A DNA stretch of 64,000 nt from Zunongwangia profunda SM-A87 (GTDB lineage Bacteria; Bacteroidota; Bacteroidia; Flavobacteriales; Flavobacteriaceae), in contig NC_014041.1 of assembly GCF_000023465.1 (NCBI RefSeq), positions 1,881,001 to 1,945,000 of the forward strand, in the 5' to 3' direction. Below the pieces are notes generated by a model. It searched no databases and was not told where the DNA came from. It was given only the letters and a program-made list of their open reading frames with translations. Positions 1-64,000 of the stretch are shown here, piece by piece; position 1 is the stretch's first letter; every line of letters starts with the position of its first letter. The translations under genes were made by a program, and so were the position numbers.

Positions 1-890
1 TTTAAAGCTGCATACATTCCAAAAATTTCTTCTTTGTTTACTTTCATTGGACGACCTATAGGTGCTTCATGTGGACTGTAATTTAACTTCGCAGCTTCGA
101 TAAGAGAAGCTTTACCAAAAAGTAGGCCTGCACTTTGGGGACCCCTAATCATTTTTCCTCCTGAAAAAGTCACCATATCGAAGCCCATTTTTTGATATTT
201 GAAGAGGTTTTCTACCGGTGGAACATCAGCAGCAGCATCAATAAATGATGGTACATTATGGTCTTTACAAATAGCCACAAACTTTTCGTGCGAAATATTA
301 TTTTTTATGCCATACCAGGACTCCGCAGCATTAAAGAAAAGTGCCATCACCGTATTTTTATTGAAGGCTTTATGCATTTCTTCTTCGTTATCAACTTCGA
401 TAATTTTTGCACCTGTAGTGGTAATGGCCTGGTCGAAAACATAACGATGATTGGTCTGCATAATTACTTCAGGACGCTTCCCGGGAAGATTAGGTATGAG
501 TTTTCGTTTTTCTGAATCGAAACCTGTGATGGCCGCCGCAGTCCCCAGTACTAGTGCACATGCAGCACCCGATGTTACCATAGCCGCTTCGCAGTTTAGC
601 ATTTCCGCAATTTTAATTCCCGCCTTATCTTGTAACTGGTACATATCTGCAAAATCATGAGCGGTAGAATTGATAGCTTCCAATACTTCCGGTAACATAA
701 GCGAACCTGAAAGCCAGGTCATCGTTGCAGAGGCGTTGATTACTTTATCTACTCCTAACTCTTCAAAATAATCAATACTTTTTTTAGCGTATTTGATTTT
801 CCCGAAGGCATCGTATTTATATATGGAACCCGGTATACCAGCAGCCAGTGTCATTATTGGAATACTTTTTAAAATATCTCTTCTTTTCAT
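1..890 (-). CDS. SelA-like PLP-dependent enzyme, exported, 3' part cut by window edge
   Basis: Fold-type I PLP enzyme of the family related to selenocysteine synthase SelA. I translated it by hand from the ATG at 888-890; it stays open to base 1, so about 296 residues are present and the C-terminus is missing. The PLP lysine lies in FSGGKMIRGPQS (Lys246), preceded by the PLP-binding DAAADVPPVENL stretch. The N-terminus MKRRDILKS followed by a hydrophobic run resembles a twin-arginine signal, so the folded holoenzyme may be exported. It is a diverged paralogue of the gene at 3162-4388 and the last visible gene of the minus-strand SusC/D operon. Members of this family are mostly uncharacterised; some act as ammonia-lyases or aldolases on amino-sugar acids. 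Substrate unknown. Confidence 0.85.
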   Translation of the reverse strand, partial: MKRRDILKSIPIMTLAAGIPGSIYKYDAFGKIKYAKKSIDYFEELGVDKVINASATMTWLSGSLMLPEVLEAINSTAHDFADMYQLQDKAGIKIAEMLNCEAAMVTSGAACALVLGTAAAITGFDSEKRKLIPNLPGKRPEVIMQTNHRYVFDQAITTTGAKIIEVDNEEEMHKAFNKNTVMALFFNAAESWYGIKNNISHEKFVAICKDHNVPSFIDAAADVPPVENLFKYQKMGFDMVTFSGGKMIRGPQSAGLLFGKASLIEAAKLNYSPHEAPIGRPMKVNKEEIFGMYAAL

Positions 891-956
891 AATAGCAGGT
901 TATTAGTTTACTCATTAATCGATATTAAACACTCTGAGGCTTGCCCTTAAGGGAGC

Positions 957-1886
957 TTACCAGGTACGCTTGTTTAAAAAATGGTTCAGTTCTTCCTGTG
1001 TCATAGGAACACTATTACCATTATTTTTAATCCATTTAAGAAAACGATCTTTGATAGTGGATGTCCATTCATTATCAATCTCGCCAGATTCGTAAATTCC
1101 TTTAGAGAGCATTTCATGACCAAATTCATCTCTTAAATCAATAAATTCAGCTGTTAGAACTACTTTCTCTACCAAATGCGCCGGAATAAAAATGACACCT
1201 TCTTTTTTGGCTAAGACTAAATCCCCGGGCATTACAATTGCCCTCCCAATTTTTATTGGAGTATTTAATCCTGCCAGCATCACATTTTTTAAGTAGGTAG
1301 GGTTCCAATTTTTAACAAATGCATTAAAACCTTCGATTTTGGATAGACCTTCTAAATCTCTTGAAGATCCATAAAATACAACCCCTCTTTTTGTTTTAGA
1401 ATAAATGGCATTTCCCAGATTATCACCTATCAAAGTTCCTTGTAGTGTCTTCCCAAAAGCATCGGCAACATAAATATCACCTTCGGTTAATTTAGCGATG
1501 GGCCAGGAGTTTGTGTTTCCTTTAAACCCCTGTTCATGTCCTCGGGTTTTTATTTGCTTCTCAATATCCGGGCGACTAGGCAAAAACATTGCTGTTACTG
1601 CTCTACCAACCACCGGCTGGTCATTAATGCTTTTCCATTCCCCTTCGTATTGCGAAGCATATCCCTCATTATCCAGAATCTGCCAGGCTACGTCTATAGA
1701 AATGCCCTTTGCACGTTCGATAAGATCTGCCGGGATTTTAGGGCGTCCATCGTCAAAACGTTCCCCTTTCCACGTATCGGTGAGGTATATAAGCTCTTCT
1801 TTGGCAATTTGCTGAGCATGTACTACATGTAAGCCTATAAAGCAAAAAATGATAAGGATATAAGACTCCGGTTTTCTAATTTTCAT
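957..1886 (-). CDS. RraA-like / HMG-aldolase family protein, exported
   Basis: 309-residue member of the RraA/4-hydroxy-4-methyl-2-oxoglutarate aldolase superfamily. Residues 1-24 form a Sec signal ending VVHA before QQIAKEE, which is unusual because family members are normally cytoplasmic. The family Arg-Asp pair that helps bind metal and substrate is visible in YGSSRDLEGL. The C-terminal family motif appears as MPGDLVLAKKEGVIFIP, where the usual Asp of the xDxxGV part is replaced by Lys-Lys-Glu. It is about 80 residues longer than bacterial RraA. It lies 10 bp after the amidohydrolase gene in the same operon, so an aldolase or decarboxylase step late in the same pathway is more likely than RNase E control. 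The exact reaction cannot be read from sequence. Confidence 0.8.
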   Translation of the reverse strand: MKIRKPESYILIIFCFIGLHVVHAQQIAKEELIYLTDTWKGERFDDGRPKIPADLIERAKGISIDVAWQILDNEGYASQYEGEWKSINDQPVVGRAVTAMFLPSRPDIEKQIKTRGHEQGFKGNTNSWPIAKLTEGDIYVADAFGKTLQGTLIGDNLGNAIYSKTKRGVVFYGSSRDLEGLSKIEGFNAFVKNWNPTYLKNVMLAGLNTPIKIGRAIVMPGDLVLAKKEGVIFIPAHLVEKVVLTAEFIDLRDEFGHEMLSKGIYESGEIDNEWTSTIKDRFLKWIKNNGNSVPMTQEELNHFLNKRTW

Positions 1887-1896
1887 AAGGCATTTT

Positions 1897-3162
1897 TTAA
1901 AGGTTACTATCCCATTCCGGGCTGGCCAGCCCGTTTAGGTCGTAAACGATTTTACCAGCACGAACCGTCATTTCACATTGCAGCTTTTTATCACCTGTCA
2001 TCTTTTTACCACTGCTATCGATAAATCCAAATTCGCCATCCAGTAATGATAAAACCGCGATATCGGCTATACTACCTTCAGATAGGTTTCCTAGTTCTTC
2101 ATGATGAATGACCTGGGCCGGTTTCCATGTAGAGGCATTAATTACCTGTTCCAGTGACATATTTAGGTTTAGAAATTTAGACATCACATTAAGCATGTCT
2201 TTCATTCCGCCGTTCATACTCTCCGCATGCAAATCGGTACTAATGGTATCTGGAAAGAAATCTTCGTCTATAGCTGGTATTGCCTGTGCAAATGCAAAAC
2301 TACCACCGCCGTGACCAACATCGAAAATGATTCCTTTTTCACGGCCTTTAGTAGCATAGTCGTACAATTTACCCGTAGTAGGATCAAGAATCGTCATTCT
2401 TACGCTAGAGAGATTAGCATACATATGAGTGAAAATATCTCCCGGACGAAGCTCCTCCATGAACAAACGAGTTAAAGAGAGGGGAGGTTGATGCCCGCCA
2501 AAATCGATCATTACCGGAACATCAGCAATCTCCCCGGCTTCCACGGCTCTTTGTATAGGCGTCCATTCGGCTCCCGAATAATGCGCGACTTTAATTCCAA
2601 CTAGTTCAGGATGTTGCTGGATGGTTAAGGCCGTCATTTTAGCATTCATGTCCTGTAAATCCTGTTCCCAAACACCACCACGCATGCCTTCTCCAACAAT
2701 ATTAAGAAATGATAACACCCTGGTTTCAGAATGATCAATCACGTTATTCTTAAAGATCTCAAAGTTTTTCCATCCGGGGCTTCCGGCATCAACAACGGTA
2801 GTCACTCCGTTTCTAAAGGTAAATCCATCGGGGGGGAGTGCTAAAAACCCGTCAGAGAGGTAATGATTTTCTTTGGTTCCGTAGAAATTATGGGTGTGAA
2901 GGTCAATAATTCCCGGACTTACATAATAGCCTTTTAAGTCTACAGTTTTCTTAGCTGAACTGGTATTGATATTCGTTTTTACCGCAACAATCGTATCATT
3001 TTTGATAGCGATATCCAGCGTTTTACGCTCAATTTTATTCTTAGGATCGATTACAGTTCCGCCCTTTAATAACAGGTCGTATTCTTGCGAAAAGACATGA
3101 GGGGATCCGCACAGTAGTGTGAGAATAACTACCGTGTACTTAAAAAAATATGTTTTAAACAT
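1897..3162 (-). CDS. Amidohydrolase/deacetylase family metallohydrolase, exported
   Basis: 421-residue amidohydrolase-superfamily enzyme of the deacetylase group that is typically encoded beside SelA-like PLP enzymes. A Sec signal (residues 1-25, ending HVFS before QEYD) precedes the domain. Metal ligands are visible: the HxH in IIDLHTHNF, a lysine in VGIKVAHYSG, histidines in DIFTHMYAN and DVGHGGGSF, and the catalytic Asp in TISTDLHAES. The start codon overlaps the stop of the upstream PLP-enzyme gene (TAATG), indicating translational coupling. Likely reaction: removal of an acyl group from, or ring opening of, an amino- or hydroxy-acid derivative in the periplasm. Related enzymes cleave N- or O-acetyl groups; the substrate here is inferred only from the neighbours. 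Confidence 0.85.
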   Translation of the reverse strand: MFKTYFFKYTVVILTLLCGSPHVFSQEYDLLLKGGTVIDPKNKIERKTLDIAIKNDTIVAVKTNINTSSAKKTVDLKGYYVSPGIIDLHTHNFYGTKENHYLSDGFLALPPDGFTFRNGVTTVVDAGSPGWKNFEIFKNNVIDHSETRVLSFLNIVGEGMRGGVWEQDLQDMNAKMTALTIQQHPELVGIKVAHYSGAEWTPIQRAVEAGEIADVPVMIDFGGHQPPLSLTRLFMEELRPGDIFTHMYANLSSVRMTILDPTTGKLYDYATKGREKGIIFDVGHGGGSFAFAQAIPAIDEDFFPDTISTDLHAESMNGGMKDMLNVMSKFLNLNMSLEQVINASTWKPAQVIHHEELGNLSEGSIADIAVLSLLDGEFGFIDSSGKKMTGDKKLQCEMTVRAGKIVYDLNGLASPEWDSNL

Positions 3163-4388
3163 TAGGTGATTTTTTGCGTTAGAATTTCATTCAGTCTTGA
3201 GGCAACGACTCTTTCCTGCCCAGGTTTAAGCATCCAGGTGGTAATACTCACAGTGTTCTTTCCGCCACCGGCAATTTCTATAGAGGGATGACCATTTCTC
3301 ATCGCTTCTTTTAACTGGTCGCCGGAGATCTTAATTTTTGAAGTATCCCAGTTGAGGTGGAGCGTCGGGACAACATTTGCCAGTTCTGGTACTTTAATTT
3401 CGGTGGTCATACCTTCAAAATCTTTCACTGCATTTTGAACAAGGTTTATCTGGCCTTCCCAAAGATTCCAATCGGCTTCATGATCTCTTGAAAGAAAGTC
3501 TTCAACTGCGGCAAGCATACCTACAATTTCTTCTTTATTTACCTTCATCCCGCGACCAATAGTATCTCCAAATGGCGGTGCATTTAGCCGGGCGGCATCA
3601 ATATATTTTTTCTTACCCATTAAAATACCGGCACTTTGCGGCCCTCTAAGCCCTTTGCCACCAGAGAAACAAACCATATCGAATCCCATTTGCTGAAATC
3701 TGAAAAGATTTTCTACGGGAGGGACATCGGCAGCACAATCGATCATAGTGGGCACTCCATTTTTTTGGCAAATATCTAATACCTCCTGCCACTGGATCTC
3801 GCCTTCGTAATTAAGAAAATTAACAAAGTAATACATGGCTGTATTTTTATTGATCGCTTTTTCCAGCTCCTTTGCAGTATCTACATATACTACTTTAACG
3901 CCACAATTTTCTATAGCCTGGGCATATTCGATGGCATGTTTACGTTGCATGATCACTTCGGTTTTCATGCCGGTACCTTCAAGATGGGGTAGCATTCCTG
4001 CTTTTTCAGCATCCAGACCGGTTAAAGTTCCAGCTGTTCCCAATGTTATTGCGGCGGCTGCACCAGATGTTACTGTTGCAGCCTCACATTTTAATAATTC
4101 AGCAAGTCGAGCGCCTACTTTATCTTGTAATTCATGATAATTTACAAAATCATAAGAGGTCGCCATATAAGCGTCCTTTACCTCTTCACGCATTAAGGAA
4201 CCCGTCATAAACGTATAGGTTCCGGCAGCATTGATAAAAGTCCTTACGCCAAGTTCTTTAAAATAATCTCTCTTTGCCGCTTTAGTAGGTTCTGAAGCAG
4301 CATTCTTTTTAACAAAGAAATCTGGCTTTAAAACTCCTGCCAGTGGCAGCAGGGAAAGTGATTTTATTAAATTTCTTCTGGATGTCAT
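3162..4388 (-). CDS. SelA-like PLP-dependent enzyme, Tat-exported
   Basis: 408-residue complete SelA-related fold-type I PLP enzyme. The N-terminus has a clear twin-arginine motif (SRRNLIK) followed by a hydrophobic stretch, implying export as a folded, cofactor-loaded protein. The catalytic lysine sits in CFSGGKGLRGPQSAG; the upstream DCAADVPPVENLF is the PLP ring-contacting region. It is clearly paralogous to the truncated gene at 1-890, with the same block of motifs. Six bp separate it from the RidA-like gene upstream and it overlaps the amidohydrolase downstream by one base. PLP eliminations release enamine/imine products, which fits the adjacent RidA. Not a true selenocysteine synthase: the genomic context is catabolic and no selB/selC is seen. 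Confidence 0.88.
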   Translation of the reverse strand: MTSRRNLIKSLSLLPLAGVLKPDFFVKKNAASEPTKAAKRDYFKELGVRTFINAAGTYTFMTGSLMREEVKDAYMATSYDFVNYHELQDKVGARLAELLKCEAATVTSGAAAAITLGTAGTLTGLDAEKAGMLPHLEGTGMKTEVIMQRKHAIEYAQAIENCGVKVVYVDTAKELEKAINKNTAMYYFVNFLNYEGEIQWQEVLDICQKNGVPTMIDCAADVPPVENLFRFQQMGFDMVCFSGGKGLRGPQSAGILMGKKKYIDAARLNAPPFGDTIGRGMKVNKEEIVGMLAAVEDFLSRDHEADWNLWEGQINLVQNAVKDFEGMTTEIKVPELANVVPTLHLNWDTSKIKISGDQLKEAMRNGHPSIEIAGGGKNTVSITTWMLKPGQERVVASRLNEILTQKIT

Positions 4389-4394
4389 AATTTT

Positions 4395-4880
4395 TTATTT
4401 TAATGCTGCTATACAATCGATTTCTACCAGAGAATTCCCCGGTACACCTCCGTAAACAGCTACCGTAGTGCGCACAGGAGGGTTTTTACCAAACTTTCCA
4501 AGGTACACTTCATTCATGGCTTTGTAGTCGTTAAGGTCGTTGAGGTATACATTTACCTTAAGCACTTTTTCCATGGAAGAACCTGCTTTTTCAAGCTCTT
4601 TTTTCAATTCCTCTAAAACATGTTTGGTATGATCTTTAATATCTCCCTCAAAATGAGCTCCTTTTCCTGCGATATAAACAAGACCATTATGAACTACAGA
4701 ACTAGAGAATAATGGCACCTCCTGATCTGAATCTTCATCAGTATTTCTAATAATGTTGTTTGAAGACTGGTCTTCGGATAAATTTTTGGTATTTAAATTT
4801 TTACCAAAGGCGGCTAATCCTGTTAATCCAAAAACTGATGCAGCTATTTTTCTGATTGCGCTTCTACGTTGATTTTTCAT
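4395..4880 (-). CDS. RidA-family imine/enamine deaminase, exported
   Basis: 161 residues: an N-terminal extension of about 45 residues with a twin-arginine-like signal (NQRRSAIRKIA plus hydrophobic run), then a full RidA/YjgF domain. The conserved arginine (PPVRTTVAV) and glutamate (LVEIDCIA) that bind the imine substrate are present. RidA proteins hydrolyse reactive 2-aminoacrylate-type enamines made by PLP enzymes. They are normally cytoplasmic and about 125 residues long, so the export signal is noteworthy. Position between susD (20 bp upstream) and the PLP enzyme (6 bp downstream) supports a dedicated role in clearing or processing the PLP enzyme's product in the periplasm. That role is inference; the family assignment is firm. 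Confidence 0.9.
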   Translation of the reverse strand: MKNQRRSAIRKIAASVFGLTGLAAFGKNLNTKNLSEDQSSNNIIRNTDEDSDQEVPLFSSSVVHNGLVYIAGKGAHFEGDIKDHTKHVLEELKKELEKAGSSMEKVLKVNVYLNDLNDYKAMNEVYLGKFGKNPPVRTTVAVYGGVPGNSLVEIDCIAALK

Positions 4881-4900
4881 AAATATTATTTATTTAGTGT

Positions 4901-6436
4901 TTATTGTTCTACGTCCCACCATACTCTGGTTGTAAACAGGTCTAATCCCTGTTGACTAACTGCCGCCTCATAATTTTCAGTGTTTACACTAATTTCACTA
5001 GGCGGATAAGTAAGTCTTCTTGGTATCGTCCCACCGGTAAGGTTTCCGGTTACATTTACCGGTGTTAACTCAGGGTAACCTGTTCTTCTCCAATTAGAGT
5101 ATACTTCAATCTCATCAGGAAAAACAGAAACCCAAAATTGAGTATGAATTGTTTCCATTTGTTCTTCAAGGCTTCCCGTTAAACTTTGAGAAGCGATATA
5201 GGTGTTGACCTCTTCTTCTGAAACAGCAGCCTCATTTCCATATAAGCCTTCCAGGCTGTTCATCGCATCTCTAATACCTTCCAGATAATAAGATTGGGCA
5301 TCTCCAGATGTCCATCCTCTTGCTGAAGCCTCAGCCAGGAGCAGGTTCATTTCAGCACTTCCCAGTACCATTAAAGAAGAGTTAAGCGATAAAAGGGTGT
5401 TAAGATTAGGCTCTGAAAGTCCTGGAAAGTTTTCTGGACGGTTTACAAGGCCGTTAGGCATTCCCTGTTGTAACTCCGGATCAGTTTTTTGGGAGCCATT
5501 AACCCATACGGCAGCAAAGGAACTTAGCCTTGGATCATTATTTTCTTTCAGGTAGCTGATAAAGGTATCAGCAAATTTACCACCTTCTGTGTTACTGCTT
5601 CCCTGGTTAGATTCGCTATAGTTGTTGTTCCTTAATTGAAAAGCAATAGGATTTGAATTGATCACCTGCCCACCAGGATAATCGATAATGGCATTATTTG
5701 AAGGTTCTGCTATTATGCCGGCTGATATGGCTTTTTGTGCCCACTCTTCGGCAAGGGTAGGATTCACTTTGGTTAAACGCATCGCTAATCGTAGCATTAA
5801 AGAATTCGCAAATCTGCTCCACTGGTCTACATTGCCGTTATAAATTAAATCCCCGTTACCAAAACTTGGTTGGTTAGCATCTAAAGAACCAGAAGCACTT
5901 TGTAGTGTATTAAGCATATCCATGTAAATGGCTTCCTGGGTATCGTACACCGGGCTGTAGTTTGCTTCGCTGAATGCTGTAGTAGCTTCGGTATAAGGCA
6001 CCATACCGTATAAATCGGTAAGACGATGATAGGTATATACTTTCCATATTTGGGCTATGGCGTTTTGATTGGAAAGTCCCTCGACTCCTTCAGTAGCATA
6101 AATGATTTTATCTATTTCATTTATGGCGTCCAGATAAGCCCCGTTAAAAAAAGCGTACGGATAACTTCCTGAAATGTACAGGTATTTATCACCTAATCCC
6201 GGCACCTCAAGATAGGTTGCGAAATGCTGAACAAATCCTCCTGCACCAAATTCGTAAACTGTTCCTGTACTATTATTTAAAGCATCGTAAATAGCTTTAG
6301 TGAACATATACTCAGGATCTACCTGATTAGAGGCATCCGGATTGGTGTTTTCCTCTTCAAAACCGTCATCGCAGCTTATGAATAAAGTAGAAACTATTAC
6401 GAATAAGTATGTGAATTTAGTATATATAGTTTTCAT
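4901..6436 (-). CDS. SusD/RagB-family outer-membrane nutrient-binding lipoprotein
   Basis: 511-residue SusD-like lipoprotein. The signal peptide ends in a lipobox LFISC, giving Cys22 as the lipidation site followed by acidic residues. The helical TPR-like region contains the family signature HRLTDLYGMVPYTEA near residue 130, and the C-terminal part has the sequence seen in the SusD-like subgroup lacking a typical glycan-binding C-terminus. It lies 11 bp downstream of the SusC gene, with which it forms the lid-and-barrel pair that imports ligands at the outer membrane. No glycoside hydrolase is in the operon. The cargo is therefore probably a peptide, amino-acid derivative or other small molecule rather than a polysaccharide, but this is inferred from neighbours. 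Confidence 0.92.
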   Translation of the reverse strand: MKTIYTKFTYLFVIVSTLFISCDDGFEEENTNPDASNQVDPEYMFTKAIYDALNNSTGTVYEFGAGGFVQHFATYLEVPGLGDKYLYISGSYPYAFFNGAYLDAINEIDKIIYATEGVEGLSNQNAIAQIWKVYTYHRLTDLYGMVPYTEATTAFSEANYSPVYDTQEAIYMDMLNTLQSASGSLDANQPSFGNGDLIYNGNVDQWSRFANSLMLRLAMRLTKVNPTLAEEWAQKAISAGIIAEPSNNAIIDYPGGQVINSNPIAFQLRNNNYSESNQGSSNTEGGKFADTFISYLKENNDPRLSSFAAVWVNGSQKTDPELQQGMPNGLVNRPENFPGLSEPNLNTLLSLNSSLMVLGSAEMNLLLAEASARGWTSGDAQSYYLEGIRDAMNSLEGLYGNEAAVSEEEVNTYIASQSLTGSLEEQMETIHTQFWVSVFPDEIEVYSNWRRTGYPELTPVNVTGNLTGGTIPRRLTYPPSEISVNTENYEAAVSQQGLDLFTTRVWWDVEQ

Positions 6437-6447
6437 AACGTTTTCGA

Positions 6448-9400
6448 TTAAAATTTAAACTTAAGATTCAATCCATAACTTCTTGTTCTTGGAAGCGCGA
6501 AGGATTCGAATCCCTGAGCATTACTGTTGGTATAAGCAGATTCCGGATCGAAGTTATCGGTCTTGCTATACAGCACAAACAAGTTCCTGGCGATAAAAGA
6601 CAGGGAAGCCGATTGTAATTTGAAAAGGCTAATTTTTTCTACCGGAATATTATAACTTAAAACGACCTGTCTTAATTTCACAAAACTACCATCGTAAATA
6701 AAGTGATCTGAGTAGTTTTTAAGGTTTTGATAGTAGGATCTGATATCTGTGGATGGGATAGTATTGGTATAGGGATCGCCGTTTTGGTCTACCCCTTCTA
6801 GTACAAGTCCGTTTTCCCTACCTTCCAAAGTACGTTTGGATAATCCAAACCTGGTTGCATATACGTTAAGTACAGAGAAAATATCGTTACCAAATTTACC
6901 ATCTAAAAGAACATCTAAAGCAAAGTTTTTATATTTAAAACGATTGCTTAATCCCATCGATAAAGGAGCAACTGAGTTTCCGATCTTTTTTAGTTCACTT
7001 CGCATGGGGAAACCGGAATTCGAATCGAATACAATATTACCTTCATCGTCTCTAAGCATAGAATATCCTTTGATCACTCCAAAAGCTTGTCCTACTTCAT
7101 GATGAATTTCAGCCCAGTTCCCCACAGAATTTGCTACGGAAATGGTATTTAGGCCTTCTGCTAACTGCTTTACTTCATTTTTGTTATAGGCCATGTTATA
7201 ATTTATATCCCAGCTGAAATTATCATTCTTTACCGGCGTGCCGTTTACAGCAACTTCAATTCCCTGGTTTTCTACTTCTCCCACATTAAAGTAGGTATAC
7301 TCGTAACCTGTAGTAACCGGGATCTGAGCATTTACGATATCATCTGTGGTTGTTTTGTCGTAAACTGCTACGTCAAAACCTAAACGGTTATTGAATAATC
7401 TTGCTTCTAACCCAATTTCAAAAGTGGTAGAGGTATAGGGTCTAAGATTTGCATTTGCTAAGAGTCGTTGCCCGCCAACCTGAGTAACCTGTTGTAGCGG
7501 TTCCCCGCTACTGGGGATCATAGTGTAACTTTCGTTAAGGGTATAAGGATCGGGTAGACCTCCACCAACCTGTGCCCAGGAAGATCTTATCTTACCATAG
7601 CTAAACCAGTCTGGTTTATTGATAACTTCAGAGAAAACAAAACCGGCACCTACAGAAGGATATAAAATACTATTATCACTATCAGCTCCGTTCGAAGCAG
7701 TTAATGTAGAAAACCAGTCTTCTCTCGCGGTGGCATTCAGGTATAGATAGTTTTTATAACTAAGGTCCAGAGAACCGAATATGGAGTTTGTGGTAAGGTG
7801 TTGATTACTAGGAATCGTTGTGCTGGTTTGAAGATTGGTAAAACTATAAAAGAAAGGAATTATAAATTGCCTACCATCATAGTTGGTCTGCTCGTTTTGA
7901 TATTTTCTGATATTTCCCCCGGCCATCACACCAAGATTGATATCTTCTGTAAGATCTTCATTATAATTAACGGTAAGCATACTATTGGTTTCGCTTACGG
8001 TTAAATCGAAACCATGATATTCTCCTGCCGCATTATTGGTATACAGTGTTCCTGTAGGAAGAATGGCGGTAAAATCGAAACTGGTATAGTCCCTGCTTAC
8101 GGATCCTCTCACACTAAGATTATCCAGTAAGCGATAATTTAAAGAAACCTGTCCTAAATATCGATCTCTAATACCTTCATTTTTAAATTTATTGGCTACA
8201 AAATAAGGGTTAGAAGCATAAGGGGTTTCATTCCATTCTATCTCGTAACCATTTTCATCATAGCCTGGATCCAACCATCGTACATCTACAGTATTGGCCA
8301 GCATATTCACCCAGTTAGGGTTACCGGTGGCATCCCCGGCGCTGGATCTGTTATAAGATTTAGAGCGATTAAATTGTACCAGTCCTTCAATATCCAGTCT
8401 TTCCCCGATGGTAGAATTAAGGTTTAAACTAAAAATACGCCGGTTAAAGCTATTATTGGGGACCACACCTTTGGTATCGGTATCTGAAATAGAGAATCTA
8501 TAACTTGTTTTTTCTGACCCGCCGCTTAACGCAATGGTATTGATAAAAGTGGTACCGTTTTCGTAGAAATGGTCAATATTATTTTTTTGCGCCACATAAG
8601 GTCTTTCTATCCCATCGAAAGCAACAAACGGTTGCCCGTTAATGCGTTCTCCCCAGTTTCTACGTCCCCAGGTAATGGCATTAGACTGGTTTAAGGGACG
8701 TTGCCCGCCATTTCCCTGGCCGTACTCATATTGCCAGTCGGTAAAATCCATTGGAGAATCGACGGTGAAACTCGAATTAAATTCTATACCAATTCCGCTA
8801 TTAAAACTTCCTTTTTTAGTGGTAATAATAATGGCGCCGTTCGAGGCTCTGGAACCATAAAGAGCTGCTGCGGTTGCTCCTTTAAGTACACTTATAGTTT
8901 CTATATCATCCGGGTTGATTCCTCCGGTACCATCTCCATGGTCTATATTAAAACCTCCGGCACTTGTAGAGGCGCTGCCTCCTAAAGTGGTATTATCCAT
9001 CGGCATTCCATTAATTACATAAAGCGGCTGGTTGTCTCCCGATAATGAAGTATTTCCCCTAATAGTCACTCTACTGGAACCACCTGCTCCGGTTGTAAGA
9101 TTAGAAACGCTTACTCCCGCAATTTTACCAGAAAGTGCATCAGCTAAGTTTACTTCTTTAGCCTGAGTAAAGCCATCCCCGTCTACTTCGGTTACGGCAT
9201 AGGTAAGAGCTCTTTCTTCTTTTTTAATTCCCAGAGCGGTAACCACAACATTTTCTAATTGCTCGGTATCATTTTGCAAGGTTGCATTTATAGTCGTTTG
9301 GCCGTTTACCGTGATTTCCTGTTTTTTAAAACCTATTCCAGAAAATACTAATATGGCATTTTCACCCACTTCAATTTCGTAGACGCCATCAAAATTCGTA

Positions 9401-9897
9401 GAACTACCATTGTTGGTTCCTTTTTCTACTACATTAATTCCCGGTAGTGGCATTCCTTGGTCATCTACAATAGTACCTTTTACCAGCTGCTGGTAATTTG
9501 TGGTTTTTGCAGTTCTTCGAGGGATCTTTTTAACTGAAGGTTTTTTCTTTAAAATGATCTGGTTGTCGAAGATTTGGTAAGAAATACTATCATTTTTAAA
9601 GATAAGTTGTAGTACATTCTCAATCTTTTCTTTAGTAACATTCAAAGAAACAGGTCTTAACAGATCTATCTCATTGACTTTATAAACAAAGTTGTAATCT
9701 GACGTTTTTTCAATAAAACTTAATACTTTTTCCAGTCGTTGATTTTCAACTTTTACAGAAATTTTATCGCCCTGAGAGTAAGACACACGGGCCTGTATCG
9801 TAAAGAGAGAAGTAAAAAGAAAAAGAAGACTCAGTTTCATTTTTAAGTTGCTGGTTAGTCGCTGAAAATATCTTTCATGCTTCAGAAGTTTTTTCAT
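6448..9897 (-). CDS. SusC/RagA TonB-dependent transporter with signalling STN domain
   Basis: 1149 residues. Order: signal peptide (to about residue 41), STN domain (about 43-118, beginning GDKISVKVENQRLEKVL), carboxypeptidase-regulatory-like beta domain (about 140-210), plug domain (about 225-340, with the SusC signature YVINGMPM), then the 22-strand barrel ending LKFKF. The STN domain is the part that contacts a FecR-type anti-sigma factor, and a fecR gene lies immediately upstream with a divergent ECF sigma gene. This is therefore a transducer that senses its substrate and induces its own operon. It works with the SusD partner downstream. The annotated start gives a long signal region; a start at Met16 is also possible. 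Confidence 0.95.
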   Translation of the reverse strand: MKKLLKHERYFQRLTSNLKMKLSLLFLFTSLFTIQARVSYSQGDKISVKVENQRLEKVLSFIEKTSDYNFVYKVNEIDLLRPVSLNVTKEKIENVLQLIFKNDSISYQIFDNQIILKKKPSVKKIPRRTAKTTNYQQLVKGTIVDDQGMPLPGINVVEKGTNNGSSTNFDGVYEIEVGENAILVFSGIGFKKQEITVNGQTTINATLQNDTEQLENVVVTALGIKKEERALTYAVTEVDGDGFTQAKEVNLADALSGKIAGVSVSNLTTGAGGSSRVTIRGNTSLSGDNQPLYVINGMPMDNTTLGGSASTSAGGFNIDHGDGTGGINPDDIETISVLKGATAAALYGSRASNGAIIITTKKGSFNSGIGIEFNSSFTVDSPMDFTDWQYEYGQGNGGQRPLNQSNAITWGRRNWGERINGQPFVAFDGIERPYVAQKNNIDHFYENGTTFINTIALSGGSEKTSYRFSISDTDTKGVVPNNSFNRRIFSLNLNSTIGERLDIEGLVQFNRSKSYNRSSAGDATGNPNWVNMLANTVDVRWLDPGYDENGYEIEWNETPYASNPYFVANKFKNEGIRDRYLGQVSLNYRLLDNLSVRGSVSRDYTSFDFTAILPTGTLYTNNAAGEYHGFDLTVSETNSMLTVNYNEDLTEDINLGVMAGGNIRKYQNEQTNYDGRQFIIPFFYSFTNLQTSTTIPSNQHLTTNSIFGSLDLSYKNYLYLNATAREDWFSTLTASNGADSDNSILYPSVGAGFVFSEVINKPDWFSYGKIRSSWAQVGGGLPDPYTLNESYTMIPSSGEPLQQVTQVGGQRLLANANLRPYTSTTFEIGLEARLFNNRLGFDVAVYDKTTTDDIVNAQIPVTTGYEYTYFNVGEVENQGIEVAVNGTPVKNDNFSWDINYNMAYNKNEVKQLAEGLNTISVANSVGNWAEIHHEVGQAFGVIKGYSMLRDDEGNIVFDSNSGFPMRSELKKIGNSVAPLSMGLSNRFKYKNFALDVLLDGKFGNDIFSVLNVYATRFGLSKRTLEGRENGLVLEGVDQNGDPYTNTIPSTDIRSYYQNLKNYSDHFIYDGSFVKLRQVVLSYNIPVEKISLFKLQSASLSFIARNLFVLYSKTDNFDPESAYTNSNAQGFESFALPRTRSYGLNLKFKF

Positions 9898-9948
9898 ATT
9901 TTTGAAGTGTGTTTAAAGTGATTAATAAATTTTTAATCGCACCATATT

Positions 9949-9984
9949 AACCGAGAGGTGTTGCAGCATCTTTCGGTTTTTTTA
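9949..9984. other. Strong hairpin between fecR and susC
   Basis: Arms AACCGAGAGGTG (9949-9960) and CATCTTTCGGTT (9967-9978) pair over 12 bp with two G-U pairs and a 6-nt loop. A run of T follows on the plus strand, the hallmark of a rho-independent terminator reading rightward, yet both flanking genes are on the minus strand. In the minus-strand transcript it is a stem without a trailing U-run. It may set differential expression of fecR and susC, or stop antisense transcription. Function not resolved from sequence. Confidence 0.6.
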
Positions 9985-10023
9985 ATGCATTTTTTTAAGA
10001 ATTCAGGTGTTTCTCATACCTAT

Positions 10024-11154
10024 TTATTTAATGATTATTTTATTGTTTTTTACCGTGTATTGTATATCATAAGCCTTTTCGAAATAGAAAAGCATTTTTT
10101 CCAGACTCACATCTTTATCAAAAGTGGCATTAAACTCACTTTTTTCCAGAGGTTTATTTTCGATCACAAACTCCACATTAAATTTTCGTTCTAAGGATTT
10201 GAATATTTCGTCAAAAGATTTATTTCTGAATATCAATTTGCCATAAATCCAGGAAGTATAAAGCTCGGTATCTACTTTTTCTTTTTGAAGTGTCTTGGAG
10301 TTCTGATTAAAAGTTCCCTTTTCACCCGGATGCAGGATTTGATCTTTTACGCTTTCTTTTTCCTGCATTTTTACAGCACCCTCTACCAATACCACTTCCG
10401 AAGTAGTATCGGAAGAATAGTCAGACATATTAAATTTTGTACCCAATACTTCAACCGCAATTTTATTTGATTCGACGATAAAAGGTTTGGTACTATCTTT
10501 AGTTACTTCAAAAAAAGCTTCTCCCGTTAATACTACTTTTCTGTTGCGCCCATTAAATGCAACTGGAAATTTTAAACTGGCACCCGAATTCAGGTGAACA
10601 ATAGTACTATCGGCCAGTACCAGCTTGTATTTTTTTCCGTAGGGAATTTTAATCGTATTATATTCGGTAGTTGCACCCGCTTTATTTCCTATGTAGCTTA
10701 ACTGGTTATTTATCGAATTATGTTTGGCCACTTTTTGTCTACCAACCTGAATAGCATTATCGTTTTCGTTAATATTTATTTCTTTACCATTATGTAATTG
10801 AATGGTGATTGGAGGTTGTTGCGAAGGAATAATTTGATTTCCCGGAGTATTTTGGGTATTGATAAACCATGTAGTGGCCACTAGCACGATGAAAACAGCT
10901 GCGGTATAGAAAAACCACTTATTTTTATGATACAGATGGATTAGCTTAGTGGTTTTAGGGCGGTTTAACTTGGTTGCCATTTTTTCATAAGCAATTTCGG
11001 GATCCGGAAGATGCAGTAAATCAATTTGGTAATTAGATTTTACGTAATTCTTAAATAATTGTTTATTGTTCTCGTCCTGCAACCACTTATATAGAATATG
11101 TAATTCTTTATCGTTGATAGAGTTTGTTAAATATTTTACTATTAAATCTTTCAA
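10024..11154 (-). CDS. FecR-family anti-sigma factor
   Basis: 376 residues. An N-terminal cytoplasmic segment (1-80) rich in helices would bind the sigma factor. One transmembrane helix follows (about 83-101, WFFYTAAVFIVLVATTWF), then a periplasmic FecR beta domain (about 170-275, containing GEAFFEVTKD) and a C-terminal DUF4974-type domain (about 305-376) that contacts the STN domain of the transporter. It is divergent from the ECF sigma gene and upstream of the STN-bearing SusC. That is the classic three-part cell-surface signalling unit of Bacteroidota. It inactivates or activates the adjacent sigma factor depending on transporter occupancy. Confidence 0.93.
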   Translation of the reverse strand: MKDLIVKYLTNSINDKELHILYKWLQDENNKQLFKNYVKSNYQIDLLHLPDPEIAYEKMATKLNRPKTTKLIHLYHKNKWFFYTAAVFIVLVATTWFINTQNTPGNQIIPSQQPPITIQLHNGKEININENDNAIQVGRQKVAKHNSINNQLSYIGNKAGATTEYNTIKIPYGKKYKLVLADSTIVHLNSGASLKFPVAFNGRNRKVVLTGEAFFEVTKDSTKPFIVESNKIAVEVLGTKFNMSDYSSDTTSEVVLVEGAVKMQEKESVKDQILHPGEKGTFNQNSKTLQKEKVDTELYTSWIYGKLIFRNKSFDEIFKSLERKFNVEFVIENKPLEKSEFNATFDKDVSLEKMLFYFEKAYDIQYTVKNNKIIIK

Positions 11155-11269
11155 TGCCTGTGTTTTTTATTTATAATACTAACTTTTAATAAAAACCCTT
11201 AAAAGAAATTTAATTTTTTTTAAATTTTATATTTATGTAAATTCTGCCATATTTCTAAAAGTTTTCTTA

Positions 11270-11848
11270 ATGAAAGATGAGCTGTTGTTGTTAAGGAATA
11301 TTAAAGATGGTGACCAGGTATCCTTTAAGGTCTTTTTTAAGGCGACCTATCCAGCATTATTTGGATATGTGAATTCCTATGCTCGAAACAGAGTACTGGC
11401 AGAAGATATTACGCAGCAGACTTACATCAAATTTTGGGAAAACAGAGAAAAGATAGATATAGACAATTCTCCAAAAAGTTATTTATATACCATAGCCTAT
11501 AATAGTTTTTTAGACTCGAAGAAAAGGGAGCAAAAAGAACGCAGCTATATAGATCAACTCCATCGCGCAGCCATAGAGGAGGAGACCAATGAAAAAGAAA
11601 AGTTGGAACTTAAATTAGAACGTCTACAAAAAGTCATAGAAAGTTTACCTGAAAAATGCAAAAAGATTCTAATCATGAATAAGATGGAAGGTTTAAAATA
11701 TAAAGAAATAGCTGATAGACTTGATATTTCTGTAAAAACCGTAGAGTCTCAAATGCGTATCGCTTTTCAGAAAATTAGGGAGTCCTTTAAAAATGAAGAG
11801 ATTATTTTATGGATGTTATTTGGTAGATTAAGCGGATGTTCCTTATGA
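11270..11848 (+). CDS. ECF-type RNA polymerase sigma factor
   Basis: 192 residues. Sigma region 2 (about 20-85) includes AEDITQQTYIKFWENR; region 4 (about 125-180) has the helix-turn-helix LKYKEIADRLDISVKTVESQM. No other sigma regions are present, so it is an extracytoplasmic-function sigma of the Bacteroidota FecI-like class. It is transcribed divergently from fecR with a 115-bp A/T-rich gap that should hold both promoters. It is expected to direct transcription of the minus-strand susC operon, and possibly of the downstream lipoprotein gene. The start ATG at 11270 has no convincing Shine-Dalgarno, normal for this phylum. Confidence 0.93.
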   Translation: MKDELLLLRNIKDGDQVSFKVFFKATYPALFGYVNSYARNRVLAEDITQQTYIKFWENREKIDIDNSPKSYLYTIAYNSFLDSKKREQKERSYIDQLHRAAIEEETNEKEKLELKLERLQKVIESLPEKCKKILIMNKMEGLKYKEIADRLDISVKTVESQMRIAFQKIRESFKNEEIILWMLFGRLSGCSL

Positions 11849-12404
11849 TGTGGATTCGGAAATAAGAATATAGTTAATTGCAATATAGAAGAGATTAAAT
11901 AGAAGAGACTTAAGAATTAATATTCAAGCCCCAGGATCCCGGATTAACAATGTTAAATGTTAAGTGTGGAAGATAATTTTCTATACCGATCTGTTACAGG
12001 TAAGTATGGGGACGATTGGTTTAACTTTCGCAAAACCGAAAATTTATTAGCCTTTGTTGAAATAAATAAAATTATAGCTTTTTAAAATAGATTGCTTTAT
12101 TCTTTTCTTCAAAAAACTGACCTATTATTTAAGATATATAATATGCAATCCAAAACAGGTCCAGTTTGTAATCCTCTAATGTGGTATGGATCTTCAAATT
12201 CCGGTTGTAGTATAAAGATCGATAAAAGAGGTTTAATGCGCCGAAGTTTTACCAATAGGCATAACAATCGAGATGGTCCGAAATAAAAAGGAATTTGATA
12301 AGTTCTTTATGGGTTTAGGCCGCTGCAATTTACGGTAGTTTTTTAGTTAAAATAAATTAACGAATATAAAAAAAGATTATTTTAAGCACGACTAATTCAA
12401 ACCT
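11849..12404. other. Noncoding gap after the ECF sigma gene
   Basis: 556 bp, A/T-rich. A 64-codon ORF at 12092-12286 has no recognisable features and is not called. No convincing terminator hairpin or RNA gene was seen. The promoter of the lipoprotein gene at 12405 must lie at the right end. Confidence 0.5.
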
Positions 12405-13445
12405 ATGAAATTTTCATTTTTAAAGTATTTGCTGTATTCTATCATGGCAATATTTCTATCTTCATGTAACGAAAACGGAGGTATTGCTGACGGGGATGAT
12501 GGCGGCGAACAAGAGCCTGAAGTAAGAGATGAGTATAATTATCTGGCCTTGAGAAGTGACGGCTTATTACTCTCTATTGGAGATACGAGTGGAAAGGTAA
12601 CCAATATGGGACAGCTTACCCAGGAGAATTTCAATATTATATTGAATGCCGTTACTTCTTCCCAAACGCATACTTATATTTATGGAATACGTTTTGATGC
12701 TTTGGAAGGAGCCATTTTTAAATTTGATAAAAATTTGGAGCAAAGCGAAAAATTTATCTTGAATTTTCCTGAAGCTTTTGGTAATAACCCTGGTTTGATG
12801 TCGCTGGATTGGGATGAATCCAATCAGCAACTTATCGCGGTAGTAAAGGCTGAATTTGATATTGATGGTGCTAACCTGCCCTGTAAAATAGCCCGAATTG
12901 ATCCCGAAACTTTCGAAGTGATTGCCGTGGAAGACCTCGACCTTAATGAGCAGCAATATAAAACGATATATTCTTCCCAATTAATTAACCAAAAGTTATA
13001 TGTGAGTGCCTCAAAATCTAATAGTATCATTAATACAGATCTTTTAGAAGTGGATTTAATCGATAAATCATTTGTTACATTACCTAAAGATGATATTGAA
13101 ACGGGAATAATAAATCTAGGGTGGAAGCCGGGGTCACAGCAGCTATTTGGTTTTACTCCTCTTACTAATACCAGTTACATCGCTGCCGTGCGTCCTTATT
13201 TTTACAACCTTGATGACAAAAATGCTGAGGCTATTTATATAGAAGGGAATATATCTGCAATTAATTTGGTTAGTAGAACATTTTATAATTCTAAAGCAGG
13301 AGAGTTTGTAGGATTCGCTGCAAGAGATGGATTTAACTTATTTTTCTTTGATCCCGGCACTAATAATTTTTCGTTGACCCCGATAATTGATGAAGATGAT
13401 TTGTCTTCAGGTATTGGAATAATTGGTATGAAAAAAGCCCAATAG
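12405..13445 (+). CDS. Putative surface lipoprotein, beta-propeller-like, unknown function
   Basis: 346 residues with a signal peptide ending in the lipobox FLSSC, then a flexible acidic/glycine stretch (GGIADGDDGGEQEPE) that resembles the lipoprotein export signals which send Bacteroidota lipoproteins to the cell surface. The rest has repeated blocks such as IFKFDKNLEQSE, LMSLDWDESNQQLIAVV and ARIDPETFEVI, spaced as in beta-propeller blades. I do not recognise a named family. It follows the ECF sigma gene in the same direction and may belong to the same sensing unit as a surface binding protein; this is only positional inference. Confidence 0.7.
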   Translation: MKFSFLKYLLYSIMAIFLSSCNENGGIADGDDGGEQEPEVRDEYNYLALRSDGLLLSIGDTSGKVTNMGQLTQENFNIILNAVTSSQTHTYIYGIRFDALEGAIFKFDKNLEQSEKFILNFPEAFGNNPGLMSLDWDESNQQLIAVVKAEFDIDGANLPCKIARIDPETFEVIAVEDLDLNEQQYKTIYSSQLINQKLYVSASKSNSIINTDLLEVDLIDKSFVTLPKDDIETGIINLGWKPGSQQLFGFTPLTNTSYIAAVRPYFYNLDDKNAEAIYIEGNISAINLVSRTFYNSKAGEFVGFAARDGFNLFFFDPGTNNFSLTPIIDEDDLSSGIGIIGMKKAQ

Positions 13446-14131
13446 CAAAGTGTAAATATTTATTATTCAAAAAGCACGATAAAAAATATTGAATTTATAA
13501 TTGTGATTATTTCGAATGGGCGTAGCGGAATGGAGATTTTTTTGCTCAATAGCTAATTGCTAAGATTAAAGAAAAGAAATAATAAAATAAATAGAGTATA
13601 CAATATAGACGAGAGAAAAGCTTAAAGATTAAAATGTTGAATGTACTAAAACCCAACGGCTGATGGTTTAAAACTTTACACAATAAAAATTTTGCATTCA
13701 ACTTTAAGAAGAACATTCACTAACCTCTTCTCGATACATTATATTTTCGCTAGACTTAAAATCAAATACTCTGACGAATAACAATTTCTACTCAATACTC
13801 TACTGAGTACTATTCAATTCCCGATAAAGAAATTTATTTCTTAGTGTTTATAGCGTTTTTCAGTTACACTTTAACATCATAACTCTTTTAGAATAAGAAT
13901 TCCTGGATAAAATCAAAAATTGATTTCAATGGATATTCAAATCTTGAATAGGAAAAGGATTTGCTTCAATAAAAAATGAATTATAATAAACAGGAGCTAA
14001 AAATATTCAGCTCCTGTTTATTCTAATTCACTTGTAGCAGGAAAATTATAGTCTAACGGTTTTTCTATTCATACTTTTTAGAAAGAATTTAGAGGTTATT
14101 TTTCCTGTTTTAATTGATATTGAAACCCTAA
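13446..14131. other. Noncoding gap between lipoprotein and oxidoreductase genes
   Basis: About 690 bp of A/T-rich sequence with no supportable ORF. The only clear element is the bidirectional hairpin at 13985-14022. Short phrases such as CTCAATACT recur here and again near 15590, suggesting decayed repeat-like DNA. Confidence 0.5.
13985..14022. terminator. Bidirectional transcription terminator
   Basis: Perfect 14-bp inverted repeat (AATAAACAGGAGCT and its complement) around a 10-nt A-rich loop. It lies about 110 bp downstream of the minus-strand oxidoreductase stop and could also serve the plus-strand lipoprotein transcript. Confidence 0.65.
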
Positions 14132-15133
14132 TTATTGATTCTCGAAAGTTTCAGCGAGGCTAATGATTATTTTCCCTTGAGCTCTTCCCGTAGCTAAATA
14201 TTCGTATGCTTTTACGGCATCTTCAAAAGAATAAACAAGATCGATTGTTGGCCTTATTGTTCGATCCTCTATCATTGCTTTAATCTCTTTCAATTGATCG
14301 GCATTTGGTTGCATCCATGTATGCTTGTATTCAGCTGATTTTTCTTCGATAAGCTTAGCCAGTTTTTCAGGCAGTTGATAATTCTCCATACCCATTTCTT
14401 TAGCAGATTCAGCATCTGGAGGACCTATTATGCTAGTAACTCTCCCGCCTTCTTTAATAATATCAAAAGCTTCAAAAGTATAGTCATCGCCCAAAGTATC
14501 GAAGACGATATCCAGGTTATTGGCTACCTCTTTATAATCCTCATTTTTATAATCGATTACACGGTCTGCACCCAAAGCTTTTACCCAGTCAAGATTGGTA
14601 GTGCTAGTCGTAGTATAAACTATCGCACCTTTGGATTTTGCATATTGTATGGCAAAACTGCCCACTCCACCAGAGCCAGCGTGAATTAAAATTCGATCAT
14701 CTTTTTTTAAGTTCACTTTCTCCAAAGCCTGTATGGCAGTTAGTCCGGTTAAAGGTAGCGAAGCGGATTTCTCGAAGGTTACATTCTCAGGTTTATGGGC
14801 AACCACTTTGCTATCTACGGCAACGAATTCGGCTACCGTGCCCATGTATTCTTGCGGAACTCTGCTGAATATTTCATCTCCTACTTTAAAATCCTTAACT
14901 TCATTTCCTATTTCAACGACCACACCGCTTACATCATACCCAATTCCAGAAGGAAGATCAAGCTTAAGCATATCCTTTAGGTGCCCCTGGACTATTTTGT
15001 AATCGATTGGATTTGCGGCAGCAGCTTTTACTGCAATTAGAATTTCGGAATCTGAAATTTCCGGTTTATCAATTTCAGCAATTTTTAGACTGTCTTTAAT
15101 ATCTCCGTATTTTGTAATTTGTATTGCTTTCAT
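14132..15133 (-). CDS. NADP-dependent zinc-less alcohol dehydrogenase/quinone reductase (MDR family)
   Basis: 333-residue medium-chain dehydrogenase/reductase of the quinone oxidoreductase type. The N-terminal GroES-like domain (about 25-120) includes SGIGYDVSGVVVEIG. The nucleotide-binding Rossmann motif is ILIHAGSGGVGSFAIQYAK (about 147-165), and TSTTNL follows. No catalytic zinc-site cysteines are seen, fitting quinone or enone reductases that act on reactive carbonyls or quinones with NADPH. It is monocistronic, flanked by noncoding DNA on both sides, and appears to be the last ordinary chromosomal gene before the mobile element. Physiological substrate unknown. Confidence 0.9.
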   Translation of the reverse strand: MKAIQITKYGDIKDSLKIAEIDKPEISDSEILIAVKAAAANPIDYKIVQGHLKDMLKLDLPSGIGYDVSGVVVEIGNEVKDFKVGDEIFSRVPQEYMGTVAEFVAVDSKVVAHKPENVTFEKSASLPLTGLTAIQALEKVNLKKDDRILIHAGSGGVGSFAIQYAKSKGAIVYTTTSTTNLDWVKALGADRVIDYKNEDYKEVANNLDIVFDTLGDDYTFEAFDIIKEGGRVTSIIGPPDAESAKEMGMENYQLPEKLAKLIEEKSAEYKHTWMQPNADQLKEIKAMIEDRTIRPTIDLVYSFEDAVKAYEYLATGRAQGKIIISLAETFENQ

Positions 15134-15790
15134 AAAATTATATTTTATTTCTTAGTAGTGTTTTCATAATCTTGATTTAAGAGTCTAAAGTTTTTATTAG
15201 AATCTTATCTGAAACTTCTACATACTCTTAAACTCATTATGTTTTGAACAGATCTTGCGGAATAAGGACGTCTTATTTTAAGCCTTGGTTCTCTTTCCGT
15301 TAACCTAACCAATGTATAAAGAATATCAGATTTTGGAATAAGGTTTAAAAAAGCTTTAACGCTTGATGAATTCAAGATCCAGGAAGGAGGATGATGAATT
15401 TTAATTTTTGGATGTTGAATGCATTGAGATATAATGTCGGATAGCGAACTATTTAGTAATAGAAAATAGAACATAGACTTTTGAAAGCACATTCAAGATC
15501 AAAGATTGAGGACTAAAAAATTTTGAATTTTGAATGTATCGAGATGAAATACGGCTCGTAGTTTCAAAAAGTCTAACTTCTCATTACTCAATACTACCTA
15601 CTCATTACAACTTACTTTCCGATACAATATCTAACTTTCCTTTGTTTACAGTAGTTTAAAAGGCTTGAGGTGTAAATGAGGTGCAAAAGGAAAAATTGTT
15701 GATAAAATTAATACAAACAACCTCAAAATTAATGTTGAGTGAAATTTATGTAGTAAAGATAGTTTATAATCATACAATATTCCCGAAAGT
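15134..15790. other. Noncoding stretch probably containing the left ICE junction
   Basis: About 660 bp without a believable gene; a 95-codon minus ORF at 15205-15492 has no family features. The sequence changes character just before the conserved 150-bp leader that precedes the first ICE gene. The host/element boundary is expected here, but no att repeat could be defined because the other end is not visible. Confidence 0.4.
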
Positions 15791-15940
15791 TAAACTCGTA
15801 AAATACTTCCATCAAAAGACTACGGCATAAAGCCATCGCTTCTGCCACTACTCATTTATTCCGTTTCCTTTTGAGCCAAGATTTTATCTTCCGTTTGGTT
15901 TCTGCTCAAATATTGTTTAATCAAAAATTTGAGTATTATG
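15791..15940 (+). repeat. 150-bp duplicated leader, copy 1 (upstream of parB)
   Basis: This block is nearly identical to 17841-17990. Long matches include TAAACTCGTAAAATAC, ATCAAAAGACTACGGCATAA, TTATTCCGTTTCCTTTTGAG and CTGCTCAAATATTGTTTAA. Both copies end with an ATG at the same position. A stem TTTGAGC (15870-15876)/GCTCAAA (15904-15910) is kept in both copies although the sequence between differs. It is probably a shared cis-regulatory leader or operator for ICE genes. Confidence 0.85.
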
Positions 15941-17725
15941 ACAACAAAAGTGAGTACAACAAAGAAGCGCAATAGAGCAAAATCTACTGCTAAGAAAGAA
16001 GTAAATGGAAAGAAATCATCCGTACATCAAATTCAGAATCTGTCCATCGGCAACATCAAGCCTGACCCAGAACAGCCGAGAAAGACATTTAACGAGGATG
16101 CGTTAAAGCAGCTTTCTGAGAGTATCGAAAAGCACGGTGTGTTGCAACCAATTACGGTTAGGCAACTAAATGGCCACTACGTCATCGTGATGGGCGAAAG
16201 AAGGTATCGTGCAAGTAAATTGGCAGGTAAGAAGACTGTGCCCTGTATCGTAAGAACTTATGAGAACAATGATGTTCTGGAAGTTCAAATCATCGAAAAT
16301 CTGCAAAGACAGGATGTCGAGCCTACCGAAGAAGCTGAGGCGATTGCTTACCTGAGCGAGAGATATGTACCTACCGAAATTGCAAAGCGATTGGGTAGAA
16401 CGAATAACTTTATCAGACAACGCCTAAAACTGGCAGGTTTGATTGAAGGTTTTAAACAATTTGTCCGCAATGGCGAAATGACTATTTCTTTGGGTGTTGG
16501 TGTTGCACTTTTTGAACCAGAGGAACAACAGATGATGTTGGAAACGATGGGCGAAGATTTTAATGCACATCAAATCAATAGGATGATTAAAGACCAGACC
16601 TTTGACTTGGAAAAGGCATCTTTTGATGTAACTGATAAGAAGTTGGTGCCGAAGGCTGGATCTTGTGTAGAATGTCCGTTCAATGCGGCCAATCAAGGTA
16701 ATCTGTTTGGCGACGGTAAAATGGTCTGTACCAAAGCAACTTGCTTTGAAACAAAGAAAAGCAAGTCGTTCTTGAACTTGATTGAGAAATCGAAGAAAGA
16801 GAATATTCTCTTGATTCCTGAAATACGACAGTACTGGGCAGATGACGAAAACAATCAGCTCATTATTTCACAGTTGGAAAAGAATGGTTTGAAAGTCTAT
16901 TTACTGGATGATGTTGAAATCATCGAAAATCCAATTGAGCCAACAATTGAGGCCATCAAAATAGAATATCAACATTACGATTATTCAGAAGATGAATTAA
17001 AAGCTGAGCTTAAGGAAGCCATTGAGAACTACGAAGAAGAATTAAAAAATTACAATTCAGCAACTGACAATGGATTTGTAAATGGCATCGTTTTCCATCC
17101 TGAGACCTACCAAAACAAAAAAGTGTTTGTCAAGGTCATTGAAAAGTCAAAAGATAAATCCACGGAATATTCTGCACCATTGGCCAACAGAAAAATGGCA
17201 GATTGTACACCCGAAGAACAAATCGTGAAAATCAACGAAAGGGAAATCCGCAAGAAGCACATCGAGAACAACAAGCAGTTTGAAGAAGTTGTCCAGATGA
17301 TTCGTGAGACAGACTATATCGATACCAAAAAAACACTTTCGGTAGATGAAATGGTTGCCTTTTCAATTTCGCTATTTGAAAACAACGTCGATTATGTAGG
17401 TCGGCAAAAGCACTTTTCCAAGTTTTTAGCGGGTACTTCGAAGATGACAGATGTTGAAGTTGTTGAACATTTCAAGAAGAATTTCAAAAAGGAAATTTTC
17501 CACAAATTGATTCGCTACATACTTACGAGACAAGTCCATTTTGGTGAAAGCAACCACGTCAACAATCTGACGAATATTTCATTCTACAATGCGATGCAGG
17601 GATATTACAAATCCAAAATTGCAGGCATTGAGAAGGAATATGCCGAAAAACGAGACAAGCGTGAAGCACGTTTGAAAGAGCGCATCACAATTCTTGAAAA
17701 GAAAATTCAGGAACTCAACGATTAG
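15938..17725 (+). CDS. ParB/RepB/Spo0J-family nucleotide-binding protein of the ICE
   Basis: 595 residues from the ATG at 15938, chosen over an in-frame TTG nine bases upstream because the duplicated leader places an ATG at the same point. The ParB N-terminal domain (about 35-125) has GERRYRA at 86-92, the CTP-binding motif. A helix-turn-helix follows (about 142-168, PTEIAKRLGRTNNFIRQRL). Cysteines 243, 246, 264 and 269 form a CxxC-x17-CxxxxC cluster that looks like a zinc site. A long acidic/coiled-coil C-terminus ends in a charged helix. No parA lies next to it. Similar proteins are standard in Flavobacteriia ICEs, where they may act in maintenance or regulation; the exact role is not established. 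Confidence 0.88.
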   Translation: MTTKVSTTKKRNRAKSTAKKEVNGKKSSVHQIQNLSIGNIKPDPEQPRKTFNEDALKQLSESIEKHGVLQPITVRQLNGHYVIVMGERRYRASKLAGKKTVPCIVRTYENNDVLEVQIIENLQRQDVEPTEEAEAIAYLSERYVPTEIAKRLGRTNNFIRQRLKLAGLIEGFKQFVRNGEMTISLGVGVALFEPEEQQMMLETMGEDFNAHQINRMIKDQTFDLEKASFDVTDKKLVPKAGSCVECPFNAANQGNLFGDGKMVCTKATCFETKKSKSFLNLIEKSKKENILLIPEIRQYWADDENNQLIISQLEKNGLKVYLLDDVEIIENPIEPTIEAIKIEYQHYDYSEDELKAELKEAIENYEEELKNYNSATDNGFVNGIVFHPETYQNKKVFVKVIEKSKDKSTEYSAPLANRKMADCTPEEQIVKINEREIRKKHIENNKQFEEVVQMIRETDYIDTKKTLSVDEMVAFSISLFENNVDYVGRQKHFSKFLAGTSKMTDVEVVEHFKKNFKKEIFHKLIRYILTRQVHFGESNHVNNLTNISFYNAMQGYYKSKIAGIEKEYAEKRDKREARLKERITILEKKIQELND

Positions 17726-17738
17726 CTTTTGTTGTTTT

Positions 17739-17778
17739 GAAGAAGGGTCGGCATTTGTGCTGGCCCTTCTTCTTTTTT
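17739..17778 (+). terminator. Rho-independent terminator after parB
   Basis: 15-bp stem (GAAGAAGGGTCGGCA with its partner at 17758-17772, two G-U pairs), 4-nt loop and six T residues, 14 bp after the parB stop codon. Confidence 0.9.
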
Positions 17779-17840
17779 ATGATAGTACCTAAAAATGTAT
17801 TTACGAGGAAGTGGTTATCAATCAATAGTTAGCGCAAAGG

Positions 17841-17990
17841 TAAACTCGTAAAATACACCCATCAAAAGACTACGGCATAAAGCCGTTGCGCGCATTCCAT
17901 TCCTCATTTATTCCGTTTCCTTTTGAGCTGTGATTTTAGCTTCCGTTTGGGTACTGCTCAAATATTGTTTAATCAAAATATATCATTATG
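17841..17990 (+). repeat. 150-bp duplicated leader, copy 2
   Basis: Second copy of the block at 15791-15940, lying between the parB terminator and the next small gene. It ends at the ATG at 17988. The outer stem TTTGAGC/GCTCAAA is conserved; the inner region and the segment around 17885-17900 differ. Having its own terminator upstream, this copy must act independently. Confidence 0.85.
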
Positions 17991-18148
17991 AAGGAGTATC
18001 CAACAAGCCCAAAATTTCGCTACAAGAAGCTGAGGCACATTATCAATCCAACAAAAAAAAATACACGATTGAAGGTGCAGAAAGCCATTTGGCCTATTAC
18101 AGAGAAAAGTATCCAGAGTATTACGCTGTGCTATCACAAAACGTTTAA
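17988..18148 (+). pseudogene. Small ICE protein gene with apparent -1 frameshift
   Basis: The ATG at 17988 aligns exactly with the parB start in the duplicated leader and opens MKEYPTSPK, but this frame then gives an unlikely basic peptide. The neighbouring frame gives ISLQEAEAHYQSNKKKYTIE, continuing to a stop at 18146-18148. The two join cleanly if one A is missing from the AAAA run at 18011-18014, restoring a 53-residue protein. Either a real frameshift mutation or a sequencing error. Family not recognised; the helical, charged composition suggests a small soluble protein. The next gene starts 17 bp downstream. Confidence 0.55.
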
Positions 18149-18165
18149 CCTAAAATTCAAAAGTT

Positions 18166-19002
18166 ATGTATTTACAAAATTTGCAACAAGATGAAATTTT
18201 CGTTTCCAATGAAATGAAATCCTTGAAAAGTCTGACCCAGATGGAATCCCGACGAGGGCTTGAAAATGCCATCATCTCAAATGGAAAAATCGTTAACGTG
18301 GTATCGAACAGTTACGGGCACATTCCGAATCAATTGTTCTTCAGGAAAGCTGAAGAAATGTTGACCGATGCACAACTGAACTTCCACAAGCGCACCATCA
18401 ATAAAAACGATAGGTCGTTCATCACAGACTTCATCATCGACGATAAAAGCCAATTTACGGTCAAAAACGATAAGGATTTGATACTTCCGATGCTTCGGTT
18501 CAAAAACTCTTATGATGGTAGTGAAAAGACCTCTGGCCATTTTGGGTTTTATAGAGAAGTGTGCTCAAACGGTCTGCACGTTTCACAAGCAGAAATTGAG
18601 TTTTCCATCAAGCACAGCAGGAACAATACCGACCTCATTATGCCGAGGTTGAACAATCTGTTCGATAAGTTTCTGGATAATGAGTTCTACACCATTACCA
18701 AGAAATTCGATAAAATGAAGGAATTTAAAATCATCGACACACAAGAGTTTGTGAAAGCAGTTCTCGATAAAACAAAACTTTTTAGATACGAGTGTAGCGA
18801 CAAGAACAGCGACCCTTCAAAAAAGTCTCGTGAAGTCATTGAGATATTGAACCACGAAGCCTTGTTGCTCAATGAAGAACCGAATCTTTGGCTGGGCTAT
18901 AATGCATTCAATTCTGTACTTCATAATGTTTTGAAGAAAAGTTTCGGCCAACAAGAACGGTTGGATAAAAAGCTGTTTGATGAAGTCTATGCTATGGCAT
19001 AA
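18166..19002 (+). CDS. DUF932-domain phage/plasmid-type protein
   Basis: 278 residues resembling the DUF932 / phage-plasmid-like protein family that is common on plasmids and ICEs. Visible family features are the MLRFKNSYDGSEKTSGHFGF region (about 108-128) followed by REVCSNGLHVSQAEIEFSIK. This matches the conserved core that ends in a statement-like NG(L/M) motif. No enzymatic motif is evident and the function of the family is unknown; it is often next to parB and ssb genes. It follows the frameshifted small gene and likely shares its leader. Confidence 0.7.
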   Translation: MYLQNLQQDEIFVSNEMKSLKSLTQMESRRGLENAIISNGKIVNVVSNSYGHIPNQLFFRKAEEMLTDAQLNFHKRTINKNDRSFITDFIIDDKSQFTVKNDKDLILPMLRFKNSYDGSEKTSGHFGFYREVCSNGLHVSQAEIEFSIKHSRNNTDLIMPRLNNLFDKFLDNEFYTITKKFDKMKEFKIIDTQEFVKAVLDKTKLFRYECSDKNSDPSKKSREVIEILNHEALLLNEEPNLWLGYNAFNSVLHNVLKKSFGQQERLDKKLFDEVYAMA

Positions 19003-19749
19003 ATTAAATAAAGGTTTGTCCAGTACCTTAAACTGGATGGCTATATGGTAAGCATTTACTTCCAATCCCACTCAGCACATTCCCCTTCATTCCGTTACTC
19101 TTCATTTCGGGAAAAGAGCTTCACTACAAAGGTCTTGGACACAATCCCTAATTTCAGCTTTCCATTCCGTTAACCCTTTCCGCTATGCTGGAAAGGAACA
19201 CTACATTCCCGAGCCAAAATTGTGAATAGAGTCCGCTTTTTCATCGGAAAGCCATCACTTCGATTTTATTAACAGGATTTTCGGTGCGGTCTTCTTGAGC
19301 CGTCACTCGAAAATCCTTAAAAACCAAACCGCTGTCTTACACATTTTAAGGGGTTTATAATGGATAAAGCCTTTGTTGTTTTTCGGGGCGTCGAAAAACA
19401 GGAACGACATAACCAATTCTAAATTAAACCCAGCCACTCATTTCGCTTAACTGTCGGTACGCTCAAATCGTAACCGGATTTAAAAGAATTGCTAATGCCC
19501 TTATGGAACTTGTCAAGACTGTACAAAGTTTTAGTGAAAAATAAGGAATCTACTTCCTTGAATCCCACAAAACGGCGGGATTACTACGTCGCAAACACAC
19601 CTGATTTATTCCCTAAAAGTCTTGACAAAACCCACTCTATCCATTGTGCGATGCACGAAAGAAAAGAACAAACACCCCTTAAAATTTAATCTGAATTGAA
19701 AAGGGAAATATTAATCAAGCCTTTAAAGGGCATTTAAAACCATTTAGTT
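19003..19749. other. Hairpin-rich noncoding region between DUF932 gene and ssb
   Basis: About 750 bp without a convincing ORF (a 66-codon ORF at 19489-19689 is not called) but with four clear inverted repeats. They are CCTTTCC/GGAAAGG (19175-19196), GGATTTTCG/CGAAAATCC with nested GTG-CGG/CCG-CAC pairing (19275-19316), GTTTTTCG/CGAAAAAC (19378-19399) and AATCCC/GGGATT (19561-19582). Candidates are a single-strand origin, a structured noncoding RNA, or a long structured leader of ssb. See findings. Confidence 0.6.
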
Positions 19750-20094
19750 ATGAGTTCTATTAGAAATCACGTACAGTTGATTGGAAACGTTGGACAAGAG
19801 CCAACCATTACGAACCTTGAAAGCGGAAAGAAAGTAGCCCGCTTCTCACTCGCTACGAACGAGTATTACAAAGACAGCAAAGGCGAAAAGCAAACGGACA
19901 CCAACTGGCATACCGTAGTGGCTTGGGGCAAGACTGCTGAAATCGTTGAGAAATATGTCGAAAAAGGCAAAGAAGTAGGAATCACGGGAAAACTAAAGAC
20001 CCGAACCTATACCACGGACGATGGAAACCAACGCTATGTTACCGACGTGGTAGCAGATGAAATCCTTTTACTTGGAAGCAAAAGCGACAAGTAA
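19750..20094 (+). CDS. ssb: Single-stranded DNA-binding protein, short form
   Basis: 114 residues forming one OB fold: RNHVQLIGNVGQEPTI at the start, FSLATNEYY and NWHTVVAWGKTAEIVEKYV in the core, then VADEILLLG. It would bind single-stranded DNA during conjugative transfer or replication of the element. It ends KSDK and lacks the disordered linker and acidic tip that chromosomal SSBs use to recruit partners, so it is probably a mobile-element SSB with reduced interactions. A terminator follows. It lies directly after a long hairpin-rich noncoding region. Confidence 0.95.
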   Translation: MSSIRNHVQLIGNVGQEPTITNLESGKKVARFSLATNEYYKDSKGEKQTDTNWHTVVAWGKTAEIVEKYVEKGKEVGITGKLKTRTYTTDDGNQRYVTDVVADEILLLGSKSDK

Positions 20095-20105
20095 TCTTCA
20101 AAATT

Positions 20106-20144
20106 AAAGAGGGTGTTTCCGTCGAAAGATGCACCCTCTTTTTC
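20106..20144 (+). terminator. Rho-independent terminator after ssb
   Basis: AAAGAGGGTG (20106-20115) pairs with CACCCTCTTT (20132-20141) and is followed by T residues, 12 bp after the ssb stop. Confidence 0.85.
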
Positions 20145-20173
20145 ATTATCCATTAATTAAAATTAAGATAACA

Positions 20174-20554
20174 ATGAAAGCACAAGTTAACGAAATCAAA
20201 GAGCGGTTGCAATATTTTAATGGAACAGAAATGTTCTATCAAATCCCGCTATTGAAAACACGATTTACCGATGGATTGAAATATCTTTCCGAGGTTGCCG
20301 AATGTTTTTGGCTTATTACGGATGCTTCCGTAATTGCAAAAAGTCTGATGAACCGAAGCGAATTTATAACCATCGACTTTAAAAGGTTGCCCGAAGAAAA
20401 ACAGGATTATTCGGGTTACGAAGCCGAAATAATTTACAGCGATGGAAACGATAACATTTTGGAAAAACACGGCTATCGTGCCACCGATTTTCCACTCGAT
20501 GAACTGCGGTTGTTTTTTGTAAATGATACGCTGATGTTACCAAGTGAATATTAA
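20174..20554 (+). CDS. Conserved ICE protein, DUF6876-like
   Basis: 126 residues from the ATG at 20174; an upstream in-frame start overlaps the ssb terminator and is rejected. The sequence has the phrases FNGTEMFYQIP, DGLKYLSEVAECFWLITDAS and FITIDFKRLP, matching small conserved hypothetical proteins regularly found between ssb and mob genes of Bacteroidota ICEs (DUF6876-like, from memory). No catalytic motif, membrane segment or signal is seen. Function unknown; it forms a small operon with the 65-residue gene downstream. Confidence 0.7.
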   Translation: MKAQVNEIKERLQYFNGTEMFYQIPLLKTRFTDGLKYLSEVAECFWLITDASVIAKSLMNRSEFITIDFKRLPEEKQDYSGYEAEIIYSDGNDNILEKHGYRATDFPLDELRLFFVNDTLMLPSEY

Positions 20555-20565
20555 AATCTATCGCT

Positions 20566-20763
20566 ATGGTATATCTCAATTTTACAGACTTGAGCGAGGA
20601 AGCTCAAAACCGACTTTTGGAAACGTCCAAAGAAGATGTGAAGCGAAAATTTGGGGATAGCATTCGCAAATACGTAAAAGAAAATTATGGCTGTTTTGAA
20701 ACGTTGATAGAGGAAGAAGCACTTAGAAATTTATATTCCTATACCTACGTTTTCAATATATAG
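20566..20763 (+). CDS. Small conserved ICE protein (65 aa), unknown function
   Basis: 65 residues beginning MVYLNFTDLSEEAQNRLLE, acidic, mostly helical, ending in YSYTYVFNI. It starts 11 bp after the previous stop, in the same direction, with a normal terminator immediately after. Length, spacing and composition support a real gene, but I recognise no family beyond its placement between ssb and mob genes. Confidence 0.6.
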   Translation: MVYLNFTDLSEEAQNRLLETSKEDVKRKFGDSIRKYVKENYGCFETLIEEEALRNLYSYTYVFNI

Positions 20764-20784
20764 TTTTCGGCAAAAATGAAGCAA

Positions 20785-20813
20785 GCACCTCTAAAATTTT
20801 AGAGGTGTTTTTG
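20785..20813 (+). terminator. Rho-independent terminator
   Basis: Palindromic CACCTCTAAAA/TTTTAGAGGTG stem followed by a T-run ends the DUF6876-like operon. Confidence 0.85.
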
Positions 20814-20943
20814 TATGCAATTACATCTACATCAAAAAAAATTACTATTTTTATTTGGCTGAAATTCAGCATTCAAATTAAAGTAAGGTTATCCACTTTT
20901 CGACTTTCGCCGATACCCTTACACATCGAATAAATAACATATC

Positions 20944-21061
20944 GGAAAATCATTTTCCCTGAAAATGGCAATCGGCTTTTTAGCCGGATTGTATGGATTT
21001 TTGTCACGCGCAAGCGTGACGAAAAGGAATAGCAAGAGGGTAACGGGCTGCGCCGCGTTAC
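20944..21061. other. Candidate origin of transfer (oriT)
   Basis: Four inverted repeats lie within 118 bp: GGAAAAT-C-ATTTTCC (20944-20958), CGGCT-TTTT-AGCCG (20973-20986), GTCACGC-GCAA-GCGTGAC (21003-21020) and GTAACG...CGTTAC (21040-21061). This GC-rich, palindrome-dense island sits about 150 bp upstream of the relaxosome gene mobA and the mobB relaxase, where oriT lies in related elements. The nick position cannot be assigned from sequence. Confidence 0.6.
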
Positions 21062-21207
21062 ATATTCCATTTTCGTTTTAATCCATTGATTTTTAATTAG
21101 TTAAAAACAAAAAGGATTTAAAATTTCCAACAATTTGCGTCAAATGGTCTTGGAACACCAGTAAACAGGGATGGATTTACGTCAAATCTTTAAAAAAGCG
21201 AAAGGAA

Positions 21208-21588
21208 ATGGATTCATTCATCACTATCAGGTTCAAAAGAAAAACTGCCAAGCGGTTTCAGGAATTTTCAAAGATGCACTTTAAAACACACACCGAAGCG
21301 ATGGAAAACATCCTTGATTTTTTCCTATATAATGAGATTTCCCCAAAGGAAAAATTGGGACCAACAGGACGTACTATCGAGGCTAAATTACTCAAAAGAA
21401 TCAATGCGGTCATCGCCATAATGCGTGATGTAGAAAAAACCCAAACCAAACCTACGGTCGCAATGTTGCAATCCCTTTTTGTGATGGAAGAACCTAACAA
21501 AAAGCCATTGATAGTTGAAAAGAAATATGCCGAAGAAAAGAAAGAAGTACGCTTCCGCGAAAGGCGTAACATTAAGAACGAACTATAA
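21208..21588 (+). CDS. mobA: BfmA/BtgA-type relaxosome accessory protein
   Basis: 126 residues. The N-terminal part (SFITIRFKRKTAKRFQEFSK) looks like a ribbon-helix-helix DNA-binding region; the rest is helical and basic. It matches the small mobilisation proteins that bind oriT and load the relaxase in Bacteroidota conjugative elements. The start at 21208 has a purine-rich AAAGGA upstream. It is followed 11 bp later by the relaxase gene and preceded by the candidate oriT, which supports the assignment. It has no relaxase motif itself. Confidence 0.82.
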   Translation: MDSFITIRFKRKTAKRFQEFSKMHFKTHTEAMENILDFFLYNEISPKEKLGPTGRTIEAKLLKRINAVIAIMRDVEKTQTKPTVAMLQSLFVMEEPNKKPLIVEKKYAEEKKEVRFRERRNIKNEL

Positions 21589-21599
21589 TTTTTTCAGCT

Positions 21600-22631
21600 A
21601 TGTATATCACAATAACACCTCAAAAAATGGGCGGTAATTTTTCCAAAAGTTCGGCAGATTTTGTTGGCTATTTAGAGAAAGAAAATCAAGGTCTGGAACA
21701 ACAGGATATGGAACATTTTTTCAATCAATACGGCGATGAGATTTCTGCTGAGGCAGTCATTAGGGAAATCGATGGGAATACCGCAAAATTGGAAAAACAC
21801 GAACCAAGATTCTATTCAATTACTATTAGTCCTTCAAAATATGAATTGCAAAAACTTCAGAACAGCAGCGAAGATTTAAAACGATACACCAGAGAACTGA
21901 TGAAAGATTATGTGGCTTCATTCAATAGGGAAATCAAAGGGCGACCGGTTAACATCGATGATATAAAGTACTACGCAAAAATAGAGCATCAACGCACATT
22001 TAAAGGGACAGATTTTCAGGTAAAAGAGAACCAACCGTATGCCACGAAAATTCTTCAGCTCAAAACGGAAATCCGAAACGTTCAGGAAGGACGAGCTGAG
22101 GGGAATATTAAAAAGATGAAAAAGGAAATAGCAAAATTGGAAAAACAAGCGCCCCACCAACAAAACGGAAAACGGATAGTCCAGGGAATGCGAAAAGATG
22201 GAAACCAGAGCCACATCCATATTGTCGTTAGCCGTAAGGATGCGTCCAACAGATTCAGTTTATCGCCAGGAAGCAAATACAAAGCATCCGATGTGAAGTT
22301 GAATGGGGAAACCGTAAAACGGGGTTTTAACCGAGACAAGTTTTTTGAAAGAGCAGAAAAAACATTTGATAAGACTTTTGGCTATAAGCGAAACTTTGCC
22401 GAGACCTACAAAGCCCGAAAGGATTTTGTTAAAAATCCCAATCTCTATTTCGCCGCCTTGATAAAACTTCCAGCTAACGAAAAAGCCTTGGCTTTTAAAA
22501 TGATAGCAAAAACCGGATTGCCGATAGTGCCAAATATTCCAGTTAGTCAAACACAGGTTGCACTTCGGGTTCTTAAACGGTTGAGACGTGGTGCTGAAAT
22601 AGCAATCAAATCAAGTTCCATTGGAATTTAA
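21600..22631 (+). CDS. mobB: MobB-type relaxase
   Basis: 343 residues of the DUF5712-like / MobB relaxase group of Bacteroidota ICEs. Visible signatures are the N-terminal MYITITPQKMGGNF, tyrosine in PRFYSITISPS (Tyr72), YYAKIEH (Tyr124-Tyr125, His130) and the metal-binding histidines of SHIHIVVSR (His205, His207). These form the HUH-like nicking centre that would cleave one strand at oriT and pilot it to the coupling protein. The catalytic tyrosine is not certain; Tyr72 and Tyr124/125 are the candidates. Its stop overlaps the start of the coupling protein gene. Confidence 0.88.
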   Translation: MYITITPQKMGGNFSKSSADFVGYLEKENQGLEQQDMEHFFNQYGDEISAEAVIREIDGNTAKLEKHEPRFYSITISPSKYELQKLQNSSEDLKRYTRELMKDYVASFNREIKGRPVNIDDIKYYAKIEHQRTFKGTDFQVKENQPYATKILQLKTEIRNVQEGRAEGNIKKMKKEIAKLEKQAPHQQNGKRIVQGMRKDGNQSHIHIVVSRKDASNRFSLSPGSKYKASDVKLNGETVKRGFNRDKFFERAEKTFDKTFGYKRNFAETYKARKDFVKNPNLYFAALIKLPANEKALAFKMIAKTGLPIVPNIPVSQTQVALRVLKRLRRGAEIAIKSSSIGI

Positions 22632-24220
22632 TGTGTATGCAGGTGGATAATCTCATAACGATACTTTCAATTATTGGTCTGGCCAGTTGTATTTTCTATG
22701 CAGTTTTTCGGATAAGTCGGTATGCATTCATCATTAATTTTCTTGTGCTTGGTGCGATGGTATTTTATTTGAACGAGGAAAACCGACTGATTCTGATTTC
22801 TCTCTATCTGGGTTGCCCTCTCATATTAATTAACATAGGAATGTATGTGTTCCTGCATAAAACTGACAAGCCGACAAATGGCGATAGCAAATATCAGGTC
22901 AGCTTTACCACCACTAAGGGCAATTTCAAACTGGATAACATCAAACGTGGTGCATCCATCATCGGTTCCGCTGGAAGTGGTAAGACCGAAAGCGTTGTGT
23001 ATGGATTTCTGAAACACTTCCGGAAAGATAGCTTTTGCGGAATTATCCACGACTATAAGGATTTTGAACTGACCGAAATGGCATATCCACTTTTCAAGGA
23101 TAGCGATATCCCGTTTAAGGTCATTTCCTTTGATAAAATCATTCACAGGGTAAATCCTATCGCGCCACGCTATTTAGAGAACGAGGAAAGCGTAAACGAG
23201 GTGTCGAGAGTGTTAATCGAAAACCTTTTAGAGCAAAGAGAAAGCGGAACAACAGGAACAACAAAGTTCTTTAACGATGCAGCTGAAGGTTTGATTGGTG
23301 GGTTGATTTGGAAACTGAAAACCACCTATCCACAATTATGCACACTTCCACATTTAATTGCCATCTACCAATATCTGGACACGGACAGCCTTATCCAGTT
23401 CTTGGAAACCAATACCACATCAAGGGCAATGGCAGATGCTTTTATAAGTGGAAAGGATTCGGATAGACAAACGGCTGGTGTAAAAAGTACCCTGGCCAAT
23501 GCGCTGAAACGCATTAGTACACAACGGATTTTTATGGCGTTGTCCGCGGATGAAGTGCCGCTCAATATAAACAATGAGCAAAATCCAGCGGTCATTTCAA
23601 TAGTCAACAACCCGAAATTTGAAACATCATATTCGCCTGTTATTGCCACCATTATTCACACCATAACCAAACAAATGAGCGTGCGAAACAGCAAGCCGTC
23701 TTTTTTGCTGATGGAAGAAGCGCCAACCATACGGTTATTGAATATGCACCGGATTCCGGCCACGCTTCGGAGTTATGATATTGCCACTATCTATGTGATG
23801 CAGGACAAGATCCAGAACGATATGATGTATGGCGATAAGGCGAGCAAAGCTATTCTGAGCAATCTATCCTATCAGTTTTTTGGTAAGGTCAATGACCCAG
23901 ACACCGCAAAATATTACGAACGCTTTTTTGAAATCATCAAGAATCCTACAAAAAGTATTAGTCGAGGGCATAACCTTGATTTTGATACCCGTATTACCAC
24001 GGGCGAAAAGGAAACCCCAAAGATTAGGGCTGATATATTTTTTAGATTAAAGCAGGGCGAATTTATCACCTATGCAGATGGGAAGGATAAGAAAGTACAG
24101 TTCAAACTATCTAAAATCAACAGGCAACTACCAGAAGGAACCAAGCAATATTCAAGTGCTGATATGAACGCTAATTTTGAGCGGGTTTATGCTGAAGTGC
24201 GGTCGATATTCCAGAATTAA
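22631..24220 (+). CDS. mobC: VirD4-like type IV coupling protein
   Basis: 529 residues. Two or three N-terminal membrane helices (about 8-75), then a P-loop ATPase with Walker A GSAGSGKT (112-119) and Walker B FLLMEEAP (about 355). The C-terminal region DPDTAKYYERFF resembles the TraM/relaxosome-recognition end of TraG/VirD4 proteins. It connects the relaxase-DNA complex to the Tra secretion channel. The ATG at 22631 overlaps the mobB stop (TAATG); Met3 is an equally possible start. The gene directly abuts the minus-strand defence pair, which begins 18 bp after its stop in convergent orientation. Confidence 0.92.
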   Translation: MCMQVDNLITILSIIGLASCIFYAVFRISRYAFIINFLVLGAMVFYLNEENRLILISLYLGCPLILINIGMYVFLHKTDKPTNGDSKYQVSFTTTKGNFKLDNIKRGASIIGSAGSGKTESVVYGFLKHFRKDSFCGIIHDYKDFELTEMAYPLFKDSDIPFKVISFDKIIHRVNPIAPRYLENEESVNEVSRVLIENLLEQRESGTTGTTKFFNDAAEGLIGGLIWKLKTTYPQLCTLPHLIAIYQYLDTDSLIQFLETNTTSRAMADAFISGKDSDRQTAGVKSTLANALKRISTQRIFMALSADEVPLNINNEQNPAVISIVNNPKFETSYSPVIATIIHTITKQMSVRNSKPSFLLMEEAPTIRLLNMHRIPATLRSYDIATIYVMQDKIQNDMMYGDKASKAILSNLSYQFFGKVNDPDTAKYYERFFEIIKNPTKSISRGHNLDFDTRITTGEKETPKIRADIFFRLKQGEFITYADGKDKKVQFKLSKINRQLPEGTKQYSSADMNANFERVYAEVRSIFQN

Positions 24221-24238
24221 GTAAACGCTATTGATAGC

Positions 24239-25804
24239 TTAAATTAAGCTGGGAAACTGTAGGGTTGGTGTATCGATTTCAACACCCAAATTATTTAACT
24301 TTTGTTTTGTATTATCTGAAATGGACTCTAAACAAGCAATGCATAATACTTTTCTTGCTCTGCTAAAAGCAACATAACCTAACCTGGGATAATCACTTGT
24401 TCCCCTGTCAGAATGTGCATCTCTGAAATCTGTACTCGTTTCCAACCATAGATTGAGCTCGGCTTCATTTTTTGCTACTGCAAGGATGGCATCTAATTCA
24501 AGTCCTTTAAACCTATGAATATTTGAAACCATTATGGCTTCTGCATTGGTATTAGAAACGATGATTTGACGCAGGTTTTCTAATTTGAAAGGAATATCAT
24601 TTTTTATAATATAGCCAAATGTATCTTTAACAAAAATGGCGAAAGAATTTTCATTAGTTATCATTTCTGAGCGAATAGCACGTATGATTTGAACAGCCAT
24701 TATTCTTAAATCAAATGGTGTTAATCCGTGAGCTTCACAAAACGCACTTTGATTAGTTCCCAACGATGATAGTAGTGTGTCTTTTATTTCAGAAACGGCT
24801 GAGATCTTTGCAGACTTATCAGGGGCAAGAACATTCCCATTTAAAGCAGCAATAGCTTTTTTAACTACGTCATTTTTTTTGGCAATTATGCCGCGTTCTT
24901 TATGCGGAATATTTTCTTTTTCACATCGGGCAAAAAATTCAGGTAGCATCGATGTAATATTTTGGGTTGCATTTATAAACTTTACAGGTGTGCCAGGTAT
25001 CTCGTTATGGCAATGTTGCTCAAATGTATTGTCCTGGTAAACTCGTTTGCTAAAGTTGTTTAAAAAAGTTACAATCGTCTTTACAGAGCGTCTATTCGTT
25101 TTATTTAGCTCGGTCTCATATTGATTCATTCGTGAAGCTTTGAGAATCGGGATATTTTGGAAGTTTTTAATGGAAGAATCAAAGCTTTGAATGTATTGTT
25201 CTGGGTCGCCTACGCAATATATTATTGTCTTTTTTTCCTTTCTAAGAGACTCTATAATAGAAAACATCTTATTTCCAGTATCTTGAAATTCATCGACATA
25301 TAAAAACTGAATTCTGTTAGACAACATCTCTTTTATTCTTTTGTTCGTTATAGCTTTTTCAGCTAAGCTGAGCGTTTGGTCGTAAGTAATGTAGCCGTTT
25401 TTATGAAGAGAAGTTGTCAATCTACTTTTTATATAATTTTTGGCTTTGTAGTCAGGTGTCTCGCCACTATTATCAAACATTCTTTTTAGAACATCATCCG
25501 TTCCACATTGAATAAATAATTTTTCACCATTGACATCATCATTATGTAAACTTGAATACGGTATAACAATAAATTTATTCAAGAAAGAATGTATGGTCCC
25601 GATAAATAAATTAGGTGGTATGGCTATTTTCTTACCGAGCCGTTTCTTTATATTTTTTGTAGCCGAATTGGTATAGGTAACAACTATCATATAGCGATGT
25701 CGTTCCAATAATTTTAGAGCTTGGATAATTTCATCAACCATACCGTGGGTTTTTCCAGCACCAGGTCCAGCAATTACAAGTTTTGGTTTACCCACATTTA
25801 CCAT
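24239..25804 (-). CDS. gajB: Gabija-like UvrD/Rep superfamily 1 helicase
   Basis: 521-residue SF1A helicase. Motif I is AGPGAGKT (12-19), Ia VTYTNSATKNIKKRL, II YVDEFQDTG, III VGDPEQYIQSF, IV-type NRRSVKTIVTFL, V VSNIHRFKGLE and VI YVAFSRARK. All are intact, so ATPase activity is expected. It starts 5 bp after the OLD-family nuclease gene upstream, forming the two-gene order and sizes of Gabija: GajA nuclease then a GajB helicase of about 500 residues. In Gabija the GajB part responds to nucleotide depletion or DNA ends and works with GajA in anti-phage defence. Close alternatives are other OLD plus UvrD pairs not yet separated from Gabija. Confidence 0.85.
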   Translation of the reverse strand: MVNVGKPKLVIAGPGAGKTHGMVDEIIQALKLLERHRYMIVVTYTNSATKNIKKRLGKKIAIPPNLFIGTIHSFLNKFIVIPYSSLHNDDVNGEKLFIQCGTDDVLKRMFDNSGETPDYKAKNYIKSRLTTSLHKNGYITYDQTLSLAEKAITNKRIKEMLSNRIQFLYVDEFQDTGNKMFSIIESLRKEKKTIIYCVGDPEQYIQSFDSSIKNFQNIPILKASRMNQYETELNKTNRRSVKTIVTFLNNFSKRVYQDNTFEQHCHNEIPGTPVKFINATQNITSMLPEFFARCEKENIPHKERGIIAKKNDVVKKAIAALNGNVLAPDKSAKISAVSEIKDTLLSSLGTNQSAFCEAHGLTPFDLRIMAVQIIRAIRSEMITNENSFAIFVKDTFGYIIKNDIPFKLENLRQIIVSNTNAEAIMVSNIHRFKGLELDAILAVAKNEAELNLWLETSTDFRDAHSDRGTSDYPRLGYVAFSRARKVLCIACLESISDNTKQKLNNLGVEIDTPTLQFPSLI

Positions 25805-25809
25805 ATTTT

Positions 25810-27690
25810 TTACATTAAAGGGTCTAAGAATTTAATTCCGTCCTCTATATATTTTGGGATTGAAAAACCGCTTTGGTCTTCAGTCAACGACAAAGAAAGT
25901 TGTAAGGCAAACTCACTTTTATAATCTTCAATCAATGCAAAATATTCTTCGATATCAATATCATTTGTGCCTAATTCTTCTACATATTTTTTTCCTGCAT
26001 TCGGTCGTACTATTGGAATCACTTTGCACAAAATAGTCTTACCACTTCCAGATTTATTGCAGTTTATTAAATCCTTTTCAAATGTAGATAACTGAGAAAT
26101 TTGGATATCTATTTCGTTTACGCCATCATATTTATTTTTAAGTTCTTGTGCTCTATTTTCAGATTGAGTCCCAATATCGCTATCCGTAAGAACTAAGCAT
26201 TTAGTATGAAAACCATTCACAATTATTTGAAGAAAATTCTTAAATGCAAGCCCATTGACATTTACTACGGCAGTTGCAGATTGGTCAATTGTTTCGCCAG
26301 TCTGGATTTTATAGAATAAAGGAAAGAGAAGTTTCTCAGAAATTCCTTCTACCAATGCCAATCGTCTTGAATAAAATAAATTGACATTTTCACTATCAAG
26401 GTATTTTTTGAGGTAGTTTACCTGTCTTTTCTCTTCAGCTGTAGTTCCAAAACCATCTAATATATAATGAGCTTGAACATTGCCATTTTTGTAATGAAGG
26501 ACAACGGTGTTATCGAAATCTATTTTGGTTGTAATATGGTTGGAATGTGAAGTTAGGATCAGTTGTATATCCTTTCTATAAGTACCATCCTCTTTTTTTA
26601 TGAGCCCTTCAAGATTTGAGGCTAAGTGATTTTGAAGATTTGCGTGAAGATGTGCCTCTGGTTCTTCAAGTCCCACGATTCTAAAAAAAGTGGACTGTGC
26701 ACGCTCTGGGTCTTCTATAAATGATAGTATCAACGAAATGAACAAAAGGTTATTTCGCCCAGTTCCATTACGTTCAATTTTTATAGGATTATCATTGTAA
26801 ATTAAGCTCAATTTTCTAAGCAAGTCTGAAACATTTGGAAGAGAGAATATTAGGTCAACAACGTTATTGGACGTTTCCGTACTTAATGAAATTTTATCAA
26901 GTTGTTCAGAAATGCGATTTTTTATACCTGAAATAGCCACATTTTGTTCGATAGCTCTTTGAAGACCCACTAACCGCTTTTTCAAATCTTGATAATCGGT
27001 TTCCTCATTTGCATTTAAAACTCTAAACAACAGCCCATTATTTCTACTCGCCGAAAGTTCGGATTTTGCATCCCTCAATGCATCAAGTAGCTCAAATTTT
27101 AGTTGGTTTAGATGGTAGGCGTTTGCCAAGCTTTCATTTTGGTTACCACCGTGTATGCGATAATGGTATTTTGAAATTGGAAAATTTATTAGAATTAGTA
27201 TTTCGCTTTGGGGTATTTTTTTAAATTCTTCAGGTCCTATTTCTTTTTCGTAATCCTGAAGAAATTGCCTTTGTAGGGTTATTTCTTCAATTTTATCAAA
27301 AGATGATATTGGTGCGAACGTATAAGTAAGTGTGGCCTCTGTAAAATCAGAATTACTCATCCAGTCTGTTATTACAGCCTCTTGTTTTAAATCCCAGTCT
27401 TTAAGTGTAGCTTTTATTACAATTTTAGGATATGAAATATTCTTTGGTTCAATAGAAGTATCAAGGATTGCTTTTTTAAGTTCCAGAATAGTCTCGTAAT
27501 TAAAGTCTGAAATGTCTAACATACGTCTTTTGAAGAAAGATACTTCTTGGCTGAATATTAAACCTAATGAATCCAAAAGGTTGGATTTACCGATATTATT
27601 TTCGCCAATGATTTGTGTAACTGGTTTTAGTTGTACAGTAAAATTTTTAAAGTTTCTGTAGTTTAATATTTCAAGTTGGGATACATACAT
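25810..27690 (-). CDS. gajA: Gabija-like OLD-family ATPase-TOPRIM nuclease
   Basis: 626 residues. An ABC-type ATPase half has Walker A GENNIGKS (29-36), Walker B GLEEPEAHLH (about 346-355) and the switch TSHSNHIT. The C-terminal TOPRIM half has LALVEGISEKLLF (catalytic Glu) and VLTDSDIG (Asp-x-Asp). This is the layout of OLD endonucleases and GajA, a nicking or cleaving nuclease regulated by nucleotide binding. It is followed immediately by the helicase gene, completing a Gabija-like system. The pair is inserted between the mob and tra genes of the ICE, on the opposite strand, as cargo. It is slightly longer than well-studied GajA proteins. Confidence 0.85.
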   Translation of the reverse strand: MYVSQLEILNYRNFKNFTVQLKPVTQIIGENNIGKSNLLDSLGLIFSQEVSFFKRRMLDISDFNYETILELKKAILDTSIEPKNISYPKIVIKATLKDWDLKQEAVITDWMSNSDFTEATLTYTFAPISSFDKIEEITLQRQFLQDYEKEIGPEEFKKIPQSEILILINFPISKYHYRIHGGNQNESLANAYHLNQLKFELLDALRDAKSELSASRNNGLLFRVLNANEETDYQDLKKRLVGLQRAIEQNVAISGIKNRISEQLDKISLSTETSNNVVDLIFSLPNVSDLLRKLSLIYNDNPIKIERNGTGRNNLLFISLILSFIEDPERAQSTFFRIVGLEEPEAHLHANLQNHLASNLEGLIKKEDGTYRKDIQLILTSHSNHITTKIDFDNTVVLHYKNGNVQAHYILDGFGTTAEEKRQVNYLKKYLDSENVNLFYSRRLALVEGISEKLLFPLFYKIQTGETIDQSATAVVNVNGLAFKNFLQIIVNGFHTKCLVLTDSDIGTQSENRAQELKNKYDGVNEIDIQISQLSTFEKDLINCNKSGSGKTILCKVIPIVRPNAGKKYVEELGTNDIDIEEYFALIEDYKSEFALQLSLSLTEDQSGFSIPKYIEDGIKFLDPLM

Positions 27691-27834
27691 ATAGTAATCG
27701 AAAGGTTATTTTTAGGTTATAAATTTAACAAACATTTTCCTGCATTTTGAATTAGTGTAATCCTTTTATGGTTGTTAAAACCAATTCCCACAATTTAATT
27801 TCAATATCTTTACTGTTCGATTTTTAATTAAAGA

Positions 27835-29205
27835 ATGCCAGAAACAAACCGCATAGAATACAAACGAGAATTGTCCGATGGACTTGAAAAAGAGGTTATT
27901 GCATTTCTCAACTACCGTGAAGGTGGCATTCTATACGTAGGTATAAATAAAGACGGAAACACCTACGGTTTGGCAGATGCGGATGGCGACCAACTTAAAA
28001 TTAAGGATAGGCTGAAGAACAACATCCGGCCTTCAGCTTTGGGACTTTTTGACATCGTGAGCGAAGAACGAGAAGGTAAGGACATCCTCAAAATCATTGT
28101 GGCCAGCGGTCCTGAAAAACCTTATCATCTTAGAAAGTATGGGATGAGCGAAAAGGGGTATTTTATCCGTATGGGTTCATCTGCAGAGCCGATGCCACAG
28201 AAAATGATAGACGAGCTCTTTGCCAAGCGTACCCGAAATTCCATCAGCAAAATTAAAGCCGGACGACAAGACCTGAACTTTGGCCAGTTGAAAATCTACT
28301 ATGAGGAAGCTGGCTATAATCTGGGCAAAGCCTTTGCAAAGAATCTGGAACTGCTTACTGAGGATGGCGCATTCAATTATGCAGGTTATCTTTTGGCCGA
28401 CAAGAACAATACCTCTATTAAAGTGGCCAAGTATTCAGGCAAGACCCGTACAGACCTTATTGAAAGCAACGAATATGGCCACGAATGTTTGGTGAAAGCC
28501 ACCAAACAGGTCATTGATAAGATTGCCGTCGAGAACAGAACAACCACAAAAATTACAGCCAAGGAACGGCAACAAGCCAATCTTTGGAATCCCATCGCCT
28601 TACGGGAAGCCATCATCAATGCTTTTGTGCATAACGACTATACCAATGAGATAACACCTAAGTTTGAGATTTTTGCCGACAGGATAGAAATTACATCAGC
28701 TGGTGGACTTCCAGAAGGCTTGAGCAAGCAAGAATTTTTTGAAGGTTTTTCCGTGCCACGCAACAAAGAACTGATGCGGATTTTCAAGGATTTGGAACTG
28801 GTAGAGCAATTGGGTTCTGGCATCCCTCGTATTTTGGAACACTATGGCAAAGAGAGTTTTGGCTTTTCTGATAACTTTCTTAGAATGACATTTAAGGCCA
28901 AAGAAACTACTGTTGAAGATGGTGGTGCAAAAGGTGGTCAAATAGGTGGTCAAATAGGTGGTGTAAGAGGTGGTGTAACAGATGCTGGAATTGATGCCGC
29001 AACTACACTTACTAAAAGACAAAAAGAAGTAGTTAAACTTATAGCTGCTAATTCTTCTATAACTTACAATGAAATAGCAGACGCTTTAGGTATCAATGAA
29101 TCTGCTGTTGGTAAACATATAACAGCTATTAAGAACAAAGGTGTTTTGGTACGTCAAGGTGGTACACAGGGCTATTGGGAAATCAATCTCGATAGAAATA
29201 AATAG
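27835..29205 (+). CDS. AlbA_2/HATPase regulator-like protein with tandem Gly-Gly repeats
   Basis: 456 residues. The N-terminal AlbA_2 (Schlafen-type) domain (about 1-100) has RIEYKRELSDGLEKEVIAFLN and GGILYVGINKDG. A middle HATPase_c_4-type domain (about 255-350) has ALREAIINAFVHNDYT, RIEITSAGG and EQLGSGIPRIL. A linker of five 4-residue GGxx units (about 363-382) follows, and a C-terminal winged helix (about 397-450) reads ITYNEIADALGINESAVGKH. Such proteins are annotated as putative transcriptional regulators or RecG-like. It is divergent from gajA with a 144-bp shared upstream region, so it may control the Gabija genes, or be an independent defence factor. Function not established. Confidence 0.8.
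   Translation: MPETNRIEYKRELSDGLEKEVIAFLNYREGGILYVGINKDGNTYGLADADGDQLKIKDRLKNNIRPSALGLFDIVSEEREGKDILKIIVASGPEKPYHLRKYGMSEKGYFIRMGSSAEPMPQKMIDELFAKRTRNSISKIKAGRQDLNFGQLKIYYEEAGYNLGKAFAKNLELLTEDGAFNYAGYLLADKNNTSIKVAKYSGKTRTDLIESNEYGHECLVKATKQVIDKIAVENRTTTKITAKERQQANLWNPIALREAIINAFVHNDYTNEITPKFEIFADRIEITSAGGLPEGLSKQEFFEGFSVPRNKELMRIFKDLELVEQLGSGIPRILEHYGKESFGFSDNFLRMTFKAKETTVEDGGAKGGQIGGQIGGVRGGVTDAGIDAATTLTKRQKEVVKLIAANSSITYNEIADALGINESAVGKHITAIKNKGVLVRQGGTQGYWEINLDRNK
28921..28980 (+). repeat. Five tandem 12-bp repeats in a coding linker
   Basis: Units GGTGGTGCAAAA, GGTGGTCAAATA (twice), GGTGGTGTAAGA and GGTGGTGTAACA follow one another without gaps and encode GGAK, GGQI, GGQI, GGVR, GGVT. Each unit is a multiple of three, so gain or loss would change linker length without breaking the frame. 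Confidence 0.95.
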
Positions 29206-29210
29206 GCTTT

Positions 29211-29582
29211 TCAAAAAGGCGATTTATCTTTTGAACTTCTGGCATCTGCCAGCCACTTCCCGTTTTGCTTAACCAGCTTAAAGAGACCTGGGGTTTTATC
29301 GTAAGCTGTTGTATATTTTACCCAAGCCACATCACCCATAATCGTGTCCTGCAAAACAGTAAACTTGGAATCATCTTTTGGCGTAGCATTGAACATATTT
29401 ATAGTATTCATATAGTTTGAATATGCCTGTGGTGTCGAGTTGGCCTTTAAGGCTTCTTTATCCTTTTCATAAAAGCTTTCGATAACAACTTGAGCTGTAG
29501 CACTTGGTCCTGAAACTTTAGTTGTGGAATCAGCACACGAAAGGAACAGCAGTACGAGCAATAAAACACCAATATTTTTCAT
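29211..29582 (-). CDS. Small lipoprotein at the end of the tra operon (DUF4878-like)
   Basis: 123 residues. The signal peptide ends in the lipobox LFLSC (Cys16). The remainder resembles NTF2-like small lipoproteins: QVVIESFYEKDKEAL, a central helix, then GDVAWVKYTTAYD and FKLVKQNGKWLAD, as in DUF4878-type proteins. It follows traN by 7 bp on the same strand, so it is co-transcribed with the transfer genes. It may be an entry-exclusion or channel-accessory lipoprotein, but that is only inferred from position. Confidence 0.7.
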   Translation of the reverse strand: MKNIGVLLLVLLFLSCADSTTKVSGPSATAQVVIESFYEKDKEALKANSTPQAYSNYMNTINMFNATPKDDSKFTVLQDTIMGDVAWVKYTTAYDKTPGLFKLVKQNGKWLADARSSKDKSPF

Positions 29583-29589
29583 AGTGACT

Positions 29590-30444
29590 TTAATTTGGGT
29601 TATTGATATATCTGTGCGATAGTTTCATTTCAATATTTCGTTCACCATCCTTTTCATTTAGTTCTAAAATTGCCCTACGGTCATTGGACAATGAAAATTT
29701 TGGCAACACATAAACGAACCGTACCGTTTCACCTTCTGCAATTTTTGAAGGCAGATTATGTTTGTAGATCGGCTCTTGAAAAAGGCGTTGTAATGATTTC
29801 CTTTTTCCTTTCTGTCGAGTTTCAATCGAAAGGTTCAAGAAATTTAAATCGTAATCCAAGGTGGAATTATTCTCAATCTGGATAACGAAGTACAGCTCTT
29901 CTTTATCAAAAACGATATTCTCAATACTTAAGACAATGCCTTCATTCCGCTTTTTGATTCGACCTATGCGCTGTTTTCTATTGAGAAGATACGAGCAGAA
30001 TTTTTGGTAATAATAGGTTCTGTTATCTACACGCTCTTCAGAGGATTCAGCAAGAATTGAATCGGTTACAGTCGGTTTTTCATTCCCGATACTACTTGAT
30101 ATCGGAATAAAATAATTGAGCTTAGAAAGCTGTTTTTTATACCTTACAATATACGAAAAAACCGAACCATTTCGGTTGACTACCAGTAAATTACTTTCCT
30201 TTCCTGGCTTGGCTTGCAACAGGCCGAAATACTGTTCTTTTTCACGGTTATAGGTAAAGACAAAATTATCTGAACCGGTTATGCCTTGCCGAATAGGTTC
30301 TGGAAAGAAAAGCGCAACATTCTTGGTGTCGTTCGCATAAATGGTATCGAGTACTATAATTGATTGTGCTGTAGCCTGTGCCGAGCATAGTCGAGGTACG
30401 AAAGTGGAAATAAGTATTGCTAATATTATAATTTTTGCTCTCAT
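29590..30444 (-). CDS. traN: Conjugative transposon protein TraN (VirB9-like)
   Basis: 284 residues with a signal peptide (to about residue 24). The N-terminal half has beta-rich segments including IVLDTIYANDTKNVALFFPEP and DNFVFTYNREKEQYFGLLQA. The C-terminal half contains LYFVIQIENNSTLDYDLNFL and ETVRFVYVLPKFSL. This matches the Bacteroidota TraN family, an outer-membrane-associated component comparable to VirB9. Its start overlaps the traM stop (ATGA), showing translational coupling. It is near the distal end of the traE-to-traN operon. Confidence 0.9.
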   Translation of the reverse strand: MRAKIIILAILISTFVPRLCSAQATAQSIIVLDTIYANDTKNVALFFPEPIRQGITGSDNFVFTYNREKEQYFGLLQAKPGKESNLLVVNRNGSVFSYIVRYKKQLSKLNYFIPISSSIGNEKPTVTDSILAESSEERVDNRTYYYQKFCSYLLNRKQRIGRIKKRNEGIVLSIENIVFDKEELYFVIQIENNSTLDYDLNFLNLSIETRQKGKRKSLQRLFQEPIYKHNLPSKIAEGETVRFVYVLPKFSLSNDRRAILELNEKDGERNIEMKLSHRYINNPN

Positions 30445-31370
30445 AATTTAGGTTTTAGAATTAATCTGTAATTGTTCAGTACGGTTACTTTTACCCTTCG
30501 GTTAGAGCGCCTGAATACTTGGGTAAGTCCGCCAACTTGTGGAACACTCGGGATATTTATATCACCAATAACATCATCGAGAACCTCTCTGGTTGCTTCT
30601 TCCCTAAAGTTGTTCTCAACATAGATGCCCTCGCTACCGTCTTGCAAATCGAAGGCTTTGAGTTTGGTGGGATGGTGCTTTATGTTTTCAATTTCAATCA
30701 AGGCACGATTGGGCTGAAAACTGATAAATCCGAAAATCGGTGTGTTCTTTGGCATCAGTTTGCCATTTATTGTAGCAGCTTTGGTAAGGCGCATCCGTAA
30801 TCGGGTATTTGTCTGAACAATTTGGTCGCCATCCACGACTACATAAATTGTTTCGTCTGTATTGCCGATAATTGAAACTTCATTGGGTTTGGGCGCAGCG
30901 GCAAAGAATAGTTGATGTTCCAAGCCCAGTTCTTTAGCTTCAATTTTTTGTTCTCTTTTAACTTCAGCTGAATCCACCTTTGGTACTGTTTGTTGAACAG
31001 CTCGCCTTTGCCCTAAATTTTGATACCGCTTTTCGGAATACTTAATTTTGCCAGCATCATAGATACTATCAACAATGCGTTCTTTTTCACGTTCCGGTAA
31101 ATCTGGGTCGTAAAAGCCCAGGGAATCAATCAACTTTTCATCATAGATGCTGGGTGCATTAGTTTCGCGCACTTCCTTCAGGTCGTTAATCGCATCGAGC
31201 TTGGACTCGTATTCTTTTTGGTCTTCTTCCAAATCAGGCACTAAAGTCTGTTGTAGGCTTTCATTCTCGCTATCATCATCGCCCATTACCATTATGGAAT
31301 AGGAAATGAGGAATATGAAAATCACGGCCAATACCGCTACAAATACTATTTTATTCTTTTCTACTTTCAT
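30441..31370 (-). CDS. traM: Conjugative transposon protein TraM (VirB10-like)
   Basis: 309 residues. One N-terminal transmembrane helix (about 9-28) precedes an acidic, charged periplasmic stalk (about 33-135) with helical stretches. A C-terminal beta domain contains VDGDQIVQTNTRLRMRLT, NTPIFGFISFQPNRALIEI and ending VTVLNNYRLILKP, as in TraM. The architecture is that of VirB10, which spans the periplasm and links inner and outer membrane parts of the channel. It is relatively short for TraM (often over 400 residues), the stalk being compact. It overlaps traN by four bases. Confidence 0.9.
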   Translation of the reverse strand: MKVEKNKIVFVAVLAVIFIFLISYSIMVMGDDDSENESLQQTLVPDLEEDQKEYESKLDAINDLKEVRETNAPSIYDEKLIDSLGFYDPDLPEREKERIVDSIYDAGKIKYSEKRYQNLGQRRAVQQTVPKVDSAEVKREQKIEAKELGLEHQLFFAAAPKPNEVSIIGNTDETIYVVVDGDQIVQTNTRLRMRLTKAATINGKLMPKNTPIFGFISFQPNRALIEIENIKHHPTKLKAFDLQDGSEGIYVENNFREEATREVLDDVIGDINIPSVPQVGGLTQVFRRSNRRVKVTVLNNYRLILKPKL

Positions 31371-31400
31371 AATCGTGGTTTTTAAATGCCGATTATCGGC

Positions 31401-32015
31401 TCAACTTTCATCATTCAGTTTTTTTAAGGTGTTCTCGAAGTAATTCGTAATCAAAAGTCCGTGCGGATTATTGGGAAAGTTCCGGTCCACCATAATTAGG
31501 TTTCCGGTGGAAACCAATTCGTAGGTATCGATGATAGAGCCTCTATTGATTTCAAAAATGGTCGTCGTAGTGAAATTGTACACACCGTTGCTTTCTGAAA
31601 TTTTTGAATCAATACTCAATACTTTTTGAACGAGCGAATATTGTAGTAACCGATTATAGACACCATCTGCTTTTTTCTGGCGATATAAGTTATCGACAGA
31701 ACTATTGCCCAACCAAAGCGCCTTTTCCAAATTCCGTTCATAATTGCTCGCATCGATGTTGTAGAAGTAGTTGTGAAACAGTTCCAGATGTGCGAGAGCT
31801 TCCACCCTGAAATTCTCTTTTTGTGTAACGAGTTTCAGCGGAATAATACTACCATCGGTATTAATTGCAAAAGCACTATTGAGCGCCTTTTGATTGGTGT
31901 TGAATACCATCCAAACTGAAAAGGTGCTGGACAATAACGCACAGACAACGACTGCCAAAACGATAAACCGATTTAATTTTAGGACGTTATAAATATTCTT
32001 ATAAGGTATTTTCAT
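31401..32015 (-). CDS. traK: Conjugative transposon protein TraK (VirB8-like)
   Basis: 204 residues with a short cytoplasmic N-terminus, one transmembrane helix (about 15-37) and a periplasmic NTF2-like domain. Family marks include ALAHLELFHNYFYNID, ERNLEKALWLG and LVSTGNLIMVDRNFPNNPHGLLI. This is the TraK family of Bacteroidota elements, comparable to VirB8 as an assembly platform of the secretion channel. It lies 11 bp after traJ and 30 bp before traM. Confidence 0.92.
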   Translation of the reverse strand: MKIPYKNIYNVLKLNRFIVLAVVVCALLSSTFSVWMVFNTNQKALNSAFAINTDGSIIPLKLVTQKENFRVEALAHLELFHNYFYNIDASNYERNLEKALWLGNSSVDNLYRQKKADGVYNRLLQYSLVQKVLSIDSKISESNGVYNFTTTTIFEINRGSIIDTYELVSTGNLIMVDRNFPNNPHGLLITNYFENTLKKLNDES

Positions 32016-32026
32016 TTTGAATTGAA

Positions 32027-32869
32027 TTAGTTGGTAAAGAGTCTGAGCGTAAAGGATGTGGCACGTCTGTACAATTTGAATTTTAAGAAGACAATAAATC
32101 CAACAGAGCCCAATTGAACAACAGGTGCAAAAAAGCCCTGGCCTGTATCGGTTCCGAAGAGATTGACCCAGAAATTGGTATTGATTTCCGTATAGATGGC
32201 ATTGATAAATACATTGACCAGAAAGAACGCTGGCACGAGCATATAAACGGCAGCATAGAGTTTAAAGAATGTATAGGCGAGTGAACGAAACTTTTCAAAG
32301 ACGGCAAGGCTTATGACCAAAGGGAAGAATGCCTGCATTATTCCCAAAAGGAAAAAGCGTTCTGCCAAGAATAGCGGATAGATGAACAAATCCAATATCC
32401 AGAGGATGGTACTTAGGATAAAAGCCAATATTTTAAAGCCGTATAATGGTGTTACCAATGCCTCATACAAAAGCGTCATTGTCGAACTTGCGGCATCAAA
32501 AAGACTTACATCTTCCTCTAATGGAATGTCCTGCATTTGCAATGGAAGTAACGCAGGTGCAGTGCCCCTATATTGTCCTTCGATGGCTACCAATATCCCA
32601 TCAAAGAATCCTAACACCTGCGTTGAAAATATGACCAGTAGGACAATGGCAAAATTCTTGGCCAGTTCGCCCGGACTCAGTCCCCAAGTGTAGCCGTCCT
32701 TGTCTGCAATGCCTTCATTGTATTTTTTAAGGATATTGACCAAAAAGAATAGGACAGCGAGCGTTTTCATTCCGGCAATGGTGTATTGCGAAAAGTCGCT
32801 GGCCTGTATGGTCTGAAACACCGTATCGATGTATTCCAACCCAATCCCTAAAATGATGGTCGCGGTCAT
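32027..32869 (-). CDS. traJ: Conjugative transposon protein TraJ (polytopic membrane)
   Basis: 280 residues, strongly hydrophobic, with about six to seven transmembrane segments (for example around 25-43, 70-90, 135-165, 173-195 and 205-225). Phrases such as DGYTWGLSPGELAKNFAIVLL and AERFFLLGIMQAFFPLVISL fit the TraJ family. It is a VirB6-like inner-membrane channel component. It starts two bases before the end of traI spacing, within the same operon. Assignment rests on operon order and these patterns. Confidence 0.88.
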   Translation of the reverse strand: MTATIILGIGLEYIDTVFQTIQASDFSQYTIAGMKTLAVLFFLVNILKKYNEGIADKDGYTWGLSPGELAKNFAIVLLVIFSTQVLGFFDGILVAIEGQYRGTAPALLPLQMQDIPLEEDVSLFDAASSTMTLLYEALVTPLYGFKILAFILSTILWILDLFIYPLFLAERFFLLGIMQAFFPLVISLAVFEKFRSLAYTFFKLYAAVYMLVPAFFLVNVFINAIYTEINTNFWVNLFGTDTGQGFFAPVVQLGSVGFIVFLKFKLYRRATSFTLRLFTN

Positions 32870-32871
32870 TT

Positions 32872-33447
32872 TTAATATTCTGTTTCTCTGTTATTGACTT
32901 TATCCTGCATTTTTCTGAAAGAAATAATGTCACGATAGCGTTTCGTTTTTGTAGTGATGTTAGAAACCATTTGTTTGGATTCCAGTTCTTTTGCTTTCAA
33001 TATTTCAGCACGTTCGGCATCACTCATTTTTAAGTAATCGCTGGATAAGACTTCGTCTATAAAATCAACCGTGTCCAATGAATTTTGGACAATGGTTTCA
33101 AATGAGGCCACAACCCTATCAATTTCCTCGGGTTTGATATAGGGCGAATTCAGAATATCCTGCAAATCATTTTGCATTACATTGATAAGGCGCTGATTGT
33201 TCTGTGCGATTTCCTCAACCGCTCTAAGTTGTTGCACTACGCTCGATACTTTCTCAATTGCTTCTTTGGCATCCTTAAGGAATTTTACGGACTTAATCAT
33301 TTCCGCCGTCTGTTTACCGGATTCCAAAAGTTGTTTTACCAAACTGATAAAGTTGGTATTGTCATAAACTGGCATTCCCTGACACGCAGCGCGTGCAGGC
33401 AGTAAAAGGATGAATGCCGTTGCGATAATTAAAATTTTTGTCTTCAT
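32872..33447 (-). CDS. traI: Conjugative transposon protein TraI (DUF4141, periplasmic helical)
   Basis: 191 residues from the ATG at 33447, preferred over an upstream in-frame start that would overlap the traG end and mask the signal peptide. A signal sequence (MKTKILIIATAFILLLPARAA) is followed by a fully helical, coiled-coil protein: LVKQLLESGKQTAEMIKSVK, VVQQLRAVEEIAQNNQRL. This is the DUF4141/TraI type in CTnDOT-like elements, comparable to VirB5-like periplasmic parts. It is followed by traJ after 2 bp. Confidence 0.88.
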   Translation of the reverse strand: MKTKILIIATAFILLLPARAACQGMPVYDNTNFISLVKQLLESGKQTAEMIKSVKFLKDAKEAIEKVSSVVQQLRAVEEIAQNNQRLINVMQNDLQDILNSPYIKPEEIDRVVASFETIVQNSLDTVDFIDEVLSSDYLKMSDAERAEILKAKELESKQMVSNITTKTKRYRDIISFRKMQDKVNNRETEY

Positions 33448-33451
33448 AATA

Positions 33452-35854
33452 TTATGTTTTAGATGTGAATTGAATGATTGCTTTTTGCATATCCTGATGC
33501 TCATTGTAGAGCTTCATTATTTCCTCATTTTCTTTACCGTCGGTCAGGTAAGCGGCGTAGACTTCCTTCGGGACTTCCAACCGAAAAATGTTACTTTCCC
33601 TACCTATTTTGATGAACATTTCGGTGTATTTGCGTGGTCCGGTAAGGTTGTTCTTGATGGATTTTAACTGGTTCAGGTCGTGGCTGGACAGATTGAGTCT
33701 TTTGACCAATCCGTCATAGCCTTTTTCATTATTCAGACTGTAGATGACCTGTGTGTTTTCAAGGATGCTTGCGGAAGTCGAGTTGTTCGGAAGCTGATTG
33801 ATAGATTGCAGAATAATCCCAATTGCACCGTTCTGTTTACGTATCGCTTGATAGTAAAACTCAACGCTTTCCAATACGTTATCAAACTTCAGTTGCTTAG
33901 CGAACTCGTCAAATAGGATGATGCCTTTTTCTGCCCTGTTTTTCCAAATGGTTCTTTGGATGGCGGACTTAATCAACTTCAACATCACGGACAGGATTTC
34001 CTTATTGTCCTTTACTTCGTCAAGTTCAAAAACAATCAATCTTTTGTCCTCAATTTTATAGGTCTGGTCTTCGCTAACCTCGAATAGAAAACTGTATAGA
34101 CCATCGCCGACATACTCTGACATTACGTGCAAGAAGCTTGTGACATTGAAGTAGTCGGGATGAATTTTCAAGGTGTCCAGAAGGTCTTTCTGATTCCTTT
34201 CTATAAAGCTGTAGAAACCATCTAAAGAGTGGTTTTCTGAAGTGCTATCGTAATAGTAGCGCAATATCTTTTTAACCGAAACCGATTGTGCTTTTGTGAC
34301 TTTTAAATCTGAAGTAAACAATTCAAATAAGAAAACTGACAGGTCTTCCAACCGTTCTGGTGTCAAGTCATTTTGGTTACTTATATAAAATGGATTGATA
34401 CCCAAATTCTTACCGCTTTCATAGCGAAGTACTGTGTATTTTTCTGGGTAGAGTTTGGCAAACTTGGTGTAAGATCCACCAAGGTCGATAATGACCAATC
34501 GCACACCACTTTCAAAATACTGGCGTAAAATGTTATTGGCTAAAAAGGATTTGCCTTCGCCCGTTGGTGCGAAAATGGCGAAGTTCCGAGCTTTGATGCG
34601 TTTCTTGCGCTCGTCCCAAACATCCTTTAGAACGGGAATATTATGCTCTCGGTCATTGAAGATGATTCCGGTATTGTCGGATTTGTAATTGGTGTTATTG
34701 ATGAACAGGCAAAGCGCGTGCTTTAAGTCTGTGACATATAAATCGTTGTTTGAAAAGTTGGAAGAGAAACAACAGTAACTGTTCAGAATGTAATTTTTAC
34801 GTTCTTCACCTCTTGGATAGTATGGGATGATATCGAGTTCCTTAAACTCAGTCTTGATTTTTGAGGTTATTTTATCAAGCTCTTTGGCATCTTTAGACCA
34901 GTACACGATGTTCAGATGCCCACGAATGATTCTGGCATTATCATCGGCATTGATTTGATCCAGAATGTGCTGAATCTTACCCAGTACTACTTTGTTCTGC
35001 GAACCGAAATTTGAACTTTTATTAAGCTCTTCTACTTTTTTATCGAGCAGCTTGCGCCACTTCTGTTTGTCGTCGAGATAGAGAATCTGGTTGACGATAT
35101 GATTTTCGTTAAGCGTAAGCCCCAAACCATCAATAAACCCTTGATGAAATACAAAATCGTCAGAAGTGAATTTCTCATTGGTCTTGCTACTCTGTACACT
35201 TTCGCCAAAGCACAGTTCGCTATTGATGGCCAGGGCATCAAAATGGTTGTCGCCAATATTGACGCTTTTTTTATCTAAGATGATGTCGGTATCAAAGCCT
35301 TCGTTGAAACCATTGAAATAGCTATATGTAAGCTTTTGAATCTCTTCCGCTTTAAGCGAAATAAATTCCATCTTTCGGCTATTGTTGATGAAGGAAACAG
35401 AATCGCTTACAAAGTTGACAAAGCTTTTAACGTTGTCATCCAGTTCTTGTACAATTCCTTTAGAAACCTTGCGAAATGGATTGACGTATTTTGAATTATT
35501 AAGTGCCTTGTTCTTGGTCAAAATGAAGAACAGATAGCATTTATGTTCTATGTGGCCACGACCTTTAAAATGCTCGTGCGTTACTTTTTCCAGAAAGGTT
35601 GTATTTGGAAGTTGTTCTGAAGAATAGGGTTTCTTCAAATAGATATCCTGTTTGTGAACCACAGTCCCAACAGGCAGAGATTTCAAAGCCTGAAACCAAG
35701 CACCGTGCATATCCTCAAAGTCCTTTTCTGAAAGGGAATAGATTTCAGGTAGATTCCCTTCATAGCATAGAACGACATTGCCATTATTGGCAAACACGAT
35801 ATTGTCCTGAATATCTGTAATCGGTTGATATTTAGAAAGGTTAATCTTATTCAT
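33452..35854 (-). CDS. traG: Conjugation ATPase TraG (VirB4-like)
   Basis: 800 residues. The N-terminal VirB4-type region spans about 1-400. The ATPase domain has Walker A APTGEGKSFLANN (about 431) and Walker B GIILFDEFAKQL (about 645), followed by IRKQNGAIGIILQSINQLPN, which is characteristic of VirB4 ATPases. It powers assembly of the secretion channel at the inner membrane. It overlaps traF by 8 bp. All core motifs are intact, so the transfer machinery is probably functional. Confidence 0.95.
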   Translation of the reverse strand: MNKINLSKYQPITDIQDNIVFANNGNVVLCYEGNLPEIYSLSEKDFEDMHGAWFQALKSLPVGTVVHKQDIYLKKPYSSEQLPNTTFLEKVTHEHFKGRGHIEHKCYLFFILTKNKALNNSKYVNPFRKVSKGIVQELDDNVKSFVNFVSDSVSFINNSRKMEFISLKAEEIQKLTYSYFNGFNEGFDTDIILDKKSVNIGDNHFDALAINSELCFGESVQSSKTNEKFTSDDFVFHQGFIDGLGLTLNENHIVNQILYLDDKQKWRKLLDKKVEELNKSSNFGSQNKVVLGKIQHILDQINADDNARIIRGHLNIVYWSKDAKELDKITSKIKTEFKELDIIPYYPRGEERKNYILNSYCCFSSNFSNNDLYVTDLKHALCLFINNTNYKSDNTGIIFNDREHNIPVLKDVWDERKKRIKARNFAIFAPTGEGKSFLANNILRQYFESGVRLVIIDLGGSYTKFAKLYPEKYTVLRYESGKNLGINPFYISNQNDLTPERLEDLSVFLFELFTSDLKVTKAQSVSVKKILRYYYDSTSENHSLDGFYSFIERNQKDLLDTLKIHPDYFNVTSFLHVMSEYVGDGLYSFLFEVSEDQTYKIEDKRLIVFELDEVKDNKEILSVMLKLIKSAIQRTIWKNRAEKGIILFDEFAKQLKFDNVLESVEFYYQAIRKQNGAIGIILQSINQLPNNSTSASILENTQVIYSLNNEKGYDGLVKRLNLSSHDLNQLKSIKNNLTGPRKYTEMFIKIGRESNIFRLEVPKEVYAAYLTDGKENEEIMKLYNEHQDMQKAIIQFTSKT

Positions 35855-36125
35855 AGTCGAAGCCTGAATTTCTTTTGTTGCTGATAATTTTCGGGAATGC
35901 GTTGGCAGTTTGAAATAGCTTCGGGTTGTGGGTTATTCTTGTCAATGCCACATAGAGCCCAGCATTAAAAACCAGTACACCTATAATCATCCCGAAGCTG
36001 AAAGAGAAAATGATGATTAATAGCGAGGCAAGAATGGAAACCATCATTAAGGCAAACAGGGAAATGGGCAAGCCGAAAATGACTGCCCTTTTCCTGATGT
36101 TTTTATAGACCTCGAACCGCTTCAT
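35847..36125 (-). CDS. traF: Conjugative transposon protein TraF (DUF4133, VirB3-like)
   Basis: 92 residues with two transmembrane segments (about 15-37 and 40-62) and a charged C-terminus RITHNPKLFQTANAFPKIIS. Matches DUF4133/TraF, a VirB3-like inner-membrane component. The start codon overlaps the traE stop by one base and its end overlaps traG by 8 bp, so these three are translationally coupled. Confidence 0.9.
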   Translation of the reverse strand: MKRFEVYKNIRKRAVIFGLPISLFALMMVSILASLLIIIFSFSFGMIIGVLVFNAGLYVALTRITHNPKLFQTANAFPKIISNKRNSGFDYE

Positions 36126-36409
36126 TATACAACGATTCCGATTAAGTATGTGAAGATGCCGACTACAGCGCCTGCAATCAAAACGAAAACGAGAACGCGG
36201 GTAATCCCCTTTTTGAGATCAGCATTTTCGCCAAAGAAATGTCCTGCGTTAAACAGGAACCCGATGAGGAAAATAACCCCTAATATGATTGGAAAAATAG
36301 TTCGGATGGTGTTAGAAACATCATCGACCGAATCTTCAATGCCACCAATTTGAGCAAATAGCGAAGTGGATAAGAGCGAAAGAGATGCTAAATAGAGTGA
36401 TTTTTTCAT
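36125..36409 (-). CDS. traE: Conjugative transposon protein TraE (DUF4134, VirB2-like)
   Basis: 94 residues. A signal peptide ending LFA before QIGGIEDSVDD is followed by two hydrophobic helices (about 37-57 and 70-92), the layout of VirB2-type pilins. It matches DUF4134/TraE and is the first gene of the tra operon. It is divergent from the amidase gene, with the operon promoter expected within 36410-36598. Confidence 0.9.
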   Translation of the reverse strand: MKKSLYLASLSLLSTSLFAQIGGIEDSVDDVSNTIRTIFPIILGVIFLIGFLFNAGHFFGENADLKKGITRVLVFVLIAGAVVGIFTYLIGIVV

Positions 36410-36459
36410 AACGTAACAGTTTAAATTTTTGTGATGTTTTCGTTATGGGAAATTTACAT

Positions 36460-36492
36460 ATATTTGATTATAAATAACTGAATATCAAATAT
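36460..36492. promoter_or_regulatory. Inverted repeat in the traE/amidase divergent promoter region
   Basis: ATATTTGAT (36460-36468) and ATCAAATAT (36484-36492) form a 9-bp inverted repeat with a 15-bp spacer between two divergent transcription units. It overlaps TATATTTG (36459-36466), which itself resembles a -7 element. It could be an operator for a regulator of transfer. Confidence 0.4.
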
Positions 36493-36519
36493 TTGTGAAT
36501 AAAATATTATTTAGTTTTG
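36492..36519 (+). promoter_or_regulatory. Candidate amidase promoter
   Basis: TTTG at 36492-36495 and TAGTTTTG at 36512-36519 resemble the Bacteroidota -33 (TTTG) and -7 (TAnnTTTG) elements, with 16 bp between, slightly short. The amidase start is 80 bp downstream. Confidence 0.4.
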
Positions 36520-36598
36520 TTTGAATTCCGTTGCTATTATTTGGCATCAAATGGTATGGATTTTTGAAGTGGAACTGTTGAAAACATAAAAATTGAAA

Positions 36599-37234
36599 AT
36601 GAAAAAGTGGCTCAAAAACGTCAGTTTTATGATTTTGCTTCTCAAAAGTTGCATCCTTTTGTGTCAGAATTTGGACACAAAAAAGATAGTCGTAATTGAC
36701 CCTGGCCACGGTGGAAAAGATTCGGGTGCAATCGGTATAAATGGCATCCAAGAAAAGGATGTTGCGTTGAATATCGCAAATGCCATTTTGAAGCTAAATG
36801 ATGAGTTGGATAAAACTTTGGACATTTATTTGACAAGGCACACCGATACCCTCATTTCTATATCGGATAGAACGAAGTTGGCCAAAGTCCTTAAAGCTGA
36901 TTTGTTCGTGTCCTTACATTGCAATCATTCGGATAATGTACATTCAAGAAGGGTTGAAGTTTACGTGGCTAATCAAAATTCTGAGTTTTCGGAAGAAGCC
37001 ATTTGGTTAGCTTTTCAACTACAGGCAGACCTTAAAAAAAAACTTGGTTTTGAAAGTAGGGGTGTGAAGTTTGCAAATTTTCAGGTGTTGCGTGAAACCA
37101 TTGCTTATTGCTCGTCATTATTATTAGAATTGGGGTTTTTGAGTAATTGGGATGAGAATATGTACTTGTCAAATTCGAATAGAATTAAAATCATAGCTTA
37201 TTTAATATATGAATCAATAAAATATAAAAGATGA
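36599..37234 (+). CDS. N-acetylmuramoyl-L-alanine amidase (Amidase_3, AmiC-type)
   Basis: 211 residues from the ATG at 36599 (an in-frame TTG two codons upstream is rejected). A signal-like hydrophobic start is followed by an Amidase_3 domain. Zinc ligands and the catalytic glutamate are visible: VVIDPGHGGKDSGAIG, a conserved Glu in GIQEKDVAL, SLHCNHSD, and LLLELGFLSN near the end. It cleaves the amide bond between muramic acid and the stem peptide, presumably to open peptidoglycan for the conjugation channel. It is divergent from the tra operon. No cell-wall binding domain is present. Confidence 0.92.
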   Translation: MKKWLKNVSFMILLLKSCILLCQNLDTKKIVVIDPGHGGKDSGAIGINGIQEKDVALNIANAILKLNDELDKTLDIYLTRHTDTLISISDRTKLAKVLKADLFVSLHCNHSDNVHSRRVEVYVANQNSEFSEEAIWLAFQLQADLKKKLGFESRGVKFANFQVLRETIAYCSSLLLELGFLSNWDENMYLSNSNRIKIIAYLIYESIKYKR

Positions 37235-37338
37235 ACGAACTATTTAAAGAAGTAATTCTATGTATTAAATCAACCTTATGTCGTTTGTTTTTAGAATTAA
37301 AGTTGCTATTTATTAGAAATGTGGATAACCGTAAATAA
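37231..37338 (+). CDS. Possible 35-aa coupled small protein
   Basis: The ATG at 37231 overlaps the amidase stop (ATGA), so it can be translated by re-initiation. The product is 35 residues, starting MNELFKEVILC and rich in Leu/Ile in its middle, like a short amphipathic or membrane peptide. No family is recognised. Kept as a low-confidence call because of the overlap alone. Confidence 0.35.
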   Translation: MNELFKEVILCIKSTLCRLFLELKLLFIRNVDNRK

Positions 37339-37399
37339 AGGAAAAGTTATTTAATTATCTTTATGAGATTTTTCCCTTAAAATGGATGAAGCATAAGAA

Positions 37400-38722
37400 T
37401 TGAATGATAACAACAATATAAATTTTGATTTTGTAAAAGAAATTAAAGAACCTGGTGTTTACCAACTACTTTTTCCAAAGAAGGAAGTCGGGTTGGCAGT
37501 TATGGTTTTATTTGAGAAAATTGAAAACAAAACGCTACCAGATGGAAAATTCATCGAAAAGGATCTTCACGATGCGTTTGCGCAAATAAGCAAACCAAAC
37601 GAGAGATACCCAAAAGAAATTTACAGTGAACATATTAAAGATCTTCAGGAATACTTTTTAGACTACAACCAAGAAACTCAAAAATATTACTTTAAGGATT
37701 ATGCACATAGGTTCTATGCCTATGCAAAGGAAACTTTAGAGGGTAACTTTAATCCAACTCATATTGAAAAGATTTGTAGTCTTCTTACAGCTTCATTAAA
37801 ACAAAGAGAAACTTTAGAGGATTTAAAGTTTTGGCTCAAATCAGAATTCAAAAAATATGAACCTGATCTTCGGGAACAGGTAGACTTTTTGGACAGACAG
37901 ATTATTGAATCTGTAAATAAACTTAAAAACAATACCACAAATTCCGATAAGAATTTTATTGAACTCTTGCGAGAAGTAGAAAGCAATCTAGATAAAGCAC
38001 AAGATCAGAGTAAAGAATTAGCAGCCGCGTATTCTGAAACTAAAGTGATACGCTCAATCCTAGAAAAACGAGAAGATACAGATTCAGAAGCAGATGATTT
38101 AATAGCAGATGTTCACTTCTTTATCAAATATCTCAACGAGAGACTGGATTCTATAGATGGAAAATTAGATAGGATTCAACCAAAGATTAGACATTTATTT
38201 TCTATCCTAAATAGACCTCAGTTCAACAGCAAGATTGAAAAGTTTCTACATTTTCTATTAGATAAGAGTACCGTGACCGGTAAAAAGGATACGGTTTTAC
38301 CAAAGTCGGTACTGAATCCAGTTTTGCATATAGACACCCCTAATTTTACCATTGTTGAGCGAGAAAGAGAATTATTTCCCTCTAAGCCAAAAAAAAGAGT
38401 TTCTTACAAATCAAATGAAGTTAAGATTGAGGAAAACACAAAAAGTATATTAAAAGTACTCACTCAACAGGATTTGATTAGAAAATGGGAACAACACATT
38501 ATTGCCGAAATAGAATTAAGAGGTGGCATCGATTTATCCGCAACGTTCTTTGAAATTATGGAAGATACTAATGATGGACAGATAGCTGTAAGTGCAATAT
38601 ACAGTTCAATACAACAAGCACGTAAATCAAAAAGATTTGATTTTAAAATGAATAAAACTAAACAGACCAACAGTAAAATAGAGCATATTAGTTTATGGAA
38701 GATGAACATACAAAAGATATAA
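37400..38722 (+). CDS. jetA: Wadjet JetA (kleisin-like subunit)
   Basis: 440 residues, largely helical, beginning with FVKEIKEPGVYQLLFPKKEV and with long helices in 150-280. It is the first of four overlapping genes whose third is an SMC-type ATPase and fourth a TOPRIM-like nuclease, which identifies it as the kleisin JetA. In Wadjet, JetABC forms a loop-extruding condensin-like motor that detects circular DNA and hands it to JetD for cutting. A TTG start at 37400 is the only usable one; no in-frame ATG occurs before Met36. It overlaps jetB by 28 bp. Confidence 0.85.
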   Translation: MNDNNNINFDFVKEIKEPGVYQLLFPKKEVGLAVMVLFEKIENKTLPDGKFIEKDLHDAFAQISKPNERYPKEIYSEHIKDLQEYFLDYNQETQKYYFKDYAHRFYAYAKETLEGNFNPTHIEKICSLLTASLKQRETLEDLKFWLKSEFKKYEPDLREQVDFLDRQIIESVNKLKNNTTNSDKNFIELLREVESNLDKAQDQSKELAAAYSETKVIRSILEKREDTDSEADDLIADVHFFIKYLNERLDSIDGKLDRIQPKIRHLFSILNRPQFNSKIEKFLHFLLDKSTVTGKKDTVLPKSVLNPVLHIDTPNFTIVERERELFPSKPKKRVSYKSNEVKIEENTKSILKVLTQQDLIRKWEQHIIAEIELRGGIDLSATFFEIMEDTNDGQIAVSAIYSSIQQARKSKRFDFKMNKTKQTNSKIEHISLWKMNIQKI

Positions 38723-39342
38723 GGGTACAGTTTTTAGACCATCCTGATACAGAAGAACTATTTGCTTCCTTAGACTATATGTTGAAGGATGGTGTACATT
38801 TTCAAAGGGAAGGAAGTCAGGCAAGATATTACAATTACATCTACTCTAATGTAGATAGCTTAAAAGCGTACTACCAGTTTTTATTTAATGTTGAATTGAC
38901 ATTTGGCGGTACCGAAACAAGAGGTTATTACTACTTAGATTTTATTGGTAACACAAGGGGTCAAATAGATGCTGGGCATAGATATCATATGAAGAGCGAA
39001 CACGTTATAATTGGCTTTATCATTTACAAGATTTTTTTCATTGATAATCAAATTGATGTGGCTTCGGTAGAAGACTTGCAAAAAAAGATTAGGACCGATT
39101 ACGAAGATTTAAAACCTGGTATTTACAGATTGATTGCAAAATCAAGGAATACCAATCCCGGGAATTTAAATGACGATGCCATAGATTCAACTGTAGAATC
39201 TGCACTTAGAGAATTCAAAAAAATTGGTTGGGTAACATTAAAGGATGATGAGTTCGACCTGTTACCAGCTTTCGATAGGTTGATTGCCATACACGAAGAC
39301 CACATAAATAATATAGATGAAACTCTAAATGAATTGAAATGA
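38695..39342 (+). CDS. jetB: Wadjet JetB (KITE-like subunit)
   Basis: 215 residues. The N-terminal winged-helix-like part has DHPDTEELFASLDYMLKDG, the middle has FLFNVELTFGGTETRGYYYLDF, and the C-terminal part holds a second helical domain with VTLKDDEFDLLPAFDRLI. Length and organisation fit the KITE protein that binds the kleisin in Wadjet. It overlaps jetA by 28 bp and jetC by 4 bp (ATGA), a tightly coupled arrangement typical of jet operons. Confidence 0.88.
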   Translation: MEDEHTKDIRVQFLDHPDTEELFASLDYMLKDGVHFQREGSQARYYNYIYSNVDSLKAYYQFLFNVELTFGGTETRGYYYLDFIGNTRGQIDAGHRYHMKSEHVIIGFIIYKIFFIDNQIDVASVEDLQKKIRTDYEDLKPGIYRLIAKSRNTNPGNLNDDAIDSTVESALREFKKIGWVTLKDDEFDLLPAFDRLIAIHEDHINNIDETLNELK

Positions 39343-42300
39343 AGAGATACCCTAGAATAAAAAGACTATCTACTTTGGGCATCGTGCATCATCAATCATT
39401 TGATTATGATTTTAATCCATTCAGAACAGATTTTGTTGGCGAAGGTGGTTCTGGTAAGAGTATGATTGCAGATATTTTGCAACTCATTTTTGTAGGTTCT
39501 GCTGCCTTTCATTCACCTACAGATAGTAGTGAGCCAAGGAAACCCAAAACTATGGTGTTAAGGACATCTGGTAAAGGTACAGATATGGGTTACGCTTTTA
39601 TCAATATAAAACTCGAAAAAGATGCCTTTGTAGTTATAGGTATATATCTTGAAAGTACCGGAAGCTCACGTTCTTTTATTATTCAGCAAGGAGAAAATTT
39701 TGAACCAGAAGATGAATTGCTTCCATTTAGTAAAGCCCTTAGTTTTTCAGATTTTCTAAAGGACAACAGTATTTTACCAATAGAAGATTTAAAAAATCAC
39801 ATATTCGACACCAAAGGATATGTATGCGAATCTTGGACACGACCAGACAAGTTTCACAAACTGTTGTTTGAAAACTTTATTATACCGGTTGACTTGTCCA
39901 TCAACCAAGAATCACTAAAGAGCTATGCTAAAATCATTCAGGCATTCTCTAGAGAATCTTTAGACATCAAGAAAAGCGAAAAAATTCAGGAATTTCTATT
40001 CGGAAGTGACAAAGAAAAAGAGCTGAAACTAGAATTTGATAAAGCTGTTGAAGAATTGAGTGGCGATATCCGTCAGTTTGAATCTAACAGGGATGAGATA
40101 GATATGTTAACCCACAAGCAGACAGAGCTGCAAGATCTTCTCAATCTGAAAAAGAAAAGGGACAAAGCAAAGAGCGAATTTTTAAACACAAAATTTCATT
40201 ATTTAAATCAGCAGATAAATCTATCTAATGGTAAAATGACTGAAAAGTTAGATGCCTTTTTTAATAATCGAAACACATTAAATGGACTTAAGAATTTTGC
40301 AGAAACTAAAGTTGAAGAGCTGAAATTAAATATACCTGCTCTAGACGAAGACTTTGAAAAGGCTTCTGCGGAAAGGATGATATGGCAAGGAAAAAGCAAG
40401 AATTTGAAAAAGTATTTTTCTTGGATGCAATATTTTGAAAAGACAGGGGAAGAACTTTCAGAACATTATCACAGTTATCATAAAAACAAGCAGGACATTG
40501 AGCGAATAGCACAATTAAAGTCCTTACTAAAGTATAATAATATCTACGGCTTCTTCGGGAACAATGATAAGCTTGACAAGAGCACTTTATTGAATATCGC
40601 CGAAACGATAAAGGGATTTGAGTCTTCACTAGAAGAAAAAAGGAAACTCAAAGTGCTAAACAATTTGGACGATACCGCTTCACTTGCGCATTGGGCATTA
40701 AATCTCAAACGGAAGTTGAACTTAAAAGAGGAAAGTGTAGTTCACAAATATCAAAACGATAATATTACCACCGAAGAACCTACAAACGGGATAAAGGAAA
40801 GATATATTCCAGAGCCAAAACTGCTCATTAAAAATCTGCAAATCACAAAGGATCAAGATGATGGTTTTTGGATAGACTTGGGTGGGGTTCGCGAGTATAT
40901 TCCGTATGTAAAAAAACCAATTTTTGATACGGGTAACTCAGATAAAATCAAAGATTATTTTTCAAAACAAAAAACAACTTTAGAAAATGATATTAAAGAT
41001 TTAGAAAAGGAATTGAAGAGTTGGACAATTTTAAAAGAGCTTTTAAATAACTTGGAAAACGCATCAACATATCTTTTGTCTTGGGAATCAAAAGATGTTA
41101 ACTCTAAGTTTGACAAGCACGAACTGTTTGGGGAAACCCCAGATACCATAAAGCAATATTTGAAATTACTGGATGAAGATGAACTGATAGATGACGGTTT
41201 AAGAATGGCAAATAAGGTCTATAAGAAGATAGATGAAAAGCGTTCTGAAAATATTTCGTTAATTAAGGGGTTAGAGACAAACCTAAAAACAATTTCAATT
41301 CCTGAAATCGAAGAAGATGTTAACCAACTAACCGTAAAATATAACTATGAAGTAAAAGATACGAATGGTTTTGTCAGATTGAAAAAAACGTTAGTTCAAA
41401 AAAAAGATTTCTATGACACTTTTGTTTCAAAGCTTCAAGAAGAGATAAAAAATGAAATAGCTGTTGAAGATTTAAAATTTGAAGACAAAGCAATAGATGT
41501 TTTTAAGACAGATTTGCAAAAATTAATTGCTGACCATCCAAAAATCACTTCAGAAACTTATCAGGATGAGATTGAACTTTCTTCAGATTTATTAGAAGAA
41601 AAGGATACCCTAAATGCAGAATGTCAAAAACACTACAATACTAAATACGTTTTAGTGATAAAGGAATTTTTGAAAGAAAAAGCCAATCGCTATTTAGAAA
41701 CAGATGATTTTAGACAAATATGCTCTGAAATTCTACCACCAGAGATTTTTTCAGAGAAGGATTTAGAAGATGATGAAATCATTCCACGTATAAAAAAGTT
41801 ACTCAATGATATCAACATCAAGAATAAGCAGCTCAACATAAGAAAACTTCAAAAACTAACGAGTATAGTGGATAAGGTTCGTAATGAAGTAAGTGAACAG
41901 ATATATTACTCAAGAAAAATTAGGGATTTTATAGATGCAGATGATAAGACGATAACTGGCGGTCACAGAGCTAAATTGTCTATTAATTTTGAAAATAGCT
42001 ATCCTAAAGAGTGGATGGAAGATTTTATTGATAAAATACGGGAAGACATTCGAGTATCAAGTGAGAATAATCTATTCAATGATTTACAGGGCGTTTCTAA
42101 TGAATTAGAAAAATATACATCGCTAGAAGAAAAAATGCAGGAAGCATTTTATAGATGTGGCGGTTCTAGAAATTTAAAGCCTAAAATTATAGAATTACTC
42201 AACCCTAAATCATATTATGGGTTAAACTTTACTATCAAATCCTTGCACGGAAAAACCAATCCAGGAAGCACGAGTCAGACCTATGCAGCAATTGCACTTT

Positions 42301-42590
42301 TATGTATTGCTAGGCTATCACTAATTAATAGAGTTGCCAAGGACAAAGTAAGGGATGGGATAAGGTTTATGCCTATTGACGAGGCTGCTGGTCTAGGAAG
42401 TAATTTCGATATGCTTTACGATATCGCCAAAGCTAATGATTACCAGATTATTTCGTTGTCAATTCAGCCTTATAAAGTTGATATGCTAAACCAGTATATC
42501 TACTTACTTCATAATAATCTAGAAGAATCTGATAAAGTAAATTATGAACCAGTTCCAATATTTGGGGATTTTGATGATAACTTAAATTAA
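39339..42590 (+). CDS. jetC: Wadjet JetC (SMC/MukB-like ATPase)
   Basis: 1083 residues. An N-terminal ATPase head has Walker A GEGGSGKS (34-41). Two long coiled-coil arms (about 215-460 and 520-900) flank a hinge-like region. The C-terminal head has a signature-like GSTSQTYAAIALLCIARLS and Walker B RFMPIDEAAGLGS. All parts of an SMC motor are present. JetC extrudes DNA loops with JetA and JetB. The reading frame is unbroken, so the system is probably active. Confidence 0.93.
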   Translation: MKRYPRIKRLSTLGIVHHQSFDYDFNPFRTDFVGEGGSGKSMIADILQLIFVGSAAFHSPTDSSEPRKPKTMVLRTSGKGTDMGYAFINIKLEKDAFVVIGIYLESTGSSRSFIIQQGENFEPEDELLPFSKALSFSDFLKDNSILPIEDLKNHIFDTKGYVCESWTRPDKFHKLLFENFIIPVDLSINQESLKSYAKIIQAFSRESLDIKKSEKIQEFLFGSDKEKELKLEFDKAVEELSGDIRQFESNRDEIDMLTHKQTELQDLLNLKKKRDKAKSEFLNTKFHYLNQQINLSNGKMTEKLDAFFNNRNTLNGLKNFAETKVEELKLNIPALDEDFEKASAERMIWQGKSKNLKKYFSWMQYFEKTGEELSEHYHSYHKNKQDIERIAQLKSLLKYNNIYGFFGNNDKLDKSTLLNIAETIKGFESSLEEKRKLKVLNNLDDTASLAHWALNLKRKLNLKEESVVHKYQNDNITTEEPTNGIKERYIPEPKLLIKNLQITKDQDDGFWIDLGGVREYIPYVKKPIFDTGNSDKIKDYFSKQKTTLENDIKDLEKELKSWTILKELLNNLENASTYLLSWESKDVNSKFDKHELFGETPDTIKQYLKLLDEDELIDDGLRMANKVYKKIDEKRSENISLIKGLETNLKTISIPEIEEDVNQLTVKYNYEVKDTNGFVRLKKTLVQKKDFYDTFVSKLQEEIKNEIAVEDLKFEDKAIDVFKTDLQKLIADHPKITSETYQDEIELSSDLLEEKDTLNAECQKHYNTKYVLVIKEFLKEKANRYLETDDFRQICSEILPPEIFSEKDLEDDEIIPRIKKLLNDINIKNKQLNIRKLQKLTSIVDKVRNEVSEQIYYSRKIRDFIDADDKTITGGHRAKLSINFENSYPKEWMEDFIDKIREDIRVSSENNLFNDLQGVSNELEKYTSLEEKMQEAFYRCGGSRNLKPKIIELLNPKSYYGLNFTIKSLHGKTNPGSTSQTYAAIALLCIARLSLINRVAKDKVRDGIRFMPIDEAAGLGSNFDMLYDIAKANDYQIISLSIQPYKVDMLNQYIYLLHNNLEESDKVNYEPVPIFGDFDDNLN

Positions 42591-42613
42591 CTGGAAAACT
42601 GCTCATTGCCATA

Positions 42614-43567
42614 ATGAAGAAAAACGTAGAGTGGAAATATTTAATTGGTCTTAACCAGTTGTACGAGAAGGGTAGAACTAACCTTAGAATCGAGAATAAT
42701 AGTTTTATCAAACAAGTATTGATGAGGCAGAAAAAGCTAATAAAACCAAAAATGGGCAATCCTAAAATATTGGAAGCCAAATATGGTTATAAGGACTATT
42801 ACAAAGAGGAATTTTTGAGCTACTTTGAGTACTATTCCAAGTTTTTTGAAAAAGCGGGATTAGAAAGTAACGCCCACAAAACCTACAATGAAGACGATTT
42901 AAAAAGTTTGGCTTTCATTTATTATCAAAAAGACCAGCTGAAGAAGAATCTAACAACCGAATATACATTTTCAACAAGAGTCTTCAAGGGTAAAGGTGCT
43001 AAATATTTAACTAATAAACCCAGTTTGCGCAATGCCGTATTACAGCTTTTAGAGATTGATGAATTTCCAGAGAAAGACCCGAAGAATGCTCAATGGCGAT
43101 TTGTAGTCGATTGTGAAGATCCTAAGTTGGTTGTTATTTGCGAAAACATAGCCTGCCTTAAAGTGCCTTATGAATACAAACAAAATAACATTGAGTTATG
43201 GTACGTAGGCGGTAATAATACAAATCCTTTAAAGGATATTTCTGCGAAGAAAATAGAATTACCTCTCTTTTATTTTTGCGATTGGGACCATCACGGACTA
43301 TCTATTTATTCTAGAATAAAAGGCATCTTTCAGGAAAAAGGAAAAGAAATAAGACTAGTTGAACCTACCACATTAGATAATGCACTACCTGTAGATTCAC
43401 CACACCACAATAGTAAGTGGCGCAAAAAGGAATTTTCAGGATTAAAAAAAGAGAACTTTTCTGTGCAACAACAAGACATAATTAACAACTTGATTCAAGA
43501 TAATATATGGGTAGAAGAAGAATCAATGGATTTGTTAGAACTTCTGGGAATGAAAAGTTTAAATTAA
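42614..43567 (+). CDS. jetD: Wadjet JetD (TOPRIM-like nuclease)
   Basis: 317 residues. The C-terminal DUF2220-type domain has FVVDCEDPKLVVICENIAC, the acidic catalytic motif CDWDHHGLSIYSRI, and a terminal IWVEEESMDLLELLG, matching the topoisomerase VI-like TOPRIM nuclease of Wadjet. The N-terminal part (1-130) is a winged-helix or arm region. JetD cleaves circular DNA trapped by JetABC. It is slightly shorter than the best known JetD proteins. It starts 23 bp after jetC and ends 10 bp before the Shedu gene. Confidence 0.9.
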   Translation: MKKNVEWKYLIGLNQLYEKGRTNLRIENNSFIKQVLMRQKKLIKPKMGNPKILEAKYGYKDYYKEEFLSYFEYYSKFFEKAGLESNAHKTYNEDDLKSLAFIYYQKDQLKKNLTTEYTFSTRVFKGKGAKYLTNKPSLRNAVLQLLEIDEFPEKDPKNAQWRFVVDCEDPKLVVICENIACLKVPYEYKQNNIELWYVGGNNTNPLKDISAKKIELPLFYFCDWDHHGLSIYSRIKGIFQEKGKEIRLVEPTTLDNALPVDSPHHNSKWRKKEFSGLKKENFSVQQQDIINNLIQDNIWVEEESMDLLELLGMKSLN

Positions 43568-43577
43568 AAATAAAGAT

Positions 43578-44762
43578 TTGGTAGAGATAGAAAAAATAGA
43601 TTCAAAACTTGTATTAAAATACTATTCCGACTATGAGCCTACGGAATGGCTAGATAAGAAATTAGAAACGCTAATTCCTTTTAAAATCAAGCATATTTTT
43701 AATGTAGGAAGTAAGTCTCTACTTAAAAAGATTGAAAATGAATTTCAAGAATCTGAGTACTTCTTTGAGATTGGCGAATTAATGGATGGCTACTATGGTG
43801 TTTACAGAGAAGTTTTGGGTGTGTCTAATACATTTTTCTTTCATAAATCTTTGGATATTAAACTCGACTATTTTTTCGTAAAATCTAAATCCTCACTTCT
43901 GTTGCAAATAGATAAACATTTGCAAGAAGACATTTATATTGGTGGTCCAAAAGAAACTATATTACCAATCGAAGAATTTGAAAAACTCATTAAAATTTTC
44001 CCCACTACTCACGAAATTACCCTATATCGTCAGGCAAAAGTCACATCAGTTTTAAAGAATTATTTTGACTATATTACAGATAAGGAAGAATCTTATCAAA
44101 ACTATCTAAACAATAAAACACCCAACTATGGTAGCAACTTAAGAAAAACGTTTCGGGAAGCCGATATTGTCAAATATCAAACGCTTTTAGAGAAACTAAA
44201 GGAAATGCTTTCCAATGAAGTGAAGTACACAGAACATCAATGGCAAGCTGAAATTATTGAAATAATATTATTACTATTTCCTAAATACATCGCGGTATTT
44301 GACGAAGTAAAGTTTAAGGACATCTACAATAACAAAACCAGAAGACTAGATTACGGATTAATCGATTTTATGGGGAATCTAGACATTGTTGAAATAAAAA
44401 TTCCTTTTGATAAGAACATCGTATCGGCTAACCCTTACAGAGATAATCACATTCCAAATAAGGATTTATCTGGAACAATAATGCAAATAGAGAAATACAT
44501 ATTTTATTTAAACAAAACTGGGGCAAACGGGGAAAAAAGATTGACTGAAAAATACAAAGACCAACTACCAGAAAAATTGAAAATTAAGATTACAAACCCG
44601 AATGGAATGATTATTATGGGAAGAGATAATAACCTAACAGAAAGTCAACTTTCAGATTTTGAGATAATTAAAAGGAAGTACAAGAACATAATAGATATTT
44701 TTACATACGACGATTTAATGCGTAGAATGGAAATAATGTTGGCGCAGCTAGAACGGATATAA
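43578..44762 (+). CDS. sduA: Shedu-type nuclease (DUF4263), last gene of the jet operon
   Basis: 394 residues. The C-terminal half is a PD-(D/E)XK nuclease of the Shedu type: an acidic residue in KYTEHQWQAEIIEIILLL, Asp in RRLDYGLIDFMG, Glu-x-Lys in LDIVEIKIP, then the conserved QIEKYIFYLNKTG helix and IMGRDNNLTESQLSDFE. The N-terminal half is probably the sensor domain. Single-gene Shedu systems defend against phage by nicking DNA. The gene begins 10 bp after jetD, in the same direction, with a TTG start at 43578, so it is co-transcribed with Wadjet rather than free-standing. Confidence 0.85.
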   Translation: MVEIEKIDSKLVLKYYSDYEPTEWLDKKLETLIPFKIKHIFNVGSKSLLKKIENEFQESEYFFEIGELMDGYYGVYREVLGVSNTFFFHKSLDIKLDYFFVKSKSSLLLQIDKHLQEDIYIGGPKETILPIEEFEKLIKIFPTTHEITLYRQAKVTSVLKNYFDYITDKEESYQNYLNNKTPNYGSNLRKTFREADIVKYQTLLEKLKEMLSNEVKYTEHQWQAEIIEIILLLFPKYIAVFDEVKFKDIYNNKTRRLDYGLIDFMGNLDIVEIKIPFDKNIVSANPYRDNHIPNKDLSGTIMQIEKYIFYLNKTGANGEKRLTEKYKDQLPEKLKIKITNPNGMIIMGRDNNLTESQLSDFEIIKRKYKNIIDIFTYDDLMRRMEIMLAQLERI

Positions 44763-44782
44763 GATTTTTGGAATTTGAGAAT

Positions 44783-45907
44783 CTATTCTTGCTCAATGAG
44801 AGTATTAAGGGTGTGCATTCTGCTTTGTTCAGTTGTACCAGTTATTTGATGAAAAAAGCCTGGATTGTGGTTATCAGATTTAGAAATAATCTTCACGTAA
44901 AGCTGAAGATTGCTTTTTTGTAAATCATTTAATTTTTCAAACTCTGAGATTATTAGTTTTTCAGGATGATTATTTATGAAACTATGATATTTAGAGGTTA
45001 AGCCTACTATGATATCGGAAAATTGAATCATAATTTCTGATTTTGAATCTTTGAATACATAGTTGTTCAAAGTCCTTTTTCCATCAATAAGATTAAATCG
45101 ACCTATAATTTTTTGGATGGCATCTTCATTGTCAAACGTATGTGTAGAGTTTTTGAACATATAAATTTGTTTGATGTAAAACTGGTAAAACTCTTCTATT
45201 AACATATTATCTTTTTCTCCGCCTAGAAAAGGCATTTTTCGCTCCATACCTGAAAAGTCAAGTATTTCTTTGAGAATTTTTAGACTTTTCTGATTTTTTA
45301 CATTTTCATTGTCATAGCTGGTTATAGCTATAATTTTTATTATAAATTCAGGAATATCTTCCTCACTTATGTTTGGGTATTTAAAATCAAAAAATAGAGC
45401 TCTAGTTTCATCTAAGTGTTCTCTAAGAACTTGGTGCATAACATCTTTTAGCTCTGCAATAAAATGAGGTCCACGGTCTAACAATTCTTTACGATTCATA
45501 AGTGCAGAATCCACAATATCAACTATAGAATAATACAAAAGATTAATACTAGAAAGATGAACTAATATATCTTCATTATCAATAAATTGTAGATAGGTAT
45601 TTATTTTTTGAGAGTTTAAGCAACTTATAAAATCGCCACTAGCTAAATGTTTGAACTTGATTTCCTTTACATTTTTTTGCAATTGTAAAGAATCCTTAAG
45701 CTCTTTGAAGTTGAATACATTCCCAGCATCAACTATTCCACCCAAAACAAAACTACCAGTTATTGAGGAGTTGAAATCTGTTTCTTTGGTGTATAGTTTT
45801 CTCGGGTTATTGGATTCATCATAGAAAAAATGATATTTTCCATCAAAGTTGATATGTGGAGCGAGTGATTTCTGACCATCTCTTATTTTGTTTATGGGAA
45901 AATCCAT
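44783..45907 (-). CDS. DUF3800-like protein (RNase H-fold), possible defence effector
   Basis: 374 residues. The start has KYHFFYDESNNPRKL (Asp30, Glu31), the usual opening of DUF3800 proteins, and near the C-terminus IMIQFSDIIVGLTSKYHSF gives the second conserved Asp of that family. DUF3800 has a predicted RNase H-like fold and is often found in defence islands, but with no settled function. It is the second gene of a minus-strand pair, 10 bp after the PD-(D/E)XK-like gene, and converges on the jet-Shedu operon 20 bp away. Family assignment is by motif memory only. Confidence 0.65.
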   Translation of the reverse strand: MDFPINKIRDGQKSLAPHINFDGKYHFFYDESNNPRKLYTKETDFNSSITGSFVLGGIVDAGNVFNFKELKDSLQLQKNVKEIKFKHLASGDFISCLNSQKINTYLQFIDNEDILVHLSSINLLYYSIVDIVDSALMNRKELLDRGPHFIAELKDVMHQVLREHLDETRALFFDFKYPNISEEDIPEFIIKIIAITSYDNENVKNQKSLKILKEILDFSGMERKMPFLGGEKDNMLIEEFYQFYIKQIYMFKNSTHTFDNEDAIQKIIGRFNLIDGKRTLNNYVFKDSKSEIMIQFSDIIVGLTSKYHSFINNHPEKLIISEFEKLNDLQKSNLQLYVKIISKSDNHNPGFFHQITGTTEQSRMHTLNTLIEQE

Positions 45908-45917
45908 TATGAATTTA

Positions 45918-47294
45918 TTATGTGGTAATTGTGTTGTAATTCATTGAAGCATAAGGATGGAAATCTGGCGTATAACTTATTAATTCTCCATCTATGAATT
46001 TGTGATGTCCTATATTTGGAAAGTATTCCATATCAATAGGGTGTTTTGCTTTCGGATTATGAAATAAGTTTAAACCTTCTCGCCAAGTCTCTTTTGTGTC
46101 CTCTGAGACCTTATATTTAAATGAAATTGGGTCAAAACTTTGTGGGTCTGGATTTACACAATCTCCTATTCGAATAACTATCTGTCCCTCTTCTGCAAAG
46201 CCAGCTTGAATTCCCATACGTGTGAATTTGGCTAAGGTACCTGTAGCTGAAAATAGTATCGCACTTACATATTCAGTATCAGGTTGGTCAAAAAAACCTG
46301 TTGGGATTATTTTTCCTGAAGGCTTGGTGTAACTATTTGCTTTTACAGTCTTGATGATTTCTTTACCCTTCTCATCTTTCTCAGAAATTTGCTTATGACC
46401 ATATAGATACTCTGTAAGAGCAACAAAAGACCATATCATAGAGGCGTCGCTATGAAAATCTGCGATTGCAAAAACAAGAGGCCTGTTCTTTACGTGGTCA
46501 AGTTTCCAATATTCCTTTCTCAATTTAGAGTAAAGAGCACTACCATAACGCAGAGGAGTTTCATTTTTTAGCTTTTCTTCAATGTCCTGTAGAGTAGTTG
46601 AACGAGGTTGTATATGGACTAGTTTAGGAGGATCATTTTTACGACCTAAAATAACTGCTTCTACAGCAATAGTTAAGTCATCTTTTTTAATCAAAAAGTC
46701 AGGTCTATTAAATTCTCTAAGCATTTCAAATTCTAATTCTATGAAGGAAGCAAAAAGATATAGCTCCCAAAGACGTGCATCAAATCCATTTATGGATTGA
46801 AATTGTTCTACAAAATTACCATCTATATCATCTAAATGATTAGATATTTCTATAATAGCTTGTTTTGAAGCTTTTGAACCTTTACTGTTTTTGAGGTTCT
46901 TGAAATAAGGATGAAGTTTTTCTGGTGATTGATTTACCTCGAATAGCTTAAGGCCTTTTGGAGGGCCACCTTGTTCAACAATAGTCAAATTTTGAGAACT
47001 ATGCCACTTCATTGAATTAGTTAGAGCGGTTATGCATTTTTCTTCTGTAGTGTAATCTGTTTTGATTTCAAATGCGCGAAACTGCCTATTTTCATCCCTT
47101 GCCATTAGTATGTAATTATAGTCTTTGTCTGTATAGTCAAGAATAACAACCCCTAAAATAGTGTTAGTGTCATTAGTATAATAGTGTAGTTCTTTGGCAA
47201 GAAAATTTATAAACGGATGCCTTGTAAAAAGCATAAAAATATCGAAGCGATTTTTATTAATTTCTATTATTTTGATAGGTATTATTTTTTTCAT
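45918..47294 (-). CDS. Unclassified protein with a PD-(D/E)XK-like core
   Basis: 458 residues from the ATG at 47294 (a TTG two codons upstream is rejected). I do not recognise the family. The N-terminal part (RFDIFMLFTRHPFINFLAKEL, then TILGVVILDYTDKDYNYI) looks like a beta-rich domain. In the middle, ARLWELYLFASFIELEFEML followed by FNRPDFLIKKDDLTIAVEAV has the spacing of a restriction-endonuclease fold. Glu, Pro-Asp and Glu are in the right order, but Val replaces the usual catalytic Lys. The C-terminal part is rich in HP and DPxSFDP segments. It is upstream of the DUF3800-like gene by 10 bp; together they look like a two-gene system in the defence island. Confidence 0.6.
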   Translation of the reverse strand: MKKIIPIKIIEINKNRFDIFMLFTRHPFINFLAKELHYYTNDTNTILGVVILDYTDKDYNYILMARDENRQFRAFEIKTDYTTEEKCITALTNSMKWHSSQNLTIVEQGGPPKGLKLFEVNQSPEKLHPYFKNLKNSKGSKASKQAIIEISNHLDDIDGNFVEQFQSINGFDARLWELYLFASFIELEFEMLREFNRPDFLIKKDDLTIAVEAVILGRKNDPPKLVHIQPRSTTLQDIEEKLKNETPLRYGSALYSKLRKEYWKLDHVKNRPLVFAIADFHSDASMIWSFVALTEYLYGHKQISEKDEKGKEIIKTVKANSYTKPSGKIIPTGFFDQPDTEYVSAILFSATGTLAKFTRMGIQAGFAEEGQIVIRIGDCVNPDPQSFDPISFKYKVSEDTKETWREGLNLFHNPKAKHPIDMEYFPNIGHHKFIDGELISYTPDFHPYASMNYNTITT

Positions 47295-47366
47295 AAACAA
47301 TGGTTCAGATTATTGAAGATCAAGTCGTAATATCTAAAAATTGTTTTAAAATCAAAATTTTTTACA

Positions 47367-48029
47367 TTATTTCCTCTTATCCCCAGCCCCTTTATCAAAA
47401 GCAATTAAATTAAAGAGTTCCCGCATTCGGCTACGAACGCGGTTGCCGTAACGTTCTTCCAATTCCTCGGCATTGAGGTTGGTCGTGGCGTGAGTCTTTA
47501 TTTTTCTTTTGGTGCTTAAATAGAGTTCGTATCGGGATAACAGTACTTCACCCATCACATTTAAATCCTTACCATAAAAACGACCGGCAGGTTCGACACC
47601 CAAGTCATCAAAACAATAGAATTTTGTATTACCATACTCTTCGACCGTTTTAAAACCGAGATGGTTAAAGCTGAATGTCACGTTACGACAAGGAATCATT
47701 TCATAGGGTCGTTGTAATGGAACGATATGTCGTAGCAATTTCATCAAACTGGTCTTGCCACAGCCTACTGGTCCGGAAAGTAGAATCCCTTTGTCAATGT
47801 CAATTCCGTAGTTCTTGCAGTTCTCTTTGTCTCTTATGAAATATGAACAAAGCTTAAGCAGAATATCCTTATCCTCATCGTAAATCCTGAATTTTTTGCC
47901 GAACAATAGTTTGCCTTTGGCATTCACGTAAATCAGAATTTTTGGAAAGTCGTAAAGAACACTTTTTCCATCAAATTTGCCGAGCGAATATTCCACGCCG
48001 CCTTCCGTAATTTTAGAGGGGTTGTCCAT
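47367..48029 (-). CDS. DnaC/IstB-like ATPase of the ICE replication module
   Basis: 220 residues. Walker A GILLSGPVGCGKTSL (about 83-97) and Walker B FYCFDDLGVEP (about 142-152), followed by a RhoGAP-like LSRYELYLSTKRKIKTHATTN with a sensor, match helicase-loader type ATPases (DnaC/IstB-like). Transposon IstB proteins are longer and have a separate partner transposase, which is absent here. It overlaps the upstream initiator-like gene by 17 bp. Likely role: helping load a helicase for replication of the excised element. Confidence 0.75.
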   Translation of the reverse strand: MDNPSKITEGGVEYSLGKFDGKSVLYDFPKILIYVNAKGKLLFGKKFRIYDEDKDILLKLCSYFIRDKENCKNYGIDIDKGILLSGPVGCGKTSLMKLLRHIVPLQRPYEMIPCRNVTFSFNHLGFKTVEEYGNTKFYCFDDLGVEPAGRFYGKDLNVMGEVLLSRYELYLSTKRKIKTHATTNLNAEELEERYGNRVRSRMRELFNLIAFDKGAGDKRK

Positions 48030-48765
48030 AGTCTTTAGTTTTAGTGGTTCGTAAGTTGTCCTTGATTTGGGACGGTAGTTTTTTCTTTGGCTTGTTTTCT
48101 AATTCAAATAATTCGGTTCTGTCCATCCAGTTGATGGCTACAGCTCGCCAATCTCGAATCGGTTCGCCATCGCCTGTTTGCCAATCTCGTTCAGCATAAT
48201 GCTGGTAAAACTTTTCAGCTTCAGCTTTATCAAAATTCTTTTCTTCAAAAAAATCAACGACAGCCAGACAGTCCTTTGGCTGTTTTATTAGGTTTTCTTG
48301 TTTGATATTGTTTGTATTAGATACCAATGCTTGTCCACCTATGGGACGGTGTTGGTACGTAGCCTGTCCATTTTTGGGATGGTGGTGTCCCTCAAGTGTT
48401 ACACCTCTGGGATAGTACTGTTCCGCAAGCTGTTCCAATATGGGATTGTACTGTCCCGAGACAGGTTCATCACTTGTACCGATAATGGACATCTTGATTT
48501 TACTGCCCTTGTACGGATTATTGGATGGAAAGTAGGATAAGTATTCCCAGGAATGAAGCTCGGTGATGCACCTGTGGTAAGTTGATTTTGACCCGATTTT
48601 GGCCACGCGCATCAGCTCCCTACGGTTAACATAAAATTCGTCCATAAAACGGCAACTGTTCCATTCCTGGAACAGCGCCATATACAAACTGATATGGGTA
48701 GGATTTAGACGGTCATCAAAATAGAACTTTTCAAAAGCCGCGTTAAGTAGCTTTATATAGTTCAT
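48013..48765 (-). CDS. Replication-initiator-like protein of the ICE
   Basis: 250 residues. The N-terminal winged-helix-like part has FDDRLNPTHISLYMALFQEWN, NRRELMRVAKIGSKSTYHRC and YLSYFPSNNPYKGSKIKM, typical of phage/ICE replisome-organiser or Rep-like proteins. The middle is a low-complexity linker, and the C-terminus (FFEEKNFDKAEAEKFYQHYAER then WMDR) resembles the DnaD-type tail that binds a helicase loader. The next gene is a DnaC-like ATPase, supporting this. Overlap of 17 bp with it; 3 bp from the HTH gene upstream. Confidence 0.7.
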   Translation of the reverse strand: MNYIKLLNAAFEKFYFDDRLNPTHISLYMALFQEWNSCRFMDEFYVNRRELMRVAKIGSKSTYHRCITELHSWEYLSYFPSNNPYKGSKIKMSIIGTSDEPVSGQYNPILEQLAEQYYPRGVTLEGHHHPKNGQATYQHRPIGGQALVSNTNNIKQENLIKQPKDCLAVVDFFEEKNFDKAEAEKFYQHYAERDWQTGDGEPIRDWRAVAINWMDRTELFELENKPKKKLPSQIKDNLRTTKTKDYGQPL

Positions 48766-48768
48766 CGG

Positions 48769-49053
48769 TTAAGAATTTAAACCGTGCTGCACACGGTTGG
48801 CTTCCATTACTTTTTGAATTTCTTCTGTATCGTAATAGATAATTCCACCTACTTTGGTGTAAGGTAATGTGCCATTGATACGAAGATTCTGTAAAGTGCC
48901 TGGACTTACTTGAAGTAAATCCATAACTTCAGAAGATTTGAGGTACTTTTTTAGTTTTCCTTTGGACTGATTGGTAAGTAGTTTTTTGATGTCATCGAGC
49001 AGTTCCATTTTGAATTCTCGAAGGTCGTCTGTAGTAATAATACTTGTCGGCAT
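48769..49053 (-). CDS. Helix-turn-helix excisionase-like protein
   Basis: 94 residues from the ATG at 49053; the longer frame upstream reads through promoter DNA containing a palindrome and is rejected. LKSSEVMDLLQVSPGTLQNL, then GTLPYTKVGGIIYY, is the MerR-like winged-helix signature of excisionase/HTH_17 proteins. It leads a three-gene minus operon with the initiator-like and ATPase genes. In CTnDOT the comparable small HTH genes control excision and are activated by RteC; the rteC gene is just upstream here. Confidence 0.8.
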   Translation of the reverse strand: MPTSIITTDDLREFKMELLDDIKKLLTNQSKGKLKKYLKSSEVMDLLQVSPGTLQNLRINGTLPYTKVGGIIYYDTEEIQKVMEANRVQHGLNS

Positions 49054-49174
49054 AATAGAACGGTTTTGTGGAAAGACACTATCTGGTCTTGTGTTTTTAA
49101 TTGATAGTCCCTGACCTGATTTAACTTTCGTTCTACAAATTTGAATAGGTTTATTGAATTTTATTCCACAGTAC

Positions 49175-49189
49175 GACCGTACTACGGTC
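49175..49189. promoter_or_regulatory. Perfect palindrome upstream of the HTH gene, site 1
   Basis: GACCGTA-C-TACGGTC, 15 bp with perfect 7-bp arms, 122 bp upstream of the HTH start. A second copy of the same core lies at 49303-49317. Candidate RteC operator. Confidence 0.6.
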
Positions 49190-49302
49190 AAAATTTAACT
49201 TCTTTAAATTTGTTTTATTTTACTCGATTTTGATAGGTCTAAGTATGCTTTTGAGAAAGCGAAAAGAGGACAATTCATTAAAAAATCGAAAAACCTTAGT
49301 TC

Positions 49303-49317
49303 GACCGTACTACGGTA
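49303..49317. promoter_or_regulatory. Palindrome, site 2, between rteC and the HTH gene
   Basis: GACCGTACTACGGTA: the 15-bp word CGACCGTACTACGGT (49302-49316) is identical to 49174-49188. It lies 47 bp beyond the rteC stop. The two copies are 128 bp apart. Confidence 0.6.
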
Positions 49318-49363
49318 TTTTTTAAACAGTTTAAAACATAATATTGATAAAGGAATTTAAGAT

Positions 49364-50200
49364 TTATTCCTCACTTCTATTCATTTCAGAAAGTAGAGAA
49401 GTGCTTAGGTCATCAAGAAATAGCGTTCTGCTTTTTTTTCTGTTTTTGATGTCCTGAAAGGTTTTGTAGATGTCTTTCGGTTCAATATTAAAAATTTGTT
49501 CCAACTTCTTAGAAACTTGCATAATTCCTTGATTATTTCGTTTTCCCAATCCTTTTGAACATAGTGCGTACAGCAGTTCCACATAATCTGTGTTAGAAAA
49601 CGGCCAATCAATTTTTTCCATTGGTTTGATCCTCTCGTGTTTTCCATTTAGTCCATTATGAACCCTATCTTTCTTTTCATCAAAATAGGTCACTAAACAA
49701 TCGTATGCCTTGTATTTTCCCAAAAGCATATCTCTTGGAGTGCAAAAATCAGGATCTTGGAAGTAGAATTTGGATGTTGTGATATGAAAGGTTTCCAAAT
49801 AATCCCGTGTGTAATATTCCTTGTCAAAATGTGTAGCACCAGAATTGACATATCGACCAAAATCAATGTTATAGAGAAAGAAGCGATTTAGTTTGTTGAT
49901 TTTCTTTTTAAGGAATTTTAATTGACAATCTTTATTCCCCTTAGGGAATTGGACTTCAAACGAATAGATTTCAGAAAAGTAGATAAGTCTTATTAATGGC
50001 ACCTGTTTGGTCTCTTTAAAGAACTGGATTTCTTCTTTGATGGTTTTAAATTCTTTACTGAGGATTTCATTTTTATAAACAGTTAATAAATTACGGCAGG
50101 CTTTTATAGAGCGCCAAGCACATTCTAAAATGTTTTCATTTTGAACCCTTATTTCATCCAGATCCTCTAATAGCTTTTTTGATAATAATTGTGAGTTCAT
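49364..50200 (-). CDS. rteC: RteC-family regulator of ICE excision
   Basis: 278 residues matching the RteC protein of Bacteroides conjugative transposons: ENILECAWRSIKACRNLL and QVPLIRLIYFSEIYSFEVQ, then VNSGATHFDKEYYTRDYLET, and a C-terminal winged-helix-like DNA-binding part with ALCSKGLGKRNNQGIMQVSK. In CTnDOT, RteC binds inverted repeats upstream of the xis operon and turns on excision. Here the xis-like HTH gene is directly downstream with two copies of a perfect palindrome between them. No rteA/rteB two-component pair is in the window, so its own control is open. Confidence 0.88.
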   Translation of the reverse strand: MNSQLLSKKLLEDLDEIRVQNENILECAWRSIKACRNLLTVYKNEILSKEFKTIKEEIQFFKETKQVPLIRLIYFSEIYSFEVQFPKGNKDCQLKFLKKKINKLNRFFLYNIDFGRYVNSGATHFDKEYYTRDYLETFHITTSKFYFQDPDFCTPRDMLLGKYKAYDCLVTYFDEKKDRVHNGLNGKHERIKPMEKIDWPFSNTDYVELLYALCSKGLGKRNNQGIMQVSKKLEQIFNIEPKDIYKTFQDIKNRKKSRTLFLDDLSTSLLSEMNRSEE

Positions 50201-50386
50201 AAGCAGGTGTATTTTGATATGAAACCATAGAAATCGGATTTAGTTAATACGATTAGTTAGATGAGATCATAGTCCTGTAAAACGGTATAAATGAATACCA
50301 CGGGTAATTTAATTTGTGGCTCATTGGGGTATTTATAGAACCCAAATTAAAATAGTCGGTCTAGGTAAACGTACAAGGGAATCTTG

Positions 50387-50402
50387 CCGTATTTAATTAC
50401 GG
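50387..50402. promoter_or_regulatory. CCGTA-N6-TACGG palindrome, copy 1
   Basis: CCGTATTTAATTACGG, in the gap between the LuxR gene and rteC, 187 bp upstream of the rteC start. It carries the same half-sites as the palindromes near the HTH gene but with a 6-bp spacer. Confidence 0.55.
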
Positions 50403-50408
50403 AATAAA

Positions 50409-50424
50409 CCGTATTTCTCTACGG
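50409..50424. promoter_or_regulatory. CCGTA-N6-TACGG palindrome, copy 2
   Basis: CCGTATTTCTCTACGG, starting 22 bp after copy 1, so the two sites are about two helical turns apart and on the same face of DNA. Confidence 0.55.
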
Positions 50425-50460
50425 AAACTTTGTTAAACATTGAAAACACTTAGGTGATTG

Positions 50461-51390
50461 TTAAGGCAATTTATTCATTTTTTTTTGGCGAAACCGCTTT
50501 AAAAACTCACGCCGGTTCTTTACACCGGTTTTCTTAAAGATGTTTGATGCGTGTTTTGATACGGTGCTTTCGGCAATGAATAGTTCGTGGGCAATTTTCT
50601 TATAGCTTAAATTACTCAAGATCGATAAAGCTACTTCAATTTCCCGTCGCGTCAAATCCTCATAGATGATCTTTTGCTTTATGGACTCTTCACGCTGTTT
50701 TTTCTTTAAAGCAAATACTTCATACATCCGTGTATTATTTTCTAAAAAGTATAAATACCTGTCTACTTCAATAGCTGTGATGGCAAAGAAGGCTAAGTTC
50801 ATTACAGTAAAGGTTATCCATTGATAATCACCTATTACGGTGCATATTGGTAACAAGGCTATACTCGCTACACTTACCATAGAAAGTTTGTTCCGTCTTA
50901 AAATAAAGGCATTCGGATTTCTTGGGTTTGAAATGCGACGGTAAAAAATAATGAGAAATATGAATGCCATTATGGATATCGGAATCGTAAAAAGAAAGCG
51001 AGCTGCCTCCAAGGAATTTGTTAGAAAATACGGTATCAAGAATAAAACTACAAAGCTAACGCTCGCCATTATCGCAAGATTTCTAATTGAGGAGTTAAAC
51101 TTCAATACAACAATATCATACTCTTTATATAGGTAGTAAATAATATAAACGCATAATGCAATGGCCACACCATAAGTAATGATGTATTGAAGTATTAAAG
51201 GTCCAGGAAAATTATCTGCTGGCAGAAATCCACCAGTAGCATTATAGGCTATAAACAAATAGCCAAGATACAGAAATCGTCTTAAGCTACTGCGAGTTTT
51301 CTTTCTTGAAAAATAAAAGGCAAGCAATAAAATTACCGTATCTATTAAAAGATAAAAAAACGTTGTCCAGTGTATTGAAGTTCCAAACAT
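50461..51390 (-). CDS. Membrane LuxR-type regulator (7TM-like plus HTH)
   Basis: 309 residues. About seven hydrophobic helices fill residues 8-215 (for example FFYLLIDTVILLLAFYF, AIALCVYIIYYL, MASVSFVVLFLIPYF). A short linker precedes a LuxR HTH (about 243-300): LTRREIEVALSILSNLSYKK, IAESTVSKHASNIFKKTGV. This is a one-component membrane regulator: the membrane part presumably senses a signal and the HTH binds DNA. It lies 8 bp downstream of the asparaginase-domain gene in the same orientation. Its targets are unknown. Confidence 0.85.
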   Translation of the reverse strand: MFGTSIHWTTFFYLLIDTVILLLAFYFSRKKTRSSLRRFLYLGYLFIAYNATGGFLPADNFPGPLILQYIITYGVAIALCVYIIYYLYKEYDIVVLKFNSSIRNLAIMASVSFVVLFLIPYFLTNSLEAARFLFTIPISIMAFIFLIIFYRRISNPRNPNAFILRRNKLSMVSVASIALLPICTVIGDYQWITFTVMNLAFFAITAIEVDRYLYFLENNTRMYEVFALKKKQREESIKQKIIYEDLTRREIEVALSILSNLSYKKIAHELFIAESTVSKHASNIFKKTGVKNRREFLKRFRQKKMNKLP

Positions 51391-51398
51391 CTATATTC

Positions 51399-51884
51399 CT
51401 ACTCATTGCGCTCAAATTTGTTGGTTTCTAAATTTTTTGAAACATTATTCCAAAGTAAAACCTGTCCGTTCATAGCAATATAAACATCCGGTTTTAGAAG
51501 CTGTAATGAGCTTATTGCATAGCCTAAATTAAATGGTGCATCAGTGTCTGCAGATGACCCCAAAATAAAAGATCCAACCAGTACTATGGTTTTTTTCAGG
51601 TTGAGTTTGCCGATATATTTTGCGGTATCTTCCATTGTAAAAGTACCGTGGGTTATTAAAATCTTTGTTGAATTAGCATTTCTAATCCTTTGTACTAACA
51701 GTTGTATGTCTTTCTCATCAATAGCCCTACTATCCTTTTTAAACACACTTTCAACAGCGTATTCAAAATCAACATTCGCCTTTTCAAGAAAGGTTTCAAT
51801 AGTAACGCTTGATTGGGTAATGCCTTTTCCATCTACATAGTCCAACCCTTCGATCGTGCCACCGGTAGTGAATATTTGTATCAT
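51399..51884 (-). CDS. Stand-alone asparaginase N-terminal domain
   Basis: 161 residues matching the N-terminal domain of type I/II L-asparaginases: the threonine nucleophile in IFTTGGTIEG and the second threonine motif as ITHGTFTMEDTAKYIG, where HGTDTM normally has Asp. The usual C-terminal domain (another 150 residues) is missing, so the enzyme is half-size. Asparaginase domain fragments like this are common in Bacteroidota. It may be a reduced amidohydrolase or a ligand-binding protein. Co-oriented with the LuxR gene and divergent from DUF983. Confidence 0.78.
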   Translation of the reverse strand: MIQIFTTGGTIEGLDYVDGKGITQSSVTIETFLEKANVDFEYAVESVFKKDSRAIDEKDIQLLVQRIRNANSTKILITHGTFTMEDTAKYIGKLNLKKTIVLVGSFILGSSADTDAPFNLGYAISSLQLLKPDVYIAMNGQVLLWNNVSKNLETNKFERNE

Positions 51885-52022
51885 ATCAATAGATTCTAAC
51901 TGAACTATTAAATTTAACTAAAATGAATTCTTGCATTTACGCAACTGTTGCCCTATTTTCAAACCATATACTGTTTTAAAGTTCTTTTATTACGAACCTA
52001 CTTCTTTTTAAAGTTTCTTTAT

Positions 52023-52066
52023 GTAACATCAGTTACCAAGATTGGAATCAATTCTTAATATTTTTG
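52023..52066 (+). promoter_or_regulatory. Crp/Fnr-type operator and -7 element, DUF983-crp operon
   Basis: GTAAC-ATCA-GTTAC at 52023-52036, and TATTTTTG at 52059-52066, 36 bp from operator start to -7 start. Operator centre is near -41, typical of class II activation. A weak mirror -7 (TAGGTTCG, 51993-52000 on the minus strand) sits at the same distance toward the asparaginase gene. Confidence 0.75.
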
Positions 52067-52083
52067 TTATTAAAAGAAAAAAA

Positions 52084-52470
52084 TTGAAAAGACCTTATCT
52101 TTACAGTCTCTTGTTTTTAAAGTGCCCGCAATGTAGGCAAGGGGAGTTTCTTGAAGCGCACCCTTACAAGCTTTCCAAAATGAACAAGGTCAAAGAGTCT
52201 TGCCCGAAATGTGGACTAAAATATAGTATTGAACCTGCTTTTTACACTGGTTCAATGTATGTGTCTTATGGGGTGGGAATTGCAGTAGGTGTTGCTGTTT
52301 TCGTCCTGACCTATTTTACAGGATTAGCAAGACATCCATTGGCCATTTTTGGTTATATCGTTTTGGGTCTGTTTTTATTAATGCCCTACATAGGTGCCGT
52401 TTCAAAATCTATTTGGGCGCACTTCTTTTTCAAATACGACCCAGAGGTTGCTAAAAAAGTAAAAGGATGA
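52084..52470 (+). CDS. DUF983 membrane protein
   Basis: 128 residues from a TTG at 52084; an in-frame TTG at 52042 lies between operator and -7 element and would be upstream of transcription. The N-terminal zinc-ribbon-like motif CPQCRQ...CPKCG precedes two transmembrane helices (about 62-82 and 88-108). DUF983 proteins are small membrane proteins of unknown function in Bacteroidota. Its stop overlaps the start of the Crp/Fnr gene (ATGA), so the two are one operon under the GTAAC operator. Confidence 0.8.
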   Translation: MKRPYLYSLLFLKCPQCRQGEFLEAHPYKLSKMNKVKESCPKCGLKYSIEPAFYTGSMYVSYGVGIAVGVAVFVLTYFTGLARHPLAIFGYIVLGLFLLMPYIGAVSKSIWAHFFFKYDPEVAKKVKG

Positions 52471-53093
52471 TTCAAGAACTAAAAAAACACTATGGCTCTG
52501 TATTTGAACCAGCACTTATAGACGAAATAAACCAGGTCGCAACCTTTATGGAAGTACCCGAAGGGCAAGATTTATTAAAACCTGGTCAGTATATTAAATC
52601 GATGCCTTTATTACTTTCTGGAAGCATAAAAATAATGCGTCCCGATGCCGATGGAGAAGAGTTATTACTATACCATCTTGAAAAAGGCGACACCTGTGCA
52701 ATGACGATGACTTGCTGTATGGGAAATACAAAGAGCGAAATACACGCTGTTTCTGAAACACCTGCAAAGCTACTTATGGTACCTATTGGTAAAATGGAAG
52801 AATGGTCGAGAAAATATAAAACTTGGCGCAATTTTGTTTTTGAAAGTTATCACGTGCGTATGATGGAAATGCTTGAAAGCATTGATAATATTGCGTTCAA
52901 CAATATGGACGAACGATTGGAAAAGTATCTTCAGAATAAAATTGAAATTTTAAATAGTAAGCATATTTACACGACCCATAAAGAGATAGCTCAAGATTTG
53001 CATACAAGTCGTGTCGTGGTTTCCAGACTGCTTAAAAGAATGGAAAACGATAAAAAAATTATATTACATAGAAGTTTTATTGAAGTCTTGTAA
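52467..53093 (+). CDS. Crp/Fnr-family transcriptional regulator, probable regulator of the sulfur block
   Basis: 208 residues. A cNMP-binding-like beta barrel (about 25-115) includes LLKPGQYIKSMPLLLSGSIK. It has the cysteine-rich motif TCAMTMTCCMG (Cys77, Cys83, Cys84) in place of the usual cyclic-nucleotide pocket. The dimer helix follows, then a winged helix (about 165-200), THKEIAQDLHTSRVVVSRLL. No Fe-S ligand set like that of Fnr is evident. The cysteine cluster could react with sulfane sulfur or redox signals. Its own operon and four neighbouring transcripts carry the same GTAAC-N4-GTTAC site, making it the likely activator. Confidence 0.88.
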   Translation: MIQELKKHYGSVFEPALIDEINQVATFMEVPEGQDLLKPGQYIKSMPLLLSGSIKIMRPDADGEELLLYHLEKGDTCAMTMTCCMGNTKSEIHAVSETPAKLLMVPIGKMEEWSRKYKTWRNFVFESYHVRMMEMLESIDNIAFNNMDERLEKYLQNKIEILNSKHIYTTHKEIAQDLHTSRVVVSRLLKRMENDKKIILHRSFIEVL

Positions 53094-53133
53094 CATCAGT
53101 TACAAAAATTTAATATACCTACAAGTACATTTG
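53090..53133 (+). promoter_or_regulatory. Crp/Fnr-type operator and -7 element, tauE
   Basis: GTAAC-ATCA-GTTAC at 53090-53103 (overlapping the end of the crp gene) and TACATTTG at 53126-53133, 36 bp apart start to start; tauE ATG at 53154. Confidence 0.78.
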
Positions 53134-53153
53134 TCCCATAATTGATTTGACAA

Positions 53154-53957
53154 ATGGAAATTGTAGAAATTTTAGGATACATAGGTTCGCTTTTCATTGG
53201 GCTCGTTTTAGGATTAATTGGCGGTGGTGGCTCAATTCTTACCGTTCCCATTTTAGTATATGCACTTTCTCTCAACCCAATAATAGCTACAGCATACTCG
53301 TTGTTTGTGGTGGGTACAACTTCATTGGTAGGAGCAATTAAAAATATGAAAAAGGGTAAAGTAGATTTTAAAACAGCCCTTATTTTTGCCGTTCCCGCTT
53401 TTACAGCTGTATATTTAACAAGAGCTTATTTAATCCCAGTAATTCCAGAACAACTTTTTGATGTTAAAAATTTTATGGTCACAAAAAATTTGGCCATTAT
53501 GCTCTTTTTTGCCATTGTAATGCTTTTGGCATCTATTACTATGATTCGCAATGGAAATCGGCAGTTTAATTCCGAAGTAATTGAAAAAAAATCTAATTAT
53601 CTTTTATTGAGTGTACAAGGTCTTTTCATAGGAGTTGTAACCGGAATGGTAGGCGCAGGAGGTGGTTTCTTGATTATCCCTGCTTTGGTACTCTTAGCCA
53701 AATTACCAATGAAAAAAGCAGTTGCAACCTCTCTTTTTATAATTGCTATTAATTCGTTAATAGGGTTTTTGGGAGATGTACAAAATTTAGATATTGATTG
53801 GCCATTCCTATTGATCTTTACAGGAATTTCAATAGTGGGTATTTTTATTGGGATTTGGCTTAATAAATTTATTGATGGTAAAAAATTGAAAAAGGCATTC
53901 GGATGGTTTGTGCTCATAATGGGAGTCTATATTATTTATAAGGAATTAAGTACATAA
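53154..53957 (+). CDS. TauE/SafE-family sulfite/anion exporter
   Basis: 267 residues, highly hydrophobic with about eight transmembrane helices. The repeat motif LGLIGGGGSILTVPIL in the first half and TGMVGAGGGFLIIPAL in the second half is the TauE/SafE signature. Members export sulfite or sulfoacetate or import/export small anions. In this cluster with a persulfide-dioxygenase-like enzyme, sulfite export is the natural reading: dioxygenase action on persulfide makes sulfite. The gene lies 6 bp upstream of the sterol-desaturase-like gene. Confidence 0.9.
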   Translation: MEIVEILGYIGSLFIGLVLGLIGGGGSILTVPILVYALSLNPIIATAYSLFVVGTTSLVGAIKNMKKGKVDFKTALIFAVPAFTAVYLTRAYLIPVIPEQLFDVKNFMVTKNLAIMLFFAIVMLLASITMIRNGNRQFNSEVIEKKSNYLLLSVQGLFIGVVTGMVGAGGGFLIIPALVLLAKLPMKKAVATSLFIIAINSLIGFLGDVQNLDIDWPFLLIFTGISIVGIFIGIWLNKFIDGKKLKKAFGWFVLIMGVYIIYKELST

Positions 53958-53963
53958 CAGATT

Positions 53964-54845
53964 TTGGAAAAGTATATTGACATCATCTTAAATTCATTTT
54001 CAGGTTACTGGAATTATCTTGGCAAGGAAATATCCGACCCATCTTGGACCAATTATTTTTATTGGTTGTTAGCATTATCCTTACTCGTGTTTCTATTGGA
54101 AATTATTGTGCCTTGGCGAAAGAAACAGTCTATAATTAGAAAAGGGTTCTGGCTTGATGCTTTTTACATTCTTTTCAATTTCTTCTTGTTTTCTTTAATT
54201 GGTTACAATGCACTATCTAATGTTGGCGTAGCATTATTTAATGACTTCTTGGGCCTATTTGGTATTACAAATATTGTGGCATTAGAGGTGCAGACACTTC
54301 CCGTATGGTCGCAACTTTTTATAATGTTCATCGTTGCAGATTTCATCCAATGGAACGTTCACAGATTGCTACATCGTGTACCGTGGCTATGGCAATTCCA
54401 TAAGGTTCATCACAGCGTAAAGGAAATGGGATTTGCCGCACAGTTCCGTTTTCATTTTATGGAAACCATCGTCTATAAATCCATTCAATATGTCCCATTT
54501 GCATTGATAGGTTTCGGTATCGAGCAATTTTTTGTCGTGCATATGTTTGCCGTCTTTGTAGGCCATCTCAATCACGCAAACCTTGACTGGAGCTATGGAA
54601 AGTTAGGCTACGTATTCAACAATCCTCGTATGCATATTTGGCATCATTCCAAAGAATTGCCAGAAAAACATCCATATGGGATGAATTTTGGTCTTACCTT
54701 GAGTATTTGGGATTACCTTTTTAGAACCGCCTACGTTCCCAAAAGTGGTAGGGATATCGAATTAGGCTTTGAAGACGACACTAATTTTCCAAGAACTTTT
54801 TTGGAACAGATGAAATATCCGTTTAAGAAAACCAAAGAAGCGTAA
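53964..54845 (+). CDS. Sterol desaturase / fatty-acid hydroxylase family protein
   Basis: 293 residues with four to five membrane helices and the three histidine clusters of di-iron hydroxylases: NVHRLLHRVPWLWQFHKVHH, FVGHLNHAN, and PRMHIWHHSKELPEKH. A TTG start at 53964 follows tauE by 6 bp and is the only usable start before the first helix. Family members hydroxylate or desaturate lipids. Its presence in sulfur gene clusters of Bacteroidota is recurrent, but its substrate here is unknown; membrane lipid adaptation is a guess. Confidence 0.85.
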   Translation: MEKYIDIILNSFSGYWNYLGKEISDPSWTNYFYWLLALSLLVFLLEIIVPWRKKQSIIRKGFWLDAFYILFNFFLFSLIGYNALSNVGVALFNDFLGLFGITNIVALEVQTLPVWSQLFIMFIVADFIQWNVHRLLHRVPWLWQFHKVHHSVKEMGFAAQFRFHFMETIVYKSIQYVPFALIGFGIEQFFVVHMFAVFVGHLNHANLDWSYGKLGYVFNNPRMHIWHHSKELPEKHPYGMNFGLTLSIWDYLFRTAYVPKSGRDIELGFEDDTNFPRTFLEQMKYPFKKTKEA

Positions 54846-54885
54846 CATTGGTTACTGAAAAACAGTATTGTGCCGCATAATTTTA
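54842..54885 (+). promoter_or_regulatory. Crp/Fnr-type operator and -7 element, MBL-rhodanese
   Basis: GTAAC-ATTG-GTTAC at 54842-54855 and TAATTTTA at 54878-54885, 36 bp apart. The ATG is at 54973, giving an 80-nt leader with a REP-like hairpin at 54907-54942. Confidence 0.75.
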
Positions 54886-54906
54886 TCATATAAAAAAAGT
54901 AATTCA

Positions 54907-54942
54907 GCTTTCGCGTCGTGCCTGCCAGCAGGCAGGAAAGCG
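54907..54942. repeat. REP-like palindromic element in a leader
   Basis: GCTTTCGCG (54907-54915) and AAAGCG (54937-54942) flank the palindrome CCTGCC-AGCA-GGCAGG (54921-54936). The outer arms resemble the palindrome CGCTTTCGCGAAAGCG at 56841-56856, so this looks like the same dispersed element with a second palindrome inserted. Confidence 0.6.
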
Positions 54943-54972
54943 TAATTTCAAAAAACATTAAAATCAAATAGT

Positions 54973-56391
54973 ATGAAAATCGAACAAATTTATACTGGAT
55001 GTTTGGCGCAGGGAGCCTACTATATTGAAAGCAAAGGCGAAGTAGCCATCATAGACCCGTTGCGTGAAGTGCAACCCTATATTGACAAATCGGAAGCGGC
55101 AGGCTCAAAAATCAAATACATTTTTGAGACCCACTTTCACGCCGATTTTGTTTCGGGTCACGTAACCCTTTCAGAAAAAACGGGTGCACCCATTATTTAT
55201 GGGCCCAATGCCAATCCAAATTTTGAATCGATAACAGCAAAAGATGGGCAGGAATTCAAATTGGGCGAATTGACTTTTGTAGTACTGCATACACCAGGAC
55301 ATACAATGGAGAGCACTACCTATCTGTTGCGTGACAAGAACGGAAAAGACCACGCGTTGTTTACGGGCGATACGCTCTTTTTAGGCGATGTTGGCCGTCC
55401 AGACCTTGCGCAAAAGGCAGCACATATGACACAGGAAGAATTGGCCGGAACGCTCTACGATAGCCTGCGCAATAAAATAATGCCCCTTGCAGATGATATT
55501 ACGGTTTATCCCGCACACGGTGCAGGTTCGGCCTGTGGCAAGAATATGATGAAGGAAACCGTGGATACATTGGGCAACCAAAAGCAAATGAACTACGCGC
55601 TGCGTGCCGATATGAGCAAAGAAGAGTTCATCAAAGAAGTGACCGATGGCCTACTGCCGCCACCAGCCTATTTCCCGATGAATGTAAAACTGAACAAAGA
55701 AGGCTATAAGGATATTGATGACGTCATCGCTCAAGGCGAAAATGCCCTGTCCCCAGATGCCTTTGAAGCGGCCGCCAATGAAACAGGTGCCGTAATGTTG
55801 GACACGAGACACCAGAACGATTTTGCCAAAGGGCATATTCCCGGCTCAATTTTCATAGGTATCGATGGTAGTTTTGCGCCTTGGGTGGGCGATTTGATAA
55901 AAGATGTTCAACAACCTATTTTATTGATAGCAGATAAAGACCGCATAGAAGAGGTCATCACACGTTTATCGCGTGTAGGTTTCGATAATACGATGGGTTA
56001 TCTCGATGGTGGTTTTGAAGCTTGGAAAAAAGCGAGCAAAGAATATGACACGGTAACTTCCATTCCAGCAACAGAGTTTAAACAGATTGAAGATGACAGT
56101 AATAATGATGTTCCCGTATTTGATGTAAGAAAGTCAGGGGAGTTCCAGAGTGAACACGTTGTTAATGCAAACCATACATCCCTGTCCGAAATTAACGACC
56201 ACTTAGCCGGATATCCAGACAATGAAACTTTTTACGTGCATTGTGCAGGTGGCTATCGCAGTATGATTGCAGCTTCCATTTTAAAAAGCAGGGGTATCCA
56301 CAACTTAATTGATGTTCAGGGTGGTTTTAAGGCTATAAAAGAAGCAGGAGTGGAAACCACCGATTATGTGTGCCCATCCACGTTAAAATAA
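54973..56391 (+). CDS. Persulfide dioxygenase-like metallo-beta-lactamase fused to two rhodanese domains
   Basis: 472 residues. The N-terminal metallo-beta-lactamase domain is of the ETHE1 type: THFHADFVSGH (His54, His56, Asp58, His63), LHTPGHTME (His110), FTGDTLF (Asp133) and YPAHGAG. The first rhodanese domain (about 265-350) has DTRHQNDFAKGHIPGSIF but lacks the active-site cysteine (LIADKD in its place), so it is probably structural. The second (about 370-465) has FYVHCAGGYRS with Cys424 active. Expected role: oxidising glutathione or other persulfide to sulfite and moving sulfane sulfur. It is cytoplasmic, has its own operator, and ends at a terminator shared with the convergent methyltransferase gene. 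Confidence 0.92.
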   Translation: MKIEQIYTGCLAQGAYYIESKGEVAIIDPLREVQPYIDKSEAAGSKIKYIFETHFHADFVSGHVTLSEKTGAPIIYGPNANPNFESITAKDGQEFKLGELTFVVLHTPGHTMESTTYLLRDKNGKDHALFTGDTLFLGDVGRPDLAQKAAHMTQEELAGTLYDSLRNKIMPLADDITVYPAHGAGSACGKNMMKETVDTLGNQKQMNYALRADMSKEEFIKEVTDGLLPPPAYFPMNVKLNKEGYKDIDDVIAQGENALSPDAFEAAANETGAVMLDTRHQNDFAKGHIPGSIFIGIDGSFAPWVGDLIKDVQQPILLIADKDRIEEVITRLSRVGFDNTMGYLDGGFEAWKKASKEYDTVTSIPATEFKQIEDDSNNDVPVFDVRKSGEFQSEHVVNANHTSLSEINDHLAGYPDNETFYVHCAGGYRSMIAASILKSRGIHNLIDVQGGFKAIKEAGVETTDYVCPSTLK

Positions 56392-56417
56392 AAGCTTGGT
56401 TTTAGTAAAGCAAAGAG

Positions 56418-56452
56418 TATAAAGCGGCAAGTGATTGTCGCTTTATATTTTT
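56418..56452 (+). terminator. Terminator after the MBL-rhodanese gene
   Basis: TATAAAGCG pairs with CGCTTTATA across a short inner stem (GCAA/TTGT with one G-U) and is followed by T residues; it sits between convergent genes. Confidence 0.8.
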
Positions 56453-57044
56453 AGGATTTTTTCTTAAATACTAATGTGGTCATCGCTCGCTCATCTTGTA
56501 CATTAGTAGTTTTTACGGGTTCAATGAGCTCAACCGTAAATTCCTTTAGTAAGTTTTCAATCCTTTCACGAGTAAGATAATATGTCCCCTTTTGCCCATT
56601 TTCCTTATATGTGATTTCTGGGGCATTACCGTCCAGACCAATATTTGATGCCATTCTAATGAGCAATGAGCCATTGGGTTTCAGTACACGAACCAATTCT
56701 GAAAACATAGCGGTAAATTGGGTTTGGCTTTGTGCGAAATGCAAAACAGCGCAACATAGAATATGGTCAAAACTGTTTTGGTCGTACGGTAACTTATCTA
56801 AACTTCCAACACTAAAATTTTTGCCGTATTCTGGGTATTCCGCTTTCGCGAAAGCGAGAAAATCAACATCCTTATCTATTCCGTACAGCTCAAAATCGTT
56901 TTGGTAAGACCATTTTAGGTTTCTGCCCTTTCCGCATCCCGCATCTAGGATGGATTGACCTTCTTGATAGCGTCCTTTTAGGATTTGGTCAATCACGTAG
57001 ATGTCAACATTGCCGATTAAATTGAAAGTGTTCTTGTAATTCAT
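56451..57044 (-). CDS. Class I SAM-dependent methyltransferase
   Basis: 197 residues. Motif I is LDAGCGKGRNLKW, then the acidic GIDKDVDFLAFAKAE, motif II-III region FDHILCCAVLHFA and post-motif LVRVLKPNGSLLI. It belongs to small methyltransferases in sulfur and chalcogen stress clusters. No substrate-recognition domain is obvious. It carries a palindromic element in its coding region (56841-56856, encoding AFAKA). Its start is 49 bp upstream of the peroxiredoxin operator, in the other direction. Confidence 0.85.
   Translation of the reverse strand: MNYKNTFNLIGNVDIYVIDQILKGRYQEGQSILDAGCGKGRNLKWSYQNDFELYGIDKDVDFLAFAKAEYPEYGKNFSVGSLDKLPYDQNSFDHILCCAVLHFAQSQTQFTAMFSELVRVLKPNGSLLIRMASNIGLDGNAPEITYKENGQKGTYYLTRERIENLLKEFTVELIEPVKTTNVQDERAMTTLVFKKKS
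56841..56856. repeat. 16-bp palindrome inside the methyltransferase gene
   Basis: Perfect palindrome CGCTTTCGCGAAAGCG. It lies in frame and encodes AFAKA, as a dispersed palindrome that has been accommodated in a coding region would. Confidence 0.75.
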
Positions 57045-57092
57045 ACATCCATAATTGAATCAACAATATAAAAAGAATTAATCGCGGTTTAT

Positions 57093-57136
57093 GTAACTCT
57101 TGTTACTGTCTTTGCACGGTATTCTGCATAATTTTA
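57093..57136 (+). promoter_or_regulatory. Crp/Fnr-type operator and -7 element, peroxiredoxin
   Basis: GTAAC-TCTT-GTTAC at 57093-57106 and TAATTTTA at 57129-57136, 36 bp apart; peroxiredoxin ATG at 57161. The mirrored position toward the methyltransferase gene has only a poor -7 match (TATATTGT). Confidence 0.78.
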
Positions 57137-57160
57137 TACCTCAGAACAAAGGGAAATACT

Positions 57161-57820
57161 ATGGAAAACACAATTGAAAATGGCGTAACATCAATGCCAA
57201 GAATTGGCGACGAAGCCCCCGATTTTAAAGCAAAGACAACTAAGGGCGACATCCAGATGGCAGACTTTGCAAAGGACAAATGGATAGTGATGTTCTCTCA
57301 CCCAGCAGACTTTACACCCGTTTGTACCACCGAGATGAGTGGCTTTGCAACCCGTAAAGAAGAATTTGATGCACTTAACACGGAACTTCTTGGATTAAGC
57401 ATCGATAGCATACACGCTCACTTAGGGTGGGTTGCCAACGTAAGGGAAAAAACAGGGGTTTATTTTGACTTCCCGATTATTGCAGATATCGATATGAAGG
57501 TTTCAAAGCTTTACGGAATGCTGCAACCCAACGAGAGTGAAACTGCAGCCGTACGCGCGGTTTTCTTTATCGACCCTAAAAAGAAAATCCGTTTGATTAT
57601 GTACTATCCGCTTAACGTGGGTAGAAATATGGACGAGATTTTAAGATCCCTTGAGGCTTTGCAAACTTCAGATAAACACGGCGTGGCTATGCCGCTGGAC
57701 TGGAAAAAAGGCGACAAGGTAATTGTGCCGCCACCAAAAAATCTTGAAGAAATGGAAGCACGTATCGCAGATGATAGCTGTGAAAAAGTAGATTTTTATT
57801 TAGCGAAAAAATTCTTGTAA
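57161..57820 (+). CDS. Peroxiredoxin, Prx6 type
   Basis: 219 residues. The peroxidatic cysteine lies in SHPADFTPVCTTEMSGF (Cys55). The C-terminal dimer arm with KHGVAMPLDWKKGDKVIVPP is characteristic of the Prx6 subfamily. A second cysteine (about Cys207, DDSCEKVD) near the C-terminus may act in resolving. It reduces peroxides and may react with persulfides. Regulation by the same operator as the sulfur genes suggests joint use in reactive sulfur or oxygen stress. Confidence 0.95.
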   Translation: MENTIENGVTSMPRIGDEAPDFKAKTTKGDIQMADFAKDKWIVMFSHPADFTPVCTTEMSGFATRKEEFDALNTELLGLSIDSIHAHLGWVANVREKTGVYFDFPIIADIDMKVSKLYGMLQPNESETAAVRAVFFIDPKKKIRLIMYYPLNVGRNMDEILRSLEALQTSDKHGVAMPLDWKKGDKVIVPPPKNLEEMEARIADDSCEKVDFYLAKKFL

Positions 57821-57860
57821 GCAATCAAGTTGGTTTTGCAAGTTAAGGTTGGTTAGTAGG

Positions 57861-57890
57861 GAAGCGACGAGTAATCGTCGCTTCTTTTTT
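57861..57890 (+). terminator. Rho-independent terminator after the peroxiredoxin gene
   Basis: GAAGCGACGA-GTAA-TCGTCGCTTC perfect stem followed by six T. Confidence 0.92.
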
Positions 57891-57898
57891 GGACTACT

Positions 57899-57942
57899 GT
57901 AACATAGGTTACTAACTTCTTACTTCTTCATCCTTAATTTTA
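57899..57942 (+). promoter_or_regulatory. Crp/Fnr-type operator and -7 element, rhodanese operon
   Basis: GTAAC-ATAG-GTTAC at 57899-57912 and TAATTTTA at 57935-57942, 36 bp apart; the first rhodanese ATG is at 57966. Confidence 0.78.
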
Positions 57943-57965
57943 AATTTTATTGGTAGTGAAAAATA

Positions 57966-58340
57966 ATGAAGAAAATAGCAATAATTATAATACTTATGAG
58001 CACTCTCTCTGGCGCAAATGCGCAACAAAACGACACATTAAAAATCTTAACAGCTTCAGAATTTAATGAAGCCATCAAAAACAACAATGTTCAGTTGATA
58101 GATGTACGTACTGCAAAAGAATTTAGCGAAGGAGCAATTAAAAACGCATTGAATATCGACTTCTTTCAGCAAGAAACGTTCAATAAAGAATTTGGTAAGC
58201 TGAATAAAGAACAACCTGTCTATCTCTACTGTCGTTCAGGAAACCGAAGTCAGCAGGCAGCCAGGAAGTTAGACTCTTTAGGTTTTAAGAAAATCTATGA
58301 TTTGAAAGGCGGTTATATGGGCTGGCCGTATAAAAAATAG
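57966..58340 (+). CDS. Exported single-domain rhodanese
   Basis: 124 residues: Sec signal peptide (MKKIAIIIILMSTLSGANA, cleavage before QQND), then a rhodanese fold with LIDVRTAKEFSEGAIKNA and active-site VYLYCRSGNRSQQ (Cys89). It would move sulfane sulfur between thiols in the periplasm. It is the first gene of a two-rhodanese unit, 19 bp before the second rhodanese start at 58360. Confidence 0.92.
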   Translation: MKKIAIIIILMSTLSGANAQQNDTLKILTASEFNEAIKNNNVQLIDVRTAKEFSEGAIKNALNIDFFQQETFNKEFGKLNKEQPVYLYCRSGNRSQQAARKLDSLGFKKIYDLKGGYMGWPYKK

Positions 58341-58359
58341 CCCGATGTATCAAACAAAT

Positions 58360-58857
58360 ATGAAGACTCTTCTGACGATTTTTGCGGTTACCCTATTTGC
58401 CTTGACCACGGCTGCTCAAAAGCCCGTGGACAATCCAGAGTATCAAAAAATGCTGGACACATTGTTAACGCACTCTGTAAATGAGATTTCGCCAAACGAA
58501 GTTCAACCCAATAAGGATGTTATTTTCCTGGACACAAGAGCAAAAAAGGAATTCAAGGTAAGCCGTATAGATGGGGCGATTTGGGTAGGTTTTTTATCTT
58601 TTAATAAGCGTAGAGTAAAAGAGATTCCAAAAGATAAAAAAATAATTCTCTATTGTTCAGTAGGATACCGAAGCGAAAAAATTGCAGAAAAATTACAAGA
58701 AGAAGGCTTTACCGATATCCATAATCTATATGGAGGCATTTTTGAATGGCTCAATAAAGGTAAGATCGTGGTAAATGATAAAGGACCTACCCAAGAAATA
58801 CATCCTTACAACAAACATTGGGGACAATGGCTGGATAAAGGGGTTAAGGCTTATTAA
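58360..58857 (+). CDS. Second exported rhodanese
   Basis: 165 residues from the ATG at 58360, chosen over 58345 because it begins a clean signal peptide (MKTLLTIFAVTLFALTTAA). The rhodanese domain has DTRAKKEFKVSRIDGAIWVG and the active-site ILYCSVGYRSEK, ending HPYNKHWGQWLDKGVKAY, a C-terminal extension. Likely periplasmic and co-transcribed with the first rhodanese. Specific thiol acceptor unknown. Confidence 0.9.
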   Translation: MKTLLTIFAVTLFALTTAAQKPVDNPEYQKMLDTLLTHSVNEISPNEVQPNKDVIFLDTRAKKEFKVSRIDGAIWVGFLSFNKRRVKEIPKDKKIILYCSVGYRSEKIAEKLQEEGFTDIHNLYGGIFEWLNKGKIVVNDKGPTQEIHPYNKHWGQWLDKGVKAY

Positions 58858-58913
58858 GTTGATATAGCCTACGACTTTAGAGAATAATTCAAAATTATTT
58901 TAGATTCTTAGTG

Positions 58914-59069
58914 ATGACGGAAAAAGAGCAATATGAAACCATAGAAAAAGAAATACATAGTGATGAAAGTCCTGTTGGTATCGATGCCAAAAAAACACAC
59001 ATCATCATCATTCACAAATTAATGAAAATAGAAGAACGCTTGACCCAAATAGAAAATAGATTAAAATGA
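58914..59069 (+). CDS. 51-aa small protein upstream of the HMA gene
   Basis: 51 residues beginning MTEKEQYETIEKEIHSDE and ending KIEERLTQIENRLK, strongly charged, coiled-coil-like. It was too short to stand out, but its stop overlaps the next start (ATGA at 59066-59069), which supports real translation. No family recognised. Confidence 0.6.
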   Translation: MTEKEQYETIEKEIHSDESPVGIDAKKTHIIIIHKLMKIEERLTQIENRLK

Positions 59070-59390
59070 AAACAACACTAAAATTACAGAATGTGAAGTG
59101 TGCCGGTTGCACAAATGGCATCGCTGTACGATTGTTAAAGTTATCAGATATTCACGAAGTAGCGATAAGTAACGCAACTTCAGAAGTTACCTTCTCTTAT
59201 GAAACTGTAACTGACCTCGCCAACGCAGAGCGCACACTCACAAATGGGCGATCCAACGGAAGATATAGATAATGCGATTGTGAACAAAGTAAAATCATAC
59301 ATAAGTTGTTTGGAAAAGGCAAAAACAAGTGGTCAAATAACTAAATTGCTCAAATTAAACGTGTTTAAAATTTATTTTGGACAGGATTGA
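59066..59390 (+). pseudogene. HMA copper-chaperone-like gene with apparent frameshift
   Basis: Starts as a heavy-metal-associated domain: MKTTLKLQNVKCAGCTNGI with the CxxC metal motif, beta-alpha-beta pattern through SEVTFSYETVTDLANAERTL, then the frame reaches a stop at 59270-59272. The remaining part of the domain is in another frame from 59244 (MGDPTEDIDNAIVNKVKSYI, then SCLEKAKT) to a stop at 59388-59390. Joining the two restores the normal ending of such proteins. One base appears lost near 59242-59244 (CAAATGGG). Either a decayed gene or a sequencing error. Confidence 0.7.
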
Positions 59391-59447
59391 AAAGATATAA
59401 TCAAACAAGGCTAATTATTTTTTTTGTTTAAATTTGCCCTTATTCTA

Positions 59448-59843
59448 ATGCATAAATATATCCTCATATTTTTTTCCTTTTGGATGATCGTTACCAATTC
59501 GTGTGCGCTAAAAAAGAGTGTGCTTAATTGGGTAAACAACGGTGATGTAGAAAATTATTACCAGCATTCAGAAAAAACACTTCCAGAAACTGAGGTCAGC
59601 AGTTTTTCAATTTGTAAAAAAGGGATAAAAAATGCTGTTGAGGCCATTTCATCAAATTTTGTATTTCTTGTAAAATTTGTTCAGGATTCTCAGGCGCTTT
59701 TACTTTCTTTATATGCTTCTTTTTTGGTGAGTTTTTTGCTTTTTGCAAAGTCTAGGAAAAGAAAATATGTTATAAAAACCTTACCCTTAGGATGCAGTCC
59801 GCCATTCTATATTCAGTTTCAGCGTTTGCAATACTACGCATAA
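59448..59843 (+). CDS. Hypothetical membrane-anchored protein before TolC
   Basis: 131 residues from the ATG at 59448 (in-frame TTG at 59424 rejected). It begins MHKYILIFFSFWMIVTNSCA, a signal-like sequence with a cysteine, and has one further hydrophobic stretch (about 84-100, LLLSLYASFLVSFLLFA) followed by a basic tail. Genes like this often precede TolC-RND pairs in Flavobacteriia. No function is evident. Confidence 0.55.
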   Translation: MHKYILIFFSFWMIVTNSCALKKSVLNWVNNGDVENYYQHSEKTLPETEVSSFSICKKGIKNAVEAISSNFVFLVKFVQDSQALLLSLYASFLVSFLLFAKSRKRKYVIKTLPLGCSPPFYIQFQRLQYYA

Positions 59844-59934
59844 ACATTCCATCCATTTCTTTGTTTCGTTGATACCGGGTTTTTCGGTATGAACTCCCTT
59901 TGATTTTTATTTATCATTTTAAAAACACAGCATT

Positions 59935-61281
59935 ATGAAATATGGAATGCTGATAATGGGATGTTTTGCGCTATCGTATTCAGTTACTTCTGCACAAACT
60001 TCAGAAAATATTCCGTTGTCACAACTTTATCAAAAGGCTGCTGCCTATCCCGGGTTACAAGCAGAAGTCTCAAGCATTAAATCTGCCGATTACGATTATA
60101 GACTCGCTAAACAAAAAATCCTACCTGACCTTAATCTGCAGGCGCAAAATACATTTGGGACTTTTGAAGGTGCTGCCGGTGCCTTTGTTCCATTGCCCGG
60201 TTTTTTTAACGTCAGTGGCGAAGGTATTAATGGAAATACCGCGGTAAACGCTATGGCCTCGGCTACGCTAAAATGGGATTTTCTTCGGTTTGGAAAATAC
60301 AGGGATCAGGTTCAACTAGCTCAGGTAAACCAAGATCAGGCGCAGACGAGTTTTGATATCGAAGCGCTTAAGCTAAAACATCAGGTCACTCAAGCGTATT
60401 TTGGTTGGATTCATGGTAAAGCTATGCAAGGCTGGGCCAAGCGGGAAGCCCAGCGCAATAAAAATTTACTCCAATTATCTTCCAGTCTGGTACAATCTGG
60501 ACTGGCATCTGCTGCCGATTCCTTAATTGCATCGACAAGCCTGAAGCAAGCCGTCGCTCTACAGAAAAAATGGGAAGGACAAACCAACCGTTTTCAAAAT
60601 CAGCTTTTGGAATATACCGGCACTGAGGTAATGAATGAAAATGTCCCACAGCCATTCTTTTCGATCAAGAAAGCTGAAATAAACGATTCAGCCCTTAGCC
60701 ACCCATTAATAACGGCAAAAGAGCAACAGGATAAAGCGCTCAAAGTACGTGAAAAGATGGTGAACCATCAGGTTTTACCCGATGTTTCCTTGCTTGCCGG
60801 GGGACTGGCAAGAGGAGTTGGATTTGGTGATGATAGTCAGGCTTTTCAAGACAGTTATGAGTTACCCATCAGTAATTACCTGGTGGGCGTGGGGCTTACG
60901 TGGGATTTAAGCCAATGGTATTCCAAAGGATTAAAAACGCGAAAAGTACAACAGGAGCAGGAACGGGTTTCCCAAGAAAAGGAAGTTGTGGAACGCTCTT
61001 TAAATGAACAGCAAAATTCACTGCAATTTCATATTGAAAAATCAAAGGAAGAAATTCAGGAAGCGGAAGGTGCCTATCGTTCAGCTTCCGAATCGTACCG
61101 CTTATTTAAGGTACGTTACGAAAGTGGTTTGATAAACCTAACCACCTTATTGCAAATTCAGCAAACCCTTCAGTTTACCGAAAAAGCACGAATACAGGCG
61201 TATTATGATTACTGGCAATATTGGAACAATTATGCCTATACACAAGCCGATTTTTCAGTGCTCACCACAGTATTCAACTAA
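59935..61281 (+). CDS. TolC-family outer-membrane efflux protein
   Basis: 448 residues with a signal peptide (to about residue 20) and the two-repeat TolC layout. IPLSQLYQKAAAYPGLQAEV starts the first helical hairpin; DFLRFGKYRDQVQLAQVN and WDLSQWYSKGLKTRKVQQEQ mark the helix-strand repeats; YESGLINLTTLLQIQQ is near the C-terminus. It forms the outer duct of an efflux pump. The RND gene starts 15 bp downstream, so they are one operon. No membrane-fusion adaptor is upstream. Confidence 0.92.
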   Translation: MKYGMLIMGCFALSYSVTSAQTSENIPLSQLYQKAAAYPGLQAEVSSIKSADYDYRLAKQKILPDLNLQAQNTFGTFEGAAGAFVPLPGFFNVSGEGINGNTAVNAMASATLKWDFLRFGKYRDQVQLAQVNQDQAQTSFDIEALKLKHQVTQAYFGWIHGKAMQGWAKREAQRNKNLLQLSSSLVQSGLASAADSLIASTSLKQAVALQKKWEGQTNRFQNQLLEYTGTEVMNENVPQPFFSIKKAEINDSALSHPLITAKEQQDKALKVREKMVNHQVLPDVSLLAGGLARGVGFGDDSQAFQDSYELPISNYLVGVGLTWDLSQWYSKGLKTRKVQQEQERVSQEKEVVERSLNEQQNSLQFHIEKSKEEIQEAEGAYRSASESYRLFKVRYESGLINLTTLLQIQQTLQFTEKARIQAYYDYWQYWNNYAYTQADFSVLTTVFN

Positions 61282-61296
61282 AAAAATAGAAAACGA

Positions 61297-64000
61297 ATGA
61301 ATATAATCAGATTCGCTTTACGAAAACCGATAGCCATCATCGTGACAGTCCTTGCGCTGCTCTATTTTTCGGTATTGGCCATTCAAAAAATTAAAGTAGA
61401 TATTTTTCCGGAAGTAGAAGCGCCGGCAATTTATATCGCGATGCCTTACGGAGGGCTTTCCCCTGCCTACATGGATGGATTTATGTCCAATGAGTTTCAA
61501 AAGGTACTCGTGTTTGTAGGTGGTGTTAAAAATATGGAATTTAAAAGTGTGCAAGGATTAACTTTGATGAAGTTAAGTTTTTATCCCGGTACCGATATGG
61601 CACAGGCACAGGCCGAGGTGGCCACCCAGGTATCCCGCGCCATGGCTTTTTTACCTCCTGGAGCAGTCCCCCCTCAAGTAGTGCGTTTTGATGCCGGTGC
61701 ACAACCGGTTGGCCAAATAGTTTTTGAGAGTGACCAGCGGTCTACCGGAGAGCTGCAAAACCTGGCCATTACCCGTATTCGACCTTCCTTTGTAAATATT
61801 CCAGGAATTAGTGCACCGGCACCATTTGGCGGAAATGTGCGCACGATGGTGATTAATGTAAAGCCTGAAGAAATGCAGGCATATGGGCTTACCGCTGATA
61901 ACATATTAGAGGCGGTAGCTAAAAATAATTTCCCCTCCCCTGCCGGGAATGTTCAGATAGGGAACACCAATTATATGGCCCCGGTCAATACTTTGGAACT
62001 TAGTAGGGAAGACTTTATGAATACACCCGTCAAAACCGGTTCGGGACCTACGGTATTTGTTCGAGACGTGGCCACTGTTACCGACGGGGCCGATAAAACC
62101 ACCGCGTATGCCCTCGCTAATGGAAAGCGTACCGTTTATCTGCCCATCATTAAAAAAGCAGATGCCTCTACCCTGGCCGCCATAAATAACCTAAAGGATG
62201 CTATGCCGATGTTATCGGACGCCTTGCCGGAGGACGTATCGATCAAATTCGTGTTCGACCAGTCTACCTATATTGAAAATGCCCTTTCCAATTTATTGCA
62301 CGAAGGAATTTTGGGAGCAGTCCTTACCGGCCTAATGGTACTGCTGTTTCTTGGAGATAAACGAGGGGCTCTAATTGTGGTGCTCACCATCCCGATTGCG
62401 GTACTCACCGCTATAATTATGTTATACCTGCTGGGGCAGACGATCAATATTATGACCTTAAGTGGTCTGGCATTGTCCATAGGTATTTTGGTAGATGAGG
62501 CTACAGTCACCATTGAGAATATTCATCAGCATTTTGAAATGGAAAAAACCAAACAACGAGCGATTTTAGATGCTTTATTGGAGATTTCGATACCAAAACT
62601 TCTAATTTTGCTATGTATTCTTGCGGTATTAATTCCGTCATTTATGATGGTAGGAATTCCCCGGGATATGTTTATGCCTTTATCCATTGCGGTAGGCTCG
62701 GCAATGATTGCTTCTTTTTTGGCCTCACAGACTTTTATTCCTGTGGTGGCCAATTGGATAATGAAAAAGCATCCCCAAAAACATTCCGATACAAAGAAAT
62801 CCCGGTTTGATAGGTTTAAGGGGCGATACCTAAAATTTATTCAGCAGAAGGAACGCTATAAAAAGCCTATTTTCTTTGGGTATTTGTTGGTTGTAATAGC
62901 CTTGTCAGGGGTTTTATTTGTTTCCATCGGGACCGATATTCTGCCACCCAGCGGTTCTAAGGATTTACAGTTGCGGATAAAAGCCCCGGTGGGTTCTGCT
63001 TTAGATCAAACGGAAGAGTATGTGCTGGCTGTAGAAAACCACATTCGAGAACAAATTGCACCTGACAAACTGGAGATCACTTCAGGATTCGTTGGAATGC
63101 ATTCGCCAAATACACCAATTAACCCTATTTTCTTATTTACCAGCGGTTCGCAGGAAGCGATTTTACAGTTTTCGCTACCGGAATCGTTTGATGTACCGGT
63201 GGATGAACTGAAAGACGATTTGCGTACCAGTCTTAAAAATGAGTTTCCTGAACTTCAATTTACATTCGAACCGATGGAACTTGTGGAAAAAATTATGGGT
63301 CAAGGCTACAACACACCTATTGCTATTGAAGTATTAGGAAAAAACCTGGATCAGGTTACTTTGTATGCCCATAAGATCACGGATGCCTTAAAAGATGAAA
63401 ATTACCTGACCGATGTGCATTTGAATGAACCCGTTGATTATCCCAGTATTTCGATAAACGTAGATCGTGAACGTGTCGCACAACTGGGACTAACAATGCG
63501 TGAGGTGAGTACGGCACTTACCACGGCGACGTCTTCTTCCCGTTTTGTAAGTAAAAATGTATGGGTAGATCCAAATTCAGGTCTGGTTTTTCAGGTTCAG
63601 GTTCAATTACCGGAAAATCAGGTTAATTCATTGAATGATCTTCAAAACCTTCCGCTAAAGCCGGGGGCAATGAGCCCCGTCCTTGATGATGTGGCAGATC
63701 TGAGTTTGGCGACCGAACCGGGACAGGTAAACCGAAAAGGCCCTAACCGTTTTGTAACCGTTACCGCAAACACCAATCACTCCGATTTGGGAAGTGCCTC
63801 CCGGAAAGTTCGTAAAATTCTTAGCGAATTGGACGCCCCGCCAAGAGGCTATAGCGTTAGAATGGCCGGAGAGGTAAATGTGCTTAGCGAGACTTTATCG
63901 GGCTTGCAATCTGGATTGCTGGTCGCCATTGTGGTAATTTTCTTAATGCTGACCGCTTACTATCAATCTTTTAAAACCTCTTTGGTTATTTTGGGGATTA
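61297..64000 (+). CDS. RND efflux transporter permease (AcrB family), 3' end cut by window edge
   Basis: At least 901 residues are present; the frame is open to the window end. Begins MNIIRFALRKPIAIIVTVLA, the first membrane helix. The first porter domains contain VDIFPEVEAPAIYIAMPYGG. The second helix set contains LALSIGILVDEATVTIENI, where the proton-relay DD of AcrB is Asp-Glu, a variant seen in Bacteroidota pumps. A later cluster ends at LSGLQSGLLVAIVVIFLMLT. It exports drugs, metals or other compounds with TolC; the adaptor gene should lie further right. Substrate cannot be inferred. Confidence 0.93.
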   Translation, partial: MNIIRFALRKPIAIIVTVLALLYFSVLAIQKIKVDIFPEVEAPAIYIAMPYGGLSPAYMDGFMSNEFQKVLVFVGGVKNMEFKSVQGLTLMKLSFYPGTDMAQAQAEVATQVSRAMAFLPPGAVPPQVVRFDAGAQPVGQIVFESDQRSTGELQNLAITRIRPSFVNIPGISAPAPFGGNVRTMVINVKPEEMQAYGLTADNILEAVAKNNFPSPAGNVQIGNTNYMAPVNTLELSREDFMNTPVKTGSGPTVFVRDVATVTDGADKTTAYALANGKRTVYLPIIKKADASTLAAINNLKDAMPMLSDALPEDVSIKFVFDQSTYIENALSNLLHEGILGAVLTGLMVLLFLGDKRGALIVVLTIPIAVLTAIIMLYLLGQTINIMTLSGLALSIGILVDEATVTIENIHQHFEMEKTKQRAILDALLEISIPKLLILLCILAVLIPSFMMVGIPRDMFMPLSIAVGSAMIASFLASQTFIPVVANWIMKKHPQKHSDTKKSRFDRFKGRYLKFIQQKERYKKPIFFGYLLVVIALSGVLFVSIGTDILPPSGSKDLQLRIKAPVGSALDQTEEYVLAVENHIREQIAPDKLEITSGFVGMHSPNTPINPIFLFTSGSQEAILQFSLPESFDVPVDELKDDLRTSLKNEFPELQFTFEPMELVEKIMGQGYNTPIAIEVLGKNLDQVTLYAHKITDALKDENYLTDVHLNEPVDYPSISINVDRERVAQLGLTMREVSTALTTATSSSRFVSKNVWVDPNSGLVFQVQVQLPENQVNSLNDLQNLPLKPGAMSPVLDDVADLSLATEPGQVNRKGPNRFVTVTANTNHSDLGSASRKVRKILSELDAPPRGYSVRMAGEVNVLSETLSGLQSGLLVAIVVIFLMLTAYYQSFKTSLVILGI

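Follow-up and report, generated by a model that had tools for sequence, protein, structure and literature searches.

A sulfide/persulfide regulon of Bacteroidota, in which a Crp/Fnr protein would bind GTAACN4GTTAC centred at −41.5 and activate transcription in class II fashion, with sulfane sulfur as the likeliest signal, was predicted from a 64,000-nt stretch of Zunongwangia profunda DNA (the window). We put the probability of this reading at about three in four. Comparison of sequences from relatives brought out operator conservation, a fixed spacing, co-occurrence of site and regulator, a coherent set of targets and a cysteine pattern, by which the predicted regulon, its geometry and its regulator are well supported.

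Five operators at a fixed distance from the −7 box

The predicted features of the locus are as follows (window positions).

52023–52036, +, operator 1, GTAACATCAGTTAC, promoter of the DUF983-regulator operon (predicted autoregulation)
52059–52066, +, −7 box TATTTTTG, starting 36 bp after operator 1 does; +1 predicted at about 52071
52084–52470, +, DUF983 membrane protein (Pfam DUF983; TTG start 52084 inferred, ORF listed from 52042)
52467–53093, +, Crp/Fnr-family regulator with Cys77, Cys83 and Cys84; recognition helix SRVVVSRLL
53090–53103, +, operator 2, GTAACATCAGTTAC, tauE operon promoter; regulator stop codon inside
53126–53133, +, −7 box TACATTTG, tauE promoter
53154–53957, +, TauE/SafE-family sulfite exporter (family match)
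53964–54845, +, fatty acid hydroxylase-family membrane protein, downstream gene of the tauE operon
54842–54855, +, operator 3, GTAACATTGGTTAC
54878–54885, +, −7 box TAATTTTA, persulfide dioxygenase promoter
54973–56391, +, metallo-beta-lactamase and two rhodanese domains (persulfide dioxygenase-rhodanese, CstB-like)
57093–57106, +, operator 4, GTAACTCTTGTTAC
57129–57136, +, −7 box TAATTTTA, peroxiredoxin promoter
57161–57820, +, peroxiredoxin (AhpC/TSA with 1-Cys Prx C-terminal domain)
57899–57912, +, operator 5, GTAACATAGGTTAC
57935–57942, +, −7 box TAATTTTA, rhodanese promoter
57966–58340, +, single-domain rhodanese
58345–58857, +, second rhodanese-domain protein, in operon with the single-domain rhodanese

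The five palindromes described in the initial annotation were all perfect matches to GTAACN4GTTAC, and the claimed 36 bp from operator start to −7 start was found at every one (boxes at 52059, 53126, 54878, 57129 and 57935). The listed DUF983 start, 52042, precedes the predicted +1, so the in-frame TTG at 52084 was preferred.

The palindrome by itself was weak evidence against chance. With up to two mismatches it occurred 30 times in the window, versus 20.6 ± 4.3 in shuffles (4 of 100 shuffles reached 30), and the host genome held 13 perfect copies and also 13 of the reversed pattern, i.e. no raw enrichment. The composite of operator and box at a fixed offset is not chance: TTT(G/A) stood at the same offset after 12 of the 13 perfect host sites, each of these with a gene following (ten TAnnTTT(G/A), one TTTATTTG and one CATATTTG), and with the spacer fixed at 22 nt and up to two mismatches allowed, 25 composites were found in the host genome (four being reverse readings of perfect palindromes) versus 6 in the reversed control. 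Eight of the 13 perfect sites were clustered within 27 kb. The coding region surrounding the thirteenth was labelled by eye.

Conservation of site, spacing and regulator

Among 60 genomes of the family, 111 operator-box pairs with a gap of 7–37 nt were detected, 78 at 22 nt, 12 at 21, 2 at 23 and 19 elsewhere; the reversed pattern gave 22 pairs in all. Of the 47 genomes whose regulator reached 40% identity or more, 37 had the site, versus 1 of 13 without the regulator. A set of 80 named orthologue loci (the best 80 of 580), biased because the search patterns used for retrieval contained the cysteines or the helix, held 171 palindromes in 942 kb versus 4 reversed, with 0–2 in each of ten Markov resamples, and 83 pairs at 22 nt versus 12 in total at every other spacing between 0 and 60 nt. 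A site with at most one mismatch, together with a box, lay on the regulator's own strand within 700 nt for 63 of these 80; the other 17 loci showed no copy near the regulator with one mismatch or fewer. Around the named regulators the 22-nt spacing was seen 77 times and no other more than 5 times, and the opposite strand was flat. Of 53 sites behind the regulator gene, 40 were no more than 15 nt from its stop codon. Among 17 further weak orthologues, 15 came with a perfect or drifted copy at 21–23 nt (two had none), and these 15 included eight of the nine from genomes of that class without a strict site in the 60-genome survey.

Across 247 Bacteroidota genomes, the site occurred in 17 of the 20 that carry a strong orthologue versus 3 of 151 without one; where only a homologue below 45% identity was present, it was found in just 6 of 76. 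The Fisher tests on this co-occurrence counted related genomes as independent, and the regulator sample sets overlap (L212 and L026 lie on one contig). In relatives that keep the regulator the motif thus stood far above the controls rather than at chance level, and the choice of the adjacent Crp/Fnr protein as regulator, here together with a second copy in the host genome (a 57% paralogue at 2.129 Mb), was borne out by co-occurrence in both the 60 and the 247 genomes.

Two artefacts were ruled out. Chance palindromes were rejected by the spacing and by the co-occurrence with the regulator, for which raw palindrome counts alone would not suffice. Copies of one mobile promoter cassette were rejected since at the named loci the spacer was nearly without information past its opening T and G (0.52 bit for either base; remaining positions at most 0.32).

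The true activator might be another Crp/Fnr protein of the genome (e.g. HcpR- or FNR-like), the neighbouring gene being merely a target. The host genome has 18 cNMP_binding and 5 HTH_Crp_2 matches over cut-off, and two genomes without the regulator carry the same operator with a box 22–23 nt further on and an hcp-like gene (label by eye) behind it; the operator may not be private to the regulator. Site presence, however, tracked the neighbouring regulator in both surveys, and 18 of 20 low-identity paralogue loci lacked the site, the other two sitting in clusters of true orthologues. In a crude pattern scan the SRVVVSR helix turned up in the host's two paralogues alone, a weak point because the scan recognised no helix in most of the remaining proteins and there was no locus for 3 of the 18 matches. 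We regard a different activator as the least probable of the alternatives weighed here.

Predicted promoter geometry

In a flavobacterium, F. psychrophilum, the −7 box was mapped at −12 to −5 (PMC9723704), which with a 22-nt spacer would place the operator centre at −41.5. This predicted centre and the fixed spacing in relatives agreed with the class II activator site that the initial annotation had read from the constant distance. The spacer contained no full −33 element, only the T and G at about −34 and −33 being informative.

ArsR/CsoR-type persulfide regulators (CstR, SqrR) repress until persulfide releases them, and a protein acting likewise from an operator overlapping the −35 region could block polymerase here. 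Against such repression stand a centre at exactly −41.5, the Crp/Fnr activator position, in very many promoters of different genes, since a repressor would tolerate other positions, and the lack of a full −33 element. Repression is therefore considered improbable, and activation is the reading followed below.

Target genes

Perfect host sites preceded genes for the persulfide dioxygenase-rhodanese, TauE, sulfide:quinone reductase (SQR), YeeE, DsrE/SoxB-like proteins, rhodanese and peroxiredoxin, in line with the view that the targets handle sulfite, persulfide and peroxide. The 54973–56391 product is, by its full-length metallo-beta-lactamase and two rhodanese domains, a predicted persulfide dioxygenase-rhodanese; its best structure matches were 3tp9 (5.3e-69) and 3r2u (1.6e-55), the latter being CstB, it also matched ETHE1 4chl (3.8e-14), and no NCBIfam equivalog was over cut-off among the 25 matches listed. 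The host gene at L006 13393–15036 is called SoxB-like because its score, 262 bits, is under the SoxB equivalog cut-off of 550. DsrE labels behind two sites come from 25–27% identity. The operator was also seen at the head of the fatty acid hydroxylase-family gene in other loci.

Of the first genes after 89 sites, 82 were assigned and 50 were plainly sulfur-related. RND efflux genes followed 18 of these sites, and genes of the HMA, thioredoxin-like and cytochrome types were also present, so that the regulon appears wider than sulfur. Pfam searches were confined to representatives from four groups (TolC, Tll0287-like, HMA and thioredoxin-like), and the SulP, NrfD/Psr-like, azurin-like, OsmC-like, hcp-like, OGDH-like and TPMT-like labels were given by eye. 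Loci with other spacings served as a control: 13 of the 19 were taken, two (L166, and L170 with TAnnTTTA) also had a box at 22 nt and were moved, and of the 11 left only L177 preceded a regulon-type gene, a rhodanese.

The regulator and its cysteines

The regulator belongs to the Crp/Fnr superfamily (PF00027, 34.8 bits, cut-off 27.5; profile matches to CRP, NtcA and 3DV8); PF13545 scored 25.8 bits versus 27 on the protein, and 28.3, over cut-off, in the genome scan. It scored far under the family cut-offs for CRP (43 bits versus 266) and NtcA (37.2 versus 244.95). The NtcA family was the second-best PDB family in a single-sequence search with the regulator. The best structure match was 3DV8, a Crp/Fnr protein of Eubacterium rectale (profile E 3.7e-31), which belongs to a phylum other than Bacteroidota; the equivalents of Cys77 and Cys83 are present in it and that of Cys84 is absent.

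In CRP, Glu72, Arg82 and Ser83 contact cAMP, Arg82 binding the phosphate. Cys77, Cys83 and Cys84 were present in the regulator as annotated, and the claim that they replace a cyclic nucleotide pocket held in part. They lie in the stretch aligned with the cAMP-contact strand, where the Glu72 region reads CAMT and equivalents of Glu72 and Arg82 were not found (the Arg82 position was Lys in 37 and Arg in 5 of 58 regulators, loci kept from longer lists); the Ser83 position, however, was kept as S in 57 of the 58.

Cys77 was found in 155 of 155 orthologues (sets overlapping) and in 19 of 20 paralogues outside the regulon, which counts against a strict cysteine story; Cys77 with Cys83 was found in 151 of the 155, and Cys83 in none of the 20 paralogues. 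One sub-branch (in a tree whose bootstrap had not settled) has lost Cys83, and the operator was still present in three of its five members, which argues against a universal need for the dithiol.

With regulon and regulator unchanged, the sensor could instead be a heme or redox one, with Cys77 (perhaps Met79) a ligand like CooA Cys75, reporting NO, CO, O2 or redox state, the sulfur genes following as part of respiration. The universal Cys77, the frequent Met79 among orthologues, a weak profile match to CooA (1ft9, 3.4e-6), whose alignment ends would set Cys75 within about one residue of Cys77, and cytochrome bd genes behind two sites all favour it. So does PgRsp of Porphyromonas gingivalis, a Bacteroidota Crp/Fnr protein of no assigned family, which according to the excerpted text of PMC6955866 binds heme, has a Cys and an x-Met near residues 76–78, was probed at Cys76/Met78 and was modelled on 3DV8. 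The same excerpts state, however, that single Ala changes at Cys76, Met78 or His85 left the heme spectra unaltered. Cys83, not Cys77, tracked the regulon, and persulfide chemistry dominates the targets; a heme sensor is thus unlikely, though the likeliest of the rivals.

Metal or Fe-S binding, as in B. subtilis FNR, where three Cys and a carboxylate hold the cluster, would suit the joint presence of Cys77, Cys83 and Cys84 in most orthologues and the HMA-domain and RND genes among the targets. Cys84, however, was missing in 4 of the 58 orthologues and in 3DV8, adjacent CC ligands are unusual, and the host RND ORF scored better with multidrug-type than with CusA/CzcA models, none being over cut-off. 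This we judge slightly less probable even than repression.

Proposed mechanism

We infer that the protein at 52467–53093 and its paralogue would bind GTAACN4GTTAC as dimers and contact RNA polymerase seated by sigma-A on the −7 box TAnnTTTG, any −33 element being partial at most, thereby activating transcription from starts at the predicted positions. The sites would drive the regulator's own operon, TauE, the persulfide dioxygenase-rhodanese, SQR, YeeE transporters, rhodaneses, DsrE/SoxB-like proteins and peroxiredoxin. Judged from the target genes and the cysteines, the likeliest signal would be sulfane sulfur (persulfide/polysulfide), sensed through the effector-pocket residues Cys77 and Cys83.

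A bolder reading falls a little short of even odds, namely a Bacteroidota-wide Crp/Fnr subfamily that would sense sulfane sulfur by a Cys77-x5-Cys83 dithiol in the old cyclic-nucleotide pocket and run sulfide/persulfide defence by class II activation at −41.5, its operator preference partly set by helix residue 183. The data on this residue are suggestive only: Val may go with GTAACN4GTTAC and Glu with GTGACN4GTCAC at equal spacing. GTGAC sites occurred in 3 of 10 Glu183 genomes versus 5 of 237 others (p 0.002), and 7 of 10 such sites at 22–23 nt lay ahead of genes for persulfide dioxygenase, rhodanese, YeeE or peroxiredoxin; two other genomes have peroxiredoxin relatives (70% identical) that stand behind a GTGACN4GTCAC site. 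In all, however, 16 pairs came from the GTGAC pattern versus 11 from the reversed control, at L329 a distance of 429 nt separates the site from the start of YeeE, and counter-examples were a Glu183 genome (G220) with GTAAC sites ahead of TauE and PDO and a Val183 genome (G100) with a GTGAC site ahead of PDO.

Comparison with known systems

Operator and geometry are of a known kind, because cyanobacterial NtcA, a class II activator, uses GTAN8TAC at about −41.5, its spacer before the −10 box being 22 nt for hetC and nirA and 23 nt for glnA RNAI (PMC3898017). The operator skeleton, the centre and the 22-nt spacer match those predicted here; NtcA differs in its regulon, its signal (2-oxoglutarate) and its box (TAN3T versus TAnnTTTG). 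PgRsp differs in binding heme and in its redox regulon, and in the excerpted text on it neither an operator nor sulfur genes were reported.

The cst operon of Staphylococcus aureus comprises CstR, TauE, CstA, CstB and SQR. It shares with the present regulon a biochemical kit of persulfide dioxygenase-rhodanese, TauE and SQR, but CstR is a CsoR-type repressor, whereas the site here is of Crp/Fnr activator type. FisR, a sigma-54 activator, and SqrR/BigR, of the ArsR family, likewise place sqr/pdo genes under cysteine-based control and differ in protein family. Among the papers listed in searches of the open-licence PMC literature there was no account of the present regulator, no sulfide/persulfide regulator belonging to the Crp/Fnr family, and no such regulator of any family for Bacteroidota. 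In a 2022 review (PMC9774590), a term search met Crp only in the reference list and did not meet FNR.

Sulfide/persulfide regulators are known from several protein families, and Bacteroidota dominate coastal seas and sediments. The regulon ties genes for RND efflux, cytochrome bd, SulP-like proteins and peroxiredoxin to sulfur stress, gives the unusual promoter of Bacteroidota (−7 box TAnnTTTG) a predicted activator geometry that is very clean, and may provide a natural test of operator-specificity change in Crp/Fnr proteins. The site is very regular, so that the regulon can be read from many genomes of the group; in many marine Bacteroidota one regulator, acting from an identical site at an identical distance, appears to turn on the genes that deal with sulfur toxins.

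Operator–box pairs in the host genome

The initial annotation had described five GTAACN4GTTAC palindromes among sulfur genes and a Crp/Fnr gene in the window, with a TAnnTTT(G/A) box 36 bp after each operator start. All five palindromes were found where it had placed them and were perfect, and the boxes matched as written; an offset of 36 bp from the operator start leaves a spacer of 22 nt before the box. The host genome is a single 5.13-Mb contig, of which the window is 1,881,001–1,945,000. It contained 13 perfect palindromes and also 13 copies of the pattern read backwards (reversed pattern), so the palindrome count alone was no proof. Eight of the 13 perfect sites clustered within 27 kb, and 12 had TTT(G/A) at the identical offset with a gene downstream in that direction (boxes: ten TAnnTTT(G/A), one TTTATTTG and one CATATTTG). 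The thirteenth lay inside a coding region, as judged by eye. At the fixed spacing with up to two mismatches, 25 matches (4 of them perfect palindromes read in reverse) were obtained, versus 6 for the reversed control.

Conservation of the site with the regulator

A scan of relatives for the operator–box motif showed that the site tracked the regulator in 60 family and 247 Bacteroidota genomes. In the family sample (one genome per genus, operator–box gap left free at 7–37 nt), 111 pairs were found, 78 at 22 nt, 12 at 21, 2 at 23 and 19 elsewhere, versus 22 reversed-pattern pairs in all. Of the 47 genomes encoding a regulator at 40% identity or more, 37 had a site at 21–23 nt, compared with 1 of the 13 lacking such a regulator (Fisher 5e-6, genomes treated as independent). 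Among further regulators of the 40–52% class, 15 of 17 had a perfect or drifted site (e.g. GTAACnnnnATTAC) at 21–23 nt, 14 of these sites being behind the regulator gene at most about 125 nt from its stop codon; the 15 included eight of the nine genomes of this class without a strict site in the 60-genome scan.

The search for named orthologue loci gave 580, including ones from the non-pathogenic Altibacter lentus and Cellulophaga baltica. The 80 best of these (942 kb in all) contained 171 palindromes versus 4 reversed, and ten Markov resamples contained 0–2. In these best 80 loci, 83 pairs had the 22-nt spacing versus 12 over all other spacings from 0 to 60, and 63 of the 80 regulators had, within 700 nt on their own strand, a site of at most one mismatch paired with a box; the other 17 had none. 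Near these regulators 22 nt was seen in 77 cases and every other spacing in at most 5; the opposite strand was flat.

Of the 247 Bacteroidota genomes, 20 had an orthologue at 45% identity or above, and 17 of these carried the site; it was also present in 6 of the 76 with weaker homologues only and in 3 of the 151 without any homologue at E 1e-20. Because two of the three regulator-free carriers had it before an hcp-like gene (L334, G295:C3:771959, and L336, G287:C12:37675; 22–23 nt before a box), another Crp/Fnr protein, perhaps HcpR, may share the operator. Genome G287 also held, at C2 about 500–2350 (L335), ORFs in which one peptide (VVYTTQTSGIHN-like) recurs, the pattern expected from a CRISPR array.

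Promoter geometry

In Flavobacterium psychrophilum, the sigma-A box TAnnTTTG occupies −12 to −5 (PMC9723704), which would place the operator at −48 to −35, centred on −41.5, the class II position. A start codon followed 15–25 nt after the box in 41 of 73 cases with a start found. In the best 80 of 580 named loci, TG was preferred directly after the operator (about −34 and −33, 0.52 bit each), and the remaining spacer positions carried at most 0.32 bit each; a −33 element would thus be partial at most. NtcA binds GTAN8TAC at about −41.5 with TAN3T, and its spacer is 23 nt at glnA RNAI and 22 nt at hetC and nirA (PMC3898017), the latter as in the GTAACN4GTTAC promoters.

Genes under the site

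Outside the window, host sites preceded two YeeE/YedE pairs, a small leader protein with DsrE-like, SoxB-like, TlpA-like and DsbD genes, a fatty acid hydroxylase with persulfide dioxygenase-rhodanese, a further persulfide dioxygenase-rhodanese, a second tauE beside a regulator paralogue of 57% identity and a cytochrome bd gene, and a sulfide:quinone reductase (SQR; its top PDB match was the mitochondrial enzyme 6mp5). The SQR gene, under a perfect site (L006 4560–5810; G000:C1 about 1947560–1948810), had a frame break ~250 nt in, which may reflect a pseudogene or a sequence error. The two-mismatch scan added an OsmC-like gene, a second DUF983 and a persulfide dioxygenase next to SQR. Both DUF983 genes under the operator (52042–52470 in the window and G000:C1:4428886) encode CxxC membrane proteins; we know of no role of DUF983 in sulfur metabolism.

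The survey of first genes covered 89 composite sites: 87 of the 92 pairs with 21–23 nt spacing (the other 5, from the host genome, were counted separately) and two loci transferred from the off-spacing control. The first genes were TolC-MFP-RND (18), persulfide dioxygenase-rhodanese (15), TauE (12), rhodanese (9), YeeE (5), SulP-like (3), fatty acid hydroxylase (3), the regulator (1) and other or none (7), with two each of DsrE-like, DUF983, CydA, NrfD-like, thioredoxin-like, HMA, Tll0287-like and SoxB-operon leader. A rhodanese was downstream in one of 11 off-spacing loci. The predicted target set is a sulfide/persulfide/sulfite kit with a large efflux branch. No operator was seen ahead of TolC in the host TolC/RND cluster, which begins at window position 59935, whereas 18 of the 89 sites headed such operons in other genomes.

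The membrane-fusion protein gene of that host cluster (L006 2463–3568), just past the window end, is split into two overlapping ORFs. The 87-nt leader of the window's persulfide dioxygenase gene contained an inverted repeat at 54900–54960 (CCTGCCAGCAGGCAGG within CTTTCGCG...GAAAGCG); it may be a dispersed repeat.

Operator specificity

Recognition-helix residue 183 was Val in most orthologues; ten of 58 orthologues, each under 46% identity, and 15 of 20 paralogues had Glu. Across the 247 genomes, GTGACN4GTCAC was paired with a box 16 times (reversed control, 11 times); 8 of the 16 pairs were at 22 nt and 2 at 23. Seven of these ten sites (L324–L329 and L331, in G096, G135, G170, G147 and G100) preceded rhodanese, persulfide dioxygenase, YeeE (at a distance of 429 nt) or peroxiredoxin genes, and one in G147 lay directly behind a Glu183 paralogue gene. 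A GTGAC site was found in 3 of 10 genomes with a known Glu183 regulator versus 5 of 237 others (p 0.002), residue 183 being unread in most of the 237. A rule pairing Val with GTAAC and Glu with GTGAC was not followed by G220 and G100. GTGACN4GTCAC may be a variant operator belonging to this regulon.

The regulator and its possible signal

The regulator was assigned to the Crp/Fnr proteins by domain search; it scored under the cut-offs of both the NtcA and CRP family models, and its closest solved structure was 3DV8 of Eubacterium rectale. Cys77 was present in 155 of 155 orthologues (58 + 17 + 80, partly overlapping sets) and 19 of 20 paralogues. Cys83 occurred in 57/58, 14/17 and 80/80 orthologues and Cys84 in 54/58, 14/17 and 80/80, the 58 and 17 having been collected by whole-protein similarity and the 80 being biased, as the pattern used to find them included the cysteines or the recognition helix. 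Cys84 was found in 4 of 20 paralogues and Cys83 in none, so Cys83 marks the group. In a 95-protein tree whose bootstrap had not settled, 17 paralogues formed one supported branch.

The cysteines aligned with the cAMP strand of CRP, and the position of CRP Arg82 was unconserved among the regulators. These facts fit a pocket rebuilt around thiols, for which sulfane sulfur is a good hypothesis as the most economical signal. By analogy, the regulator could instead be a heme sensor, a role that the same position can serve in CooA and PgRsp. Within the group, the tree showed one sub-branch without Cys83 (L061, L187, L188, L189 and L298) that kept Cys77, and L187–L189 also kept the operator; this is a natural variant set for probing the sensor.

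The initial observation was right, and understated. As far as sequence evidence goes, one regulon, a class II geometry and the adjacent Crp/Fnr protein as its regulator are all supported. This combination was not found described in the openly licensed literature searched; its design is known in kind, NtcA-type class II activation joined to a cst-type gene set.
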